From the NCBI RefSeq assembly GCF_947498005.1, contig NZ_CANMIW010000003.1:434001-498000 (forward strand): a stretch of DNA of 64,000 bases. Direction: 5' to 3'. Under the pieces are notes generated by a model that ran no database searches, had not been told where the DNA came from, and worked only from the letters and a program-made list of their open reading frames with translations. Source of the DNA: an uncultured Winogradskyella sp. Lineage in GTDB: Bacteria > Bacteroidota > Bacteroidia > Flavobacteriales > Flavobacteriaceae. Positions 1 through 64,000 of the stretch are shown one piece after another. Within the stretch, counting starts at the first letter, position 1. Each line of letters opens with the position of its first letter. Position numbers and translations under genes: made by a program.

Positions 1-512
1 ACTTTAAAGATAGCTTTTCCAATATCTTCTAAAGTGCGACTTTCTTTGCGGTCTCCACCAATTAATGATGGTTGAAAAATGAACGTTCTCTTTAAATCTA
101 GTTTTAAAATATCACGTTCCATTTCGCCTTTTGTTTTATTGTAAAACACATTACTATTCGCATCTGCACCTAAAGCTGAAATGACTAAAAAAGATTCAAT
201 ACCATTGGCTTTAGCTAATTTCGCTGCTGAAACAGGAATACCGTGGTCTATTCTTTTAAATAATACTTTATCTGGTGTTTTTGCTTTGGTTGTACCTATA
301 CAACAGAACACTTGGTTACCTGTAAAATCACTTTTAAATTGCTCGATTTCTAATAAATCTCCAATAAACTGTTTGACTTTACTTGGTAACCCTTCAATTT
401 TAGAACGTGAAAACAACTTGATGCTTTCATAGCGATCGTTATTAATCAGTTGGTCTAATAATAAACCACCTGTTAATCCTGATGCACCTAAAATAATTGC
501 TGTCTTCTTCAT
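1..512 (-). CDS. NAD(P)-binding Rossmann-fold oxidoreductase (NmrA/TIP30-like), 3' end cut by window
   Basis: About 170 N-terminal residues are visible; the C-terminus lies beyond base 1. The start ATG is at 512, directly next to the TetR stop at 513-515, so the two genes are almost certainly co-transcribed. Residues 4-15 read TAIILGASGLTG, the glycine-rich dinucleotide-binding turn of atypical short-chain dehydrogenases, followed by alternating strands and helices. Homologues are annotated as NAD(P)H-binding protein or nucleoside-diphosphate-sugar epimerase. The substrate cannot be told from the sequence. Being behind a TetR repressor suggests an inducible redox or detoxification role (inference). 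Confidence 0.8.
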   Translation of the reverse strand, partial: MKKTAIILGASGLTGGLLLDQLINNDRYESIKLFSRSKIEGLPSKVKQFIGDLLEIEQFKSDFTGNQVFCCIGTTKAKTPDKVLFKRIDHGIPVSAAKLAKANGIESFLVISALGADANSNVFYNKTKGEMERDILKLDLKRTFIFQPSLIGGDRKESRTLEDIGKAIFK

Positions 513-1097
513 TTATTTACAAACTTTTATACTGCTCCAAGCAGATTCATAAGCTTCTTCTAAGTGAATTCTATCTAATTGAAATACACCGCGTCTTTGC
601 ATAATCATTAAAAACGATAATGGATTTATAGCATAAGCGTACAGTAAATAATCCGATAAAGGTTTTATTATACCTTCTTGCCTGCCACGTTCCCAGAGAT
701 CTAGTAACGGTTGTAAATGTTTTATTCCTTCCCTTCTACTCTGTTCATCAATCATTGGTGTGTTATCACATTGTGCTAAAAACAGAGCATTTTTGGATTC
801 CTTTAGTTTAAAGTCGGCTATACGATTCCATATCAATTTAAAACCTTCTTCAACTGGCATTGCGTGATTATAAGTACTAAAAGCAAAATTGGTATATTCT
901 GCTTTTACATCAATATATGTTTGATTAACCAAATCTTGTTTGTTTTCAAAATACAAGTAAATAGTAGCAGGAGACACGTTAGCCATTTTAGCTATTTTGC
1001 TCATAGGTGTTGCGTGAAATCCATTGTTATTTACCAACTCAATTGTGGCTTTTACAAGGGCGTTACGTTTATCTATACTTTTTTGAAGTTTTGCCAT
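513..1097 (-). CDS. TetR/AcrR family transcriptional regulator
   Basis: A 194-residue regulator with the classic N-terminal helix-turn-helix at about residues 32-57 (around MSKIAKMANVSPATIYLYF) and a divergent ligand-binding C-terminal half. The frame is open to 1205, but I choose the ATG at 1097. It gives the usual TetR length and leaves the 14-bp palindrome at 1130-1143 in the promoter; the longer start would bury the palindrome in coding sequence. It probably represses itself and the adjoining oxidoreductase. The inducer is unknown. Confidence 0.88.
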   Translation of the reverse strand: MAKLQKSIDKRNALVKATIELVNNNGFHATPMSKIAKMANVSPATIYLYFENKQDLVNQTYIDVKAEYTNFAFSTYNHAMPVEEGFKLIWNRIADFKLKESKNALFLAQCDNTPMIDEQSRREGIKHLQPLLDLWERGRQEGIIKPLSDYLLYAYAINPLSFLMIMQRRGVFQLDRIHLEEAYESAWSSIKVCK

Positions 1098-1129
1098 TTT
1101 CTTAAATTCATTGATAAAAATAATCAAAA

Positions 1130-1143
1130 AATGAACGTTCATT
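1130..1143. promoter_or_regulatory. Palindromic operator of the TetR regulator
   Basis: AATGAACGTTCATT is a perfect 14-bp palindrome centred 39 bases upstream of the chosen TetR start. Its size, symmetry and position fit a TetR-family operator used for autoregulation. Assigning it to this regulator is inference. Confidence 0.6.
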
Positions 1144-1493
1144 CTTTTTTTTAACAAAGGTTTAATATCCTCTTTTATTTCAAAAAAGAAATTCTTAAAT
1201 ATCATAACAGAATTATACTTGATTGAAAAAGCAACTGAAAGCTATAACCTTGTTAACGTAGAATAAATAAAATAACTAAGGCAGCAGTAATAATATTAAG
1301 TTATGAGCTACCTACTATAGTTTACACATAATGTTAATGGATAAAAATTGACACTAAAATGATAGTAAAGAATTTATATCTCTCCCATTACCTATTTTTG
1401 ATACTACCAATGAAGTCATAATATTAGTACCAAAAAACTTAAAACAATTCTTAAGAAGGTAATTTTCAAACCTTTTAAAATATATTTTTGAAT
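1144..1493. other. Intergenic region between hutH and the TetR gene
   Basis: About 350 AT-rich bases with no convincing ORF and no clear intrinsic terminator for hutH. The TetR promoter should lie at its low-coordinate end next to the operator. I see no RNA structure or repeat in it. Confidence 0.5.
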
Positions 1494-3023
1494 TTATTTT
1501 AAATCGTAAGAATTTAAAAACAATTCTTCAATTTCAATATCCACATCTTTTAAAAATTGAATTGACGCTTGAATATCATCATGTAACACTTCATCTACTT
1601 TTATAAAAGGCACCACTTTTCTGTATTGCTCTAAAAAGGACTCTAATAAAGGAGAGGTTTTAAGTGGTCTTCTAAATTCTATAGCTTGCGACGCATTCAT
1701 TAATTCTATGGCAATAACACGTTCTACATTTTTCACTAACGTGTAAGCTTGCGTAGCTGCGTTTGCGCCCATACTTACATGATCTTCTTGGCCATTACTA
1801 GACACAATACTATCTACACTTGCTGGAGTAGCCAATTGTTTATTTGCACTTACAATACTAGCTGCTGTGTATTGCGGAATCATAAATCCTGAATTTAATC
1901 CTGGATTATCCACTAAAAAAGCAGGTAATCCTCTTAAACCTGAAACGAGTTGAAACACACGTCTTTCTGAGATATTTCCTATTTCTGCCATCGCAATTTT
2001 TAGGTAATCTAAAGCTAATGCTAGCGGTTGACCATGGAAATTTCCACCAGAAATAATTAAATCTTCTTCGTGAAAAATGTTAGGATTGTCAGTAACCGAA
2101 TTGATTTCTGTTAATACTACTTTTTCTACAAAATCTAACGTATCCTTTGTTGCACCATGCACTTGTGGAATACAACGAAACGAATAAGGATCTTGTACAT
2201 GTTCTTTTTCACGAGCAATAAGCTCACTTCCTTTTAAAAATTCATTAAAACGTCTGGCTACTTTTCGTTGTCCAGGATGAGGACGAACGGCATGCACTAA
2301 ATCATGAAATGGATCTAAACGACCATCAAAAGCATCTAAAGAAATACTAGCTATTATATCTGCTAAATACGATGTTTTATGAGACATTAATAATAAATAT
2401 ACACCATAGGCACTCATAAATTGTGTGCCATTTAGTAGTGCTAAGCCTTCTTTGGCTTCGAGGGTTATAGGCTCCCAATTGAATTCTTCTAATAATTGAG
2501 CGGCTTCATATTCTTTATTTTTATGTACCACTTTTCCTTTTCCTAATAAAGGCAAAGCTAAATGCGCCAAAGGTGCTAAATCTCCAGAAGCACCTAATGA
2601 TCCTTGTGTAAATACAAATGGAAATATATCGTTATTAAAAAATTCTATTAAGCGTTCTACGGTTGCTAATTGTACTCCACTATGTCCATAACTTAAGGAC
2701 TGTATTTTTAATAGTAACATCACTTTAACTACAGATTCTGGTACACGTTCTCCAGTTCCACAAGCATGAGACATAACTAAGTTTTCTTGTAATTGACTTA
2801 AGTCTTCATCAGAAATTTTCACATTATATAGAGAACCAAAACCTGTGTTAATCCCATACATTGGCTTTTTATTACTCGCCAATTTATGATCTAAATATGA
2901 TTTACATTTTTGAATGTTATTTATAGACTCCTCAGAAAGTTTTAGCTTTTTATTTTTGTAAAAAATATTGTAAATGGTTACAATATCTAAAGCGTCTGAA
3001 GAGATAGTATGATAGTTATTCAT
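1494..3023 (-). CDS. hutH: Histidine ammonia-lyase
   Basis: A 509-residue member of the MIO-dependent aromatic amino-acid lyase family, deaminating L-histidine to trans-urocanate in the first step of histidine degradation. Residues 141-150 GSLGASGDLA contain Ala145-Ser146-Gly147, which cyclise to the MIO cofactor. The active-site tyrosine is in PMYGINTGFG near residue 56. The substrate-selectivity pair is Ser85-His86 (in MSHACG), as in true histidine lyases rather than tyrosine or phenylalanine lyases. Length is normal. No hutU, hutI or hutG lies beside it in the window, so the rest of the pathway must be elsewhere if present. Confidence 0.95.
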   Translation of the reverse strand: MNNYHTISSDALDIVTIYNIFYKNKKLKLSEESINNIQKCKSYLDHKLASNKKPMYGINTGFGSLYNVKISDEDLSQLQENLVMSHACGTGERVPESVVKVMLLLKIQSLSYGHSGVQLATVERLIEFFNNDIFPFVFTQGSLGASGDLAPLAHLALPLLGKGKVVHKNKEYEAAQLLEEFNWEPITLEAKEGLALLNGTQFMSAYGVYLLLMSHKTSYLADIIASISLDAFDGRLDPFHDLVHAVRPHPGQRKVARRFNEFLKGSELIAREKEHVQDPYSFRCIPQVHGATKDTLDFVEKVVLTEINSVTDNPNIFHEEDLIISGGNFHGQPLALALDYLKIAMAEIGNISERRVFQLVSGLRGLPAFLVDNPGLNSGFMIPQYTAASIVSANKQLATPASVDSIVSSNGQEDHVSMGANAATQAYTLVKNVERVIAIELMNASQAIEFRRPLKTSPLLESFLEQYRKVVPFIKVDEVLHDDIQASIQFLKDVDIEIEELFLNSYDLK

Positions 3024-3121
3024 TATTTAAAATTATTTAGTACTCAAAATTGAGAATAATTTTACAGTTTACAAGGTTTTGTTAATAATTCATTGGTACT
3101 TTTTATTTAACGATTAATGCT

Positions 3122-3129
3122 TATTTTTG
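3122..3129 (+). promoter_or_regulatory. Promoter -7 box of the thioredoxin-fold lipoprotein gene
   Basis: TATTTTTG matches the Bacteroidota sigma-A -7 consensus TAnnTTTG, 22 bases before the ATG at 3152. No clear -33 TTTG is visible. Confidence 0.55.
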
Positions 3130-3151
3130 CGTTTGAATAAAAATTTTAAAA

Positions 3152-4189
3152 ATGAAAAGATTATTATTACTAGTTACTGCCGTAACATTAGTAGCATGTA
3201 AAGGTGAACCTAAAGATTACGTTACACTTTCTGGAAAAATTGAAAATCCAGATGAAAGTAAAACGCTTAAAATTTTTAAAGGTAAGAGCTACGAAAAACT
3301 GATTACATTAAATGATGATGGTTCTTTTTCAGATACATTGAAAGTTGTAGCAGGTGATTACAATCTTCAGCATGGTAAAGAATATGGAACTATTTATTTA
3401 GAGAATGATAATTCTTCTTCTTTTGAAACAGATTATGAATCTTTTATTGATTCTATGGTTTTTAAAGGTGATGGCGCTGATACAAATAACTTTTCTTTAA
3501 AATCCTACACTATGGGTAAGGATTATTTTACTGAAGACCTTGTTTCTAAAGGTAGTAAAGAAGATGTTGAAAAAGCGTTAGAAGATTACCAATCTGCTTA
3601 TCAAGATTTAAAACAGAAATATCCTGCTGTGGATTCTACCCATTTGGCATTAATGGATAAGAACGTAGATCGCACAGTAAAGCAGATAGATCAGTTTGTG
3701 AGTTCTAAATTTGCCATTATTGGTGCATTACCTAAAGGATCTATATCTCCAACTTTTGAAAATTATGAAAACTATGCTGGTGGCACAATGTCACTTTCAG
3801 ATTTAAAAGGTAAATACGTTTATATTGATATTTGGGCTACTTGGTGTCCTCCTTGTATTAGAGAAATTCCATCTCTTAAGAAGATTGAAAAGCAATATCA
3901 TGGTAAAAACATTGCGTTTGTAAGTATCTCTGTAGATAATGGTCGTGGTTACAAAAATGATGCAGCTGCTGCATATCAAGGTTGGAAAAAAATGATTGTA
4001 GATAAAGAATTAAGCGGAATTCAGTTGTATGCAGATAATGGTTTCCGATCTGATTTCATCAAAAACTATAAAATTAATGGAATTCCTCGATTTATCTTAA
4101 TTGACCCAAATGGTAATATTGTAAGTGCTGATGCACCAAGACCATCAAGCCCGAGCTTAATAGAATTATTTAACGAATTAGAAATTTAA
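3152..4189 (+). CDS. TlpA-like thioredoxin-fold lipoprotein with N-terminal DUF4369-type domain
   Basis: A 345-residue protein with a lipoprotein signal ending in lipobox LVAC (Cys16), so it should be anchored on the periplasmic side of a membrane. The N-terminal half resembles the beta-rich DUF4369 domain often joined to redoxins in Bacteroidota. The C-terminal half, from about residue 195, is an AhpC/TSA-thioredoxin fold with active site WCPPC (Cys232, Cys235) and a cis-proline segment in NGIPRFILID. Probably a thiol-disulfide oxidoreductase acting on envelope proteins. The exact partner (for example cytochrome c maturation) is not shown. Confidence 0.88.
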   Translation: MKRLLLLVTAVTLVACKGEPKDYVTLSGKIENPDESKTLKIFKGKSYEKLITLNDDGSFSDTLKVVAGDYNLQHGKEYGTIYLENDNSSSFETDYESFIDSMVFKGDGADTNNFSLKSYTMGKDYFTEDLVSKGSKEDVEKALEDYQSAYQDLKQKYPAVDSTHLALMDKNVDRTVKQIDQFVSSKFAIIGALPKGSISPTFENYENYAGGTMSLSDLKGKYVYIDIWATWCPPCIREIPSLKKIEKQYHGKNIAFVSISVDNGRGYKNDAAAAYQGWKKMIVDKELSGIQLYADNGFRSDFIKNYKINGIPRFILIDPNGNIVSADAPRPSSPSLIELFNELEI

Positions 4190-4210
4190 ATTATTCATAA
4201 TAGAAGCATT

Positions 4211-4246
4211 AAAAAGCCAAACATTTTAACTGTTTGGCTTTTTTTT
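4211..4246. terminator. Bidirectional intrinsic terminator
   Basis: A 10-bp stem AAGCCAAACA / TGTTTGGCTT (4214-4223 with 4231-4240) and a 7-base loop, with A-run and T-run flanks. It lies between the convergent redoxin and nnr genes and can serve both. Confidence 0.88.
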
Positions 4247-4250
4247 ATGA

Positions 4251-5813
4251 TTATTGTTTTGGTTTTTCGTCTGGCTGTTCTTCTTGTGGCGGCTCTGGTT
4301 TTTTAAATAAATCAATATATGCTTTACTCACACCTTCAATGATATGGCTCGCAATTAAACTTTGATAACCATAGTCTTCGAGTTGAAGATCTGCTGCTTT
4401 GCCATGTAGATAAACCGCAAAAATAGTTGCAGATAACTGCTCATAGCCTTGTGCAACTAAACCACATATTATTCCGGTTAAAACATCGCCACTTCCTGCT
4501 GTGGCCATACCAGGATTTCCTGTTGTATTTATGTAAAATTTATCTTGAAAAACGGTTATAGTATTTGCACCTTTTATAACTACAATCAGATTATATTTTT
4601 TAGAGAATGCTTTTACCTTTTTTAATTTATCAAAATCATCTGACCATTTACCAATTAAACGCTCTAACTCTTTAGGATGTGGTGTGAGGATGGTAAATTC
4701 TGGTAGTAATTTTAATAACGCTTTCTTTTTAGATAAAATATTAAGACCATCTGCATCTACAACTAATGGGCTTTTATTTTCTTTTAAGAAAGCTTCAAAA
4801 GCTTTTATTGTTCTCCCAGAAGTACCTAGCCCTACTCCTACTCCAATAACTGTTGGATCTAAATCAAAACTGATATTAGAAATATGAGTTTCATCACTAT
4901 CTGTAATGACCATTATTTCTGGTATTGCAGATTGTAAACTATGGTAACCACATTTTGGAGTATATGCTGTAACTAAACCTGCTCCAGAACCTAAAGCTGC
5001 TCTGCTCGCTAAATTTACAGCTCCGATTTTGCCATAACTTCCTCCTAAAATCATGACATGTCCAAATTCTCCTTTGTGAGAAAACTTTTGTCTTGGCTTA
5101 TAAAGTGGTAATACTTCATGTTTTGAAATAAGCTCTACTTCTGTGTCTGTTTTTATTAAATAATCGCGATCAATACCAATATCTAAAGCTTCCCATTGTA
5201 CTGTGTATTTTGCTGTTTCTGGTAAAAAGAACACTAATTTAGGCGATTGAAAACTTAAGGTGTAATTGGCATTAACAACATCCTTTTCATCTTCTACTCT
5301 TTTGTCTGTAAATAATCCTGAAGGTATATCAATTGATAACGTAAACGCTTTAGAAATTCTAAATTGCTCAAAAAGGGCTTTTACCCAATCGTTTGGCGGA
5401 CGATTTATACCAATCCCAAAAACAGCATCTACTATTATATCTTCCTCCTTTATAACTATTTCAGAAAAATCATTTTCACAACTCAACATTTTAGGCCAAT
5501 CCTTCGTAACATTTTTTATACGATCGTAGTTAATTAAAAAATCTTTAGATCGTTTATCACTACAATTGACAATATAAGTGACCACATTATAGCCATGAGT
5601 TACTAAATGCCTTGCTAACACTAAACCATCGCCTCCATTATTACCTATTCCACAGAACACGTGGATTGGTACTTGAGCGCCTTGCATACGCATGTGAATC
5701 CAGTTAAAAATCTGAATTCCCGCGCGTTCCATTAAATCTGTTGATGTTATTTTTTGACGTTCTGTAGTTAGTTTATCGCCTTCATAAATTTGTTCTTTAG
5801 AAAATAATTTCAT
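4251..5813 (-). CDS. nnr: Bifunctional NAD(P)H-hydrate epimerase / ADP-dependent NAD(P)H-hydrate dehydratase
   Basis: A 520-residue fusion that repairs hydrated NADH and NADPH. The N-terminal YjeF_N epimerase domain shows GIGNNGGDG at residues 55-63 and the conserved DAVFGIG segment. The C-terminal ribokinase-like dehydratase domain starts near residue 245 (GHVMILGGSYGKIGA) and carries GNPGMATAGSGDVLTG, the nucleotide-binding and catalytic-Asp motif. Both activities therefore look intact. A proline/glutamate-rich tail of about 15 residues is probably disordered. It acts in the cytosol as a housekeeping repair enzyme. Confidence 0.95.
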   Translation of the reverse strand: MKLFSKEQIYEGDKLTTERQKITSTDLMERAGIQIFNWIHMRMQGAQVPIHVFCGIGNNGGDGLVLARHLVTHGYNVVTYIVNCSDKRSKDFLINYDRIKNVTKDWPKMLSCENDFSEIVIKEEDIIVDAVFGIGINRPPNDWVKALFEQFRISKAFTLSIDIPSGLFTDKRVEDEKDVVNANYTLSFQSPKLVFFLPETAKYTVQWEALDIGIDRDYLIKTDTEVELISKHEVLPLYKPRQKFSHKGEFGHVMILGGSYGKIGAVNLASRAALGSGAGLVTAYTPKCGYHSLQSAIPEIMVITDSDETHISNISFDLDPTVIGVGVGLGTSGRTIKAFEAFLKENKSPLVVDADGLNILSKKKALLKLLPEFTILTPHPKELERLIGKWSDDFDKLKKVKAFSKKYNLIVVIKGANTITVFQDKFYINTTGNPGMATAGSGDVLTGIICGLVAQGYEQLSATIFAVYLHGKAADLQLEDYGYQSLIASHIIEGVSKAYIDLFKKPEPPQEEQPDEKPKQ

Positions 5814-6022
5814 TTTACTAGTTATAATTTTAAAGTGATTACCTGTAACATTATAAATAAACTCATTTTGAGAATTTATTTCAACATAGTGATTGTTACA
5901 TGTGAATTGTTTAACACAAGTTGTAAAATGCTAGCAATAATTCAATTTAATTGCAAAGACTAGCCCTTTTTTACAAATTCCTTAAAAAGGAATAATTAGT
6001 TTTTTTATTACTGTAAAAATAA
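5814..6022. other. Intergenic region upstream of the thr promoter, with a short hairpin
   Basis: AT-rich, no ORF. ATTCCTT / AAGGAAT at 5977-5993 forms a 7-bp hairpin with a 3-base loop, followed by AATTAG and a run of seven T. It could be a plus-strand terminator that insulates the thr operon or a protein site. The promoter of nnr must also lie here, but no clear box is visible for it. Confidence 0.4.
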
Positions 6023-6030
6023 TACTTTTG
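6023..6030 (+). promoter_or_regulatory. Promoter -7 box of the thr operon
   Basis: TACTTTTG matches TAnnTTTG exactly. Transcription would begin near 6036, leaving a transcribed leader of roughly 165 bases before thrA, unusually long next to other boxes in the window. Confidence 0.6.
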
Positions 6031-6037
6031 ACATGTA

Positions 6038-6145
6038 ATGACGAAAAAAATAAACATATCAGAAAATACAATCTCACATACATTCGGTATGTCTATTTCT
6101 ATGTTTTTTATTTCAACTATTATTACCCTTTGGGGTAATTTATAA
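6038..6145 (+). CDS. thrL: Candidate threonine-operon leader peptide
   Basis: A 35-codon ORF (ATG at 6038, TAA at 6143) in the leader of thrA. Its C-terminal part reads FFISTIITLWGNL, with adjoining Ile and Thr codons (ATT TCA ACT ATT ATT ACC), the two amino acids that control the E. coli thr attenuator. The control codons run directly into a hairpin, ATTACCC / GGGTAAT (6122-6128 with 6133-6139). The ATG is only a few bases after the predicted transcription start; internal ATG codons at 6089 and 6101 would give shorter peptides with the same Thr/Ile core. Leader function is inferred from position and codon content. Confidence 0.5.
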   Translation: MTKKINISENTISHTFGMSISMFFISTIITLWGNL

Positions 6146-6190
6146 TATGCTTTCCGTCCCTTTTTGTCTATACAGACATTTTATTCTCTT
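6122..6190 (+). promoter_or_regulatory. Possible attenuator region between leader ORF and thrA
   Basis: Two short hairpins follow the control codons: ATTACCC/GGGTAAT (6122-6139), and TGTCT/AGACA with loop ATAC (6165-6178) followed by a T-rich tail (6179-6190). ATGTCT inside the leader (6089-6094) can pair instead with AGACAT (6174-6179), giving a possible alternative fold. The terminator stem has only five pairs, so the mechanism is tentative. Confidence 0.35.
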
Positions 6191-6204
6191 AAATTATATA
6201 AAAT

Positions 6205-8679
6205 ATGAAAGTCCTTAAATTTGGTGGAACATCAGTAGGTTCAGCCGAAAACATAAATAAAGTTATAAATATATTAGATCAACAATCTAAAAACACAAAT
6301 ATTGCTGTTGTAGTCTCTGCCGTTGGTGGTATCACAGACAAACTTTTAGAAGCTGCAAATTTAGCTTGTGCTAAAAACGAAGATTACAAACTGAAATACG
6401 ATGTCATCTGGTCTATACATAATAAAGTGATTGACGGCTTATTTGAAAATTCAAATCAGAACAATGAGTTAAAGGTAAATCAAGATAAATTACGTGAAAT
6501 AGTTTCTGATAAATTAAACGAATTAAAAAGTCTACTTAATGGTATATACCTCATTAACGAGTTGTCACCTCAGACAAAAGATAAATTATTAAGTTTTGGC
6601 GAAGCATTGTCTTCTACAATAATTTATCATACGCTTAAGTCTAGACAATTAGATGCTACTCTAAAAAACTCACAAGAAGTAATTATTACAGATTCTAACT
6701 TTAATAATGCTATTGTAAATTTTGAAGTTACCAATTCTAATATTCAAGAGTTTTTTAAATCTAACTCTAATGCTATAGTATTGTTTCCTGGTTTTGTTTC
6801 AAAATCTACACATGGCGAAATTACTACTTTAGGTCGTGGTGGATCCGATTATACAGCTGCTATTATTGCTGCTGCTATGGATGCTGACGAATTACAAATC
6901 TGGACAGACGTTAGTGGTATGTACACTACAAACCCTAAACTGGTAAAACAGGCTTCTCCTATTGTTGAATTATCTTATCAAGAAGCTGTGGAGCTATCAC
7001 ATTTCGGTGCAAAAGTTTTATATCCTCCTACAGTAATGCCAGTGCTTAAGAAGGAAATTCCTATTGTAATTAAAAACACAATGGAACCAGAAGCTATTGG
7101 TACAACAATTACTAAAAACACCGTTAATGCAGATAATTCGCCTGTAAAAGGAATTAGTAATATTGAAAACATTGCTTTACTAACCTTACAAGGTAATGGT
7201 ATGGTTGGTGTTCCTGGATTTAGTAAACGTCTTTTTGAAACGCTTGCTCAAGAGAAAATCAATATCATATTAATAACACAATCATCTTCAGAGCATTCTA
7301 TATGTTTCGGAATTTCGGCAAATGATGCACAACGCGCAAAAGAGGTTATTGATACGGTTTTTGAATACGAAATTGCATTACAGAAAATAGACCCAATTGT
7401 TGTTGAAATGGATTTATCTATTATTGCGGTAATTGGCGATAAAATGAAAAGTCATCAAGGAATTAGCGGCAAAATGTTTAGTACGCTTGGCAAGAACAAC
7501 GTAAATATTAGAGCGATTGCGCAAGGTGCGTCTGAACGTAATATTTCTGCTATAATTCATAAAAATGATGTGAAAAAGGCTTTAAATAGTTTACACGAAC
7601 AGTTTTTTGAAATAAAAACGAAACAAATTAATTTATTTATTACTGGTGTTGGTAATGTTGGCGAACGACTTATTGAACAAATAAAACAACAAAAAGCCTA
7701 CGTTAAAGAAAACTTTAAAATCAATCTAAGAGTTGCAGGTTTATCTAACTCTCGAAAAATGGTTGTGAATGATGAAGGAATTAATCTTAAAAACTGGAAA
7801 GAGCAATTAGACGCTGGGGAAACAGCGAGTTTAGACGGATTCTTTCAACATGCAAAATCCTTAAATTTAAGAAACTCTGTTTTTGTAGATATTACTGCAA
7901 ACGAAGCGGTTTCTAACATTTATGGCGAATATCTAAAACAAAGTATTTCTGTTGTCGCTTGTAATAAAATTGCATGTTCTGGTAATATTGAATATTATAA
8001 TGAGTTAAAAACATTATCGCGTAAATACAATGCTTCATTCTTATTTGAAACCAATGTTGGTGCAGGTTTACCGGTTATTGACACATTAAGTCATTTAATA
8101 ACTTCTGGAGATAAAATCAATACAATTCAAGCTGTTTTATCTGGTAGTTTAAACTTTATATTCAATAACTTTAATGCTGAAACTACATTCTATGATGTCG
8201 TAAAACAAGCACAAGAAGAAGGTTATACAGAACCTGACCCAAGAATTGATTTGAGCGGAATTGATGTAGCACGTAAAGTTTTAATTTTAGCTAGAGAAAG
8301 CGGACACGCTATTGAGCTTTCCGATTTAGAGAGTGATAATTTCTTAACTGATGGTGCAATGAATGCATCTTCTGTTGATGATTTCTTTGAAACCCTGAAA
8401 ACTGATGAAGCTTATTATCAAAGTTTATTCAAATCTGCTGAAGACAATAATTGTCAACTCAAATTTGTAGCCGAGTTTAACGACGGAAAAGCAAAAGTAG
8501 GTTTAAAAGAAATACCTGAAGGTCATCCTTTTTTCAACTTAAAAGGAAAAGATAATATTGTAATGTTCTACACTCAGCGTTACCCAGAACAACCCATGAT
8601 TATTAAAGGTGCTGGTGCTGGTGCAGATGTTACGGCTTCTGGTTTGTTTGCAGATATTATAAGAATTGCTAATAATTAA
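6205..8679 (+). CDS. thrA: Bifunctional aspartate kinase / homoserine dehydrogenase I
   Basis: An 824-residue fusion catalysing the first and third steps from aspartate to threonine. The aspartokinase domain begins with KFGGTSVG (residues 4-11) and is followed by tandem ACT domains (about 310-460) for feedback control. The homoserine dehydrogenase domain starts with the NAD(P)-binding turn ITGVGNVGERL near residue 475 and contains the GLPVIDTL and PDPRIDLSGIDVARK signatures. Domain order and length match E. coli ThrA. It is the first gene of thrA-thrB-thrC and sits behind a candidate attenuator. Confidence 0.97.
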   Translation: MKVLKFGGTSVGSAENINKVINILDQQSKNTNIAVVVSAVGGITDKLLEAANLACAKNEDYKLKYDVIWSIHNKVIDGLFENSNQNNELKVNQDKLREIVSDKLNELKSLLNGIYLINELSPQTKDKLLSFGEALSSTIIYHTLKSRQLDATLKNSQEVIITDSNFNNAIVNFEVTNSNIQEFFKSNSNAIVLFPGFVSKSTHGEITTLGRGGSDYTAAIIAAAMDADELQIWTDVSGMYTTNPKLVKQASPIVELSYQEAVELSHFGAKVLYPPTVMPVLKKEIPIVIKNTMEPEAIGTTITKNTVNADNSPVKGISNIENIALLTLQGNGMVGVPGFSKRLFETLAQEKINIILITQSSSEHSICFGISANDAQRAKEVIDTVFEYEIALQKIDPIVVEMDLSIIAVIGDKMKSHQGISGKMFSTLGKNNVNIRAIAQGASERNISAIIHKNDVKKALNSLHEQFFEIKTKQINLFITGVGNVGERLIEQIKQQKAYVKENFKINLRVAGLSNSRKMVVNDEGINLKNWKEQLDAGETASLDGFFQHAKSLNLRNSVFVDITANEAVSNIYGEYLKQSISVVACNKIACSGNIEYYNELKTLSRKYNASFLFETNVGAGLPVIDTLSHLITSGDKINTIQAVLSGSLNFIFNNFNAETTFYDVVKQAQEEGYTEPDPRIDLSGIDVARKVLILARESGHAIELSDLESDNFLTDGAMNASSVDDFFETLKTDEAYYQSLFKSAEDNNCQLKFVAEFNDGKAKVGLKEIPEGHPFFNLKGKDNIVMFYTQRYPEQPMIIKGAGAGADVTASGLFADIIRIANN

Positions 8680-8706
8680 TGATTACCGCTTTTGCGGAAA
8701 ATAAAC

Positions 8707-9630
8707 ATGAAAAACGAAATCAAAATATTTTCGCCTGCTACAGTCGCTAACGTCGCTTGTGGATTTGATGTACTTGGCTTTTGTTTAGATACCATAGGAG
8801 ATGAAATGGTTATTAGAAAAACAGAAGAAAAAGGAATTAAAATCACGAAGATTGAAGGCTACGACCTTCCGTTTGAAGCAGAAAAGAATGTTGCTGGTGT
8901 TTCGGCATTAGCAATGTACGATGCGTTACAGCCAGATTGCGGATTCGAAATTGAAATTTATAAAAAGATAAAACCAGGTAGTGGAATTGGCAGTAGTTCA
9001 GCAAGTGCTGCAGGTAGTGTTTTTGGTATGAATGAATTACTAGGAAAACCATTAACCAATACTGAGCTTACAAATTTCGCCATGAAAGGCGAAGCCTTAG
9101 CTAGTAAATGTGAGCATGCAGATAATTTAGCGCCTGCAATTTTTGGAGGATTTACATTAGTAAAAAGTGCTTGTCCATTAAAGGTATTAGAATTACCAAC
9201 ACCTTCTGATTTATTTGCAACATTAATTCATCCACAGATTGAAATTAAAACATCAGAATCTAGAGCCATATTGCCAAAAGAAATTCCTTTAGAAAATGCC
9301 ATTACTCAATGGGCAAATGTTGGAAGTTTGGTACATGGCTTACACACTTCAGATTACGATTTAATAAAAGAATCATTAAATGATGTGGTTATAGAACCTT
9401 ATAGAAAACAATTGATTCCGCATTTTGATGACGTAAAATCTGCTGCATTAGAAGCAGGAGCTTTAGGTTGTGCAATTTCTGGCTCTGGTCCTTCAATTTT
9501 TATGCTTAGTAAAAGTGAAGCTACCGCCAAAACGGTAGAACAAGCCATTCGAAAGGTCTACTCAAATACAGATATCAAATTTGAAACTTATGTTTCTAAA
9601 ATTAATACCGAAGGAATTAGAATTTTGTAG
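8707..9630 (+). CDS. thrB: Homoserine kinase
   Basis: A 307-residue GHMP-family kinase phosphorylating homoserine. The N-terminus has SPATVANVACGFDVLG, the ATP-binding GHMP motif is GSGIGSSSASAAG (near residue 95), and the C-terminal motif is ALGCAISGSGPSIF. The open frame reaches back to a TTG at 8692, but the ATG at 8707 matches the family N-terminus and is preferred. It lies 27 bases after thrA, inside the threonine operon. Confidence 0.96.
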   Translation: MKNEIKIFSPATVANVACGFDVLGFCLDTIGDEMVIRKTEEKGIKITKIEGYDLPFEAEKNVAGVSALAMYDALQPDCGFEIEIYKKIKPGSGIGSSSASAAGSVFGMNELLGKPLTNTELTNFAMKGEALASKCEHADNLAPAIFGGFTLVKSACPLKVLELPTPSDLFATLIHPQIEIKTSESRAILPKEIPLENAITQWANVGSLVHGLHTSDYDLIKESLNDVVIEPYRKQLIPHFDDVKSAALEAGALGCAISGSGPSIFMLSKSEATAKTVEQAIRKVYSNTDIKFETYVSKINTEGIRIL

Positions 9631-9638
9631 AAATTACA

Positions 9639-9673
9639 GAAGACTGATGACTGAAGACTGAAGACTGAAGACT
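9639..9673. repeat. Heptanucleotide tandem repeat (GAAGACT)5 between thrB and thrC
   Basis: Five head-to-tail copies of a 7-bp unit: GAAGACT, GATGACT, then three GAAGACT. Only one base differs across the five units. It starts 9 bases after the thrB stop and ends 46 bases before the thrC start, so it is transcribed within the operon. Confidence 0.9.
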
Positions 9674-9719
9674 GAGTTAAATAATTACCAAATTCTGTCG
9701 AAAAAAATAATATAATACA

Positions 9720-11012
9720 ATGAACTATTACTCTTTAAATAAAAAAGCACCCATTACAACTTTTGCAGATGCTGTAGTCCGTGGACTTGCACCAGATAAA
9801 GGTTTATATTTTCCTGAATCAATTACGCCTTTAGACCCTTCATTTTTTGAAACTATTGAAGACAAATCTAATACAGAAATTGCATTTGAAGCGATTAAAC
9901 AATTTATACTTCCTGAAATTCCAGAAGATGTACTAAAAACGATTGTTGAGGAAACTTTAAATTTCGATTTTCCTGTTGTTGAGATTAATGAAAATATTTC
10001 AACCTTAGAATTGTTTCATGGTCCTACAATGGCTTTTAAAGATGTTGGCGCTCGTTTTATGGCGAGATGTTTAGGCTATTTCAACAAAACTAACACTAAC
10101 GATGTTACGGTATTAGTAGCAACTTCTGGAGATACAGGAGGCGCTGTTGCTAATGGTTTTCTTGGTGTAAAAGGTGTTAATGTAGTTATCCTTTATCCAA
10201 GTGGTAAAGTAAGCGACATACAAGAAAAGCAATTAACAACTCTAGGACAAAATATTACAGCCTTAGAAGTAGATGGTGTTTTTGATGACTGCCAAGACAT
10301 GGTAAAACGTGCCTTTATGGATAAAGAATTAACAAGTAAAATGCAACTAACATCTGCAAATTCAATAAATATTGCGCGTTGGTTACCACAGTTGTTTTAC
10401 TTTATGTTTACCTATAAACAATTAAAATCTAAGCATAAAGAGATTGCATTTTCTGTACCAAGCGGAAACTTTGGAAATATCTGTGCTGGTATGGTTGCGC
10501 AAAAATTAGGTTTACCTATTAAACACTTTATTGCATCTAATAATGCAAATGATACGGTTGTAAATTATATGATTTCTCAAACTTACAACCCAAAACCATC
10601 CGTACAAACCATTAGTAATGCTATGGATGTTGGTAATCCTAGTAATTTTATCAGAATACAAGAATTACACAATAATGACTTTGATACGCTAAAGGCAAAC
10701 CTATCTTCTTATAGTTTTACAGACCAAGCGACCAAAGAAGCTTTACTAGAAATCTATAAAGACTATAATTATATTGCTGATCCACATGGCGCTGTTGGTT
10801 ATTTAGGTGCAAAAAAATACCTAGAAAATAATGATGCACATGTGGTGTTTTTAGAAACAGCACACCCAACAAAATTCTTAGATGTAGTTGAAGAGGTTAT
10901 TGAAGAATCAGTGCCTTTACCACCACAAATTGAAGCAGTAATGGATAAAGAAAAAGTAGCTATTAAAGCGAGTTCTTATGAAGATTTAAAAGCATTTTTA
11001 CTTAATAAATAA
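9720..11012 (+). CDS. thrC: Threonine synthase
   Basis: A 430-residue PLP enzyme converting O-phosphohomoserine to threonine, the last step of the operon's pathway. The PLP lysine is Lys107 in GPTMAFKDVGARF, and the phosphate-binding stretch VATSGDTGGAVANG follows. The N-terminus (YYSLNKKAPITTFADAV) and length fit the long ThrC class found in E. coli and Bacteroidota. It is separated from thrB by 89 bases that hold the heptamer repeat. No separate promoter box is visible, so it is probably read from the thrA promoter. Confidence 0.96.
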   Translation: MNYYSLNKKAPITTFADAVVRGLAPDKGLYFPESITPLDPSFFETIEDKSNTEIAFEAIKQFILPEIPEDVLKTIVEETLNFDFPVVEINENISTLELFHGPTMAFKDVGARFMARCLGYFNKTNTNDVTVLVATSGDTGGAVANGFLGVKGVNVVILYPSGKVSDIQEKQLTTLGQNITALEVDGVFDDCQDMVKRAFMDKELTSKMQLTSANSINIARWLPQLFYFMFTYKQLKSKHKEIAFSVPSGNFGNICAGMVAQKLGLPIKHFIASNNANDTVVNYMISQTYNPKPSVQTISNAMDVGNPSNFIRIQELHNNDFDTLKANLSSYSFTDQATKEALLEIYKDYNYIADPHGAVGYLGAKKYLENNDAHVVFLETAHPTKFLDVVEEVIEESVPLPPQIEAVMDKEKVAIKASSYEDLKAFLLNK

Positions 11013-11070
11013 TTTATTTTTAATAAATTGGATGAATAACATCATTTGCAGCTAAGCGTTCAATTATTTT

Positions 11071-11733
11071 ATGAAGATAACTATAATAATATTTTTCTGT
11101 TCTGTATTTCAATTTGCTTTCTGTCAAAAAAAAATTGTTTATGCTAATGACAGCTTAACGATAATCACAAAATCTGAGTATGATAACGTTGAAGAAACCA
11201 GTTATTTAAGAAAATTAAAATTTCAAACAGATTCACTTTTAATATATGTTAATACATTAAGATTTCGTAAAGGAAAAATATCAACAAGTCTTTTAGATTC
11301 TATAAGGACTAAATTTTCATTACCAGAAGAGGTTGACTACGATGACAAAAAATTATTGATTATACATTATCTTCCTAAGAATGATCAATGTTCTACTCTG
11401 GACTATAGAATAATGTTTAAGAATGATTATACAAAATATCAACGTAAATCAAAAAAATTAAATATTGGAAATCACATTTTTGTGAATCAGCTAAATGCTG
11501 AAATTCGAGGTTTTGGCTCAGAAATTCAATGGATTCAAGATCCTGACATGATTATTGAAAATACATTCTTTATAGCTCCTTATCCTTGTGGAGGATTTGT
11601 TATAATTGACTATAAAGGTAATTACTTTACACATCGATTTGAATATCATCCAACATATGTTTTTAAAATAATAAAAGAAAACTTTAAAGATTATTTATTA
11701 ATACAAAATGAAGTTATCTCAACAGAAGATTAA
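11071..11733 (+). CDS. Secreted protein of unknown function
   Basis: A 220-residue protein I do not recognise. The first 19 residues form a Sec signal peptide (KITIIIFFCSVFQFAFCQ), with cleavage likely before Gln or Lys at 19-20. The Cys18-Gln19 context is not a good lipobox, so a soluble periplasmic protein is more likely. The mature part is mixed polar with three cysteines. It lies 58 bases after thrC and 6 bases before the GIY-YIG gene, so the last two may share a transcript. Confidence 0.7.
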   Translation: MKITIIIFFCSVFQFAFCQKKIVYANDSLTIITKSEYDNVEETSYLRKLKFQTDSLLIYVNTLRFRKGKISTSLLDSIRTKFSLPEEVDYDDKKLLIIHYLPKNDQCSTLDYRIMFKNDYTKYQRKSKKLNIGNHIFVNQLNAEIRGFGSEIQWIQDPDMIIENTFFIAPYPCGGFVIIDYKGNYFTHRFEYHPTYVFKIIKENFKDYLLIQNEVISTED

Positions 11734-11739
11734 CAAATA

Positions 11740-12090
11740 ATGCCAAAAAACCTTTACACCATCTACGTTATAGAACTTTCTAAACGTGTGTTTACAGAAA
11801 ATACGAAGTTTAGAAAAGCAAATCCGCAGTTTAACGGTGTTTTAGAATGTTTATATGTTGGCATGACGAGTAAAACGCCTAAAGAACGATTTCTTCAGCA
11901 TAAAACAGGACATAGAAATAAGAAAGGCTATAAAATTTCTTCTAATATTGTTGAAAAATATGGTACATATTTACGTCCTAGCTTATTCAATCATATTGAT
12001 CCTTTTTTTACTAGAGCTGAAGCATTAAAAGCAGAAGGGCAAATAACTTTAGAATTAAAACGCGAAGGCTACGCTGTTTGGTCTAATTAA
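11740..12090 (+). CDS. Stand-alone GIY-YIG domain protein
   Basis: A 116-residue protein that is little more than one GIY-YIG nuclease domain. It shows YTIYVIEL as the first element, CLYVGMTSKTPKERFLQH as the YIG element with the conserved arginine, and a C-terminal helix RAEALKAEGQITLEL that carries the metal-binding glutamate position. Such single-domain proteins (UPF0213-like) have poorly known roles in DNA metabolism. Its stop codon overlaps the stop of the convergent bshA by three bases. Confidence 0.75.
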   Translation: MPKNLYTIYVIELSKRVFTENTKFRKANPQFNGVLECLYVGMTSKTPKERFLQHKTGHRNKKGYKISSNIVEKYGTYLRPSLFNHIDPFFTRAEALKAEGQITLELKREGYAVWSN

Positions 12091-13223
12091 TGTACAACAA
12101 ACTTCTTTAAAGTTTCTTCGTATATCTTTTCATACATAGGTACGATATTTCGAAGATCGAATTTTTCAGATTGAATTTTCGCATTAATTTTAAACTTATT
12201 CAAAGTATCATCGTCAGATAAGATTTTAATTGCATTTTCTGACATGTCGTTTACCGCATTAACATCACTTAAATATCCCGAAAAACCATCTTCATTTACT
12301 TCTGGCAAACCTCCCGTATTCGTAGAAATTACAGGTACTCCATTAGACATTGCTTCCAGCGCAGCTAAACCAAAGCTTTCGGTTTTTGATGGTAATAGAA
12401 ATAAATCACTGAAACATAAAATTCTGTCAATTTCATTACTATTTCCTAAGAAAACAACACGATCTGTAATTCCAAATTCTTCAACCAAGCGTTCTGCGGA
12501 TTCTTTTTCTGGACCTTCTCCAACCAACATTAATTTTGCTGGTAATTCCTTTTGAATATTATAGAAAATCTTAATAACATCTGGAATTTGTTTCACTTCC
12601 CTTAAGTTACTGATATGAGTGACAATACGCTCATTATCGTTAGCCATCATACCACGCTGACAATCTGTAAAATTATGTTCTAGTTTCTCAATATCAATAA
12701 AATTAGGAACAACGTGAATTTCCTCTTTAATATCAAATAAACGTAACGTATCTCTCTTTAAACTCTCCGAAACAGAAGTTACCGCATCTGATTTATTAAT
12801 ACTAAATGTTACAGCTGGCTTATAAAACGGATGACTACCAACTAATGTAATATCTGTTCCATGCAACGTTGTTACAATAGGAACAATAATTCCTTCGTCT
12901 TCTAACATTTGTTGTGCCATAAATGCTGCATAAGCATGCGGAATGGCATAATGAACATGCAATAACTCAATGCCATATAATTTAACCATATCTACTAATT
13001 TGCTCGATAAAGCTAATTCATATGGTTGGTAATGAAATAATGGATATTCTGGAACGTGCACTTCATGAAAATGTACATTGTTACTCAATAATTCTAGTCT
13101 AACGGGTTGGCTGTAGGTAATAAAATGAATTTCATGACCTCGCTTAGAAAGCTCAATACCTAATTCTGTAGCCACAACTCCACTTCCTCCAAATGTTGGG
13201 TAACACACTACGCCTATTTTCAT
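12087..13223 (-). CDS. bshA: N-acetyl-alpha-D-glucosaminyl L-malate synthase
   Basis: A 378-residue GT4-family glycosyltransferase joining GlcNAc from UDP-GlcNAc to L-malate, the first step of bacillithiol synthesis. The N-terminus KIGVVCYPTFGGSGVVATEL is diagnostic of BshA. The C-terminal nucleotide-sugar site shows PSKTESFGLAALEAMSNGVPVI with the catalytic EX7E pattern. Length is normal. bshB and bshC are not in the window. The protein is cytosolic. Confidence 0.95.
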   Translation of the reverse strand: MKIGVVCYPTFGGSGVVATELGIELSKRGHEIHFITYSQPVRLELLSNNVHFHEVHVPEYPLFHYQPYELALSSKLVDMVKLYGIELLHVHYAIPHAYAAFMAQQMLEDEGIIVPIVTTLHGTDITLVGSHPFYKPAVTFSINKSDAVTSVSESLKRDTLRLFDIKEEIHVVPNFIDIEKLEHNFTDCQRGMMANDNERIVTHISNLREVKQIPDVIKIFYNIQKELPAKLMLVGEGPEKESAERLVEEFGITDRVVFLGNSNEIDRILCFSDLFLLPSKTESFGLAALEAMSNGVPVISTNTGGLPEVNEDGFSGYLSDVNAVNDMSENAIKILSDDDTLNKFKINAKIQSEKFDLRNIVPMYEKIYEETLKKFVVH

Positions 13224-13394
13224 GTAATATTTTTGGTTTTAAGTAATAAATTAAAAGTTGAAATGCTAATTATTTATCTGTAGTCGAAATAATATATAAG
13301 TCCTTTCTCACTCAATTTTTCAATTATCTAAAGTTACCATTTTACCGAGCTTAAGATTTAACTTTAATAACTTTTTAACGTTCGTAATTTGACG

Positions 13395-16352
13395 TTAATC
13401 AATAATGGCTTCATAAATTAAACGTTGAATTTCTGTTCTAATATTCTCTCGTAATAATAAATTTTTACCTGCTTGCGGATACGTTCTATTGGCTAAAAAG
13501 ATATAAACAATTTCTTCTTCAGGATCTGCCCAAGCGTAAGTTCCTGTAAATCCTGAATGCCCAAAACTTGTCATAGATAAACAACCACAAGTTGGACCTT
13601 CTTCGCCTAACTGAGGCTTATCAAAACCGATACCTCGTCTATTATTGTTACCACAATAATAACAGTAATTAAACTTATCTACGGTTTCGTTTTTGAAGTA
13701 GCGCTTTCCGCCATAAAATCCTTTTTGCAAATACATTTGCATAATCTTTGCTACATCATTAGCGTTGCTAAAAACTCCTGCATGTCCTCCTACTCCATTT
13801 TGCATAGCTGCTCCCATATCATGAACATAACCATGTACCTTTTTGTAACGATAATAATTATCTATTTCAGTTGGTACAATATCTTTTAAACTAAACTTTT
13901 TTCGTGGATTATAGGTGGTACGATTTGCACCTAAAGATTTATAAAAACGATCTTGAGTAATTTCGCTAAGTGGTTTATCATAAAAACCTTCTAAATAATC
14001 CTTTAGAATATAGTAAGGTAAATCACTGTACCTGTATCGTAAAGATGAAAGTAATTCACTTTCTCTAATTATTTTCTGTATAGAATCTTGATAGTCATTA
14101 CGCATAAAAAGTGTGTTAGTGACTTCTACATTGTATTCACTACTTCTAGTTTTTCTATAATATTTAGGATCAGGCTTTTTAGTAACAGTATCTAAAGTAG
14201 CGTAATAGAAGGGAATCCAAGGTTTCAGTTGCGCGTAATGCGATAACATTTTCTTTAAGGTTACATTCTTTTTGTTTGTATTTCGATATTCTGGAATTAA
14301 CTTGCTCAATCTATCATCTAAAGAAATTGAACCTCTTTCTTCTAACTCCATTAAAACTGGTAAGGTTGCTAATATCTTGGTTAACGACGCTACATCATAG
14401 ATGTCATCACTATCTACTTTATTTTTTTTAGAATAGGTATGATAACCAAAGTTTTTGTTATAAACCACCTTACCTTTTCGCGCTACTATTAATTGAATAC
14501 CAGGCGTCATTTTTCCGTTTACAGCATGGTTGGCTACTGAATCTATTCGGCTTAATAGCTGAGAATCCATACCAACACGCTCTGGTAAACCGTAAGTTAA
14601 ACTCATTAAAGAGTTATAAGTTTCTCCGGTACCTACTGGAAAAAATTCTCCTGTGCTTACAGGTAATTTTCCTTTTGCTGGTAATGCACCAAAAATTAAT
14701 TGCGCTGATTTTTGTTGCGCAATTTTACTATTTTGATAACTCATTACTATGCCTTCAATATTTTCTACAGACAATAAATCATTTAAGGCATAAGGTCTTG
14801 CGAACACGTCTAGTATTACTGTATTTGTTCTAGCGATTTCATACAACCATGCCATTTCTTTTTGAGAAAACTTAAATCCTTTCCACGGATTAGCATTAGA
14901 TTTATGAAACCCAACAACAACAGTATTATAATTTTGAAGTTTATTTATTATCTCATTTAGTTGATCCGCTTTGATTTCATGTACTTTAGTGTACTTTTTT
15001 AATTCGTCTAAAAACACAGAACCATTATCATCACCTAAAGTTACATAGGCCACTTTCTTAGTTTCTAAGTCTCTAATTGGTAATAATTCATCTGAATTCT
15101 TAACAACTGTAATGGCATTTTCCATGAGTTCTTCATAGAGCGCATCGTCCTTTATTCTGTTTAAATCATTTTTTAAATTATAAATTCCTACTGGCGAATA
15201 ATTATTAAGTCCAACTTTGTACTTCGCCATTAATATTTTCTTAACTGAATGTGACAATCGTTCTTCAGTTATGGTTCCATTGTTAAATGCCTCTACTAGC
15301 TTAGCAATACCTTTTGCAGGATTTTCAGACATTAGCATAACGTCGTTACCTGCTAAAAAAGCCATTAAATCAATTTCTCCACCTTTTACTATACTTCTAG
15401 CTCTTGTGCCATCTACGCCTTTTTCTACATAATCAGCCGCACCTTTCATGGTTAAAGCATCAGTAAAAATTAAACCTTTAAAACCTAATTGCTTTTTTAA
15501 AATATCTGTAACAATATGTTTAGATAATGATGAAGGAAATCCTCTCCTTTTTTCTAAACTTGGTACATTTAAATGTGCAACCATAACACTTGCCAAACCT
15601 TGTTTTATAAGCTTTTTGTATGGATATAATTCTATAGAATCTATACGTTGTGCACTAAAATTAATCGTTGGTAATTTTAAATGAGAATCATCTTCAGTAT
15701 CACCATGACCAGGAAAATGTTTAGCATTAGCCAATGTGCCAGCACTTTGCATACCTTTCATAAAAGCTAATCCTTTTTCTGTTACATTATCTCTGTCCTC
15801 ACCAAAGGAACGGTTTCCAATAATTGGATTATTAGGGTTTGTGTTAATATCTACTGCTGGCGCAAAATTAAAATGTACACCAAGTCGTTTACAATGTTCT
15901 CCTATTTGTCTTCCGGTTTGTTCTACTAATTTATTATCCGTAATTGCACCGAGTGTCATATTCCAAGGAAAGGCATACGTAGAATCTAAACGCATACTTA
16001 AACCCCATTCTGCATCCATACCAACTAACAATGGAATATCTGAAGCGGCTTGTAACTCATTATTTAATTTTGCTTGACGTACTGGTCCTCCATTAGAATA
16101 AATTAACCCACCAATATGATGGTTCTTAATTAAACTAGCAATGCCATTTTCATGTGTTTTACCTTTGTCTGAAAACACTTGCACCATAAAAAGTTGTCCA
16201 ACTCGTTCTTCTAAAGACATGGAATTGTACAGACTATCTACCCATCTTTTTTGTTGGACAGCATCCTTTGTTTGAAGCGGATTGTTAAAAAGATCTTGTG
16301 CAAAATTAATTTGAAAACACAAGCACATAAGAAAAAGGGCAAAGTAACGCAT
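13395..16352 (-). CDS. GH3 beta-N-acetylhexosaminidase (NagZ-like) fused to a class C beta-lactamase/PBP-like domain
   Basis: A 985-residue exported fusion with a Sec signal peptide (residues 1-18, ending NFA-Q). The GH3 half carries the NagZ signature KHFPGHGDTEDDSH (about 211-224) and the nucleophile Asp298 in GLIFTDALTMKG. The second half, from about residue 590, is a serine beta-lactamase-type fold with Ser656-x-x-Lys659 (SLTK), a Tyr-Ser-Asp motif (RYSDLPYY) and a late HSGFTG in place of KTG. Fusions of this type occur in Bacteroidota and probably act on peptidoglycan fragments in the periplasm (inference). The frame opens at a TTG two codons earlier; the ATG at 16352 is preferred. Confidence 0.92.
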   Translation of the reverse strand: MRYFALFLMCLCFQINFAQDLFNNPLQTKDAVQQKRWVDSLYNSMSLEERVGQLFMVQVFSDKGKTHENGIASLIKNHHIGGLIYSNGGPVRQAKLNNELQAASDIPLLVGMDAEWGLSMRLDSTYAFPWNMTLGAITDNKLVEQTGRQIGEHCKRLGVHFNFAPAVDINTNPNNPIIGNRSFGEDRDNVTEKGLAFMKGMQSAGTLANAKHFPGHGDTEDDSHLKLPTINFSAQRIDSIELYPYKKLIKQGLASVMVAHLNVPSLEKRRGFPSSLSKHIVTDILKKQLGFKGLIFTDALTMKGAADYVEKGVDGTRARSIVKGGEIDLMAFLAGNDVMLMSENPAKGIAKLVEAFNNGTITEERLSHSVKKILMAKYKVGLNNYSPVGIYNLKNDLNRIKDDALYEELMENAITVVKNSDELLPIRDLETKKVAYVTLGDDNGSVFLDELKKYTKVHEIKADQLNEIINKLQNYNTVVVGFHKSNANPWKGFKFSQKEMAWLYEIARTNTVILDVFARPYALNDLLSVENIEGIVMSYQNSKIAQQKSAQLIFGALPAKGKLPVSTGEFFPVGTGETYNSLMSLTYGLPERVGMDSQLLSRIDSVANHAVNGKMTPGIQLIVARKGKVVYNKNFGYHTYSKKNKVDSDDIYDVASLTKILATLPVLMELEERGSISLDDRLSKLIPEYRNTNKKNVTLKKMLSHYAQLKPWIPFYYATLDTVTKKPDPKYYRKTRSSEYNVEVTNTLFMRNDYQDSIQKIIRESELLSSLRYRYSDLPYYILKDYLEGFYDKPLSEITQDRFYKSLGANRTTYNPRKKFSLKDIVPTEIDNYYRYKKVHGYVHDMGAAMQNGVGGHAGVFSNANDVAKIMQMYLQKGFYGGKRYFKNETVDKFNYCYYCGNNNRRGIGFDKPQLGEEGPTCGCLSMTSFGHSGFTGTYAWADPEEEIVYIFLANRTYPQAGKNLLLRENIRTEIQRLIYEAIID

Positions 16353-16463
16353 TGGCAATCTTTTTTCGTTTATTATTTAGATAACGAATATTGTGCCAAA
16401 TTAGCATATTTTAAAGGAAGTATAAAGACTTTAAGATACTTTTATAAACGAGGTAATTAACAA

Positions 16464-17687
16464 TTATGAAAGTAAATCGATATGACGATCGTGGTATCCT
16501 AATAAATATAATACACCATCTAATCCTATACTAGATATTGAACTCTGGGCATTGTCCTTTACTTTTGGTTTGGCATGAAAAGCAATACCTAAACCTGCTA
16601 GATTAAGCATTTGTAAGTCATTTGCACCATCACCAACTGCAATAGTCTGCGCAATATCTATTTGCATTTCGTCTGCGAGTAATTGTAAATATTCGGCCTT
16701 TTTGCTTCCGTCTACGATATCTCCAATATAACCACCTGTTAAGGCACCATCTTTAATTTCTAATTGGTTAGCAAATACATAATCAATATCTAATTTTTTC
16801 TGAAGGTAATGACCAAAATAAGTAAATCCACCAGATAATATAGCTGTTTTATAACCATAATTGTGAAGTGTATCTATTAATCGTTTTGCGCCTTTTGTAA
16901 TTGGTAAACGTTCTGCAACTTCTTGTAAAACTGATTCACTCAACCCTTCTAAAAGTTTCATTCGTCTTTTAAAACTTTCATTAAAATTGATTTCACCTTG
17001 CATTGCAGATTCTGTAATAGCTTTTACTTCATCGCCAACACCAGCTAATTCTGCAAGCTCATCAATAACTTCTGTTTGAATTAACGTTGAATCCATATCA
17101 AAACAAACCAAACGTCTATTACGTCTAAACATTGAATCTTCTTGAAAAGCAATATCCACATCTAATTCCTTAGAAATTTCCATAAACTTTGAAGTAAACT
17201 CCGTTTTATCACTTATTTTTCCTCTAATAGAAAGTTGTATAGATGCTCTTGGGTATTCTGCTTTTTTTACAAGTGACAAACGACCTGTTAAACGTTTAAT
17301 AGAATCGATGTTTAAGTTCTTTTCTGAAATTACTTTTGTCACTTCAGATATTTGTTCTGCAGCTAATTTTTCTCCCAAAATAGTAACGATATAACGATCT
17401 TTACCTTGAAGACTTACCCAATTTTCATAATCTTCTAATGAAATTGGTTTAAACTTTGCTTTAATGCCTAATTCATAAGCTTTAAATAGCAAATCTTTGA
17501 GAACTGCAGCAGATTTTTTACCTGATTTTATTTCAAACATAATACCTAAGGATAAGGTATCGTGAATATTCGCCTGACCAATATCTAAAACTTTGGCATC
17601 ATATTCAGCCAAAACACTAGTTAATGATGATGTTAATCCTGGTTTATCTTGTCCTGAAATATTTAATAAAAAAATGTCTGTAGCCAC
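16464..17687 (-). CDS. serB: Phosphoserine phosphatase with N-terminal ACT domains
   Basis: A 407-residue HAD phosphatase making L-serine from phosphoserine. The catalytic motif is CFDMDSTL with nucleophile Asp197 and general acid Asp199. The later motifs are AILSGGFTYFG (motif II Ser), a conserved Lys in KAEYLQLL, and VGDGANDLQML (motif IV). About 180 residues in front form two ACT-like domains (for example FLLNISGQDKPGLTSSL), as in the longer SerB class. It starts on GTG at 17687; no better ATG exists nearby. Confidence 0.94.
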   Translation of the reverse strand: MATDIFLLNISGQDKPGLTSSLTSVLAEYDAKVLDIGQANIHDTLSLGIMFEIKSGKKSAAVLKDLLFKAYELGIKAKFKPISLEDYENWVSLQGKDRYIVTILGEKLAAEQISEVTKVISEKNLNIDSIKRLTGRLSLVKKAEYPRASIQLSIRGKISDKTEFTSKFMEISKELDVDIAFQEDSMFRRNRRLVCFDMDSTLIQTEVIDELAELAGVGDEVKAITESAMQGEINFNESFKRRMKLLEGLSESVLQEVAERLPITKGAKRLIDTLHNYGYKTAILSGGFTYFGHYLQKKLDIDYVFANQLEIKDGALTGGYIGDIVDGSKKAEYLQLLADEMQIDIAQTIAVGDGANDLQMLNLAGLGIAFHAKPKVKDNAQSSISSIGLDGVLYLLGYHDRHIDLLS

Positions 17688-17768
17688 TTCGTAAAATTTG
17701 TTGTTGGTTGATAGTCACCGTAAAAATGACTATTCTATTTTAAATATGAAAGTTTTTTAGACGAAGTG

Positions 17769-18254
17769 TTATTTAATAAATCGGTTATGCCAACTCTCAC
17801 TAGCAGGTACTTCCCAATTTTCATTTAACTCAGCGATGTTTGTTACTAAGTTATTAAATACAATAGTGTTTTTTGATACTGCCTTTTGTTGTGCCATTTT
17901 TTTAAAATCTACCAATGGCTTGTAAGCTATAAATTCACCTTGTTTATAAGATACATTCATTTTATCCATTAAATCAACTTTATACTGTTGCTCTAACTGT
18001 TGTATAAAACTTACGGAAGAATCAATAGAACAACCTGTTGCACTATTTAAACTCTGATCCATAGCAATTACTATAAATCGCTTATAAACTATTTTATAAC
18101 CTGCTTTTAAATCTTTTCCATGAGCAGTCCATGCTTCAATGAATGTGTCTAATTGCGATTTAAGTTGCACTTGTTCATCATCTGAAAACGAACGGTTACA
18201 TTGGTAAATCCAAACTCTTGATTCTTCTGGTAAAGTGTTAAAATCGACTAACAT
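17769..18254 (-). CDS. Conserved protein of unknown function
   Basis: 161 residues, no signal peptide or membrane segment. Homologues in Flavobacteriaceae are, to my recollection, often labelled ABC transporter ATPase, but there is no Walker A, Walker B or ABC signature here, so that label is not supported. It contains two cysteines (one in NSATGCSID) and many aromatic residues. It follows the two Fe-S protein genes by 53 bases on the same strand, which suggests a shared operon. Confidence 0.75.
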   Translation of the reverse strand: MLVDFNTLPEESRVWIYQCNRSFSDDEQVQLKSQLDTFIEAWTAHGKDLKAGYKIVYKRFIVIAMDQSLNSATGCSIDSSVSFIQQLEQQYKVDLMDKMNVSYKQGEFIAYKPLVDFKKMAQQKAVSKNTIVFNNLVTNIAELNENWEVPASESWHNRFIK

Positions 18255-18307
18255 AAAATTTTTTAAGATTTGAGGGTTTTGATAAATTGAATTTTAGTAC
18301 AATAATC

Positions 18308-19090
18308 TTAAGCTTCCGCAATCAACTCAGCAATATCCATTACTTTAATATCTGCTTCTTTTTCTTTGAACTTTACACCATCTGTCATCATTGTGTTACA
18401 ATACGGACAACCTGTGGCAATAATTTCTGGCTGTGTTTCTAAAGCATCTTCAGTTCTAAGAATATTGATTTCCTTATTTCCTGGTTCTGCATCTTTAAAC
18501 ATTTGTGCTCCTCCTGCTCCACAACATAGTGCAGTTCCTTTGTGACGTTTCATTTCTACTAAAGTCGCATTTGTTTTTTTAAGAACATCTCTAGGTGCGT
18601 CATAAACACTGTTTGCTCGACCTAAATAACATGGATCATGGAACGTAATTCGCTTTCCTTTGAAAGTGTTTCCATCTAAAGTTAAACGACCTGCAGATAT
18701 TAATTCTTCTATATATTGTGTATGATGAATTACATCATAATTACCACCAAGATTTGGATACTCGTTTTTTAAACAATTAAAAGAATGCGGATCGCAGGTT
18801 ACAATGCGTTTTACTTCGTAAGCATTTAAAACTTCAATATTCATAACGGCTTGCATCTGAAACAGGAACTCATTACCAGCACGTTTTGCAACATCACCTG
18901 TATTACTTTCTTCTGTTCCTAAAACTGCAAAATCTACATTTGCTTTGTTTAAAATCTTGACAAATGCTTTTGTAATTTTCTTTGCTCTATCATCATAACT
19001 TCCAGCAGAGCCAACCCAAAATAAAATTTCTGGTTGCTTACCTTCTGCCATCATATCTGCCATAGTAGGCACTTTTAGTTGCTCGCTCAT
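18308..19090 (-). CDS. CCG-domain Fe-S oxidoreductase subunit (HdrB/GlpC/LutA-like)
   Basis: A 260-residue protein with two cysteine-rich CCG-type segments: CDPHSFNCLKNEYP before the first and CCGAGGAQMF at its end, then TGCPYCNTMM at the C-terminus. Such domains hold unusual Fe-S clusters in heterodisulfide reductase subunit B and in lactate and glycerol-3-phosphate oxidoreductases. The N-terminal 30 residues are variable. It directly follows the membrane ferredoxin gene, so the two probably make one complex that moves electrons between the membrane and a soluble partner (inference). The substrate is unknown. Confidence 0.88.
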   Translation of the reverse strand: MSEQLKVPTMADMMAEGKQPEILFWVGSAGSYDDRAKKITKAFVKILNKANVDFAVLGTEESNTGDVAKRAGNEFLFQMQAVMNIEVLNAYEVKRIVTCDPHSFNCLKNEYPNLGGNYDVIHHTQYIEELISAGRLTLDGNTFKGKRITFHDPCYLGRANSVYDAPRDVLKKTNATLVEMKRHKGTALCCGAGGAQMFKDAEPGNKEINILRTEDALETQPEIIATGCPYCNTMMTDGVKFKEKEADIKVMDIAELIAEA

Positions 19091-19196
19091 TCTATTTGAT
19101 TTTTGTTAAAAGTTCAAAAGCTTTAAAATTTTTATATCAACTTTTCCACTTTTATAATCCTTCAACTTTATAACAGTATAACTTTAAACTTTCTAA

Positions 19197-20513
19197 TTAG
19201 TTTTCGTCTTTCCAATTTAAACGATCCATTTGGTTATAAGGCCAAGGTGCTCCGTTGTTTTCTATATTAGTCATCATGTTATTTAATTCCATTGGTGCAG
19301 CACTTTGCTCCATTACTAAATAACGACGCATATCCATAATAATAGATAATGGATTGATGCTTACAGGACATTCTTCTACACAGGCATTACAAGTTGTACA
19401 TGCCCAAAGTTCTTCGTTTGTAATATAATCTCCTAAAAGTTGTTTACCGTCATCTACAAACTTACCTTTATTAAGGTCTATGTTTTTACCAACTTCTTCT
19501 AGACGATCTCTAGTATCCATCATAATTTTACGAGGCGACAATTTCTTGCCTGTAAGATTCGCAGGACATGCCGACGTACAACGACCACACTCAGTACAAG
19601 TGTATGCATTAAGTAATTGCACTTGTGTTAAATCCATAACATCACTTGCTCCAAATTTAGCTGGCACTTCATCCTCTGCCGTTTCTGGAGGTGCGGCATA
19701 AGGATCTGCGTCAGGATCCATCATTAATTTTACTTCTGCAGTTACAGCTTCAAGATTATTGAATTTTCCTTTTGGTTCAACACTTCCATAATATACATTA
19801 GGAAATGCTAAAAGGATATGTAAGTGTTTAGAAAAATATAAATAGTTTAAGAAAATTAGAATACCTACAATATGAATCCACCATGCAATTCTTTCTATGG
19901 TGTGTAAAGTTTCTAGCTCAAATCCGCTAAACCAAGGTGCTATGAATTGCGTAATTATATTTCCAGAGTTTGAAGCTTGAAAACTTGTATCTGTTGCATT
20001 CATCAGTAGAAACAAACACATTAAAACAACTTCAAAATAAAGTATAATGTTACCATCACTCTTTGGCCATCCTTTCATTTCTGAACTTAAGAAACGTTTA
20101 ATTTTAATCACATTTCTTCTGATCCAGAATATAATGACAGATACCAAAACCATTACAGCTAAAACCTCGAATGAACCAATTAAAAAACCATATAATGAAG
20201 CTGGCAAATACTCTTGACCAATACGATGTGTTCCAAAAAGTCCATCGATAATAATTTCGAGAACTTCCATATTAATAATCACAAAACCTACGTAAACAAT
20301 GGCATGTAGAAAGCCTGAAACTGGTCGTTTTATTAATTTACTTTGTCCTAATGCAATATTTACAACGTTTTTCCAACGTTCGGATTTATTGTCATCTGCA
20401 TTGACTTTGTGACCTAATTTAATATTACGAATTAGTTTTTTTACATTATTAGCAAAATAACCAATACCTGCAATTAATAATATTGCAAAAATTATATTTG
20501 GTAAGTATTCCAT
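19197..20513 (-). CDS. Membrane-bound 4Fe-4S ferredoxin-type oxidoreductase
   Basis: 438 residues. The N-terminal half has about six transmembrane helices with scattered histidines, resembling the cytochrome-b-like NarI/HdrE fold. The C-terminal cytosolic half carries two 4Fe-4S cysteine motifs, CTECGRCTSACPAN (about 310) and CTTCNACVEECPVS (about 375). The layout corresponds to HdrE/HdrC-like or DsrM-like quinone-interacting proteins. Together with the CCG protein downstream it likely forms a respiratory redox module. The donor and acceptor cannot be read from sequence. Confidence 0.86.
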   Translation of the reverse strand: MEYLPNIIFAILLIAGIGYFANNVKKLIRNIKLGHKVNADDNKSERWKNVVNIALGQSKLIKRPVSGFLHAIVYVGFVIINMEVLEIIIDGLFGTHRIGQEYLPASLYGFLIGSFEVLAVMVLVSVIIFWIRRNVIKIKRFLSSEMKGWPKSDGNIILYFEVVLMCLFLLMNATDTSFQASNSGNIITQFIAPWFSGFELETLHTIERIAWWIHIVGILIFLNYLYFSKHLHILLAFPNVYYGSVEPKGKFNNLEAVTAEVKLMMDPDADPYAAPPETAEDEVPAKFGASDVMDLTQVQLLNAYTCTECGRCTSACPANLTGKKLSPRKIMMDTRDRLEEVGKNIDLNKGKFVDDGKQLLGDYITNEELWACTTCNACVEECPVSINPLSIIMDMRRYLVMEQSAAPMELNNMMTNIENNGAPWPYNQMDRLNWKDEN

Positions 20514-20526
20514 AGAGTTGGATAAT

Positions 20527-21474
20527 CTAATTGTTGTTTAATTGAGCTTCTGTAGGTTTCTCGTAAGGGATTTCTTTTTTAGACAAAATACGTCTGTAAC
20601 GCGCTGGGTGTAATTTTATATCCAATATTAGAAGTTCTAATTCTTTAGTAGCACTTTCAAGATTATTGTATAGTTTTTCATCTTTCAACAACTTGCCCAT
20701 TGAACCTTCGCCAGCTTCTAATCCAGACGCTAATTGGTTGAATTTTAGAATTAATTCATCCAAATTTTTAACTGTGTTCGCTAACTTAGCATTATTCAAA
20801 TCTTTCATTAAGATAGCCAACTCCTTCGTAGTTGAATCAAAATTATCTAGAATAGATGCCAGTTTCTCATCATGTTGATTTAATAAACTATTCGCTTTTA
20901 AACCAATTCTATTGTAAGTTTTTAAAGTAGAATTTAATTCGGATATGGTTTGTTTTAATCCGTTATCAGAATCATCTTCAACTAAAGCATTTATATTTGT
21001 TAACAGCGTATCTGAAGCACGTAATGTAGATCCTAAATCTTCACTAATTCCTGAAAAATTCTTTTCTAAAGAAGAAATCATTCCTGGCTTAATTTCAGAT
21101 TTAATAAAATCCCCATCTTTAGCTATATTGCCATCATTTGCATCTACAATAGCTAAACCATTACCTCCCATTAAACCATCTTGGTATAATCTTACAACAC
21201 TATTTATAGAGAATTTTAATTCTGGTGTAACGTTAAATGCAACTTTAGTTTTACCCGATTCAAAATCATATTGAATACTTTCTATTTTACCTATTTTATT
21301 TCCCTTTACGGTTACTGGCGAAGCCATAGATAATGAGTTATAATCGAATTCTGTGTAGTAGGTGTTAGTTCGTCCAAATAAATCTTCACCTTTAAGATAG
21401 GTAAATAAATAAATGCAAAAAGCGATACCAGCAATGACTAGTATAGCTGTTTTAACTTCTCTTGAAATTTTCAA
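20527..21474 (-). CDS. MlaD/MCE-family lipid-transport protein
   Basis: A 315-residue protein with one N-terminal membrane helix (about residues 9-27) followed by a single MCE domain (about 35-115: TVKGNKIGKIESIQYDFESG). A long helical, probably coiled-coil region (about 120-290) comes after it. MCE proteins carry phospholipids across the periplasm with an MlaEF-type ABC transporter, which is not in the window. The start is a TTG at 21474; the resulting N-terminus MKISREVKTAILVI is typical of the family. It is 13 bases from the Fe-S gene. Confidence 0.88.
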   Translation of the reverse strand: MKISREVKTAILVIAGIAFCIYLFTYLKGEDLFGRTNTYYTEFDYNSLSMASPVTVKGNKIGKIESIQYDFESGKTKVAFNVTPELKFSINSVVRLYQDGLMGGNGLAIVDANDGNIAKDGDFIKSEIKPGMISSLEKNFSGISEDLGSTLRASDTLLTNINALVEDDSDNGLKQTISELNSTLKTYNRIGLKANSLLNQHDEKLASILDNFDSTTKELAILMKDLNNAKLANTVKNLDELILKFNQLASGLEAGEGSMGKLLKDEKLYNNLESATKELELLILDIKLHPARYRRILSKKEIPYEKPTEAQLNNN

Positions 21475-21528
21475 TGGGCTATTCTTTGGTTTAAAACAAA
21501 ATTAGGAATAAATATATTAATAATATTC

Positions 21529-22644
21529 TTAATTACTAGCAGATTTCAATGCTTCAGTCATGCTAATCCTTTTACCTGCTTTAAAAGCAACAATAAATGC
21601 ACCTGAATATTCTTTTCTTGCTTTGCTTAGCAAATTTTGAATCTTATTATAGTCTGAAGTTTTACCACTATAATATTTAAAGATATTGCCTGCTTTATCT
21701 CTAGTTATTTCACTTAAGCCTTTAAAATTATATGATTTTGGTTCTAATTGTTTTGAACTCGCTGCAATTTGAACTTTAAACGTAATGCCTTCAATAATCT
21801 GAGGGGTTTCTTCTTCAGTTGGCGTAGTGACTTCCTTATTTGCAATAGACAAGTGACTACCAACATTTAAATCGAGTTCTTCTTTATAATCTATAATAGC
21901 CGTTTTTATAGCACTCGCCATTTTAGTTTGACCAGCTTTTGTATTTAAATAACTACCTTCCTTTTTATTAGTTAAAAAACCAACTTCTACCAAAACACTT
22001 GGCATATATGTATTTCTAATAACTAGTAAGCTAGCTTGTTTTAAACCTCTACTTTTTCGTTTTGCTTTACCTATAAAATTATCTTCAATCTTTCTTGCTA
22101 AAATAATACTCTGTTCCACATAAATTTCTTGCTCAATAGTAAGGGCAATACCTGATTCAATGGAATTAGGATCAAAACCTTCATAATGCTCTTCAAAATT
22201 CTCCTCTAAGAAGATCACTTCATTTTCACGCTTTGCTACTTCAAAATTTCTATTTGTATTTTTTTCTCCTAATACAAATGTTTCTGTTCCACTGGCTTGT
22301 GAGCTATGCGCATTACAATGGATAGAAACAAATAAATCTGCATCTGCTTTATTGGCAATATTAGCGCGCTCGTGTAGTTCTACAAACACATCTGTTTTAC
22401 GTGTATAAATTACCTTTATATCTGGGTTCTTAGCCAAAGATTTACCAACCTCTAAAGTTACTTTAAGCGCTATATCTTTTTCGCTATGACCATTACCAAC
22501 ATTACCAGAATCATGACCACCATGACCAGCATCTAACACCACCACAAACTTATCGTCTTGCGCATGCAATTGACTATAAGATGTTAAAGAATTTATAAAT
22601 AAAAGTAGTAAGAATACTATTAAGTGATTTTGCTTCGTTTGCAT
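21529..22644 (-). CDS. N-acetylmuramoyl-L-alanine amidase (AmiC type) with C-terminal SPOR-like region
   Basis: 371 residues with a Sec signal peptide (about 1-29). The zinc amidase_3 domain shows VVLDAGHGGHDSG (His41), a conserved Glu in GHSEKDIAL (Glu55), FVSIHCNAH (zinc His) and VLVEVGFLTN (catalytic Glu). It should cleave the glycan-peptide bond in peptidoglycan at cell division. The C-terminal 80 residues (ITFKVQIAASSKQLEPKSYNF onward) resemble a SPOR domain. It heads the minus-strand cluster and is divergent from the LptD-like gene. Confidence 0.92.
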   Translation of the reverse strand: MQTKQNHLIVFLLLLFINSLTSYSQLHAQDDKFVVVLDAGHGGHDSGNVGNGHSEKDIALKVTLEVGKSLAKNPDIKVIYTRKTDVFVELHERANIANKADADLFVSIHCNAHSSQASGTETFVLGEKNTNRNFEVAKRENEVIFLEENFEEHYEGFDPNSIESGIALTIEQEIYVEQSIILARKIEDNFIGKAKRKSRGLKQASLLVIRNTYMPSVLVEVGFLTNKKEGSYLNTKAGQTKMASAIKTAIIDYKEELDLNVGSHLSIANKEVTTPTEEETPQIIEGITFKVQIAASSKQLEPKSYNFKGLSEITRDKAGNIFKYYSGKTSDYNKIQNLLSKARKEYSGAFIVAFKAGKRISMTEALKSASN

Positions 22645-22748
22645 ATTTTATTAACGATTTATATACTCGGTTTATTACATGTTTTTAACTGTAACAGCGT
22701 ATTTTTCAACTTTATGATTTTAATAAATCAATCACAAAAAAATAACTG

Positions 22749-22756
22749 TACTTTTG
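22749..22756 (+). promoter_or_regulatory. Promoter -7 box of the LptD-like gene
   Basis: TACTTTTG matches TAnnTTTG. The longest reading frame starts on the TTG that ends this box (22754-22756), which cannot be the translation start if this box drives transcription. Confidence 0.65.
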
Positions 22757-22804
22757 GCGTTTCAAAAACCGAGCCATACTTTTACAAAAATACATCTAAA
22801 AGGA

Positions 22805-25519
22805 TTGCGTACAAATAGATTATACATACTTTTTTCCCTGAGTTTTACAGTGTTTATGAACACTTTGAGCTTCGCCCAAGAATTACCTAAACCTAAGGCT
22901 TCAATTCCGGCAGAAAAACCGAAGGATACAACTACAATAGGTATAAGTGATATCGCTAAACTCCCTGTAAACACAACTGAAACTGACAGCACAGAAAATG
23001 ACTCCTTAAAAAAGAAAGAGTTTTTAACAGGTATTGTAAAATATAGAGCTGCCGATTATGTTTCTATGAATCAAAGGACACAGAAAATTTATATGTACAA
23101 TGAAGCCGAAGTGCTTTATGAAGACATGGAAATTAAAGCTGGTGTCATAGAAATTGATTACAGTAAAAATTTAGTCTATGCAGGCCGAATAAAAGATTCG
23201 ACTGGTTATTCTCAACGACCGGTTTTTACGCAAGGTGCTAATGTCATAGAACCAGATTCTATTGTTTTCAACACAGAAACAAAAAAAGCGCTAGTATTTA
23301 ATTCTAGAACAGAACAACAAGGCTTTAAAGTCTATTCCCCTATTACTAAAAAGGAGAATGATTCTGTATATTTTATGAAAAGAGGACGATTTACAACGGC
23401 TGAGGATGAAGAAGATCCGGAATACCAGTTTGTCACGTCAAAGATGAAATTAGTCCCTAACAAAAAAGTTATTGTAGGACCAACATATATGGAAATCTAT
23501 GGTGTGCCAACACCTATTGCATTGCCGTTTGCCTTTTTTCCTATGACTCAAAAGCAAACATCTGGAATTATATTTCCTTCCTTTGGAGAAGATACAGGTA
23601 GTGACCGAGGTTATTTTATTCAAAACGGCGGTTATTATTTTGCAATTAACGACCATTTAGATTTAGCTGTTTTGGGCGATTATTATACTAATGGTAGTTA
23701 CGGATTGCGAGTTGAAAACAATTACGCAAAACGTTATAGATACCGAGGAAACATAAGCTTTAGATACGAAAATTTATTAGACAGTGAACGTGGATTTTCA
23801 GACTTTAGTCAAAGCACTATTTATAATTTGAGATGGTCGCATAGTCAAGACGCAAAAGCCAATCCTAATGCTCGTTTTTCTGCTTCGGTTAACTTAGGAA
23901 GTAGCACGTATTATCAAGAATCTGTAAATCAATTAAATCAATCTAACTTTTTAAACAATACACTTGCCTCTTCTGTTTCTTACTCAAAAACTTTTGTGGG
24001 TGAACCACAAGTTAATTTAAGCTTAACAGCATCACATAGTCAGAATACAAATACTGGAGATATTAATTTAACGTTACCAACCTTACAGACCTCTGTAGGA
24101 AGAATTTATCCATTTGCACCAAAGACTGGTTCTAAGAAAGGAATTATTCAAAATGTTAATTTCCAAGTTACGTCTAGAGGTGAATATTCTATAAGTACTA
24201 ATGACAGTATTTTTGGTAAAAGTGAAATGTTTGATGATGCTAAAGTTGGTATGAAACATAGCTTACCAATAACCACAAATTTTAAAGTTTTTGATTACTT
24301 TAGTGTGAGTGCTAATGCTAATTTAGAAGAAAACTGGACGCTTAAAACCGTTAGCAAATATTACGACCAGACAAACGAAGAAGTTGTAACAATAAATCAA
24401 AATGGTTTTGATCGTTTTTTAACTTATAATTTTGGTGCAAGCATTGGTACTACCGTTTACGGAATGTACAATTTTGAAAAAGAAGGCAAGGATCCAAAAA
24501 TACAAGCCATAAGACATGTAGTAAGACCATCTCTGAGTTATTCCATTACACCAGCCTTTGATCAGTATTACGAGACCTATGATGTTGTTGATGCAGATGG
24601 TACTACCTCTGAAGTAGAATATACACGTTTTGAAAATTCACTTTACGGAAATCCTAGTAATCGCTACTCTAGTAGTGTAGGCTTATCAATAGGTAATAAC
24701 TTTGAAGCTAAGATTAAATCTAAAGATTCCACAAAAACAGAACCTGAGAAAGTTTTTATTCTAAATAACCTCAACTTTTCTACTGCTTATGATCTGGCAG
24801 CTGATTCACTTAATATAAGCCCTGTAAGAGTGAGTGGTGGAACACAGATTTTGAATAACAAAATGAACATTAACTTTGGGATGACTCTAAATCCCTACGC
24901 CTTAGATAGCAATAACAATGTTGTAAATACTTTTAATATTAATAATGGTGGTAGTTTATTTCGTTTAACATCGGCCAATCTAACCATGAGTTATACGCTT
25001 TCTAATGATAGTTTTTCAGGCAAAGACACAGAGAGAGACTCGTCATCATCTCGAGAGTCCGTGAGATCAGGAGGGCGAGATGATGACCTTTTTGGAAGAG
25101 CTGAAGATTTCGCAGACAAACGACTCTCTGACGACGATAAAGGAGAAGAAAAAGAAAATAATAATGAATTTTATAATTACAAAATACCTTGGAACTTAAG
25201 ATTGGCATATTCCGCTAATTATGGCAACACTCGAAGAGAAAACGCCATTTCTTCGCATTCACTTATGTTTTCTGGAGACGTGGATTTATCACCTCGTTGG
25301 AGTGTCGGAGCATCCTCTGGTTACGACTTTTTAAATCAGGGATTTACGTATACGCAATTACGTTTTGAACGAGATTTAATGAGTTGGCGAATGAATTTTT
25401 CTTGGATTCCATTTAGTGATCGTAGTTCTTGGAATTTCTTTATTGGTATAAAATCAAGTATGCTTTCAGATTTAAAATATGATCAGCGTAAACGTGCAGA
25501 CCGTAGCGTAGGAAATTAA
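22805..25519 (+). CDS. lptD: LptD/OstA-like outer-membrane LPS assembly protein
   Basis: About 904 residues from the TTG at 22805, which gives a good Sec signal peptide (MRTNRLYILF to SFA-Q) and lies about 40 bases after the predicted transcription start. The frame is open to 22754, but that TTG is part of the -7 box. The N-terminal OstA-type domain is seen in MNQRTQKIYMYNEAEVLYED and YSKNLVYAGRIKD. The long C-terminal part, rich in alternating aromatic/polar residues, is the beta-barrel. A Ser/Asp/Glu/Arg-rich, probably disordered insert sits near 25012-25170. In Bacteroidota this family is thought to insert LPS into the outer membrane. Confidence 0.88.
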   Translation: MRTNRLYILFSLSFTVFMNTLSFAQELPKPKASIPAEKPKDTTTIGISDIAKLPVNTTETDSTENDSLKKKEFLTGIVKYRAADYVSMNQRTQKIYMYNEAEVLYEDMEIKAGVIEIDYSKNLVYAGRIKDSTGYSQRPVFTQGANVIEPDSIVFNTETKKALVFNSRTEQQGFKVYSPITKKENDSVYFMKRGRFTTAEDEEDPEYQFVTSKMKLVPNKKVIVGPTYMEIYGVPTPIALPFAFFPMTQKQTSGIIFPSFGEDTGSDRGYFIQNGGYYFAINDHLDLAVLGDYYTNGSYGLRVENNYAKRYRYRGNISFRYENLLDSERGFSDFSQSTIYNLRWSHSQDAKANPNARFSASVNLGSSTYYQESVNQLNQSNFLNNTLASSVSYSKTFVGEPQVNLSLTASHSQNTNTGDINLTLPTLQTSVGRIYPFAPKTGSKKGIIQNVNFQVTSRGEYSISTNDSIFGKSEMFDDAKVGMKHSLPITTNFKVFDYFSVSANANLEENWTLKTVSKYYDQTNEEVVTINQNGFDRFLTYNFGASIGTTVYGMYNFEKEGKDPKIQAIRHVVRPSLSYSITPAFDQYYETYDVVDADGTTSEVEYTRFENSLYGNPSNRYSSSVGLSIGNNFEAKIKSKDSTKTEPEKVFILNNLNFSTAYDLAADSLNISPVRVSGGTQILNNKMNINFGMTLNPYALDSNNNVVNTFNINNGGSLFRLTSANLTMSYTLSNDSFSGKDTERDSSSSRESVRSGGRDDDLFGRAEDFADKRLSDDDKGEEKENNNEFYNYKIPWNLRLAYSANYGNTRRENAISSHSLMFSGDVDLSPRWSVGASSGYDFLNQGFTYTQLRFERDLMSWRMNFSWIPFSDRSSWNFFIGIKSSMLSDLKYDQRKRADRSVGN

Positions 25520-25608
25520 TCTGATTTCTAATATCATTGTTCTAACTCAACCCTTTTCACATATTAACATAGACTTTTTATATCGCTGTTTATTATAAAA
25601 AAATAGAT

Positions 25609-25616
25609 TAAATTTG
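25609..25616 (+). promoter_or_regulatory. Promoter -7 box of ridA
   Basis: TAAATTTG matches TAnnTTTG, 46 bases before the ridA start. No good -33 element is visible. Confidence 0.5.
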
Positions 25617-25662
25617 ATGTATTGTTTAAAGTAATCAAACGCTCTATTATGAGAGAAATAAC

Positions 25663-26043
25663 ATGAAGAAAATAATTCACACTACAAAAGCACCAGCTCC
25701 AATAGGACCATATAATCAAGCAGTTTTAACAGGAAACACATTATACACTTCGGGTCAAATTGCGCTTCATCCTGAAACAATGGAACTTGTAATTGACGAT
25801 ATAAAAACCGAGACTAGACAAGTTATGGAAAACATGAAAGCTGTTTTAGAAGCTGCAGATATGACCTTTGAAAACGTTATTAAATCATCTATATTTATTA
25901 GTGATATGAATAACTTTAAGCAAATCAATGACGTTTACGGAAAGTATTTTGATGAAGCCACTGCACCAGCTAGGGAAACTGTTGAAGTTGCTAATTTACC
26001 AAAATTTGTAAATGTTGAAATTAGCATGATTGCTATAAAGTAA
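25663..26043 (+). CDS. ridA: RidA family enamine/imine deaminase
   Basis: A 126-residue RidA/YjgF/UK114 protein. Family marks are KAPAPIGPYNQAV at the N-terminus, YTSGQIALHPETMEL, and the C-terminal PARETVEVANLPKFVNVEISMIA, where the Arg in PARETV binds the substrate carboxylate. It hydrolyses reactive 2-aminoacrylate made by PLP enzymes such as threonine and serine dehydratases. Length is standard. It is monocistronic as far as can be seen, with its own promoter box. Confidence 0.95.
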   Translation: MKKIIHTTKAPAPIGPYNQAVLTGNTLYTSGQIALHPETMELVIDDIKTETRQVMENMKAVLEAADMTFENVIKSSIFISDMNNFKQINDVYGKYFDEATAPARETVEVANLPKFVNVEISMIAIK

Positions 26044-26103
26044 ATGTTAATAAAACAAAAACACTTCTGCTTATATAAAGCAAGTATTTATTTGAAAGAA
26101 TTG

Positions 26104-26111
26104 TACTTTTG
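26104..26111 (+). promoter_or_regulatory. Promoter -7 box of guaC
   Basis: TACTTTTG matches TAnnTTTG, 26 bases before the guaC start. Confidence 0.55.
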
Positions 26112-26137
26112 ATAGTAACCTTACACTAGCTTCAAAC

Positions 26138-27178
26138 ATGCGTATAGAACATGATATTAAATTAGGATTTAAGGATGTAATGATTCGTCCAAAACGTTCT
26201 ACATTAAAAAGTAGATCACAAGTAACTTTAGAACGTAATTTTACATTTTTAAACAGTACCGCGAATTGGAAAGGCGTGCCAATCATGGCTGCCAATATGG
26301 ATACTGTTGGTACTTTTGAAATGGCTTTAGAGTTATCAAAACTTAAATTATTTACAGCAATTCATAAACACTATTCAGTTGAAGAATGGAACTCTTTTCT
26401 CTCTGATGCGCCAAACGGACTCGAAGATTTTATTGCCATTAGCACTGGTACAGGTAATGAAGATTCTAATAAATTAAAGGCCGTTTTTGAAAGCAATCCT
26501 CAATTAAAATTTATATGTATTGATGTAGCCAATGGTTACTCAGAGCATTTTGTAAATTTCGTACAACAGACAAGAAAACTATACCCAGATAAAGTCATTA
26601 TTGCAGGGAATGTTGTTACTGGTGAAATGGTAGAGCAATTGCTTCTCTCAGGTGCAGATATTGTTAAAGTAGGCATTGGCCCAGGCAGTGTCTGTACTAC
26701 GCGAGTAAAAACAGGCGTTGGTTATCCACAATTGTCTGCCATTATTGAATGTGCAGATGCCGCGCATGGTTTGGGTGGACAAATAATTAGTGATGGTGGT
26801 TGTGCTACTCCTGGAGATGTTGCTAAAGCATTTGGCGCAGGCGCAGATTTTGTAATGCTTGGTGGTATGTTTTCTGGCCATACTCAAAGTGGTGGTAAAG
26901 TTATTACGCGTAACGGTAAACAATACAAACAATTTTATGGGATGAGCTCTTCTACAGCCATGGATAAGTATGTTGGTGGTGTTGCTGAGTATAGAGCTAG
27001 TGAAGGGAAAACTGTTGAAGTTCCGTATAAAGGTGATGTAAAAAACACTTTGCAAGACATTTTAGGTGGCTTGAGAAGTACCTGCACATATGTTGGTGCT
27101 GAGCGATTAAAGGAGTTAACTAAGCGTACTACTTTTATTCGAGTAGCAGAACAAGAAAACCAAGTTTACAATAAGTAG
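26138..27178 (+). CDS. guaC: GMP reductase
   Basis: 346 residues, the normal GuaC length. It converts GMP to IMP with NADPH, feeding purine salvage. The catalytic cysteine is Cys186 in [17 protein letters not shown], the same number as in E. coli GuaC. The N-terminus [19 protein letters not shown] and the flavin-less TIM-barrel motif [27 protein letters not shown] also fit. CBS domains, present in the related IMP dehydrogenase, are absent, which supports GuaC over GuaB. Confidence 0.96.
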
Positions 27179-27206
27179 ACTTGACTTATTTACAAACACA
27201 TATCGC

Positions 27207-27977
27207 TTGAAACTAAAAAAACAAGACTTAAAAGATTTTCTAGACGAGAAAGTTATTCTCTATAACAGTCCAAAATTTATTGATAGTGATCCTATACAGA
27301 TTCCTCATCAATTTTCTAAAAAAGAAGATATAGAAATTTCTGCATTCTTAACGGCTACAATCGCTTGGGGAAACAGAAAAAGTATTATTAATAATGCACA
27401 TCGCATGATGGAATTGCTAGACCACTCCCCCTTTGAGTTTGTTATGCAGCATCAAGATTCGGACTTAGAACGATTTAATGGATTTGTTCACAGAACGTTT
27501 AATAGTGATGATTTAATGCAGTTTGTAAAAAGCCTGAGACACATATATCAACAACATAAAGGTTTAGAAGCTCTATTTGCAAAATATGCTGATACAGCTT
27601 CTCTTCAAAATAGTATTCATCAGTTTAAAAATGTGTTTTTTGAACAACCACATTTAGAACGTACTAAAAAACACATTAGCGACCCCTTTAAAAACTCCGC
27701 AGCCAAACGCATTAACATGTTTCTTCGTTGGATGGTTAGAGCGGATACTAAAGGTGTAGATTTTGGAATTTGGAATTCACTCTCACCATCGCAATTAAGT
27801 TGTCCTTTAGATGTACACTCTGGAAATGTAGCTAGAAAATTAGGACTATTAAATCGCAAGCAAAATGATGGTAAAGCCTTAGCAGAATTAGACAAATCAT
27901 TGAGGCAATTAGACCCAAAAGATCCCGTTAAGTATGATTTTGCTCTTTTTGGATTAGGTGTTTTTGAAGGTTTTTAA
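27207..27977 (+). CDS. DUF2400 / TIGR02757 family protein
   Basis: 256 residues of a conserved family of unknown function common in Bacteroidota. Recognisable stretches are ISAFLTATIAWGNRKSI, FKNSAAKRINMFLRWMVR and LDVHSGNVARKLGLL, the last resembling helix-hairpin-helix glycosylases. The start is a TTG at 27207; there is no usable ATG before the conserved N-terminus. It begins 28 bases after guaC with no promoter box between them, so both probably share a transcript. Confidence 0.85.
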   Translation: MKLKKQDLKDFLDEKVILYNSPKFIDSDPIQIPHQFSKKEDIEISAFLTATIAWGNRKSIINNAHRMMELLDHSPFEFVMQHQDSDLERFNGFVHRTFNSDDLMQFVKSLRHIYQQHKGLEALFAKYADTASLQNSIHQFKNVFFEQPHLERTKKHISDPFKNSAAKRINMFLRWMVRADTKGVDFGIWNSLSPSQLSCPLDVHSGNVARKLGLLNRKQNDGKALAELDKSLRQLDPKDPVKYDFALFGLGVFEGF

Positions 27978-27994
27978 ATCTAAGAACAGCGTAT

Positions 27995-28029
27995 AAAAAA
28001 AGGTTTCCACATTGGAAACCCTTTTTTTT
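27995..28029. terminator. Bidirectional intrinsic terminator
   Basis: Stem GGTTTCCA / TGGAAACC (28002-28009 with 28013-28020), loop CAT, flanked by an A-run and a run of eight T. It lies between the convergent DUF2400 and M61 peptidase genes. Confidence 0.88.
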
Positions 28030-28052
28030 ATTATGAATTGAAGTATTTTAAA

Positions 28053-29948
28053 TTAGCCCTTTAACCAAGCTGATTTTAATGCTTTTTGACTTTCAGTTGC
28101 GTTTTCATCATCCATCAATTTCTCCTCAGATGCATACGCTTTGGTTAACGTTGCTTTTATTAGAATTGGCTTTCCATCACGTTCTAAGTCCATTGTTATT
28201 TCTTGACCTTCTTGCCACCCAAACATACCACCAATAACACCTTGCGCATTAGCTAACGTTAAATCAGTTCCATTCACTTTCTTAATTACATCTCCAGCTA
28301 AAACACCTTGCGATTTCCAGAACGAATTCTTCTCAACCATTGGAGAAAAGAAAATGATACCTTTTTCTTGATCTCCATCAAAGATCACATTTTGGCCTCC
28401 TGCAAAAATATAGTTCGTTTCTACTTGAGATGCTCCCATTTTTAAACCTGCCATTGCAAAAAATTCTTCGTAATTAATTGGCACATCTCCTTCTACATGC
28501 GTTTTTAAAAATTCACCAACACTTGGGTAGGTCATTGCCGTAATTTCTGCAATCAATTTATCATCTTCAAAAGGCTTTTCTTTTCCATATTTTGCAGATA
28601 ATTCTTTCATTAGAGAAAGCATACTTCTGTTTCCATCACTTTCTTTTCGCATTAAAATATCAATACACATACCTATTAATGCGCCTTTCATGTACACATT
28701 GTAATACTGATCAGCGTATGGTTCCTCTAATACGTTTTCACTCATAATGGTAAAACTCATAGCATCATCTAAACGCGATCTAGAAATATTTATTTTAGAC
28801 TGCATTGTGTTAAAAAATGTTGCCTCATCAACTAATCCTTCAAATACTTGAAAGTGTTGTGCAAAATATTCTGTTACACCTTCATACATCCATAAATGCT
28901 TAGAAAATGTAGGTTTGTTATAATCAAAGTAATGTACATCTTCAGAATGCACAGATAATGGTGTTACAATATGAAAAAACTCATGTGCAACAACATCAAT
29001 CATTGATGCTTTTAAAGCTTCTAACGGACTGTTTTCACTAAATACAACCACTGTAGATGTATGATGTTCTAACGCTCCAAAACCTTTTGGCGACGTTTCA
29101 TCTCCTCGCGACAAATACACATAAATATCATATCGTGGTGTACTGTTTACATCCCCTAAATAGCTCTTTTGAGCTTCCATCATTTTGTAAACTGTTTCTT
29201 TTAAGCTTGCTGCAGTATGTTTTCCTGTAGGCGAATAAAGACTCAAAACAATTTTAATATCGCCAACCATAAATTCTTCAACATCTAATTTTCCATACAT
29301 CATTGGGTTGTCTGTTATATCAAAATAACGTTGTGCAAAATAACTACTCGTTATAACCGTTCCGTTATCGCTAGACTTTACACCTTTATCTTCTAAAGCA
29401 GACGTTCTAGCAAAATTTGCTGGTCCTGTTACATCTAAAGCATATTGATTATTCTTTAAAGAATCAAAATAACCTATAAAACCATGAAGATTTAAAACAT
29501 AATTTTCTTCTTCAATATTAGTACCTGCTGGCGAAAAAGGTTGCTCTCCTCCTATACCACCAGTAGTTTCAATATCAAATGTATCGTTTACATAATATTG
29601 AATTTTATCTAATTTAGTTGCATCTGCAATAGTCCAAGTATTAGTATCTACCTTAGTTACTGTTAACTCATTTCCTTCATAATCTAAAGCTTTAAAGTCA
29701 TCAACATACTTACCAAAGTCACTAACGGAATAGGTTCCTTGTACCACTCTTGGTAATCTATAAGTTACTGTTTCGGTTGTAAAACGACCTGGATTTATTG
29801 TTACAGGTACTCTATCATTATCTACAGCTGTTAAATCTAATGCTGTAACAATAGGATTGCTAATTGCTAAATCATCTACCGTTGGTTTTGCAGATCCACA
29901 ACCTACCAAAACAACACTTAAGCCAAGTATGGCTAAATAATTCTTCAT
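28053..29948 (-). CDS. M61 family peptidase lipoprotein with PDZ domain
   Basis: 631 residues. Lipobox LVGC places Cys17 as the lipid anchor. The central zinc peptidase domain has HEFFH (residues 322-326) in DVVAHEFFHIVTPL, with the third ligand glutamate likely in MYEGVTEYFAQH about 30 residues later. An N-terminal beta domain precedes it and a C-terminal PDZ-like domain (about 535-605: GVLAGDVIKKVNGTDL) follows. This order is that of glycyl-aminopeptidase-like M61 proteins. It probably degrades or processes peptides in the periplasm or at the surface. Confidence 0.93.
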   Translation of the reverse strand: MKNYLAILGLSVVLVGCGSAKPTVDDLAISNPIVTALDLTAVDNDRVPVTINPGRFTTETVTYRLPRVVQGTYSVSDFGKYVDDFKALDYEGNELTVTKVDTNTWTIADATKLDKIQYYVNDTFDIETTGGIGGEQPFSPAGTNIEEENYVLNLHGFIGYFDSLKNNQYALDVTGPANFARTSALEDKGVKSSDNGTVITSSYFAQRYFDITDNPMMYGKLDVEEFMVGDIKIVLSLYSPTGKHTAASLKETVYKMMEAQKSYLGDVNSTPRYDIYVYLSRGDETSPKGFGALEHHTSTVVVFSENSPLEALKASMIDVVAHEFFHIVTPLSVHSEDVHYFDYNKPTFSKHLWMYEGVTEYFAQHFQVFEGLVDEATFFNTMQSKINISRSRLDDAMSFTIMSENVLEEPYADQYYNVYMKGALIGMCIDILMRKESDGNRSMLSLMKELSAKYGKEKPFEDDKLIAEITAMTYPSVGEFLKTHVEGDVPINYEEFFAMAGLKMGASQVETNYIFAGGQNVIFDGDQEKGIIFFSPMVEKNSFWKSQGVLAGDVIKKVNGTDLTLANAQGVIGGMFGWQEGQEITMDLERDGKPILIKATLTKAYASEEKLMDDENATESQKALKSAWLKG

Positions 29949-29979
29949 GTTTAAATTTTTAATTTTTTTATAAGACCCA

Positions 29980-29987
29980 CAAATCTA
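29980..29987 (-). promoter_or_regulatory. Promoter -7 box of the M61 peptidase gene
   Basis: On the minus strand TAGATTTG matches TAnnTTTG, 31 bases before the start at 29948. Confidence 0.55.
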
Positions 29988-30033
29988 CAATGTGTTACTA
30001 TTAAAAACCTAAAGGTTTTGTTAAATTCGCAAT

Positions 30034-31041
30034 ATGTCACAACCTTTAGTTAGTATTTTAATTCCCTTTAAAAACACAGAAGCCTTTATTGCTGAGTGTA
30101 TTCAGTCCGTTTTACATCAGACTTACAACAATTGGGAAGCTATTTTTATTGATGATAATTCCGATGATAAATCGTACAAAATAGTCCAAAATTATACTAA
30201 AACAGATTCTAGACTTAAAGTTTACAAGAATAATAACTCAGGAATTATAGAAGCCTTAAAAACGGCCTATTCTAATAGTTCTGGCAGCTATATTACCAGA
30301 ATGGATAGTGATGATATTATGACACCTATCCGACTTGAAACAATGGTTGCTAATCTTGAAGCCCATGGCAAAGGACATTTAGCCGTTGGCCAAGTTAAAT
30401 ATTTTAGAGCAGACGGACTTAGTGATGGTTTTGCGCGTTATGAAACTTGGCTGAATCAACTGACAATTACAGGTTCTAATTATTCTGAAATTTATAAAGA
30501 ATGTGTCATTCCATCACCTTGCTGGATGCTTAGTAGAGAAGATTTTGAAGCTTGTAACGGATTTAACTCTGAGATTTATCCTGAAGATTACGATTTAGCA
30601 TTCCGGTTTTATAAGGCAAAATACGCCTGTATTCCTTGCAATAAAGTATTACTGCATTGGCGAGATTACAGTACAAGAACTTCAAGAACCCACGAGCATT
30701 ATGCAGAGAATTCCTTTTTAGACCTAAAAGTGAAATACTTTTTAGAATTGAATTACGATGCCTCTAGACCATTAGCCATTTGGGGCGCAGGACACAAAGG
30801 AAAAACCTTAGCCAAAATATTATTGACACAACAGATTCCGTTTTATTGGATATGCGATAATCCAAAGAAAATAGGAAAACATATTTACGACCAAGAGCTC
30901 TATAATTTTGATTATTTAGCTGAACTTAAAAACCCTCAAAGTATTGTAACTGTTGCCAACACCAAAGCACAAGAAGAAATAACTCAGTATTTTGAAACTC
31001 AAAAGATGCAATCGATGATTGATTATTACTTTTTCTGTTAA
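30034..31041 (+). CDS. Family 2 glycosyltransferase with C-terminal Rossmann-like domain
   Basis: 335 residues. The GT-A domain (1-230) begins LVSILIPFKNTEAFIAECIQ and has DDNSDD and the metal-binding ITRMDSDDI motif. From about residue 245 there is a second domain starting PLAIWGAGHKGKTLAKIL, a glycine-rich nucleotide-binding turn seen behind some GT2 enzymes. There is no signal or membrane segment. It is likely involved in surface glycan synthesis; donor and acceptor are unknown. It stands alone between the M61 gene and a REP-doublet element. Confidence 0.88.
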   Translation: MSQPLVSILIPFKNTEAFIAECIQSVLHQTYNNWEAIFIDDNSDDKSYKIVQNYTKTDSRLKVYKNNNSGIIEALKTAYSNSSGSYITRMDSDDIMTPIRLETMVANLEAHGKGHLAVGQVKYFRADGLSDGFARYETWLNQLTITGSNYSEIYKECVIPSPCWMLSREDFEACNGFNSEIYPEDYDLAFRFYKAKYACIPCNKVLLHWRDYSTRTSRTHEHYAENSFLDLKVKYFLELNYDASRPLAIWGAGHKGKTLAKILLTQQIPFYWICDNPKKIGKHIYDQELYNFDYLAELKNPQSIVTVANTKAQEEITQYFETQKMQSMIDYYFFC

Positions 31042-31163
31042 ATTTCTCAGAAGCTGAACGAGGTTATCTCTAATGATTATTTATATTTGAACAATGCCGA
31101 CCTGCTAGGTTTTTGAAACATAATTATTCGTAAGAATATACTATTTTCAACGGTCTAACGTCG

Positions 31164-31264
31164 CACCTCTAAAGTCCCCTCAAGGGGACAATTAATAAAA
31201 AAAATCTTTCAGTTTTTTTTATTCGCAATAGTGAGACTGTCCCCTTGAGGGGACTTTAGGGGTG
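31164..31264. repeat. REPIN-like inverted repeat element (family A, doublet)
   Basis: Two 27-base arms, 31164-31190 and 31238-31264, are reverse complements with one mismatch (26/27). Each arm holds its own small palindrome, GTCCCC-TCAA-GGGGAC. The 47-base spacer is AT-rich. It fills much of the gap between the glycosyltransferase and BatA genes. A single arm with matching flank recurs at 49464-49510, so this is a dispersed, non-coding repeat family and not just a terminator. Confidence 0.85.
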
Positions 31265-31321
31265 TAAACAAATGAAAAATAAAGCATCAAAAGTTTAAAA
31301 ACAAACAGATAACAACAACGC

Positions 31322-33247
31322 ATGCAGTTTAAAAATCCCGAATTACTTTACGCACTTTTTCTGCTGGTTATTCCTATTCTTATACATTTATTTCAGCTTC
31401 GTCGTTTTCAGAAAGTTGAATTTACCAATGTTAAGTTTTTAAAGTCTGTAAAGCTACAAACACGTAAAAGTTCTCAGTTAAAAAAATGGATTACGCTTTT
31501 TACGAGAATGCTACTTTTAGCTTGTGCTATCATTGCGTTTGCACAACCTTATATACCAAATACAGAAGCGTTTAATGAAACTCAAGAAACCGTTATTTAC
31601 TTAGACAATTCCTTTAGTATGGAAGCCACTGGCAGCAACGGAACCTTACTTAATGCATCCATACAAGATATTATAAATACATTGCCAGAAGATGAAAAAA
31701 TTAGTCTTTTCACTAACGATAAAACCTTTAGAAACACAACCGTTAAAGCCTTAAAAAACGATTTAATTCAATTAACATATTCACCAAACCAACTTAACTA
31801 TGATGCGGTTTATTTAAAAGGAAAACAGTTATTCTCTAACACAGGTACTTCAACAAAGAATTTAGTTTTGGTGTCTGATTTTCAGCAAAAAGGCAATCTT
31901 TTAAATTTTGAAAAAGATTCTACGGTTCAACTAAAATTAGTGCAACCAAAATCGACATTGGTTTCCAACATTAGTATAGACAGCGTTTATGTTTCTAATT
32001 CTACTTCTGAAACTTTAGATTTAAACGTAAAATTATCTAACCAAGCGGAACCAGTTGACAACGTTACCATTTCTTTATTTAATGATGATGTGTTACTTAC
32101 AAAAAGCGCAGTGTCTATAGATGACGATGCAGAAACCATTTTTACAATTGCCAACAATAAAGCCATTAATGGTAAAATAACAATTGAAGATGCAGGTTTG
32201 CAATATGATAACACCTTCTTCTTTAATATTAATACAAAACCAAAAATTAAAGTTTTAGCGATTAACGAAACTGCAGATGATTCGTTTCTAAATCGGATTT
32301 ATACTGAAGATGAATTCGACTTTAAAAGTTTCAAATTAAACGCACTTAATTTTAATTTAATTCCTGAACAAAACCTTATTATTCTCAATGAATTAAACAA
32401 CATTTCTAATGCTTTAAAAACAGCCTTAATGGGGTTTAGAAATGATGGTGGTAAATTATTAATTATTCCCTCAAGTAAAATTGATTTAAATTCTTATAAT
32501 CAAACACTTAAAAACTTAAATATTAGTGCTTTTTCTAACCGAAATACGAATAAAAAACGGATAACAAGCATCAATTATAATCATCCACTTTTGGCTAATG
32601 CATTTTACTCTAAAGTGACTAATTTTCAATATCCAAAGGTTGAAACATCATATAGTTTTGCTTCAAATTCTAATAACGTTTTATCTTACGAGAATGGTTC
32701 GCCTTTTTTAGTTGGAAACATTAATACTTACGCTTTTTCTTCAGCAATAAATTCTGATAATTCAAACTTTAAAAATTCACAATTAATTATTCCTGTGTTG
32801 TATAATTTAGGCTTACAGAGTTTAAAATTATCGCAATTGTATTACACTATTGGCCAACCCAATTCTATTGCTATTCAAACAACCATTGGACAAGATGATA
32901 TATTAACTTTAGATGCTAAAGAAACTTCTGTAATTCCGCTTCAAAAAACATATAGTAAATCGGTTGTTATAGAAACTGACGATTTCCCAAATGTAGCAGG
33001 AATTTTAAACGTTAAGAACAAAGAAAACGTTCTCGAAAACCTCAGTTTTAATTACAACAGAGCAGAAAGTAACCTTAATTATTACGATTTAAATGCTTTT
33101 ACTGAAACAGATGTAGAAACGAGTTTAGCAACCACAATTAATAATATAAAAAGTGACACAAGTATTAATGCGTTATGGAAATGGTTTGTTATTTTTGCAT
33201 TAATATTTCTAATAATTGAAATGTTACTTCTAAAATATCTTAAATGA
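31322..33247 (+). CDS. BatA/von Willebrand A domain membrane protein
   Basis: 641 residues. The N-terminal BatA domain is a membrane helix with the typical KNPELLYALFLLVIPILIHLF start, followed by RRFQKVEF and a second helix near residues 58-77. Next comes a von Willebrand A-like domain (TVIYLDNSFSME, with the DxSxS-type metal site partly kept as DNSFS). A long beta-rich periplasmic region follows and one helix closes the C-terminus. Family members sit in the Bat aerotolerance loci of Bacteroidota. The 3' end overlaps the next gene by 4 bases (ATGA), so the two are translationally coupled. Confidence 0.88.
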   Translation: MQFKNPELLYALFLLVIPILIHLFQLRRFQKVEFTNVKFLKSVKLQTRKSSQLKKWITLFTRMLLLACAIIAFAQPYIPNTEAFNETQETVIYLDNSFSMEATGSNGTLLNASIQDIINTLPEDEKISLFTNDKTFRNTTVKALKNDLIQLTYSPNQLNYDAVYLKGKQLFSNTGTSTKNLVLVSDFQQKGNLLNFEKDSTVQLKLVQPKSTLVSNISIDSVYVSNSTSETLDLNVKLSNQAEPVDNVTISLFNDDVLLTKSAVSIDDDAETIFTIANNKAINGKITIEDAGLQYDNTFFFNINTKPKIKVLAINETADDSFLNRIYTEDEFDFKSFKLNALNFNLIPEQNLIILNELNNISNALKTALMGFRNDGGKLLIIPSSKIDLNSYNQTLKNLNISAFSNRNTNKKRITSINYNHPLLANAFYSKVTNFQYPKVETSYSFASNSNNVLSYENGSPFLVGNINTYAFSSAINSDNSNFKNSQLIIPVLYNLGLQSLKLSQLYYTIGQPNSIAIQTTIGQDDILTLDAKETSVIPLQKTYSKSVVIETDDFPNVAGILNVKNKENVLENLSFNYNRAESNLNYYDLNAFTETDVETSLATTINNIKSDTSINALWKWFVIFALIFLIIEMLLLKYLK

Positions 33248-34497
33248 ACGCACTCATAAAATCTGCAACCATCGTTGATTCTAAAAGTGATTTTCACAAT
33301 GAAACGGTTGATATTTTAATTGAAAAAGGTCGTATTTCCAAGATTTCAAAACGCATATCCAATCCCAATAATTACAAAGAAATTAAACTAGACAATTTGC
33401 ATGTTTCGCAAGGTTGGTTTGATAGTAGTGTATCTTTCGGCGAACCTGGTTATGAAGAACGCGAAATCATTAGTAACGGTTTAAAAACTGCTGCCAATTC
33501 TGGTTTTACTGCTGTGGCCTTAAATGCCAATTCTAATCCTGTAATTGACAGTTATGCAGACATTACGTTTGTAAAATCTAAAGCACAAGATAATGCCGTT
33601 AGCCTCTATCCTATTGGTGCTTTGACACAAGGCAGCCAAAGTGAAGATTTAGCGGAGTTGTTTGATATGACTAATGCTGGCGCTGTCGCTTTTTACGATT
33701 ACCAAAAGCCAATTTGCAATCCTAACTTAATGAAAATTGCATTGCAATACGCGAGTAATTTTGATGGTTTAGTATGTTCTTTTCCTCAAGAATCTAAAAT
33801 TTCTGGTCTTGGTGTTGCCAACGAACATATTAATAGTACCAAATTAGGTCTAAAAGGAAATCCGGCTTTAGCGGAAGAATTGCAAGTCGCAAGAGATTTA
33901 TTTTTGTTAGAATATACCGAAGGCAAACTACACATACCAACAATTTCTACAGCAAAATCAGTAGAATTGATACGAGCAGCGAAAGCTAAAAAGTTAAATG
34001 TAACCTGCAGTGTGGCTGTCCACAACCTTATGTTTACAGATGACGTTTTACATAGTTTTGACACCAACTACAAAGTATTGCCACCTTTAAGAACACAAAC
34101 AGATTGTGATGCCTTAGTTGAAGGTTTAAAAGACGGCACTATTGATATGGTTACTACTGACCATAACCCAATTGATATTGAAGACAAGAAGATAGAATTC
34201 GATTATGCTAAATACGGAACTATTAGTTTAGAATCTGCTTTTGGAGCGTTACAAACGTTATTTACAACTAAGAAGACAATTAGTCTTTTAACCCAAGGAA
34301 AATCGAGATTTGGTGTTGCTGAATCTACATTAAATGAAGGCGAATTAGCCGATTTAACTTTATTTAATCCAGATACTTCTTATGAGTTTAGTAAAAGCGA
34401 TATTACCTCTCGCTCTAAGAATTCTATGTTTTTAGGAACTGAATTAAAAGGGAACACTTATGGCATTATTGCCAACAATAAAATTGCTTTAAAATAA
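33244..34497 (+). CDS. Dihydroorotase-like protein lacking key metal ligands
   Basis: 417 residues with the dihydroorotase (PyrC, class I) fold. The metal-binding Asp-x-His-x-His motif reads D60-S-S-V-S in GWFDSSVSFGEPG, so both histidines are serine. The later HxxH-ST motif reads HIPTIST with one histidine lost. The motifs VAVHNL and TTDHNP keep a His and the catalytic Asp. It is probably not an active dihydroorotase; an assembly partner for aspartate transcarbamoylase, like the inactive PyrC-prime proteins, is possible. It is coupled to BatA upstream and overlaps the next gene by one base. Confidence 0.85.
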   Translation: MNALIKSATIVDSKSDFHNETVDILIEKGRISKISKRISNPNNYKEIKLDNLHVSQGWFDSSVSFGEPGYEEREIISNGLKTAANSGFTAVALNANSNPVIDSYADITFVKSKAQDNAVSLYPIGALTQGSQSEDLAELFDMTNAGAVAFYDYQKPICNPNLMKIALQYASNFDGLVCSFPQESKISGLGVANEHINSTKLGLKGNPALAEELQVARDLFLLEYTEGKLHIPTISTAKSVELIRAAKAKKLNVTCSVAVHNLMFTDDVLHSFDTNYKVLPPLRTQTDCDALVEGLKDGTIDMVTTDHNPIDIEDKKIEFDYAKYGTISLESAFGALQTLFTTKKTISLLTQGKSRFGVAESTLNEGELADLTLFNPDTSYEFSKSDITSRSKNSMFLGTELKGNTYGIIANNKIALK

Positions 34498-34829
34498 TGG
34501 ATAAAAATACAATAGACGAAGGCAAAACTTTAGGTTTAGTAGCTTACTTAACTTTATTTGGTACGTTGATTGCCTTTTTTATGAACCAAGACAAAAAGAA
34601 TCCGTTTACGGCATTTCATATAAGACAAGGATTAGGCTTAGGTATTCTTTATATGATTATTGCTTTTCTTGTCAGTAGTATGGATAGCATGATGGTAAGC
34701 ATGTCTTTTTGGATTTTCTTTTCAATTTTATATTTCTATGGTTTAATAGGAGCTATTTCTGGAAAGATGAATAAAATTCCATTAATTGGAGATGTGTTTC
34801 AAAATGTATTTAAATCCATTGGTCAATAA
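34497..34829 (+). CDS. Small membrane protein, DUF4870/Tic20-like
   Basis: 110 residues with about three to four hydrophobic helices (TLGLVAYLTLFGTLIAFFM, an amphipathic FHIRQGLGLGILYMI helix, and FWIFFSILYFYGLIGAI). The motif KNPFTAFHIRQGLGL is typical of DUF4870-type proteins. Function is unknown. Its start overlaps the stop of the dihydroorotase-like gene by one base, and the esterase follows two bases later, which marks an operon. Confidence 0.78.
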   Translation: MDKNTIDEGKTLGLVAYLTLFGTLIAFFMNQDKKNPFTAFHIRQGLGLGILYMIIAFLVSSMDSMMVSMSFWIFFSILYFYGLIGAISGKMNKIPLIGDVFQNVFKSIGQ

Positions 34830-34831
34830 TT

Positions 34832-35476
34832 ATGTCTAAACTACACTATATCACAAGACCTTCTTCTTTAAAAGAAAACGCACCACTTTTAATTATGTGC
34901 CATGGTTACGGAAGTGACGAAAATGATTTATTTTCTTTTGCTTCAGAATTGCCAGAAGAATTAATGGTAATTTCTTTAAGAGCTCCTTACGCTATGCAAC
35001 CATATGGAAATGCATGGTATGCTATAAATTTTGATGCTGATAAAGGAAAATGGAGTGATAACGAACAAGCTAAAGAGTCAGTGGATAAAATCGCCGAATT
35101 TATAGATTATGCTTGTAATACCTATGCTGTGGATTCTAAAAATGTAACCTTATTAGGATTTAGTCAAGGGACTATTTTAAGCTATGCTGTGGCACTGACG
35201 TATCCTGATAAAATTAGAAACATTGTGGCTTTAAGTGGTTATGTTAATGAAGATATTATACCTAAATCAATAAATAAAGCAGACGTTTCTCATCTTAACT
35301 TCTTCTGTTCTCATGGTTCTGTAGACCAAGTCATTCCGGTAGATTGGGCACAGAAAGCGCCTGTGTTTTTAAAAGCTTTAGATATTAATCATGTGTATTC
35401 TGAATATCCTGTAGGACATGGTGTTGCACCTCAGAATTTTTATGATTTAAAAGATTGGTTAAAAAACCATATTTAA
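34832..35476 (+). CDS. Alpha/beta hydrolase, phospholipase/carboxylesterase family
   Basis: 214 residues of the esterase family PF02230. The nucleophile is Ser111 in LLGFSQGTILS, the oxyanion HG motif is MCHGYGSDENDL, and the acid and histidine are in GSVDQVIPVDWA and YPVGHGVAPQNF. There is no signal peptide, so it is cytosolic. It is the last gene of the BatA operon. The natural substrate is not known. Confidence 0.9.
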   Translation: MSKLHYITRPSSLKENAPLLIMCHGYGSDENDLFSFASELPEELMVISLRAPYAMQPYGNAWYAINFDADKGKWSDNEQAKESVDKIAEFIDYACNTYAVDSKNVTLLGFSQGTILSYAVALTYPDKIRNIVALSGYVNEDIIPKSINKADVSHLNFFCSHGSVDQVIPVDWAQKAPVFLKALDINHVYSEYPVGHGVAPQNFYDLKDWLKNHI

Positions 35477-35548
35477 TCTGAAATAATTAGGTTTGAAAAC
35501 GCACATAAATCACTAATTACAATAAGTGTATACTCTGAATCTCTGAAA

Positions 35549-36055
35549 CTAATTAACTGATGGATACATTAAATACTCTACCAATTTGTATTTAAGCTGA
35601 TTTTGTTCATCAATCTCGTAACTCACAAAAATTTCGCCCCAAAATTCGCCGTCCGTGAAATTAGCAATAATCCATTTGTGATTTAAAACTCTAATTTTAT
35701 TAATTAAAAGTTTAGATTCCGTCATAGAAACGTAAGGCACTATAGGATGGTCATCACCTTCGTAGTCATTCATATTATATAATCCCTCTATGATTGCAGG
35801 AATCAATTTCTCTGTATCATAACCTTGTGCTTCAAAATATGTCAATGCATCCTCATTGCCATCAATATTAAAATAACTCATTTCAAAATTTTGCTCCTCC
35901 ATCGCTTTAATGGTCGCTTCACTCTCTTTAAGTTGCGATTTCACTTTAACAATATCTACCTCATATTTATCTAATATGTTTTTAGAATTTACATATTGAA
36001 AAATGAGCAAAAGCACAGTGAAAATGAATAAATACATTAAAATTTTATTCTTCAT
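35549..36055 (-). CDS. Membrane-anchored protein of unknown function
   Basis: 168 residues. One N-terminal helix (about 5-22) anchors it, followed by a short coiled-coil (about 30-57, KVKSQLKESEATIKAMEEQ). A compact alpha/beta domain ends the protein (GEIFVSYEIDEQNQLKYKLV). I do not recognise the family. It begins two bases after the stop of the metallo-hydrolase gene on the same strand, so both are co-transcribed. Confidence 0.75.
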   Translation of the reverse strand: MKNKILMYLFIFTVLLLIFQYVNSKNILDKYEVDIVKVKSQLKESEATIKAMEEQNFEMSYFNIDGNEDALTYFEAQGYDTEKLIPAIIEGLYNMNDYEGDDHPIVPYVSMTESKLLINKIRVLNHKWIIANFTDGEFWGEIFVSYEIDEQNQLKYKLVEYLMYPSVN

Positions 36056-36057
36056 AT

Positions 36058-36819
36058 CTATATTGAAATTTGTAAGTTATCGTAAGCTAAAAAAACGTTT
36101 TTTGGTAAGTTTTGTTGTACATCATCATGAAAACCCAAATAATGACTCACATGTGTTAAATAAGCTCGTTTAGGTTTTACTTTATCAATAAACTCTAAGG
36201 CTTCCGCTAAGTTAAAATGTGAAATATGTTCTTTAATGCGTAGAGCATTAATCACTAAAACCTCTAAATTTTGAAGTTTCTCCATTTCTTCATCACTCAC
36301 CGTTTTCATATCGGTTAAGTATGCAAAATTATGAAATCGATAACCAAAAACCTGAAGCTTATAATGCAAACCTTCAATAGGCATAACATTAATATTACCC
36401 GCTAAGAAAGGCTCATTTTTTACATAATGCTTTGTAACACTTGGTACACCAGGATATTTTTTACCAGTAGTAAAAATATAATCAAAACGTTTTTCTAAGG
36501 ATTCAAAAACGCGTTGATGCGCATATAAGTCTATATCGCCTTGTCTAAAAAAGAAAGGGCGAATATCATCTAAACCCATTGTATGATCTGCATGCTCGTG
36601 TGTAAAAATAACGCCATCGATTTTCGCTACTTGAGCACGTAGCATTTGCTGCCTAAAATCTGGTCCGCAATCAATAACATATGTGAAATTATCCCATTCT
36701 ACCAAAACAGATACACGTAAGCGCTTATCTTTTGGGTTATCACTTAAGCAAACAGGATGATCACTTCCTATGATAGGAATTCCTTGTGATGTGCCTGTCC
36801 CTAAAAATGTAATTTTCAA
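36058..36819 (-). CDS. MBL-fold metallo-hydrolase, PhnP-like phosphodiesterase
   Basis: 253 residues. The zinc motif HxHxDH is His74-x-His76-x-Asp78-His79 in IFTHEHADHTMGLDDIRPF, with the later His in YLTHVSHYLG. The opening KITFLGTGTSQGIPIIG and the DDIRPF continuation are typical of the PhnP/phosphoribosyl cyclic phosphate phosphodiesterase group, though the phn operon itself is absent. The substrate in this organism is unknown. The start is a TTG at 36819, the only codon giving the conserved N-terminus. Confidence 0.88.
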   Translation of the reverse strand: MKITFLGTGTSQGIPIIGSDHPVCLSDNPKDKRLRVSVLVEWDNFTYVIDCGPDFRQQMLRAQVAKIDGVIFTHEHADHTMGLDDIRPFFFRQGDIDLYAHQRVFESLEKRFDYIFTTGKKYPGVPSVTKHYVKNEPFLAGNINVMPIEGLHYKLQVFGYRFHNFAYLTDMKTVSDEEMEKLQNLEVLVINALRIKEHISHFNLAEALEFIDKVKPKRAYLTHVSHYLGFHDDVQQNLPKNVFLAYDNLQISI

Positions 36820-36836
36820 TGTAAATTGGTTTAAAA

Positions 36837-36844
36837 CAAAAATA
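36837..36844 (-). promoter_or_regulatory. Promoter -7 box of the MBL-fold gene
   Basis: Minus-strand TATTTTTG matches TAnnTTTG, about 18 bases from the TTG start at 36819. It is divergent from the promoter at 36855-36884. Confidence 0.5.
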
Positions 36845-36854
36845 AACTTATTTT

Positions 36855-36884
36855 TTTGTTTGCAATAGTAAATTAATACCTTTG
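36855..36884 (+). promoter_or_regulatory. Promoter (-33 TTTG and -7 TACCTTTG)
   Basis: A -33 box TTTG (36855-36858) is followed 18 bases later by a -7 box TACCTTTG (36877-36884). This is the best full Bacteroidota promoter in the window. The TTG at its end is the start of the longest ORF; the ATG at 36909 is the probable real start. Confidence 0.7.
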
Positions 36885-36908
36885 CGAAAACGATGTAATC
36901 CCAATTCT

Positions 36909-38363
36909 ATGAAGGAAATAACGTATAAAGGTGATGCTTTAATTGAAAATATTCCATCACTAAAAGACAAAGCCTTACGTATTAATCTTAATGCTGATAT
37001 TTATGGTACCTTTTCTGAGATTGGTGCAGGACAAGAAACCGTGCGTCATTTCTTTAGAGCAGGTGGAGCTTCTGGTACTATTGCAAAGGCAATGTCTGCT
37101 TACGATAAAGACTTTAGCGATGCCATTTATGGAATTGAAGATGATAAACGTTATGTAACTGAGGCCAGACTTAGAAAAATGCTAAATCATGAAGTACGTT
37201 TAATGGAAGAACGTATTACTAGAGATAACAATCCTAATAAAATTTTCTTCTCTTACGCTAATACAGTAGCCACGATTGATTTTGCAAAAAAATACAAAGG
37301 TCATGGTTGGGTTGGTATTAAATACCAAGTTGGACCAAATGAAGAGTACAACGATATAATTTTACATGTTCGTTTTAAAGAAACAGATGCACGTTTACAA
37401 CAAGAAACTTTAGGTAAATTAGGTACAAACTTAATTTATGGTGCGTTCTACAAATACAATCAACCACGTAAATTATTACGATATTTATACGATCATTTAG
37501 ATAAAGATCAACTAGAAATTGATACAATTAATTTTTCAGGTCCTGTTTTTAAAGATGTAGATAACCGATTAATGAGTTTACAACTGGTTAAAAACGGAAT
37601 GACAGATGCCGTAATGTTTGCGCCAGATGGTAATAACGTTTTGCCTGCGCGTGTACTTTATAAAAAGAACATTTTAACGCTTAGAGGAAGTTTTAGACCT
37701 GTAACTAAAGTAAATATGGACATGCTAGAAAAATCTCTAGAAATGTTTGTAAAAGAAAATAAGGTTGAAAAAGAAAAAACTCAAGTTGTCTTTGAAATTA
37801 CGCTATCTAACTTAAGAGCAGAAGGAGAAATTGACGAGCAAGATTTTATGGATCGTGCAAAATTACTATGTTCATTAGGTCAAACTGTTTTAATTTCCAA
37901 TTTCCAAGAATATTACAAATTAGTGGAATATTTCTCTCAATATTCTAGAGCTCGTATGGGCTTAGCAATGGGTGTAAATAATTTAGTGGATATATTTGAT
38001 GAAAAATATTATCGCCATTTAAGTGGTGGTATTCTTGAAGCCTTCGGTAAATTATTTTATAAAGATTTACGCGTTTACCTATATCCTATGCAAAATAAGG
38101 ATGGTAGTTTAACTACAAGTGAAAACCTTAAAGTACATCCACGTATGAAAGAATTATACAAATTCTTTAAATACAATGGAAAGGTTGTGGATATCGCTGA
38201 TTTTGATACGTCTAATTTAACCGTATTCTCGAGAACTGTTCTTAAAATGATTGCAAATAATGATAATGGTTGGGAACCTATGTTACCAGAAGGTGTTGCA
38301 AAACTAATTAAAGAGAAAAGCTTATTTGGTTGTGAATCTGAAGAGGTTATACACAAAAACTAA
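36909..38363 (+). CDS. Large conserved protein of unknown function
   Basis: 484 residues, no signal peptide and no membrane helix, so cytosolic. I recognise it only as a sequence recurring in Flavobacteriaceae (from memory, not verified); automatic labels on such proteins are inconsistent. Notable segments are IGAGQETVRHFFRAGGASGTIAKAM near the N-terminus and a basic, tyrosine-rich C-terminal third. It has a strong own promoter and a strong terminator, so it is a single-gene unit. The frame opens at a TTG at 36882, but that codon is inside the -7 box, so I use the ATG. Confidence 0.85.
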   Translation: MKEITYKGDALIENIPSLKDKALRINLNADIYGTFSEIGAGQETVRHFFRAGGASGTIAKAMSAYDKDFSDAIYGIEDDKRYVTEARLRKMLNHEVRLMEERITRDNNPNKIFFSYANTVATIDFAKKYKGHGWVGIKYQVGPNEEYNDIILHVRFKETDARLQQETLGKLGTNLIYGAFYKYNQPRKLLRYLYDHLDKDQLEIDTINFSGPVFKDVDNRLMSLQLVKNGMTDAVMFAPDGNNVLPARVLYKKNILTLRGSFRPVTKVNMDMLEKSLEMFVKENKVEKEKTQVVFEITLSNLRAEGEIDEQDFMDRAKLLCSLGQTVLISNFQEYYKLVEYFSQYSRARMGLAMGVNNLVDIFDEKYYRHLSGGILEAFGKLFYKDLRVYLYPMQNKDGSLTTSENLKVHPRMKELYKFFKYNGKVVDIADFDTSNLTVFSRTVLKMIANNDNGWEPMLPEGVAKLIKEKSLFGCESEEVIHKN

Positions 38364-38380
38364 GCTAAATTAATATTAAT

Positions 38381-38417
38381 AAAAAAAGCGTATTGAAAAT
38401 TTCAATACGCTTTTTTT
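38381..38417. terminator. Bidirectional intrinsic terminator
   Basis: Stem GCGTATTGAA / TTCAATACGC (38388-38397 with 38401-38410), loop AAT, with seven A before and seven T after. It serves the convergent 36.9 kb gene and the lipoprotein gene. Confidence 0.92.
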
Positions 38418-38436
38418 ATTATTTGCTTTATTTAAA

Positions 38437-38835
38437 TTATTGCTTAGTGTATTTAGCAATGCATGGTTCTATACATGGATAATATATCTTAAGTGTATTA
38501 CCATTAATCTCATAATTAAAATTTAAGATAACCGTCAAATCACTGCATCCAACAGGTGTAATAGTCGAATCAGTTTCAGAATAAAAACCCTCAGAAGGAT
38601 TCTCAATTGAACCTGTCATTTCACAAATATTTCCATTACTAGTAAACGTATCTTCACCTAAAAAAGTAATCATTTTTTCACTATCTACATCTTGAAAAGT
38701 TCCATTTCCATCTCCTGGATCTACCAATATCTCTATCAGTTTCCAATTCCCAATTAAATCTGCATCTTCTGTATCATCATCACTACATGACACTAAAACC
38801 ATGATTGCCAATAAGGTGTAAACTAATTTTCTCAT
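38437..38835 (-). CDS. Lipocalin-like lipoprotein
   Basis: 132 residues. Lipobox LVSC places Cys17 as the anchor, followed by an acidic SDDDTEDAD linker. The mature part begins LIGNWKLIEI, the lipocalin-type GxW motif seen in small Bacteroidota lipoproteins (lipocalin-like domain). Four cysteines in the mature part (CEMTG, GCSDL, CIEPC) may form disulfides. Function is unknown; surface or periplasmic location is likely. Confidence 0.8.
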   Translation of the reverse strand: MRKLVYTLLAIMVLVSCSDDDTEDADLIGNWKLIEILVDPGDGNGTFQDVDSEKMITFLGEDTFTSNGNICEMTGSIENPSEGFYSETDSTITPVGCSDLTVILNFNYEINGNTLKIYYPCIEPCIAKYTKQ

Positions 38836-38908
38836 ATATCTATTTATTTAGTAGATTCAAAAGACTACAAAAGGTTGCGCTGATATTTCAATTATTTTAA
38901 AAAAAAAT

Positions 38909-39364
38909 CTAAACATCCAAAATCTGCTCAGCATGAGCCTTGGTCTTAACTTTAGAAATAACATCTGTTAAAACACCATTTTCATCAATTACAAAAGTTG
39001 TTCTATGAATTCCATCATATTCTTTTCCCATAAATTTCTTAGGTCCCCAAACTCCAAAAGCCTCAATTACAGCCTTGTCTTCATCTGCTAATAAAGGATA
39101 TTGAAATCCATATTTATTTTTAAAATTAGATTGACGTTTAGCACTATCTGCACTTACGCCCAGAATTTCATAGCCTAAAGACTGAAAACGCTCAAAATTA
39201 TCATTAAGATTACAAGCCTCTGCAGTACAACCAGGTGTACTTGCTTTTGGGTAAAAGAATACCACTAATTTCTTTCCTTTATAATCCGATAATGAAATAG
39301 AATTGCCTTGCTCATCTAATGCCGTAAAATTTGGAGCCTTATCTGCTACTTTTAAATGTGTCAT
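38909..39364 (-). CDS. bcp: Thioredoxin-dependent thiol peroxidase (Bcp/PrxQ)
   Basis: 151 residues from the ATG at 39364; the frame extends 11 codons further but the family begins at MTHLKVADKAPNF. The peroxidatic cysteine is in YPKASTPGCTAEACNLND, with the resolving cysteine five residues later, the PrxQ pattern. It reduces peroxides using thioredoxin. It is divergent from nth with only 35 bases between the two starts. Confidence 0.93.
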   Translation of the reverse strand: MTHLKVADKAPNFTALDEQGNSISLSDYKGKKLVVFFYPKASTPGCTAEACNLNDNFERFQSLGYEILGVSADSAKRQSNFKNKYGFQYPLLADEDKAVIEAFGVWGPKKFMGKEYDGIHRTTFVIDENGVLTDVISKVKTKAHAEQILDV

Positions 39365-39370
39365 ATTGTG

Positions 39371-39378
39371 TAAATTTG
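39371..39378 (+). promoter_or_regulatory. Promoter -7 box of nth
   Basis: TAAATTTG matches TAnnTTTG, 22 bases before the nth start and inside the short gap shared with bcp. Confidence 0.55.
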
Positions 39379-39399
39379 TATTTCTGTAAAAATACAATA

Positions 39400-40056
39400 A
39401 TGACCAAACAAGAAAAAGTAGATTTTGTTATAGAAACATTAAATAAACTCTATCCTACAATTCCGATTCCTTTAGATCATAAAGATCCTTATACTTTATT
39501 AATTGCTGTTTTAATGTCTGCACAAAGTACTGATGTTAGAGTCAATAAAATAACACCACTTTTATTTGAGCGAGCAGACAATCCTTATGACATGATTAAA
39601 TTAAGTATCGAAGAAATTAGAGAAATTATAAAACCTGTAGGTTTATCACCAATGAAAAGTAAAGGCATACATGGCTTGTCTCAAATTTTAATTGATAAGC
39701 ATAATGGCGAAGTACCACAAACCTATGAAGCACTAGAGGAATTACCTGCTGTAGGTCATAAAACAGCTGCAGTAGTTTTATCACAAGCTTTTGGCATACC
39801 AGCTTTTCCCGTAGATACTCATATCCATCGCTTAATGTATCGTTGGAATTTAACTAACGGAAAAAATGTAGTACAAACAGAAAAAGATGCCAAACGCATT
39901 TTTCCAGAAGAACTTTGGAATGATTTGCACTTACAAATCATTTGGTATGGACGAGAATATTCGCCAGCTCGAGGTTGGGATTTGGATAAAGATATAATTA
40001 CCAAAACTATTGGTAGAAAAACGGTTTTAGACGACTATTATAAAAAGAAGAAGTAA
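39400..40056 (+). CDS. nth: Endonuclease III-like DNA glycosylase without Fe-S cluster
   Basis: 218 residues from the ATG at 39400. The helix-hairpin-helix LPAVGHKTAAVVLSQAFG contains catalytic Lys121, and Asp139 follows in FPVDTHIHR. These are the two active-site residues of endonuclease III, which removes oxidised pyrimidines. The whole protein contains no cysteine, so the usual C-terminal 4Fe-4S loop (four cysteines) is absent; the C-terminus is instead EYSPARGWDLDKDII. The upstream part of the longer frame overlaps the bcp promoter region and is not used. Confidence 0.9.
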   Translation: MTKQEKVDFVIETLNKLYPTIPIPLDHKDPYTLLIAVLMSAQSTDVRVNKITPLLFERADNPYDMIKLSIEEIREIIKPVGLSPMKSKGIHGLSQILIDKHNGEVPQTYEALEELPAVGHKTAAVVLSQAFGIPAFPVDTHIHRLMYRWNLTNGKNVVQTEKDAKRIFPEELWNDLHLQIIWYGREYSPARGWDLDKDIITKTIGRKTVLDDYYKKKK

Positions 40057-40122
40057 TATAAACACGATTTAGTACTGCTAGTATTGGTATAATTATTGTG
40101 GTAATAGTTGAAACCACGAACC

Positions 40123-40641
40123 ATGAAAAAGCTATATTTAGTAGTATTGTTCACTTCATTTTTTTCCTGTATATCATTAAGAAAAGCTCCAGAGTATTTT
40201 ACATACAAATTAGAGGTTGCAAAAAAATTTAAGCGCCAATTTCCTAAAGAGATAGCATATATTTTTGAAGACCCAAAAGCTGCCAATCAATTTTATCAGT
40301 ATATCGATAAAAAATATCGATTAAATGATAGTAATGTTGGTATAAACGTACCAATTGTAATTGATAATAAAACATTTTATTTTACATATTACGAGGCAGA
40401 AATACCTGATAAAAAACTTAATTTATTAGGCTTAGCAATTGACACAGCACGTGCTGCAAATGATAAAGATCCTATTTTTACAAATGGCTATGTAAAGCGC
40501 CAAGGACATTGGTTCTTAGCCCTAACTGTATATGATGAAAAAGATAATAACTGTCTAAATAAAACCAATAGTGATAGAAAAATAGTATTAGATTATTTAA
40601 AACTTCTACAAAATGAGTATTTAAATAGCCATTCATTATAA
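40123..40641 (+). CDS. Lipoprotein of unknown function
   Basis: 172 residues from the ATG at 40123. Lipobox FFSC makes Cys16 the likely lipid anchor. The mature part is mixed alpha/beta with no motif I recognise (for example FTYYEAEIPDKKLNLLG and GHWFLALTVYD). It lies 66 bases after nth and is followed by a hairpin at 40653-40674. The longer frame opens on a TTG five codons earlier and is not preferred. Confidence 0.72.
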   Translation: MKKLYLVVLFTSFFSCISLRKAPEYFTYKLEVAKKFKRQFPKEIAYIFEDPKAANQFYQYIDKKYRLNDSNVGINVPIVIDNKTFYFTYYEAEIPDKKLNLLGLAIDTARAANDKDPIFTNGYVKRQGHWFLALTVYDEKDNNCLNKTNSDRKIVLDYLKLLQNEYLNSHSL

Positions 40642-40674
40642 ACATAAAAAAATCCTGAAACGTTAATTTCAGGA
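40640..40674 (-). terminator. Hairpin terminator, mainly for the minus-strand sigma/small-gene unit
   Basis: Stem TCCTGAAA / TTTCAGGA (40653-40660 with 40667-40674) and loop CGTTAA. On the minus strand it is followed by a T-rich run (complement of 40640-40652), so it fits the end of the sigma-factor transcript better than the plus-strand lipoprotein. Confidence 0.7.
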
Positions 40675-40692
40675 GTTCTTATGCTTTTTAAA

Positions 40693-40839
40693 TTAATTCA
40701 GAAGCGCTTCAAACTTCATCTTATTATGACTTATAACACTTAAAGCCTTAGAGTAATTGAGAAGAAACTTTACAGTTTCATCTTTTGGGTTTAGGTTATG
40801 CATTTTTTTTGGGGAAGCATTAGAGTAAATTTTTGCCAT
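40693..40839 (-). CDS. Small protein encoded behind the ECF sigma factor
   Basis: A 48-codon ORF with ATG at 40839 and TAA at 40693-40695. The protein is basic and mostly helical (starts MAKIYSNASPKKMHNLNPK, ends KMKFEALLN), with no signal or membrane segment. It lies 57 bases after the sigma-factor stop and 19 bases before the minus-strand terminator at 40640-40674, so it fits exactly as the last gene of that transcript. I do not know a function. A role as regulator or partner of the sigma factor is only a guess from position. Confidence 0.6.
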   Translation of the reverse strand: MAKIYSNASPKKMHNLNPKDETVKFLLNYSKALSVISHNKMKFEALLN

Positions 40840-40896
40840 TTTAATAATTTATCAGTTTATATATAGCAAAAACGGAACTAACTCTACTTTATTGTA

Positions 40897-41481
40897 TCAA
40901 TTTGTTAAAACAATATTATTCTGTTCAATAACCTTTCGCATATTGATTAGTGCATAACGCATTCTTCCTAATGCTGTATTGATACTAACACCTGTTCTTT
41001 CAGAAATTTCTTTAAAACTCATGTCTTGATACATACGCATTAAAAGCACTTGTTTTTGATCTTCTGGTAACTCTTCAATTATACGTCTAACATCAGATTC
41101 TACTTGATCCTTTATAATCGATTTTTCTGCATTTAGAGTAGAATCACTTAATACTGAAAAAATACTAAACTCACCTGTGTTATGAAATTTGGGCATTCGT
41201 TTGTTTTTTCTAAAGTGATCAATCACTAAATTATGTGCAATTCGCATTACCCATGGTAAAAATTTACCTTCTTCGTTATATTTTCCTCGTTTTAAAGTTC
41301 TAATGACTTTAATAAAGGTATCCTGAAAAACATCTTCAGTGACATCTCTATCATAGACTTTAGAATAAATAAAACTGTAAATTTTTTGTTTATGCCTTTC
41401 TATTAAAACTGAAAGTGCATTCTCGTTACCTTTAATGTAGTTGCTAACCAACTCTGCGTCCTGGATAAGTTCTTTGTTCAT
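40897..41481 (-). CDS. ECF-type RNA polymerase sigma factor
   Basis: 194 residues from the ATG at 41481 (the frame opens 7 codons earlier). Region 2 is YSKVYDRDVTEDVFQDTFIKVIRTL followed by PWVMRIAHNLVIDHFRKNKR; region 4 is LPEDQKQVLLMRMYQDMSFKEISERTG with its HTH. No anti-sigma gene with a membrane helix lies next to it. It has its own promoter (-7 at 41590, -33 at 41619), a leader of about 100 bases, and a downstream small gene. Targets are unknown. Confidence 0.92.
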   Translation of the reverse strand: MNKELIQDAELVSNYIKGNENALSVLIERHKQKIYSFIYSKVYDRDVTEDVFQDTFIKVIRTLKRGKYNEEGKFLPWVMRIAHNLVIDHFRKNKRMPKFHNTGEFSIFSVLSDSTLNAEKSIIKDQVESDVRRIIEELPEDQKQVLLMRMYQDMSFKEISERTGVSINTALGRMRYALINMRKVIEQNNIVLTN

Positions 41482-41589
41482 AATAATTACTTTAAAGCTC
41501 AATAGATTCCTATTAAGTTTGGGGTTAAAAAGCTGTTTTTTAAAGTAATATTATATTATACGCAGTTGTTTATATAGATGAATAAGTTT

Positions 41590-41622
41590 CAAATATAACA
41601 ACAATCATTCCGAAAAAACAAA
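41590..41622 (-). promoter_or_regulatory. Promoter of the sigma-factor unit
   Basis: On the minus strand, -7 box TATATTTG (41590-41597) and -33 box TTTG (41619-41622) with a 21-base spacer. The predicted transcript has a leader of about 100 bases. Confidence 0.6.
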
Positions 41623-41897
41623 AAATATGAGTAAAATTTAACATTTTGTCGGATAAACAGCTCCTTTTATAGATGAAATTACTGATAAAATCTACGGTAA
41701 ATCAGCAAACCCAACAACTAAATATACTAACTATCAATGACTTACAATTATTTTTATTAAATTTTATGATAATTTTAAAAAAATCTTAAAATTTCAATTA
41801 ATTCTTAAAAAAATATGAATTTGAATTTTGAATGAGTTCTATTACACATTAAGGATGATTTAATTAAGCATAATTTATTCCTTATTTGCTATTATAG

Positions 41898-41905
41898 TAT
41901 CTTTG
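41898..41905 (+). promoter_or_regulatory. Promoter -7 box of uvrA
   Basis: TATCTTTG is the exact preferred form of the Bacteroidota -7 box, 26 bases before the uvrA start. No LexA-like site is apparent. Confidence 0.65.
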
Positions 41906-41930
41906 CAAACTTAGATATCCACAATAATCA

Positions 41931-44720
41931 ATGAATAGTACTGTATTAGACGTTAATCCTAAAGAAAACATCATTATTAAAGGTGCAAAATTGCATAACC
42001 TTAAAAATATAGATGTTGTAATTCCCAGAAACAAACTGGTTGTTATAACAGGTTTATCAGGATCTGGAAAATCGAGTTTAGCGTTTGATACCCTTTATGC
42101 AGAAGGCCAAAGACGATATGTGGAAAGCCTAAGTAGTTATGCACGTCAATTTTTAGGACGATTAAATAAACCTAAAGTAGACTATATAAAAGGTATAGCA
42201 CCAGCCATTGCCATTGAGCAAAAAGTAAACTCTACGAATCCAAGATCTACTGTTGGTACAACCACAGAAATTTATGATTATCTAAAGTTATTATTTGCCA
42301 GAATTGGTAAAACCTACTCACCTATTTCTGGAGAAGAAGTTAAAAAGCATACAGTTTCTGATGTTATTAATTTTATTTCAAAATTTGAAGAACGTTCAAA
42401 ATTATTACTCTTAGCTCCAATAACTTTAGAAGAAGGTAGAACGATTGAAAACAAACTTCAAACCTTGCAACAACAAGGTTATGCACGTATAAAAGTAAAC
42501 GATGATGTTGTTAGAATTGATGAAGTCTTAAAAACAAAAATTAAATCAGATAAAAATCTTTTCTTAGTTGTTGATAGAATTGTTTTTAAAAATGACGAAG
42601 ATTTCCTCAACCGTTTAGCAGATGCTGTTGGTACTGCTTTTTATGAAGGCGTTGGCACATGTATTATAGAATCGCTTGCAGATAATAAACAAACGGTTTT
42701 TAATAATAAGTTTGAATTAGATGGTATGTCTTTTTTAGAACCAAACGCACATTTATTCAGCTTTAATAATCCGTATGGTGCTTGCCCTAAATGCGAAGGT
42801 TACGGTGATGTTATTGGTATTGATGATGATTTAGTGATACCAAACACAGCACTATCAGTTTATGAAAACGCAATTTTTCCATGGCGAGGTGACTCTATGA
42901 GCTGGTATAAAGACCAATTGGTTAATAACTCGCATCATTTTGATTTCCCTATTCACAAGCCTTATTTTAAGTTAACAGATAAGCAAAAAGAGCTCATCTG
43001 GAAAGGGAATAAATATTTTGAAGGCTTAGATTCTTTTTTTGCGGAGTTAGAGTCTAAAGCGTATAAAATTCAGAATCGCGTAATGTTGTCTCGTTATCGT
43101 GGAAAAACAAAATGTAATGTTTGTAATGGAAAACGTTTGCGTGTAGAAGCTAGTTATGTAAAAATAAATGAAGCTACAATTACAGATTTAGTGGATTTAC
43201 CTTTAGATGAATTAGCCGTATTTTTCAAAAATCTTAAGCTAAGTGATAGCGATACAAAAATAGCCAAACGTCTTTTAACTGAGATTAATACAAGACTGCA
43301 ATTTTTAACCAATGTTGGTTTAAACTATTTAACCTTAAACCGAAAATCGAATACACTCTCTGGTGGAGAAAGTCAACGTATTAACTTAGCCACTTCATTA
43401 GGAAGTAGTTTAGTGGGTTCTATGTATATATTAGACGAGCCTAGCATTGGTTTGCATCCTAAAGACACCGAACGTCTAATTGAAGTATTAAAATCTTTAC
43501 GTGATTTAGGTAATACAGTGATTGTTGTAGAGCATGATGAAGATATAATGAAAGCTGCAGATGCCATTATAGATATTGGCCCAGAAGCAGGAACTTTTGG
43601 AGGCGAAGTTATGGCTGTAGGTAATTTTAAAGAGATTCTTGCCGCAGACACATTAACTGCAAAATACTTAAATGGTCAACTTGAAATTGAAGTTCCAAAA
43701 AAACGTAGAACTTCAAAATACAGTATTGAAGTTGTTGGTGCACGAGAAAACAATCTTCAAAATATAGATGTTACTTTCCCTTTAGAAATGCTAACCGTTA
43801 TAACAGGAGTTTCTGGTAGTGGAAAAAGTACGTTAATAAAAAAGATTTTATTTCCTGCGATTCAAAAGAAATTAACCGGTTTTAGCGATAAAATTGGTCA
43901 AGTTTCAGAAATAAAAGGCAATCATAGTAATATAAAGCATGTGGAGTTTGTAGATCAGAATCCTATTGGTCGTTCGTCGCGTTCTAATCCTGTGACGTAT
44001 ATCAAGGCCTATGATGATATACGTGCCCTGTTTGCATCTCAGAAATTAAGTAAAATAAGAAATTACGCTGCCAAGCATTTTAGTTTTAATGTAGATGGTG
44101 GTCGTTGTGAAACTTGTAAAGGTGAAGGCGAAGTAACTATTGAAATGCAGTTTATGGCAGATGTCCATTTAACCTGTGATACTTGTAACGGAAAACGCTT
44201 TAAGAAAGAAGTCTTGGAAGTTAAGTTTGATGGAAAATCTATTGATGACATTTTAAATTTAACTATTGATGATGCGCTAGAGTTTTTCAAAACTAATATT
44301 GAAACAAAAATTCATAGAAAGTTACAACCGCTTCAAGATGTTGGTTTAGGTTATGTTACTTTAGGCCAATCATCTTCTACTCTATCTGGTGGTGAAGCAC
44401 AACGTATTAAACTCGCTACTTTTTTAGGAAAAGGAAGTAAAAGTGATAATGCACTCTTCATTTTTGATGAACCTACTACTGGTCTTCATTTTCATGATAT
44501 CAAAAAATTATTAAAATCATTTCAAGCTTTAATCGCTAAAGGGCATTCTATAATTGTCATTGAGCACAATATTGATCTTATAAAATGTGCTGATTATATT
44601 ATTGATTTAGGACCAGAAGGTGGAAAACATGGAGGACAACTAGTTGCTGTTGGTACTCCAGAAGACATTGCAAAAGACAAAAATTCTGTAACCGGAAAAT
44701 ATCTTCAAGAGAAACTATAA
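41931..44720 (+). CDS. uvrA: Excinuclease ABC subunit A
   Basis: 929 residues, normal for UvrA, the damage-recognition ATPase of nucleotide excision repair. Two ABC cassettes are present with Walker A motifs GLSGSGKSSLAFD near residue 44 and GVSGSGKSTLIKK near 628, and ABC signatures LSGGESQRINLA and LSGGEAQRIKLA. The zinc-binding cysteine pairs CPKCEGYG/CNVCNGKR and CETCKGEGE/CDTCNGKR are intact. It is followed one base later by an unrelated-looking membrane protein gene. Confidence 0.97.
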   Translation: MNSTVLDVNPKENIIIKGAKLHNLKNIDVVIPRNKLVVITGLSGSGKSSLAFDTLYAEGQRRYVESLSSYARQFLGRLNKPKVDYIKGIAPAIAIEQKVNSTNPRSTVGTTTEIYDYLKLLFARIGKTYSPISGEEVKKHTVSDVINFISKFEERSKLLLLAPITLEEGRTIENKLQTLQQQGYARIKVNDDVVRIDEVLKTKIKSDKNLFLVVDRIVFKNDEDFLNRLADAVGTAFYEGVGTCIIESLADNKQTVFNNKFELDGMSFLEPNAHLFSFNNPYGACPKCEGYGDVIGIDDDLVIPNTALSVYENAIFPWRGDSMSWYKDQLVNNSHHFDFPIHKPYFKLTDKQKELIWKGNKYFEGLDSFFAELESKAYKIQNRVMLSRYRGKTKCNVCNGKRLRVEASYVKINEATITDLVDLPLDELAVFFKNLKLSDSDTKIAKRLLTEINTRLQFLTNVGLNYLTLNRKSNTLSGGESQRINLATSLGSSLVGSMYILDEPSIGLHPKDTERLIEVLKSLRDLGNTVIVVEHDEDIMKAADAIIDIGPEAGTFGGEVMAVGNFKEILAADTLTAKYLNGQLEIEVPKKRRTSKYSIEVVGARENNLQNIDVTFPLEMLTVITGVSGSGKSTLIKKILFPAIQKKLTGFSDKIGQVSEIKGNHSNIKHVEFVDQNPIGRSSRSNPVTYIKAYDDIRALFASQKLSKIRNYAAKHFSFNVDGGRCETCKGEGEVTIEMQFMADVHLTCDTCNGKRFKKEVLEVKFDGKSIDDILNLTIDDALEFFKTNIETKIHRKLQPLQDVGLGYVTLGQSSSTLSGGEAQRIKLATFLGKGSKSDNALFIFDEPTTGLHFHDIKKLLKSFQALIAKGHSIIVIEHNIDLIKCADYIIDLGPEGGKHGGQLVAVGTPEDIAKDKNSVTGKYLQEKL

Positions 44721-44721
44721 G

Positions 44722-45378
44722 ATGGAATTACCTAAAGGATTTCATAATGAGATTATAGAGGCAAAAGAAAATTTAATAGAGAATAGTGATTTTAAATCCT
44801 CGGTATCTACTGCACCTTTAGTGTATGGAGGAGCAAACTTTAAAACTAATATTCTTGTTGAGAAATCGAGTTCAAAAGTGCTTTACAAACCCTCTATTGG
44901 TGCTGCACTTTTCAGTTTTATATTTCTTGCTGTTGGATTAGGAGTTTTATTTTTTGGCTTAATGCCCTTAATAGATTCAATCAGTGAAATCGATTCTTTA
45001 AATTGGTTCTTACTTATTTTCGGACTTATATTTTCTGGTGCTGGTGGATTTATGTTTTATCAATTTTACAAGCCTCGTGTTTTCGACAAACAATTAGGTG
45101 TTTATTATAAGGCTTATAATATTGATATTTATAAAATAAAAAGAGACAGTTCTAAAAAATATATTCCTTTAAACACAATTGTTGCTCTACAAATTATTGG
45201 TGAGCATGTAAAAAGCGATGAAGGTTCTTATAAAAGTTTTGAGCTCAATTTAGTTTTAAATGATAGTAGTAGAAAAAACGTGGTTGATCACGGAAATTTA
45301 AAATCTATTATTATCGATGCTGAAATTTTAAGTGAGTTTCTAGACATTCCTATCTGGCATGCAGGTTCTACTACTTAA
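44722..45378 (+). CDS. Membrane protein of unknown function
   Basis: 218 residues. Two transmembrane helices (about 60-82 and 94-114) lie between an N-terminal polar segment and a C-terminal cytosolic domain of about 100 residues (YIPLNTIVALQIIGEHVKSDEG). The topology resembles small PH-like domain membrane proteins, but I do not recognise the family. It starts one base after uvrA. Its stop overlaps the stop of the convergent DUF3667 gene by four bases. Confidence 0.78.
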   Translation: MELPKGFHNEIIEAKENLIENSDFKSSVSTAPLVYGGANFKTNILVEKSSSKVLYKPSIGAALFSFIFLAVGLGVLFFGLMPLIDSISEIDSLNWFLLIFGLIFSGAGGFMFYQFYKPRVFDKQLGVYYKAYNIDIYKIKRDSSKKYIPLNTIVALQIIGEHVKSDEGSYKSFELNLVLNDSSRKNVVDHGNLKSIIIDAEILSEFLDIPIWHAGSTT

Positions 45379-46436
45379 TAGAACATAAACGCATAAAACA
45401 AAATAATTACCACTGTAGTGGGTATTACAATTGTCATAAACATAAATGTCGCCACACTGCATTTAAACCAACTTACAAACCATCCTTGACCATAGAATTT
45501 TTTTAAGGCAATCATTAAGTAAAAAAACGTTGATAATGCCACAAGCCAATCTATCCAATCTGGTATATCCCAAATTGAATTTACACCAAATATAATAGTG
45601 AATACTGTAAACAGATAAGAGAAAAAGTAAAAACTAAACACTAAATGATGTGCATAGCGTCCTTTTCTGAAATACAGTAGTTTTATAATTAATGCAAATA
45701 TTGGCAGTAAAAAGAATAAAGCAATTGGTATGGTATCATAAAACGTGTGTAAAATATTTCCTCCATCTCTAGACTTGTAAAATTTTAGAACTTGGGTATA
45801 TAATTTTCTTTTAATCCAACCATCATCCTCTTCGAGTCCCATAGTTTTATATATCTCACTATCAGATGCTTTCACCTTAATTAGAGAATCAATTTCTGCT
45901 TCATTAAAACCAAAAGAAATGTCGTTTTTCTTTGGTAATTTATCGAGTGAAACAATAGAGTCTATTTCACTATCACTCATTCTAGTAATAAATTGATTGT
46001 CCTTCAGCGCTTCCTTAATTTTAATACGATCTAGAGAATCAATTCTCTTAAGCTCTAATGGATCAATTAATTCAGTATCATCTGTATCAAAAGTTTTTTT
46101 TAATTCTTCATTTAATAATTCAGTTTGTTTTCTAACGGTAAATGAAAAAATAAAGAAGAATACAACAGAAATAAACAAATACATCTGAGCAGGATGAAGA
46201 TACAAGAGTCGCTTACCCTTAATAAACTCTTTAGCTAGATAACCTGGCTTAAATAATAATGGAATAAAGCTCTTTAAAAAACGAGCATCAAAAGAAAAGT
46301 AATTACTAATGGTATTATAGAATAAAACTCCAATAGTTAATTCGTCGTTTGTTTTTTGCCCACAATGTGGACAAAATTGAAAACCTTCATCATAAGGCTG
46401 TTCGCAATTTTTGCAATTCTCTTGGTTGGCTATCAT
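45375..46436 (-). CDS. DUF3667 family membrane protein with zinc ribbon
   Basis: 353 residues. The N-terminus has a zinc-ribbon-like pair of CxxC motifs (Cys8/Cys11 and Cys22/Cys25: CKNC and CPHC). It is followed by SFDARFLKSFIPLLFKPGYLAKEFIKGKR, the hallmark of DUF3667. Several transmembrane helices lie at the start and in the C-terminal third, with a 100-residue charged loop between them. Function of the family is unknown. Confidence 0.88.
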   Translation of the reverse strand: MIANQENCKNCEQPYDEGFQFCPHCGQKTNDELTIGVLFYNTISNYFSFDARFLKSFIPLLFKPGYLAKEFIKGKRLLYLHPAQMYLFISVVFFFIFSFTVRKQTELLNEELKKTFDTDDTELIDPLELKRIDSLDRIKIKEALKDNQFITRMSDSEIDSIVSLDKLPKKNDISFGFNEAEIDSLIKVKASDSEIYKTMGLEEDDGWIKRKLYTQVLKFYKSRDGGNILHTFYDTIPIALFFLLPIFALIIKLLYFRKGRYAHHLVFSFYFFSYLFTVFTIIFGVNSIWDIPDWIDWLVALSTFFYLMIALKKFYGQGWFVSWFKCSVATFMFMTIVIPTTVVIILFYAFMFY

Positions 46437-46626
46437 TTTGGTTGGTAATCAGTTTTAAAAGTAACAAAAATTATAACATTACACACTAATGTCGTTGGTT
46501 TCAATTTCAAAAATTAAGAATACACTTTAAGCAAAAACAAGTTAAAACCCTTAATATCAGATGTTTAATTATTTTGGCACGCTGTTTGTTTAGTACTTAA
46601 CGAGTTTAATTTAAAACCCAATTATT

Positions 46627-47841
46627 ATGAAACGAATACTATATTTATTTGCAGCTTTAGTCGCTATGAGCACAACTGCATTCGCAACAACTAACACAAC
46701 ATCAGAAGCAGAAGCTTCTAACAATAATTATGTGAGAGGTTATGGTAAGTCTTTCATATTTACTGAAGCTGGTATTGAATTTTCAGTATTTGCAGATGGT
46801 CAATTTGACTTTTATTTACCAAACTACGGACCAGATGTAAACGTAGATATTGATACGCCTGGTTTTAGTTTAAGTTTTAACTCTGGTTACGATTACAATC
46901 CGTACCTACAATATGATGAGTATGGAGCAATTATTCAAATTGAAAACACACCAATTTATTATGATTATTACGGACGTGTAAATCAAATAGGAAACATTTT
47001 TATTAACTATAATGGACGTGGTAGAATTAACCGAATTGGAGGTCTTAATGTATATTACAGAAACAATGCTTTTTGGAGATATGATGGATTTATCAATACT
47101 TACAACAGAGCTTATGTTTATAGACCATGGCACCGATTTTATGCGATACCACATGTTAACTTTTGTATTGTTCATGTAAATCCGTATAGAAGATATTATG
47201 CACCTGTAAGACATATTTATTACAGACCATATTCTAATAATGTAAGACACTATAACATTGTTAGAGGCAACAATGGCCATGTTACAAGACGCGCTAATAC
47301 AGTTAGAAATACACGTAGATATGTACAAACACCAAGAAACAAAACGGAAAGAAGTATTAGAACACGTGTAACGCGTAACAATAAAGTAATTGCTGCAACA
47401 AGAACAACACGTTTAAAAGAAAACAACGCTGTAAGAACAACTAGAGGTAATAATGCTACAACTAGATCTAGTACAAGACGTACTTCTGATAAAGTAACGC
47501 CTACTAGAACTACAAGAACTAACAGAACAGCTACAACACGTTCTAAAACTAGAGTTAAGAAACCTACTGCGACAACACGTAGTAGTACATCGACAACAAC
47601 TAGAAGTACAGGAAATAATAATGTGACCAGAACTAACAGATCTGTGTCTAATAAAAGAACAACAACGAGTAAGCCTAGAACTACAGCAACAAGATCAAGT
47701 AATACTAGATCTCAAAGCACAAGAAAAGTGAGCTCTGTTCAAAATAAAAGAAAAACAACGTCTGTGTCTAACAAATCTAATAGCAGTAGAAACACTAACC
47801 GAAGCGCTACTAGATCTAACACAAAACGTACAAGAGGATAA
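46627..47841 (+). CDS. Secreted protein with long Arg/Thr/Ser/Asn-rich basic tail
   Basis: 404 residues with a Sec signal peptide (cleaved after AFA, about residue 20). The middle part (about 30-205) is rich in Tyr, Asn, Gly and Ile (GRVNQIGNIFINYNGRGRI) and may form a small beta structure. From about residue 210 to the end it is low complexity, dominated by Thr, Arg, Ser, Asn and Lys with almost no acidic residues, in TTR and RTNR-like repeats. No family recognised. A nucleic-acid- or polysaccharide-binding surface role is possible but unproven. Confidence 0.78.
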   Translation: MKRILYLFAALVAMSTTAFATTNTTSEAEASNNNYVRGYGKSFIFTEAGIEFSVFADGQFDFYLPNYGPDVNVDIDTPGFSLSFNSGYDYNPYLQYDEYGAIIQIENTPIYYDYYGRVNQIGNIFINYNGRGRINRIGGLNVYYRNNAFWRYDGFINTYNRAYVYRPWHRFYAIPHVNFCIVHVNPYRRYYAPVRHIYYRPYSNNVRHYNIVRGNNGHVTRRANTVRNTRRYVQTPRNKTERSIRTRVTRNNKVIAATRTTRLKENNAVRTTRGNNATTRSSTRRTSDKVTPTRTTRTNRTATTRSKTRVKKPTATTRSSTSTTTRSTGNNNVTRTNRSVSNKRTTTSKPRTTATRSSNTRSQSTRKVSSVQNKRKTTSVSNKSNSSRNTNRSATRSNTKRTRG

Positions 47842-47864
47842 AAACGATTTTTTGGTTGGTTAGG

Positions 47865-47916
47865 ATGTCCCGTTTGATGTATGCTTTAGAGCACCTTACG
47901 GGACATTCTTGTTTTT
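47865..47916 (+). terminator. Two-tier hairpin terminator
   Basis: Outer stem ATGTCCCGT / ACGGGACAT (47865-47873 with 47898-47906) encloses an inner hairpin TGCT / AGCA (47882-47893). The T-rich sequence TCTTGTTTTT follows. It ends the 46627-47841 transcript. Confidence 0.75.
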
Positions 47917-47944
47917 AGATTTCTGCTTTCGTAAGAATTTAAGT

Positions 47945-49405
47945 TTAATTGAAACGTAAATACTTCCTTATCTGATTTGAAATATCCTCAGAAACATTCA
48001 ACTTATATATAAGAACAATATAAATCAATCCAATTAAAATTGATTTTAGAATGATATTTACTATAGGTTGAAACGGAAACTCCCAAAAGTAAAATCCTAG
48101 AGATAATACAAGTAGTGTTACTACAATTTTGGTTGAACCTAAAGTGAAAGGCAACATATTAAATTTTCGTTTTACAAATATAATTTTAACCGTATTGTAA
48201 ATAAATACAGCTAAAAATGTTGCAAACGCCGAGCCTTCAATTCCATAAATAGGTATAAAAATAGCATTAAGAATAATGGCCATAATAGCCAAAAGCACTC
48301 CAAAAAACAACACCATTCTGTAGTAATCACTATTAAATAAAATAGCATTATTGTTTCCTAAACTGTTATCATACAGCTTGGCTAAACTCACAATTAAAAC
48401 TACAAAAAGTCCTCCAGTAAATTTATCTGGAAGAATTTCATACAACTGATTAATATTTAAAATAATTAACAAAAATATAAATCCGCTTATTACCAAAAGC
48501 GTCATAGAACTTCGTTTGTATAAATCTTCTAGCGAGTCATAATCCTTCTCATTAAGATATTTTGCAGATAATGGCAACATAATTTGATGCATGGCACGTT
48601 GCGGAACAGCAATTACGGTAGCAATAAAAATAGCAACACTGTAATAAGCAACTTGCTCAATATCTGGTAACATTAAGCCAATCATAAATTTATCGATATC
48701 TAATATAAGTGTAGCAACAGAACCTGCAATTATCATTAGGGCAGCATATTTTAAAATAGAAAATTGATGCTCTAATTTTTGAAATTTCAACTTCGGGAAT
48801 CTTACAGAATAAGCATATAATTTCATAATTACCATTCTAATTACATACACAGCAACCAATGCTACAATAAAATTATCAACGGTTAACCATTTAAAATAAA
48901 CCGCCAACAATAAAAGCATAATGCATACTCTATGAAAAATCTCTTTCATTAAATTACCAAAAACGGTTTGCATTTGCACTTTAGTCCACGCAAAAAAGAT
49001 TTCGAAATAAGCCATAGAAATTGCTAGTATAAAAATATGCCAAACATAATTTTCTACAATTTGATTTTCGTTAGACAACCAATCTACAATAGCATCATAA
49101 GCAAAATAACCTATAAAGGCAGCAGGTATAATAAACAGGAAAGGCAGAAATAACATAAACGTTAAAAAACTATTGATGCTATTTTTAGTTTTAAATGTTG
49201 AATAAAATTTTACAATCGCATTATGAACTCCAAATGCCATAAAAGGCATCATAATATTTGCTGCCGAAAGCAAAAAAGCGACCAACCCATAATATTCATC
49301 GGATAGAAAATTGGTATAAAGAAAAAGTGTATTAATTGCACCAATACCAAAACCCAAATATGTGGTTATTGTGTTTTTAAAAGATTGGTTTAATACGATT
49401 CCCAT
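47945..49405 (-). CDS. Polysaccharide flippase (Wzx/MATE-like)
   Basis: 486 residues with about 12 to 14 hydrophobic helices and no soluble domain. It resembles the MOP-superfamily polysaccharide biosynthesis proteins that flip lipid-linked oligosaccharides. The N-terminus NTITTYLGFGIGAINTLFLY is typical. It lies behind a glycosyltransferase and YfhO gene on the same strand, all facing surface glycan assembly. The exact glycan is unknown. Confidence 0.88.
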   Translation of the reverse strand: MGIVLNQSFKNTITTYLGFGIGAINTLFLYTNFLSDEYYGLVAFLLSAANIMMPFMAFGVHNAIVKFYSTFKTKNSINSFLTFMLFLPFLFIIPAAFIGYFAYDAIVDWLSNENQIVENYVWHIFILAISMAYFEIFFAWTKVQMQTVFGNLMKEIFHRVCIMLLLLAVYFKWLTVDNFIVALVAVYVIRMVIMKLYAYSVRFPKLKFQKLEHQFSILKYAALMIIAGSVATLILDIDKFMIGLMLPDIEQVAYYSVAIFIATVIAVPQRAMHQIMLPLSAKYLNEKDYDSLEDLYKRSSMTLLVISGFIFLLIILNINQLYEILPDKFTGGLFVVLIVSLAKLYDNSLGNNNAILFNSDYYRMVLFFGVLLAIMAIILNAIFIPIYGIEGSAFATFLAVFIYNTVKIIFVKRKFNMLPFTLGSTKIVVTLLVLSLGFYFWEFPFQPIVNIILKSILIGLIYIVLIYKLNVSEDISNQIRKYLRFN

Positions 49406-49463
49406 AGTGAGGCAAAATACGATTATAAAAATTCAATTTGTATATTGTTTATTGTTTTAAAAA

Positions 49464-49510
49464 CACCCCTAAAGTCCCCTCAAAGGGACAATCTCACTGT
49501 TACGATTAAA
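49464..49510. repeat. REP-like repeat, family A single copy
   Basis: The 27 bases 49464-49490 match the arms of the doublet at 31164-31264 with one change in the internal palindrome (CAAAGGGAC for CAAGGGGAC). The similarity runs on through TCTCACT and TACGATTAAA, matching the inner flank of the 31 kb copy (ATTGCGAATAAA). It lies in the gap between the glycosyltransferase stop and the flippase start. Confidence 0.78.
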
Positions 49511-49513
49511 TAA

Positions 49514-50803
49514 TCAGCTATCTTTTATAAGTTGACTTAACTTTTCTGTCAATGCTTTTCTACTATATGGTTGTAAACCTATAGCATTTACACATAAAGT
49601 ATTATTCTGAAATGCATCAAAATAAGTTAATAGTTGTGTTTTTAATTCAGCTTTTTGCGTGTAGTTAAAATAGCTTCCTGTGTTGGTTGATGTAATAATT
49701 TTTTCCACATCAGCATCTTTAGGCCCTAAAGCTAGTATTGGCGTTTCTGCAATAAGGTATTCAAAAACTTTACCTGCAATTATAGCTTTGGTGTCTTCGG
49801 AATCAATTTCTATTAACAACAATAATTGCGATTTCATTTGAAACTTTATCGCTTCATCATGACTCACATAACCCACAACATCTAAATGATTTTTTAATCC
49901 AAATTGATTAATAGATTCAATAACATCATCGCTTACCACACCAATTAATTGCAACCTAAAAACTTCTGAAAACTCTTTGTTTTCTTTAATTAATTCTGAA
50001 AGTGTTTCCCATAAAACCAACGGATTTCTTTCTGATAATAATGAACCTATATGAGATAGTGTAAATTCTTCATCCTTCCCTTCTATGCTATTATTATGAC
50101 CATCATAACCATTTGTAATAACCGTAATCGGTTTTTTAGTTTTAGTTTCAAATTCATGTTTGGTATGATGACTTGTCACAATAATATGGTCTGCTGTATT
50201 TAAAACATTTTGCTCTAAATTTAAATGCTTCGCTTTTGATGACGTTGTAAGTTTTAAATCTTTGTGATAGCCAATGGTCGTCCAAGGATCTCTAAAATCT
50301 GCGAACCATTTTACATCTAATCTAGCTTTTAGTTGTAAACCAATAATATGTAAACTATGTGGTGGACCTGTGGTAATAATAGTCTCTATGTTATTATCTT
50401 TTATATATTGAGATAAGAACTCTACTGAAGGTTTTATCCAGTTTTTACGTGCATCTGGAATAAAGAAATTCCCTCTCACATAAAGCATTGCTTTCTCAAC
50501 AATAGATTGTTTTTTTGCCTTAGGAATAACACCAGAACTTATTTTTTTTGACTTGCCTTTAGAAAACAAACTAGCCAAACCGTAAGGTTCGTTTATAGGC
50601 TGTTTTAGAATAGTAACACCATCTGGAATTTCATTAATTAAACTCTCATCTAGTATTGGGTAATTTGGGTTTTCTGGACAATAAACAATGGGTTCTATTT
50701 CAAAATCTGGTAAATACTTTACAAACTTTAACCAACGTTGCACGCCTGGACCTCCTGCTGGTGGCCAATAATAGGTTATTATTAGTGTTTTGTTTTTGTT
50801 CAT
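49514..50803 (-). CDS. Glycosyltransferase family 4
   Basis: 429 residues. The N-terminus TLIITYYWPPAGGPGVQRWLKF is typical of a GT4 group linked to surface polysaccharides in Flavobacteria. The C-terminal donor site includes ITNGYDG and LIAETPILALGPKDADVE. The frame opens at an ATG at 50812, but that codon lies in the arm of the repeat 50807-50879. The ATG at 50803 (MNKNKTLIITYYWPP) is therefore the likely start. It is followed by a REP-like repeat and then the flippase. Confidence 0.87.
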   Translation of the reverse strand: MNKNKTLIITYYWPPAGGPGVQRWLKFVKYLPDFEIEPIVYCPENPNYPILDESLINEIPDGVTILKQPINEPYGLASLFSKGKSKKISSGVIPKAKKQSIVEKAMLYVRGNFFIPDARKNWIKPSVEFLSQYIKDNNIETIITTGPPHSLHIIGLQLKARLDVKWFADFRDPWTTIGYHKDLKLTTSSKAKHLNLEQNVLNTADHIIVTSHHTKHEFETKTKKPITVITNGYDGHNNSIEGKDEEFTLSHIGSLLSERNPLVLWETLSELIKENKEFSEVFRLQLIGVVSDDVIESINQFGLKNHLDVVGYVSHDEAIKFQMKSQLLLLIEIDSEDTKAIIAGKVFEYLIAETPILALGPKDADVEKIITSTNTGSYFNYTQKAELKTQLLTYFDAFQNNTLCVNAIGLQPYSRKALTEKLSQLIKDS

Positions 50804-50806
50804 GTC

Positions 50807-50879
50807 TGTCATTCCTGCGAAGGCAGAAATCTATTAACTAGTAATCTAAATGCGGATTCCTGCATACGCAGGAATGACA
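50807..50879. repeat. REPIN-like inverted repeat element (family B, doublet)
   Basis: Outer arms TGTCATTCCTGCG (50807-50819) and CGCAGGAATGACA (50867-50879) are perfect 13-bp reverse complements. Each arm carries its own hairpin: ATTCCTGC/GCAGAAAT (one mismatch) and ATTCCTGC/GCAGGAAT. The element fills nearly the whole gap between YfhO (stop at 50881) and the glycosyltransferase (start at 50803). Confidence 0.85.
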
Positions 50880-50880
50880 A

Positions 50881-53346
50881 TTATTCGTTTTCATTTTTGA
50901 AGGAATAGAATAAACCTGCAATCAATAAAATAACCAAAACAGCAGAACTTGTTAAAGCAACTTTACTTCCTGTTGCAACCACTTGCGGTTCAAATTTAAA
51001 CTCAATAGTGTGTTTTCCTTTTGGCAATTCTAAAGCTCTTAACACATAATTTACTCTAAAATGAGGGACTAATTTGCCATCGATATACGCATCCCAACCT
51101 TGCTTATAGTAAATTTCAGAAAATACGGCTAAGCCATCATTTTTATTATCAGATTGATACTTTAAATAATTTGGTTTAAAGTCTAATAATTTAATAGATG
51201 CTGTAGAGTCTAAATCAAATACGTACTTACTTATAGTTTTAGTTTGTGTTACTGGTAAAGAACTCGCAAAAGATTGAAACTCTTGTCTACCCATCACTGC
51301 ATCAGTTTTAGTATTTAAACTATCTAAAGCTAAAATTTCTTGATTAGCGTCATCTACAATTTTTAATTTTGACACAAACCAGGCATTCCCATTAGCTTCA
51401 TTATTTGTATAAGGAAAAATAGTGTTTTGTTCTTCAGCAATAATGTATTTTGTATTCAGCATATTGAGAACATTCATGTTATTTTTATACACATGAAAAT
51501 CTAACAATTCCTCTACACGTCCTAATTTTGCTGCACTATAACCCATTAAAGAATTATGGTAGTACGCTGCTTTTGCAGGCATTCTTTGTCCATCATTAGA
51601 CATATCCATCACTCTAAAATGACTCTTATCTTTTAAAATTTCTCTATCTGCTTGATTTGGCTGATAAGGTTTATCCACTTTTATCGCAGAAACAAAATCA
51701 TCATTATTTACATACTTCTTATCTACTGAAACTAAATCGAAAAGAATCAAAACCGCGAATACCACAACCACTAAGGTTTCTGATAATTTCTTTTTTAAGA
51801 ATAAGAATATTGTTCCGGCAGAAAGCAAAACTAATGTCAAAGTTCTTATAGTATCTGCAGACATCAGAGCCATTCTGTCTTTAATAATAGAATCCATAAA
51901 GGCTTGTCCGTAAGCGCCAATATATTGGTCATCTCTTAAACCTTCAAAATCAAATAACGTAGATTTAAATAAGAGAAAGATTAAAGCCAAACCTGCTGTA
52001 ATACCAACTGAGTAATACAATGCTTTCAGTTTTTCTTCACCCTTTTGAAAATCATTAAATAACCTAGACAATGCAAAAATCCCTAAAACTGGAATACATA
52101 ATTCTAATATAACTTGAATAGAGCTTACTGCTCTAAATTTATTATAAAATGGTACATAATCGATAAAGAAATCAGTTAAGAATCCTAAGTTTTTACCATA
52201 AGACAGAAGCATTGATAAAATGGTTCCACCAACAAGCCACCATTTCAATCTACCCTTAACTAAAAATAATCCTAAAACAAATAGAAAAATTACAACTGCG
52301 CCAACATACGCTGGTGCTTCTACAATCGGTTGTTTTCCCCAATACATTGGTGCATTTCTGGCAGCATCTAAGGCTTCAATTGGAGAAGCTCCTAATCTAA
52401 TATACGCTTCGTAAGTTTCAGAATCTTTACCAACATCTTCGTAATTCCCTCCACCCATAAATTTAGGGATGAAAAGATTGAAGGATTCTAAAATTCCGTA
52501 GCTATATTCCTTAATATAATCCTTATCTAAACCAGTGGTTGTTTCTTTTAGAGAACCATCTGCATTAATAGTTAAATCACTTTGTCCTCTAGCACTTTCC
52601 TTAACATACTCTTGTGTAGCCATTATGCCTGTTGCGTTGAGACCTACAGCTAATATGGCAGCAACAATTAATAAGCCAACGGACTTAAAAAAATGTGGTA
52701 ATTCCTTTTTCCTAAAGGCATCTATTAGATAAGCTAATCCTAAAACCAGAACCAGTAACAATAAATAATAGGTCATTTGGAAGTGATTCGCAACAATCTC
52801 TAAACCTAAAGCAATCGTAGTGAGTAAAAAACCGAGAATATATTTCTTTCTAAAAGCGAATACAATTCCACTTAAAACTAAAGGCATATAAGCAATAGCA
52901 TGTGCTTTAGAGTTATGACCAACACCTAAAATAATGATAAGATAAGTAGAAAACCCAAAGGCTAACGCACCAAGTGCAGCGAGTTTAAAATCTACTTTTA
53001 AAGCTATTAATAAAATATAAAAACCTATAAAATATAGGAATAGATAATCTGCTGGCCTTGGCAGAAAACGTAATGCTAAATCTAATTTTTTAATATAGTT
53101 ATGAGGATATTTTGCACCTAATTGATACGTTGGCATCCCTCCAAAAGCACTATTGGTCCAGTAGGTTTCTTCACCTGTAGTTTTAGCAAACTCTTTTTGC
53201 TGTTGAGCCATACCAATGTAATGCATTATATCACTTTGGTTAATCTTTTTTCCTTGTAAAACAGGACTGAAATAAGCTAATGAAACAACTACAAATCCTA
53301 TTAATATTAAGACATGCGGTAGTATACGTTTTGTAGAAAATGACAT
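50881..53346 (-). CDS. YfhO-family membrane protein
   Basis: 821 residues. The N-terminal two-thirds hold about a dozen transmembrane helices; the C-terminal 250 residues form a periplasmic domain and a last helix (VALTSSAVLVILLIAGLFY) precedes a charged tail. YfhO-type proteins are linked to teichoic-acid or membrane-glycan modification in Firmicutes, but the role in Bacteroidota is not established. It heads the polysaccharide stretch here. Confidence 0.88.
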   Translation of the reverse strand: MSFSTKRILPHVLILIGFVVVSLAYFSPVLQGKKINQSDIMHYIGMAQQQKEFAKTTGEETYWTNSAFGGMPTYQLGAKYPHNYIKKLDLALRFLPRPADYLFLYFIGFYILLIALKVDFKLAALGALAFGFSTYLIIILGVGHNSKAHAIAYMPLVLSGIVFAFRKKYILGFLLTTIALGLEIVANHFQMTYYLLLLVLVLGLAYLIDAFRKKELPHFFKSVGLLIVAAILAVGLNATGIMATQEYVKESARGQSDLTINADGSLKETTTGLDKDYIKEYSYGILESFNLFIPKFMGGGNYEDVGKDSETYEAYIRLGASPIEALDAARNAPMYWGKQPIVEAPAYVGAVVIFLFVLGLFLVKGRLKWWLVGGTILSMLLSYGKNLGFLTDFFIDYVPFYNKFRAVSSIQVILELCIPVLGIFALSRLFNDFQKGEEKLKALYYSVGITAGLALIFLLFKSTLFDFEGLRDDQYIGAYGQAFMDSIIKDRMALMSADTIRTLTLVLLSAGTIFLFLKKKLSETLVVVVFAVLILFDLVSVDKKYVNNDDFVSAIKVDKPYQPNQADREILKDKSHFRVMDMSNDGQRMPAKAAYYHNSLMGYSAAKLGRVEELLDFHVYKNNMNVLNMLNTKYIIAEEQNTIFPYTNNEANGNAWFVSKLKIVDDANQEILALDSLNTKTDAVMGRQEFQSFASSLPVTQTKTISKYVFDLDSTASIKLLDFKPNYLKYQSDNKNDGLAVFSEIYYKQGWDAYIDGKLVPHFRVNYVLRALELPKGKHTIEFKFEPQVVATGSKVALTSSAVLVILLIAGLFYSFKNENE

Positions 53347-53455
53347 GAGAATGCTTTAAGTTGAATGATTCTGAAAAGTAGTTATTTTTTTTGAAACAAT
53401 ACTAAAGTTTAATTTATACTGAATGACATTCAGCAATAAATTTAAAATAATGAAA

Positions 53456-53749
53456 TTAATCTATTTCTTCGTAATCGATATACTCGCCTACTTTTTCGTT
53501 TGAAGATTTATTTTTATTAGGCATCTTATCAATAACCGTTTCTCCTTCTTTTTGTTTTTGCTGTTGTCTTTGTTGATTTGGGTTTTGGAACCCACCAAAT
53601 TGTCCTCCAAATTTTTCTTCCGCTTTTTTGGCAACAAAACGCACCAACAAAGGAGCAAAAAGACGTGCTAAAATCTTAAAACCGTAGTAAACTAATAAAA
53701 TAATTAAAATAATTTTTATCAATCCCATAAATGAGGCTTCTTGAATCAT
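53456..53749 (-). CDS. DUF4834 family small membrane protein
   Basis: 97 residues. One membrane helix (about residues 9-29: GLIKIILIILLVYYGFKIL) is followed by a polar, Gln/Lys-rich tail of about 50 residues that ends in acidic YIDYEEID. This pattern is that of DUF4834, a Bacteroidota family of unknown function. An alternative ATG 7 codons in (53728) is equally plausible. Confidence 0.8.
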   Translation of the reverse strand: MIQEASFMGLIKIILIILLVYYGFKILARLFAPLLVRFVAKKAEEKFGGQFGGFQNPNQQRQQQKQKEGETVIDKMPNKNKSSNEKVGEYIDYEEID

Positions 53750-53827
53750 ATGAATAAATAATATTCAAAAATACAATTATCGTCATTTATAATGCGTTAT
53801 TATTCCTTAAAAAAACTATAAAATCTA

Positions 53828-53835
53828 TATATTTG
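53828..53835 (+). promoter_or_regulatory. Promoter -7 box of the outer-membrane protein gene
   Basis: TATATTTG matches TAnnTTTG, 45 bases before the start at 53880. Confidence 0.5.
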
Positions 53836-53879
53836 AATCAAATCTTCAATATACTGAACGGTTTTAAATCCTATTAAAA

Positions 53880-54854
53880 ATGAGAATACTCAAATCGACC
53901 TTTATTTTATTAATAACTATTTCTTTTAATTCCGCTTTTGCACAGTACACGGAAGTAATCAACTCTAATCGACCAGGCGTTTCTAAAAGTGCTTTTTCAG
54001 TTGGTACAGGAGTTGTACAATTTGAAGCTGGTGCCTTTACCGTAAAAGAAGATCATGCCCTTAGAAATTATGAAGTTTCTGGTTTTGGTCTAGATTTTGG
54101 ATTACGTTACGGATTATTATTTGAACAATTAGAATTATCTCTTGATGGCGTATACCAAAATGATACATTTACTAATTACAATGGACTAGTACCTGACGAA
54201 GACGCAAGATCTAATTTTAAAAACTTTACAATTGGAGCAAAATATTTAGTTTACGATCCTTATAAAAATGCAGAAGAAGCTAAGCCCAATATTTATAGCT
54301 ATCATGCCAATAGAAAGTTTAATTGGAAATCATTAATACCAGCTGTTTCTATTTATGCTGGCGCAAATTTTGACACAAAAAATAATCCATATACTGATTT
54401 AGGAATTGAGGGCTTTAGTCCAAAAATTATGATTGCAACTCAGAACAATTTTAATGGAGGTTGGGTTTTTGTAATGAATTTAATTAAAGATAGAATTGGA
54501 ACAGATCAATCTGATTTTTCATACATACTTACGTTAACCCATTCTTTTACACCGCAATGGGTAGTTTTTGGAGAAACTCAAGGTATTAAAAGTGATTTTT
54601 ATGCTGATAATATTCTGAGGTTTGGTGGTGCATATCTCTGGACAAGAGATTTTCAACTAGATGCCAACATTGCATTTAATACCAAAGACACACCAACTGT
54701 TTTCAATATCGCTTTTGGAGCTTCTTACCGCTTAGACTTTCATAAAGACAAAAAGATTGATAATGGTAATTCCGCTAAAGATGGAAATGGTAAAATGCGT
54801 AAAACCAAAAAGAAGAAGAAAAAGAAAGAAGCAGATGATTTTGATTCTGAATAA
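53880..54854 (+). CDS. Outer-membrane transporter-like beta-barrel protein
   Basis: 324 residues with a Sec signal peptide (cleavage in SAFA-Q). The mature part is beta-barrel-like, with TEVINSNRPGVSKSAFSVGTG at the start, a motif seen in the MetA-pathway outer-membrane transporter family (PF13557). The C-terminus is a charged tail with a poly-lysine run (KKKKKKK) and acidic end, which is unusual. It is followed 17 bases later by a GNAT gene on the same strand. Confidence 0.8.
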   Translation: MRILKSTFILLITISFNSAFAQYTEVINSNRPGVSKSAFSVGTGVVQFEAGAFTVKEDHALRNYEVSGFGLDFGLRYGLLFEQLELSLDGVYQNDTFTNYNGLVPDEDARSNFKNFTIGAKYLVYDPYKNAEEAKPNIYSYHANRKFNWKSLIPAVSIYAGANFDTKNNPYTDLGIEGFSPKIMIATQNNFNGGWVFVMNLIKDRIGTDQSDFSYILTLTHSFTPQWVVFGETQGIKSDFYADNILRFGGAYLWTRDFQLDANIAFNTKDTPTVFNIAFGASYRLDFHKDKKIDNGNSAKDGNGKMRKTKKKKKKKEADDFDSE

Positions 54855-54871
54855 ATAGCTGTCCTAACGCA

Positions 54872-55990
54872 ATGATCACAATAAAAGAAGCCATATCTAA
54901 GAAGGAATTAAAGGCATTTGTAAAATTTCCTTTTTCATTATATAAAGACTCTAAATATTGGGTGCCTCCAATTATTAAACAAGAGTTAGAAACCTTTAAT
55001 AAAGATACGAATCCTATTTTTAAAGATGCAGAAGCACGTTTTTTCTTAGCCTACAAAGCAGGAGAAATAGTTGGTAGAATCTCAGCAATTGTGAATTGGC
55101 TAGAAGTAGATAAACAAAACATTAAAAAAATGCGTTTTGGCTGGTTTGATTTTATTGATGATTTAGAGGTTAGTAAAAAATTACTCGAAACTGTTGAAAA
55201 TATTGGCAGAGAGCATCAACTTAGTTATACAGAAGGTCCTGTTGGATTTTCTAATTTAGATAAAGTTGGTGTAATGACTGAAGGCTTTGACCATATAGCA
55301 ACAATGATTACTTGGTACAATCATCCTTACTATGTTGACCATTATACATCACATAAATATCAAATAGAGAAAGAATACTCAGAGAGTAAATTTCCTTTTG
55401 CCAATGTAAAACCTGAGTTTTTTAAGAAAGCGCAAGAGCTTATTAAACGACGCTATAAATTAAAAGCGCTACAACTAAAGACCACGGAAGAAGTTATGCC
55501 TTACGCAGATCGTATGTTTGATTTGTTTAATGAAAGTTATTCCTCATTATCTTCATTTGTCGAGATTACAGATATTCAAAAGGAATATTTTAAAAAGAAA
55601 TTTATAAGTTTTGTTAATCCAGAATACATCAAATTTGTCACTGATGAAAATGACAAGCTTGTCGGATTTGCTATTGTAATGCCAAGATTTGCTGAAGCCA
55701 TTCAAAAAACTAAAGGAAAATTATTCCCATTCGGTTTTACGCATATCTTAAAAGCAAAGAAGAATAGTAAAGATGTTATTTTCTACTTAATAGGTATTCA
55801 TCCAGATTATCAGAACAAAGGCGTACATGCTGTAATATTTAATGAATATTACGAAACTTTTAGGGCGAAAGGAATCTTAACTTGTTATAGAACTCCAGAA
55901 CTCGAAGATAATTATGCTATTAAGCAAATTTGGAAACACTTCGATCCTAAAGTTTATACGAGACGTAAAACTTTTAAGAAAGATTTATAA
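54872..55990 (+). CDS. GNAT-family acetyltransferase-like protein
   Basis: 372 residues, longer than a single GNAT domain. The C-terminal half shows a GNAT fold with the acetyl-CoA-binding region VIFYLIGIHPDYQNKGVHAVI. The N-terminal half (FVKFPFSLYKDSKYWVPPI) resembles the YghO-type domain. The substrate is unknown; some relatives may act on lipids or peptides. It follows the outer-membrane protein gene by 17 bases and ends at a strong terminator. Confidence 0.85.
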   Translation: MITIKEAISKKELKAFVKFPFSLYKDSKYWVPPIIKQELETFNKDTNPIFKDAEARFFLAYKAGEIVGRISAIVNWLEVDKQNIKKMRFGWFDFIDDLEVSKKLLETVENIGREHQLSYTEGPVGFSNLDKVGVMTEGFDHIATMITWYNHPYYVDHYTSHKYQIEKEYSESKFPFANVKPEFFKKAQELIKRRYKLKALQLKTTEEVMPYADRMFDLFNESYSSLSSFVEITDIQKEYFKKKFISFVNPEYIKFVTDENDKLVGFAIVMPRFAEAIQKTKGKLFPFGFTHILKAKKNSKDVIFYLIGIHPDYQNKGVHAVIFNEYYETFRAKGILTCYRTPELEDNYAIKQIWKHFDPKVYTRRKTFKKDL

Positions 55991-56007
55991 CGAGTAGATA
56001 TAACCAT

Positions 56008-56047
56008 AAAAAAACGGTCATCACAAATTTTGCGATGACCGTTTTTT
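56008..56047. terminator. Bidirectional intrinsic terminator
   Basis: Stem AAAACGGTCATC / GATGACCGTTTT (56011-56022 with 56034-56045) with an 11-base loop, A-run before and T-run after. It serves the convergent GNAT and alpha-oxoamine synthase genes. Confidence 0.92.
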
Positions 56048-56063
56048 AATTTAAAGGATCAAT

Positions 56064-57323
56064 TTATTCACCCATTGCAGCGATCAATGCCGCAGACATT
56101 CTTTTATATGTTCCATTTTCTAAACGACTTCTAATGGCATCAAAAGCATCTAGTGTTTCTCTAACATCTTCTAATGTATGAGTAGCTGTAGGAATCATTC
56201 TCAGTAAAATTAAACCTTTAGGTATTACAGGGTAAACCACTATAGAGCAGAATATTCCATAATTTTCACGTAAATCCCTTACTAAGGCCATTGCTTCAGG
56301 TATACTACCCTTTAAATATACAGGTGTTACACAACTTTGTGTAGTTCCAATATCAAAACCACGCTCTTTTAATCCCGATTGTAATGCATCAACAATAGTC
56401 CAAAGATTCTTTTTTAGTTCTGGCATTGTACGCAACATATCTAATCGTTTTAAAGCACCAACTACAAGTTGCATTTGTAACGACTTAGCGAACATCTGAG
56501 AACGTAAATTATATTTTAAGTAATCAATAATTTCTTGATCTGCAGCAATAAATGCACCTGTACTTGCCATAGATTTAGCAAAGGTTGCAAAATACACATC
56601 AATATCATCTTGTACGCCTTGCTCCTCACCAGCTCCTGCTCCTGTAGCACCTAAAGTACCAAATCCATGAGCGTCATCTACGAAAAGTCTGAAGTTAAAT
56701 TTTTTCTTAAGCTCTACAATTTCTTTTAATCGACCTTGTTCGCCTCGCATACCAAATACACCTTCAGATATCACTAAGATTCCTCCACCTGTTTGTTCTG
56801 CCATTTTAGTAGCACGCTCTAAGTTTTTCTCTAAACTTACCACGTCGTTATGCTTATAAGTAAAACGTTTACCCATATGTAAACGAACACCATCTATAAT
56901 ACATGCATGTGCGTCAACATCATAAACAATAATATCATCTTTGGCTACTAATGCATCAATAGTAGAAACCATTCCTTGGTAACCAAAATTTAATAAGTAA
57001 GCTGCTTCTTTACTAACAAAAGCTGCAAGTTCATTCTGTAATTGCTCGTGTAATTCTGTGTGACCAGACATCATACGTGCTCCCATTGGGTAAGCTGATC
57101 CGTATGCTGCAGCTGACTCAGCATCAACCTTTCTAACCTCAGGATGATTTGCTAAACCTAAATAATCATTAATACTCCAAGTAATAACGTCCTTTCCTTG
57201 AAATTTCATTCTATTAGAGATTTCGCCTTCTAGCTTAGGGAATACAAAATAACCTTCTGCTTGTGCAGCCCATTTTCCTAATGGTCCTTTATCTCTATAA
57301 ATCTTTTCAAATAAATCCTTCAT
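56064..57323 (-). CDS. Alpha-oxoamine synthase (serine palmitoyltransferase / cysteate acyltransferase-type)
   Basis: 419 residues from the ATG at 57323 (the frame opens two codons earlier on a TTG). It is a class II PLP enzyme of the family including glycine C-acetyltransferase, serine palmitoyltransferase and cysteate C-fatty acyltransferase. The PLP lysine is Lys250 in FATFAKSMASTGAF and the PLP-holding DDAHGFG is at 216-222. Bacteroidota use such enzymes to start sphingolipids or the sulfonolipid capnine. Which amino acid (serine or cysteate) it uses is not decided by the sequence alone; the next gene up makes cysteate worth considering. Confidence 0.85.
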   Translation of the reverse strand: MKDLFEKIYRDKGPLGKWAAQAEGYFVFPKLEGEISNRMKFQGKDVITWSINDYLGLANHPEVRKVDAESAAAYGSAYPMGARMMSGHTELHEQLQNELAAFVSKEAAYLLNFGYQGMVSTIDALVAKDDIIVYDVDAHACIIDGVRLHMGKRFTYKHNDVVSLEKNLERATKMAEQTGGGILVISEGVFGMRGEQGRLKEIVELKKKFNFRLFVDDAHGFGTLGATGAGAGEEQGVQDDIDVYFATFAKSMASTGAFIAADQEIIDYLKYNLRSQMFAKSLQMQLVVGALKRLDMLRTMPELKKNLWTIVDALQSGLKERGFDIGTTQSCVTPVYLKGSIPEAMALVRDLRENYGIFCSIVVYPVIPKGLILLRMIPTATHTLEDVRETLDAFDAIRSRLENGTYKRMSAALIAAMGE

Positions 57324-57639
57324 GCTCAATGTTTGCTATCAATCCTTACCTCAAAATACATACAAGATATGGCAATAAAAACACCTCAACATTCAAAATT
57401 ACTAAATGAAGGTATTAAAGTTGAATTACCATAAATTGATGTTCATATAAAAACCAGCTTGTACGAGTTAGCTGTTAGAGATAATTTTTAATAATTGTTA
57501 AATTAGTTTTGTTAGTATCTGCAAAATTAGTTAATAAAATTATGACCGCATAATTTATTTATTCTAACTATTAACTAAGTTTTGAACAAAAAAAAACCTA
57601 CTACTTAATAGTAATAGGTTTTTTTTAATTATAATGTTA
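57324..57639. other. Intergenic region with terminator and possible promoter
   Basis: About 315 AT-rich bases, no convincing ORF. The minus-strand terminator of the upstream PLP gene is at 57588-57626. A minus-strand -7-like box TAATTTTG (57522-57529) could drive the alpha-oxoamine synthase with a leader of about 190 bases. I see no known riboswitch in the leader. Confidence 0.5.
57588..57626 (-). terminator. Intrinsic terminator after the CBS-like gene
   Basis: AAAAAACCTA pairs with TAGGTTTTTT (57591-57600 with 57615-57624) around a partly paired CTACT/AGTAA interior, with A/T-runs on both sides. It separates the CBS-like gene from the alpha-oxoamine synthase, so the two are probably not on one transcript. 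Confidence 0.8.
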
Positions 57640-58677
57640 TTATTTAATATATTCTATTGTGGCTTGCACTTCTGATTTTGCATCAAAAAATCCTTGATCA
57701 GACATCCATTTGTCGTTATAAACTTTACTCATGTAACGCGATCCATGATCTGGAAACATTACTACAATTTTATCTGAAGCTTTAAACTCTCCTTCTTCTA
57801 CTAATTGCTTTATTGCTTGCATCGCTGCACCACTTGTGTAACCCACAAAAAGCCCTTCTGTACTAGAAATTTCTCTAGCAGTATGTGCGCTTTCTTCATC
57901 TGTTACTTTAATAAACTTATCTATCAAATCGAAGTCCGTAGCTGTTGGTATTAGATTTTTACCTAAACCTTCTATTCGGTAAGGATAAATTTCTTTATCG
58001 TCAAACTCACGTGTTTCATGATATTTCTTTAAAACAGAACCATAAGCATCAACTCCAATAACTTTTACGTTTGGGTTTTGCTCTTTAAGATATTTTGAAA
58101 TACCAGAAATAGTTCCTCCTGTTCCACTACACGCAATTAAATGTGTGATTTCTCCATTAGTTTGTTCCCAAATTTCTGGACCAGTAGAATTGTAATGTGC
58201 ATCAATGTTTAATTGATTAAAATACTGATTGATATAAATAGAACCTTTATTTTCTTCGTGTAAACGTTTTGCAACTTCATAATAAGAACGAGGATCATCA
58301 GCTTTTACATGTGCAGGACAAACATAAACCTTTGCTCCCATAGACTTTAACATGTCTATTTTATCTGCTGAAGATTTAGAACTAACAGCTAATATACACT
58401 CGTAACCTTTTATAATACTTACTAAAGCTAAGCTAAATCCTGTATTTCCAGAAGTGGTTTCTATAATGGTATCACCAGGCGACAAAATACCTTGACGCTC
58501 TGCCTCTTCTATAATATGTAGTGCAATTCTGTCTTTTGAAGAATGACCTGGGTTAAATGCTTCTACTTTTGCGTAAAAATCGCCATTAAAGTCAGCAGTC
58601 ATTCTGTTTAATTTGATAAGTGGTGTATTTCCTATTAGTTGAAGTACATTATCAAATACATTTTTGTTTTGCTTCAT
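57640..58677 (-). CDS. Cystathionine-beta-synthase-like PLP enzyme, candidate cysteate synthase
   Basis: 345 residues of the fold-type II PLP family. The PLP lysine is Lys48 in [15 protein letters not shown], the substrate loop TTSGNTG is at 74-80 and the phosphate loop SGTGGTISG follows. The C-terminus ([18 protein letters not shown]) resembles cystathionine beta-synthase more than cysteine synthase, but there is no CBS regulatory domain. The HSS in front of Lys48, where related enzymes read GGS or GSV, is unusual. Cysteine synthase, cystathionine beta-synthase and cysteate synthase are all possible; the nearby alpha-oxoamine synthase favours the last (inference). Confidence 0.75.
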
Positions 58678-58727
58678 AAAAAATATTTTTCAGTAACCTA
58701 TTTATATATTAGACACCTAAAACCTCG

Positions 58728-58735
58728 CAAAGGTA
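58728..58735 (-). promoter_or_regulatory. Promoter -7 box of the CBS-like gene
   Basis: Minus-strand TACCTTTG matches TAnnTTTG, 50 bases before the start at 58677. Confidence 0.6.
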
Positions 58736-58750
58736 ACACTTTTTTTAAAA

Positions 58751-60814
58751 CTAGGCTGTAATTCCTTCTAAATCTAACAAGAAAGCAAACTCTTCTGCAT
58801 CTTCTTTTAGGCTTTCAAATCGTCCTGAAGCACCACCATGACCAGCATCCATATTAGTTTTTAAATACAATTGATTATCATCTGTTTTCATTTCCCTAAG
58901 TTTTGCAACCCATTTCGCTGGTTCCCAATATTGCACTTGCGAATCGTGCAAACCGGTTGTTACTAACATGTTTGGATATGCTTTGGCTTCCACATTATCA
59001 TATGGTGAATACGATTTTATATAATTGTAATATAAAACGTCATTAGGATTTCCCCATTCGTCATACTCACCTGTCGTTAACGGAATTGAATCGTCTAACA
59101 TAGTTGTAATCACATCTACAAAAGGTACAGCTGCAATGACGCCATTATACAATTCTGGTGCTTTATTAATAATTGCTCCCATTAGTAAACCGCCTGCACT
59201 TCCTCCCATGGCGTATAAATGCTTAGACGATGTGTAACGCTCCTTAATTAAATGCACAGAACATGCTATAAAATCTGAAAATGTATTCTTCTTATTTAAC
59301 AATTTTCCGTTTTCATACCAATCACGTCCTAAATATTCGCCTCCTCTAATATGTGTAATTACATATATGAATCCACGATCTAATAAAGTTAATCTTATGG
59401 TTGAAAAATAAGGATCAACGGTAGAACCATAACTTCCGTATGCATATTGCAATAGTGGGTTACTACCATCTTTTTTAATACCTTTTTTATAAATCACAGA
59501 CATTGGGATTTTTGTACCATCCTCTGCTGTTGCCCAAATACGTTCAGACACGTAATTGTCTTTGTCAAAATTTTTATCTAAAACCTCTTGTTCTTTTAAA
59601 ACAGTTTTGGTTTTAGTACGCATATTAAATTCAATAACAGAAGATGGCGTTGTCATTGCATTATAACCATATCGCAATAATTCTGTATCAAAATCTACAT
59701 TAGTTCCTGTGTAGGCTGTGTACGTTTCATTATCAAAAGGTAAATAGTAATCTTCAGTATTATCCCAACGCTTTATTCTAATTTCGTTAAGTCCGTTTTT
59801 ACGTTCACTTATAACTAAATAGTCTTTAAAAATATCAATGCCTTCTAAAAGAACATCATCTCTGTGTGCAATAACTTCTGTCCAATTTTCAACTTTAGTT
59901 TGTGTTTCTAAAGTTTTCATTAATTTAAAATTGGTCGCCTTATCCTTATTAGTAAGAATATAAAAATGATCATTATAATGTGAAACACTATATTCTAAAC
60001 CTCGAATTCTTGGTTGAAACACTTGAAATTTGCCTTCAGGATTATCCGCATCTAGAATATGATACTCGTTTGTTAATGTACTGTAACACGCAATAATGAT
60101 ATACTTTCTAGATTTAGATTTGTAAACGGCTGCACCAAACGTATCATCTCCTTCTTGAAAAACAAGTTCGTCCTCTGATGTATCACCTAAACGATGTTTA
60201 TAAATTTGAAATGCTCTAAGCGTAACTTCGTCCTTTTTAGTGTAAAACAACGTTGCATTATCATTTGCCCAACTGGAAGAACCTGTAGTCCCTTCTATTC
60301 TATCGTCCGCAACTTGATGCGTTTTTAAATCTTTGACATGAATAGTATAATTTCGTCGTCCTGTGTTGTCAATTCCGTAAGACACTTTCTTATTATCAGG
60401 ACTAATACTTATACCTGCTAATTTGAAATAAGATTCGCCTTCTGCCATTTTATTACAGTCGAATAATAGTTCTTCAGGATTATCTAAACTGTCTTTTTTA
60501 CGTGTGTAAATTGGGTAGTCTTTTCCTTTTTCGAATTTAGTAATGTACCAATAGCCATTATATTTATATGGTACTGAAGAATCATCCTCCTTTATTCTGG
60601 CCTTCATTTCTTCAAATAAATCCTTCTGAAACGCCTTTGTGTGTTCCATTTGACTATCGCAATATGCGTTTTCTGCATTTAGATAGTCTATAACTTCTGG
60701 ATGTTCTCTGTCTTTCATCCAAAAATAATTATCAATACGCACGTCGCCATGCTTTTCTAATTGTTGTGGAATCTTTTTGGCAATAGGTGGATTTAAATCT
60801 GAAATTTTTGTCAT
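58751..60814 (-). CDS. ptrB: Oligopeptidase B (S9 prolyl oligopeptidase family)
   Basis: 687 residues, the normal length. An N-terminal seven-bladed beta-propeller (about 75-400) gates a C-terminal alpha/beta-hydrolase. The nucleophile Ser is in YAMGGSAGGLLMGAI, the Asp is likely in TGLHDSQVQYWEP, and the His in MDAGHGGASGRF. The GEYDEWGNP segment is typical of oligopeptidase B, which cuts small peptides after Arg or Lys. There is no signal peptide, so it acts in the cytosol. It ends 16 bases before the promoter box region of the CBS-like gene. Confidence 0.95.
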   Translation of the reverse strand: MTKISDLNPPIAKKIPQQLEKHGDVRIDNYFWMKDREHPEVIDYLNAENAYCDSQMEHTKAFQKDLFEEMKARIKEDDSSVPYKYNGYWYITKFEKGKDYPIYTRKKDSLDNPEELLFDCNKMAEGESYFKLAGISISPDNKKVSYGIDNTGRRNYTIHVKDLKTHQVADDRIEGTTGSSSWANDNATLFYTKKDEVTLRAFQIYKHRLGDTSEDELVFQEGDDTFGAAVYKSKSRKYIIIACYSTLTNEYHILDADNPEGKFQVFQPRIRGLEYSVSHYNDHFYILTNKDKATNFKLMKTLETQTKVENWTEVIAHRDDVLLEGIDIFKDYLVISERKNGLNEIRIKRWDNTEDYYLPFDNETYTAYTGTNVDFDTELLRYGYNAMTTPSSVIEFNMRTKTKTVLKEQEVLDKNFDKDNYVSERIWATAEDGTKIPMSVIYKKGIKKDGSNPLLQYAYGSYGSTVDPYFSTIRLTLLDRGFIYVITHIRGGEYLGRDWYENGKLLNKKNTFSDFIACSVHLIKERYTSSKHLYAMGGSAGGLLMGAIINKAPELYNGVIAAVPFVDVITTMLDDSIPLTTGEYDEWGNPNDVLYYNYIKSYSPYDNVEAKAYPNMLVTTGLHDSQVQYWEPAKWVAKLREMKTDDNQLYLKTNMDAGHGGASGRFESLKEDAEEFAFLLDLEGITA

Positions 60815-60892
60815 TTGTTTTAAGAAAATTTTAATCTAAAAAGTCGCGCAATTTACTAATTTTACAGCGTAAAAATTTAAAAGACACAATAT

Positions 60893-61216
60893 ATGTTTGG
60901 AGATATGATGGGAATGATGGGCAAATTAAAAGAAGCTCAGAAAAAAGTTGAAGAAACTAAAGAGCGTTTGCACACCGTTTTAATTGACGAAGCAAGTAAC
61001 GATAATAAATTAAAAGTAACCATTACTGCTAATAGAACTATTAAATCTATTGATATTTCAGATGAATTACTTGAAGATAAAGATATGCTTGAAGATTACT
61101 TAATCCTAACGCTTAACAAAGCCATAGAGAAAGCTACAAACGTTCATGAAACTGAAGTCGCAGCTGTTGCAAAAGAAGGCATGCCAAGCATTCCTGGTAT
61201 GGATATGTTTAAATAG
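60893..61216 (+). CDS. YbaB/EbfC family nucleoid-associated protein
   Basis: 107 residues, the usual YbaB length. It begins [26 protein letters not shown], an amphipathic first helix, then a short beta-sheet ([21 protein letters not shown]) and a C-terminal helix. YbaB proteins bind DNA as dimers and are often near recR-dnaX; neither is in the window. The gene is divergent from oligopeptidase B. A short palindrome follows the stop. Confidence 0.93.
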
Positions 61217-61217
61217 A

Positions 61218-61243
61218 AGCCCCTTTAATTCCCCAAAGGGGAA
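61218..61243. repeat. Short C/G-run palindrome, REP-like (possible terminator)
   Basis: TTCCCC-AAA-GGGGAA (61229-61234 with 61238-61243) preceded by CCCCTTTAA. Its layout (CCCCTTTAATTCCCC then GGGGAA) recalls family A arms (CCCCTAAAGTCCCC then GGGGAC). It starts two bases after the ybaB-like stop. It could be a diverged member or an unrelated terminator. Confidence 0.45.
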
Positions 61244-61304
61244 AACTAATACTTTATACCTACTGTTTTTATAGCAACTTTTTTTTTTTAAAGGTTTATG
61301 CCAA

Positions 61305-62321
61305 TTATAAGCCATTTAAAACTTCCAATAACTTGTCATGCATTTGGTCTGTATAATCCAAATGTGTGACCATACGCAGTTTATTGCTTCCCATGCCTAT
61401 AATTCTAATATTCTTTTCGTTAAGATTATTTAGGAATTGTTTTTCATCCACATCATCATTTAATTCAAAAATAACGATGTTGGTTTCAATAGGTTCTACT
61501 TTTTTAATAATTGACAATTTAGACAACACCTCTCCTATTTCTTTGGCACGCTTATGGTCGTCCGCAAGTCGTTCTATATTATTATCTAAAGCATATAAAC
61601 CTGCGGCTGCCAAATAACCTATTTGTCTCATATTGCCACCAAATAGTTTTCTTAAGCTTAACGATTGTTTCATAATGTCCTTATCGCCAATTAAAACTGA
61701 ACCCACAGGACAACCTAAACCTTTACTTAAACATATCGAAATAGTATCAAAAGTATGACCATATTGTAATGTGCTTTCATTTTTAGCTACCATAGCATTC
61801 CAAAGACGTGCACCATCAATATGAAATCCTAAATTATTAGATTTACATACTTTTTTTATGTTTTCAAATTCATTAAAATCCCAACACGCTCCACCGCCTT
61901 TATTCGTTGTATTTTCTACTTCCACTAAACTGGTTTGACTATAATAATATTCTGGTGGATTAATGGCTTCTTCAACTTGTGTAGCAGTAAACATACCTCT
62001 ATTACCATCTATTAATTTACAAGATGCTCCACTGTGAAAAGCGACACCTCCAACTTCATAATTATAGATATGTGCGTATTTATCGCAAATTACCTGCTCA
62101 CCAGGATTGGTATGTAATTTTATTGCAATTTGATTTGCCATACTGCCTGAAGGGAAAAACAACGCCTTATCCTTACCAAACATTTTAGCTAAACGTGCTT
62201 CTAATTCATTAACCGTTGGATCTTCTCTAAAAACATCATCACCAACTTGAGCAGACATCATAGCTTCTAGCATCTCCTTTGTTGGTTTTGTAACCGTATC
62301 GCTTCTTAAATCTATAATCAT
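61305..62321 (-). CDS. ltaE: Low-specificity L-threonine aldolase
   Basis: 338 residues of the PLP fold-type I aldolase family. It begins [20 protein letters not shown] and has the PLP lysine Lys200 in [15 protein letters not shown]. The conserved [10 protein letters not shown] lies in between. It cleaves threonine to glycine and acetaldehyde, which is metabolically opposite to the thr operon in this window. It starts 3 bases after the stop of the metalloprotease gene, so the two are on one transcript. Confidence 0.93.
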
Positions 62322-62324
62322 ATT

Positions 62325-64000
62325 TTAATAATCTTTATAAGTACAAATATCAGTTCCTATTGGAGAACCATCTGGTATTTTGGGAGAACTTTCTAGTTTA
62401 AATTTTTCTGGATGCTCATTAAATTCTTTAATCATAAGGCCATACTGCATAGCAATTGCATCATCACTATTAAATCGAATGGCCAAGTTAGCAAGCGATT
62501 TATTAGCAATTGCTTTAGTTTGAAAATAACTATTGTCATTTATGGCTAGGTTCATAACATACTTTAAAACATTGATATTGATTTGATGTTGTATAGCTTG
62601 CAAATATAAATCTGTTTGATTATTATTAAATGTGTTCTTAAACAAACCATCTAAAACGTCTTGTAAACTTAATTGCGTTTCATCTAAACTTTTTTGAAGT
62701 ATTAATCGATTGGCACGTTGAGGGTGTAACAAAAATTTTAATGTCATATCGCTAGCTGTATTTGCAGCACTTAGCGGATCAAAAGCAACACCTGTTTTGC
62801 CTTTAAATGATTCTCTAGTGCGTCCATAACCAAAAGCTCTTGGAGGAAACAATGACAATTTATCCTCTGGAATGGCTAAAACTTTTGCGTCTATCGTATT
62901 AAAAATACCGTCTAAAGTTTCCCTTTGTATAGATCCATCAACTGTTTTAGATGTGAATTGCCCATCGCCTTTTACGGCATAATTATAATCTAATCCACCA
63001 ATAACTTTGGTTGCCGCTTCCACTTGAAAGCGATGATAAAAATATAAAGGAACAAATACATCTTCTAAAACAGAGTAAGGTTGATAAGCCTTTATATTTT
63101 CGACTGAAAAATTAGCTATCGCTTGTTTTCGTAATTCTAAAACTTCGTCTAAACCAGCTTTAGGTGTTTTTCCGTTATCCCATAAATGGGCAAAAGCGTG
63201 TGCACCTCCAGCTGCTCTGGCATCAGCATCTGTTATAAAACGTAAACCTTCATTTTGAGCTTTTTTAAGAATATTACGCAAAGCTGTTTTTTCATCTGTT
63301 TTCTTATCAAATTCCGAATAACTATAAGCCACAGTAACTTTATCCCAATTACCAATGCCTGTTGCATAGGCTTTACTGAAATCAATAATTCCATCATTTA
63401 TAGAAACTAGTGGATGCGGATAATCCATCACAGAAGCTCTATCATTAATACTTGAAGCAAAATTATGCGCAAAACCAATAGTATGGCCAATTTCATGCGC
63501 ACTTAATTGTCTTATTCTGGCTAAAGCCATATCTAACATTGGTTTATAATTTTCATCGCGCTCAGCAAACGGTTTATTCATTAAGGCTTGAGCAATCATA
63601 AAATCTTGACGAATTCGTAAACTTCCTAAACTTACATGACCTTTAATTATTTCGCCTGTTCTGGGATCTACAACACTAGCTCCATAACTCCAACCTCTAG
63701 TACTACGATGAACCCATTGAATAACATTATATCTGCAATCCATAGGATCTGCATCTTTAGGTAGCATCTTTACTTGAAATGCATCTTCAAAACCAATAGC
63801 TTCATAAGCTTCATTCCACCATCTTGCTCCTTCGAGTAGTGCAGATCTAACTGGTTCTGGAGTTCCAGGATCTAAATAATAAATAATAGGTTCTACGGCT
63901 TTGCTCTTTAATGATTTAGGGTTTTTCTTAACCAAACGATGACGTATAATAAATCGTTTAGTAATATCTTCTTCAATAGGTGTTGCATAGTCTAAATAAG
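62325..64000 (-). CDS. Zinc-dependent metalloprotease (DUF5117/DUF4953-type), N-terminus beyond window
   Basis: About 558 C-terminal residues are visible; the frame stays open to base 64000, so the TTG at 63935 is not the real start. The metzincin motif HEIGHTIGFAHN (HExxHxxGxxH) appears in LSAHEIGHTIGFAHNFASS. Upstream are YYLDPGTPEPVRSALLEGARWWNEAYE and VHRSTRGWSYGASVVDPRTGEI, typical of large zinc-dependent metalloproteases of Bacteroidota that carry DUF5117 and DUF5118 domains ahead of this part. Probably exported, but the signal is out of view. It precedes the threonine aldolase gene. Confidence 0.9.
   Translation of the reverse strand, partial: YLDYATPIEEDITKRFIIRHRLVKKNPKSLKSKAVEPIIYYLDPGTPEPVRSALLEGARWWNEAYEAIGFEDAFQVKMLPKDADPMDCRYNVIQWVHRSTRGWSYGASVVDPRTGEIIKGHVSLGSLRIRQDFMIAQALMNKPFAERDENYKPMLDMALARIRQLSAHEIGHTIGFAHNFASSINDRASVMDYPHPLVSINDGIIDFSKAYATGIGNWDKVTVAYSYSEFDKKTDEKTALRNILKKAQNEGLRFITDADARAAGGAHAFAHLWDNGKTPKAGLDEVLELRKQAIANFSVENIKAYQPYSVLEDVFVPLYFYHRFQVEAATKVIGGLDYNYAVKGDGQFTSKTVDGSIQRETLDGIFNTIDAKVLAIPEDKLSLFPPRAFGYGRTRESFKGKTGVAFDPLSAANTASDMTLKFLLHPQRANRLILQKSLDETQLSLQDVLDGLFKNTFNNNQTDLYLQAIQHQININVLKYVMNLAINDNSYFQTKAIANKSLANLAIRFNSDDAIAMQYGLMIKEFNEHPEKFKLESSPKIPDGSPIGTDICTYKDY

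Follow-up and report, generated by a model that had tools for sequence, protein, structure and literature searches.

Organization of the locus

We analyzed a 64,000-nucleotide stretch of DNA, the window, from the 3.88-Mb genome of a marine flavobacterium. Among named organisms, the locus described here is closest to those of Winogradskyella. A PLP-dependent enzyme and an oxoamine synthase are encoded by intact neighboring genes on the minus strand, which agrees with the original prediction of an adjacent pair running in one direction. A third gene, on the plus strand, converges on them. The features are as follows.

54872 to 55990, plus strand: proposed capnine N-acyltransferase of the GNAT superfamily, YghO/bCerS family; 372 aa, tail to tail with capB
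56007 to 56048: two-way hairpin resembling a terminator, in the gap where capB and the N-acyltransferase candidate gene converge
56064 to 57323, minus strand: capB (sulA/cfat), predicted cysteate C-fatty acyltransferase; 419 aa, PLP lysine K250, K280 corresponding to SulA K281
57589 to 57626: terminator-like hairpin in the capA-capB gap, flanked by runs of A and T
57640 to 58677, minus strand: capA, predicted PLP-dependent cysteate synthase; 345 aa, PLP lysine K48, over the NF053679 cut-off

The capB frame was listed as 56064 to 57329 from a TTG codon; the ATG at 57323 is the likelier start, as the alignment to the solved homologue 28eh begins there.

The hairpin between capA and capB folds at −18.1 kcal/mol (z = −5.2), and none of 200 shuffled sequences was as stable, which bears out the terminator previously placed between the two genes. 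It argues against one simple capA-capB transcript. The hairpin between the convergent genes reaches −23.9 kcal/mol on the minus strand and −20.7 kcal/mol on the plus strand (z = −5.7 and −5.5, respectively). A simple consensus terminator scan reported neither hairpin; its single terminator-like site was inside capB, with 0.9 expected by chance. Matches in the window to TANNTTTG, which we take to be the promoter consensus, numbered 115 against 113.5 expected and thus give no promoter evidence. A sigma-70 scan found 6 sites, compared with 13.2 in shuffles.

A GNAT-type gene converges on capB

The gene at 54872 to 55990 stops 73 bases short of where capB ends. Its product had no informative match in NCBIfam, and a PDB sequence search with its profile returned nothing significant (best E value, 0.0034; mostly small acetyltransferases). 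The predicted structure has a mean pLDDT of 86, and its top Foldseek matches were GNAT proteins, several of them tandem, with E values from 2e-12 and TM-scores of 0.5 to 0.7. By blastp, the protein aligned with YghO of Escherichia coli BL21 over residues 1 to 372 (E = 1.4e-33; 24.6% identity), and the profile match was 208 bits. YghO has been listed together with CC_1154 (bCerS), the ceramide N-acyltransferase of Caulobacter, which is described as a predicted acyl-CoA N-acyltransferase that this organism requires to make dihydroceramide (PMC9386255).

Relatives of this protein often have a serine palmitoyltransferase (SPT)-like gene as their neighbor. In E. coli BL21, yghO adjoins genes for an acyl-AMP ligase, an epimerase, and an acyl carrier protein as well as spt, on the opposite strand. 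In a genome of the same order as the window (G048), genes for an SPT-like protein, a GNAT protein, and an epimerase follow one another on one strand with gaps of 35 and 4 bases; this SPT-like protein scores 545 bits against the SPT cut-off of 640. We then counted such pairs among 296 genomes of the phylum, taking as SPT-like any match to the SPT model NF047600 with an E value of 1e-110 or better. Most SPT names are thus given by similarity, as just 10 of the 296 genomes pass the curated cut-off of that model among the matches listed. A second type of GNAT relative (about 245 to 290 bits) was placed in 79 genomes among the matches listed. It lies directly beside an SPT-like gene on the same strand in 54 of 68 genomes, a count that omits the 11 of the 79 with no SPT-like place among the matches listed. 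At the loci that were read out, an SPT-like neighbor was seen in 15 of 20, which is not an unbiased rate, as the loci were picked by eye, several with the adjacency already visible. In three genomes, frames of about 800 to 850 aa encode an SPT-like synthase with a complete GNAT domain after it (213 to 236 bits; 3 of 3 read). These fusions are strong evidence that the synthase and the GNAT protein act in one pathway.

GNAT relatives are also rarely missing where a synthase of either kind is present. Only 6 of 288 genomes with capB or an SPT-like gene have no GNAT match among the matches listed. In the eight genomes with neither gene (SPT-like at 1e-110), the GNAT match was absent in five, weak in one, and clear in two (G124 and G136), again among the matches listed.

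Linkage and co-occurrence of the GNAT gene with capB

We compared the distributions of capB and the GNAT gene in 60 relatives and in the 296-genome phylum scan, both of which include the window's own genome and were counted by eye; capB was called present at an E value of 1e-90 or better in the relatives and of 1e-110 or better in the phylum. Both genes occur in 50 of the 60 relatives, capB alone in 2, neither in 8, and the GNAT gene alone in none. With a stricter GNAT limit (1e-40), the counts are 45, 7, 8, and 0. Assembly gaps may account for two of the eight genomes lacking both, as these two belong to the same genus and are 83% complete.

Among the best 80 of 593 confirmed named loci, all of them close relatives because only the best were kept, capB follows the GNAT gene tail to tail in 70 and is at most 1 kb away in 62 of these 70, as counted by eye. 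This adjacency is part of a longer block conserved across the family (a YfhO-like gene, the gene at 53880 to 54854, the GNAT gene, capB, capA, and a prolyl oligopeptidase gene), so that the linkage alone says little, and we rejected it as proof of function on its own. The block could instead mean that the GNAT gene is unrelated to capnine and stays beside capB only through unchanged inheritance of the whole. Such inheritance would fit 7 of the 10 remaining loci, where the GNAT gene keeps its other neighbors in at least 4.7 kb of sequence without capB; however, capB is present at another place in 6 of these 7 genomes, and the one without it is a metagenome assembly. The tail-to-tail pair was found in only one (G042) of 20 regions from other families, and 63 of the 112 capB genomes in the phylum scan lack a window-type GNAT (E value of 1e-110 or better) among the matches listed; both observations favor this reading. 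Inheritance of a block does not, on the other hand, account for the SPT-like genes that GNAT relatives directly adjoin in many other families, or to which they are fused, nor for the homology, along the whole protein, with a family linked to the N-acylation of ceramides. We consider it unlikely, if still worth weighing, that the GNAT gene is unconnected with capnine.

The tree of 70 GNAT proteins places the window protein in a 21-row clade (100/98) drawn entirely from capB genomes. Most of the 11 rows in the sister clade (97/86) are from genomes that lack capB, the only ones with it being G134 and G090. Over 36 window-type tree rows, capB presence changes 3 times against a shuffled mean of 8.2, with none of 500 shuffles as low, kinship being uncorrected in this comparison. 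The tree left out four proteins that were too short after the start-codon rule (L149, L162, L164, and L179), of which L162 and L164 are window-type genes from genomes without capB. The clade pattern in part tracks taxonomy.

In the phylum scan, 49 of the 70 genomes with a window-type GNAT carry capB; each of the remaining 21 has an SPT-like gene instead (among the matches listed). As for the 63 capB genomes without the window type, some carry the SPT-adjacent type and many only distant paralogues, while four capB genomes (G110, G098, G121, and G214) have no GNAT or nearly none, all among the matches listed. The distant paralogues were considered as the acyltransferase of these other capB genomes and set aside, as none adjoins capB among the matches listed. 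Where capB occurs without a window-type GNAT, either capnine is left unacylated or a different N-acyltransferase must be at work.

Weighing homology, fusions, and co-occurrence together, we think it probable that the product of 54872 to 55990 performs the N-acyltransferase step on capnine. With nearly the same confidence, we suggest that it is the last sulfonolipid enzyme and represents a branch of the YghO/bCerS family that specialized with capB after splitting from the SPT-partnered branch.

The PLP-dependent enzyme groups with capB-linked CapA proteins

CapA scores 652.4 bits against the NCBIfam cysteate synthase model NF053679 (CysteaSynCapA), above its curated cut-off of 600, which none of 14 controls exceeded. 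Its top PDB match (E = 3e-154) is 9k2p, an entry with the deposited name of PLP-dependent protein beta subunit; a cystathionine beta-synthase comes second (E = 7e-82). In a 22-row tree of CapA relatives, with no named characterized enzyme among the rows, the window protein falls inside a 10-row clade (100/99) together with CapA from capB-linked genes. The window genome's own CapA paralogue, 54% identical, belongs to the sister clade.

Among the 60 relatives, CapA exceeds the NF053679 cut-off in 34, every one of the same genus, and capA is at most 1 kb from capB in 32 of those 34 genomes (both counted by eye); the distance is 11 to 13 kb in G002 and G004. CapA proteins linked to capB in other families reach 474 to 556 bits and fall below the cut-off, which is therefore strict. 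One capB genome (G022) has CapA as a fragment only.

Alternatively, the gene might be next to capB by position only and encode a cysteine synthase or a cystathionine beta-synthase. The enzyme is of the fold-type II family, it scores 394 bits against TIGR01137, under the cut-off of 510, and the genome also holds the paralogue. Nevertheless, CapA stays below the displayed cysteine synthase and cystathionine synthase cut-offs while passing that for cysteate synthase, and it clades with capB-linked CapA. In addition, two genomes of the same genus that lack capB (G001 and G028, both 83% complete) have no CapA over the cut-off and retain the paralogue. An ordinary cysteine or cystathionine synthase is thus very improbable here, and the assignment as a cysteate synthase, made originally from the sequence, stands. 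The original prediction also drew attention to an unusual HSS before the PLP lysine. The gene is indeed intact and has K48; the motif did not hold up as a diagnostic, since it is also seen in paralogues. The residue at the H of HSS is H in 8 of 10 capB-linked CapA proteins (L and D in the rest) and in 3 of 7 sister paralogues, and we rejected HSS as a marker of cysteate synthases because it varies among the former and is partly common to the latter.

The oxoamine synthase is probably of the cysteate type

The top PDB match of CapB is 28eh, named as a cysteate-C-fatty acyltransferase (E = 1e-211; 705 bits). CapB is also homologous over nearly its full length to 7u7h (E = 7e-171), which is SulA of Alistipes finegoldii (alfi_1224) (PMC9304779). 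The E values of both matches are over 100 orders of magnitude lower than that of SPT in the PDB (E = 3e-69; 237 bits). Against the SPT model NF047600, CapB scores 292.3 bits, far below the curated cut-off of 640.

In SulA, Lys251 binds PLP, the catalytic residues in common with related enzymes are His140, Asn53, and Arg376, and Lys281 stands where SPT has alanine (Radka and colleagues; PMC9304779). The 419-aa CapB conserves all of these as K250, H139, N52, R375, and K280. At the position of SulA Lys281, all 8 CapB rows carry Lys and all 6 SPT-like rows Ala; the single glycine C-acetyltransferase row has Asn. The synthase shares fold and superfamily with serine- and glycine-specific enzymes, and SPT is its top NCBIfam name, below cut-off; yet with a bit score less than half that cut-off, Lys rather than Ala at the SulA-281 position, and a far stronger match to 28eh than to SPT, a locus for sphingolipids or an unrelated aminoketone is scarcely credible. 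This accords with the earlier call of a cysteate-type enzyme.

The window genome seems to have no SPT at all, judging by its best match to the SPT model (2.2e-104), which is close to that of a glycine C-acetyltransferase in G050 (4.7e-102); the 10 of 296 genomes over the SPT cut-off all score below 1e-200 (among the matches listed).

A candidate reductase lies outside the cap locus

The third step requires a 3-ketocapnine reductase, and no gene for one was found in the window's cap locus. A search elsewhere in the genome, which had been suggested as a check, turned up a short-chain reductase of 281 aa (G000:C14:16734-17531). It scores 265.6 bits against the KdsR model NF049977, under the cut-off of 400, and the runner-up scores 114. 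The same protein gives the best match (32% identity; E = 4e-32) to a reductase encoded between capA and capB in G038. We regard it as the best candidate for the 3-ketocapnine reductase. Reductases scattered away from capA and capB have been reported in two other species (PMC11211663). A CerR-like epimerase was considered as the reductase and rejected, its matches in the window genome being weak (best E value, 1.4e-9).

A proposed route to sulfonolipids

In gliding Bacteroidota, sulfonolipids make up a major part of the outer-membrane lipids, and they are reported to affect hosts and neighbors. The locus is very probably the starter of sulfonolipid synthesis, with capA and capB encoding the first two steps of the capnine pathway. 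This is what the original prediction proposed for the gene pair; the NF053679 score, the PDB matches, and the lysine equivalent to Lys281 support it, and sequence-based attempts to refute it were negative. From family membership, residues, gene order, co-occurrence, and the fusions in relatives, we infer the enzyme activities, the reductase, and the N-acyltransferase step as follows. CapA would replace the phosphate of O-phosphoserine with sulfite, giving cysteate. CapB would condense cysteate with a fatty acyl thioester to form 3-ketocapnine, with loss of CO2. The separately encoded short-chain reductase, for which G000:C14:16734-17531 is the best candidate, would convert 3-ketocapnine to capnine. 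The GNAT-type protein would then acylate the amino group and so supply the second chain, a role like that proposed for CC_1154/bCerS in the ceramide pathway. For Caulobacter, acylation has been proposed to come before reduction.

As for the thioester, the characterized SulA uses acyl-ACP. We also found CapB fused to an acyl-AMP ligase and a carrier protein, consistent with the reported preference of SulA for acyl-ACP.

The capnine pathway is already published and has CapA and CapB as ordinary members, so what is of interest here is the neighboring GNAT gene. A review describes the N-acylation of capnine, leaving the enzyme unnamed (PMC10191378), and a 2024 paper on the reductase covers step three of four (PMC11211663). 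We found no named capnine N-acyltransferase in the open-access literature searched and met no earlier proposal of this GNAT gene for the role there. The assignment is the new part of our reading and a good, testable proposal: with a concrete gene next to capB, backed by SPT-like fusions in relatives, the last sulfonolipid step becomes directly testable. If the assignment is true, Bacteroidota make sulfonolipids and ceramides with paired sets of synthase and acyltransferase.

Comparison with known systems

By description, one close counterpart is the CapA-CapB pair of Capnocytophaga ochracea (C7M8J5 and C7M8J6), the same two enzymes (Liu 2022, as cited in PMC12927429 and PMC10191378). Their consecutive accessions suggest that capA and capB are neighbors in that species too. 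The window differs in that a hairpin separates the two genes and the reductase lies outside the cap locus. SulA of A. finegoldii is homologous to CapB, and its catalytic Lys, His, Asn, and Arg as well as Lys281 are conserved in the window protein; Alistipes is, however, reported to have another kind of cysteate synthase (PMC10191378), whereas the window has CapA. The cysteate fatty acyltransferase of Flavobacterium johnsoniae (CFAT, Fjoh_2419), reported to be necessary for sulfonolipid synthesis (PMC11211663; PMC12045153), is likened to CapB by description and would catalyze the same step.

The short-chain reductase homologue in the window genome is likened, also by description, to the 3-ketocapnine reductases KCR and CapC (PMC11211663). 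The candidate lies outside the window's cap locus and scores under the KdsR cut-off.

For the GNAT protein, the reference points are CC_1154/bCerS and YghO (PMC9386255; PMC11324152; PMC11087976), to the latter of which it is homologous over its full length and to the former likened by description. Its relatives adjoin SPT-like genes. The window protein is 25% identical to YghO, and its predicted substrate is capnine or 3-ketocapnine rather than a sphingoid base.

Gene order and copy number in cap loci

In three other families of the window's order, a short-chain reductase gene lies between capA and capB:

L044, 8503-9375, reductase
L051, 7413-8270, reductase
L042, up to 8131, reductase

A family scan was run on two of the three, and the third was assigned by eye. 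Each is a likely 3-ketocapnine reductase for its cluster.

Within the genus, capA and capB are not always adjacent: two genomes (G002, contig C17; G004, contig C1) have 11 to 13 kb between them, a gap that looks as if it arose by insertion. The window's genome also carries a CapA paralogue (L211; contig C9, 121332-122303; 54% identity), which is retained in both capB-less relatives of the genus. Flavobacterium sp. KMS (G360, the genome of L120) has two strong CapB matches, one 75% identical to the window CapB (contig C6, 51176-52408) and one 63% identical (contig C33, 20223-21464), whose aligned reading frame is reported to contain a single stop.

Natural fusions and putative ceramide gene clusters

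At three loci, CapB is part of a natural fusion with an acyl-AMP ligase and an acyl carrier protein, encoded in one open frame of 1,113 to 1,171 amino acids:

L229, 1146-4577, ligase-carrier-CapB fusion
L231, 1472-4852, ligase-carrier-CapB fusion
L230, frame 4074-7412, ligase-carrier-CapB fusion

Domain content was assessed with a Pfam scan that covered two of these frames, and the CapB-type lysine is present in all three. This architecture fits acyl-ACP as the donor. A second kind of natural fusion (L232, L233 and L234) joins an SPT-like synthase to a YghO-type GNAT acyltransferase, each time within one frame, the lengths being 799 to 847 amino acids.

In genomes of the window's order or class, SPT-like, GNAT and epimerase genes are grouped at five loci (L040, L147, L148, L149 and L161). 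This grouping is at odds with a passage of PMC11334938, according to which sphingolipid-producing Bacteroidota do not have their three ceramide genes near one another.
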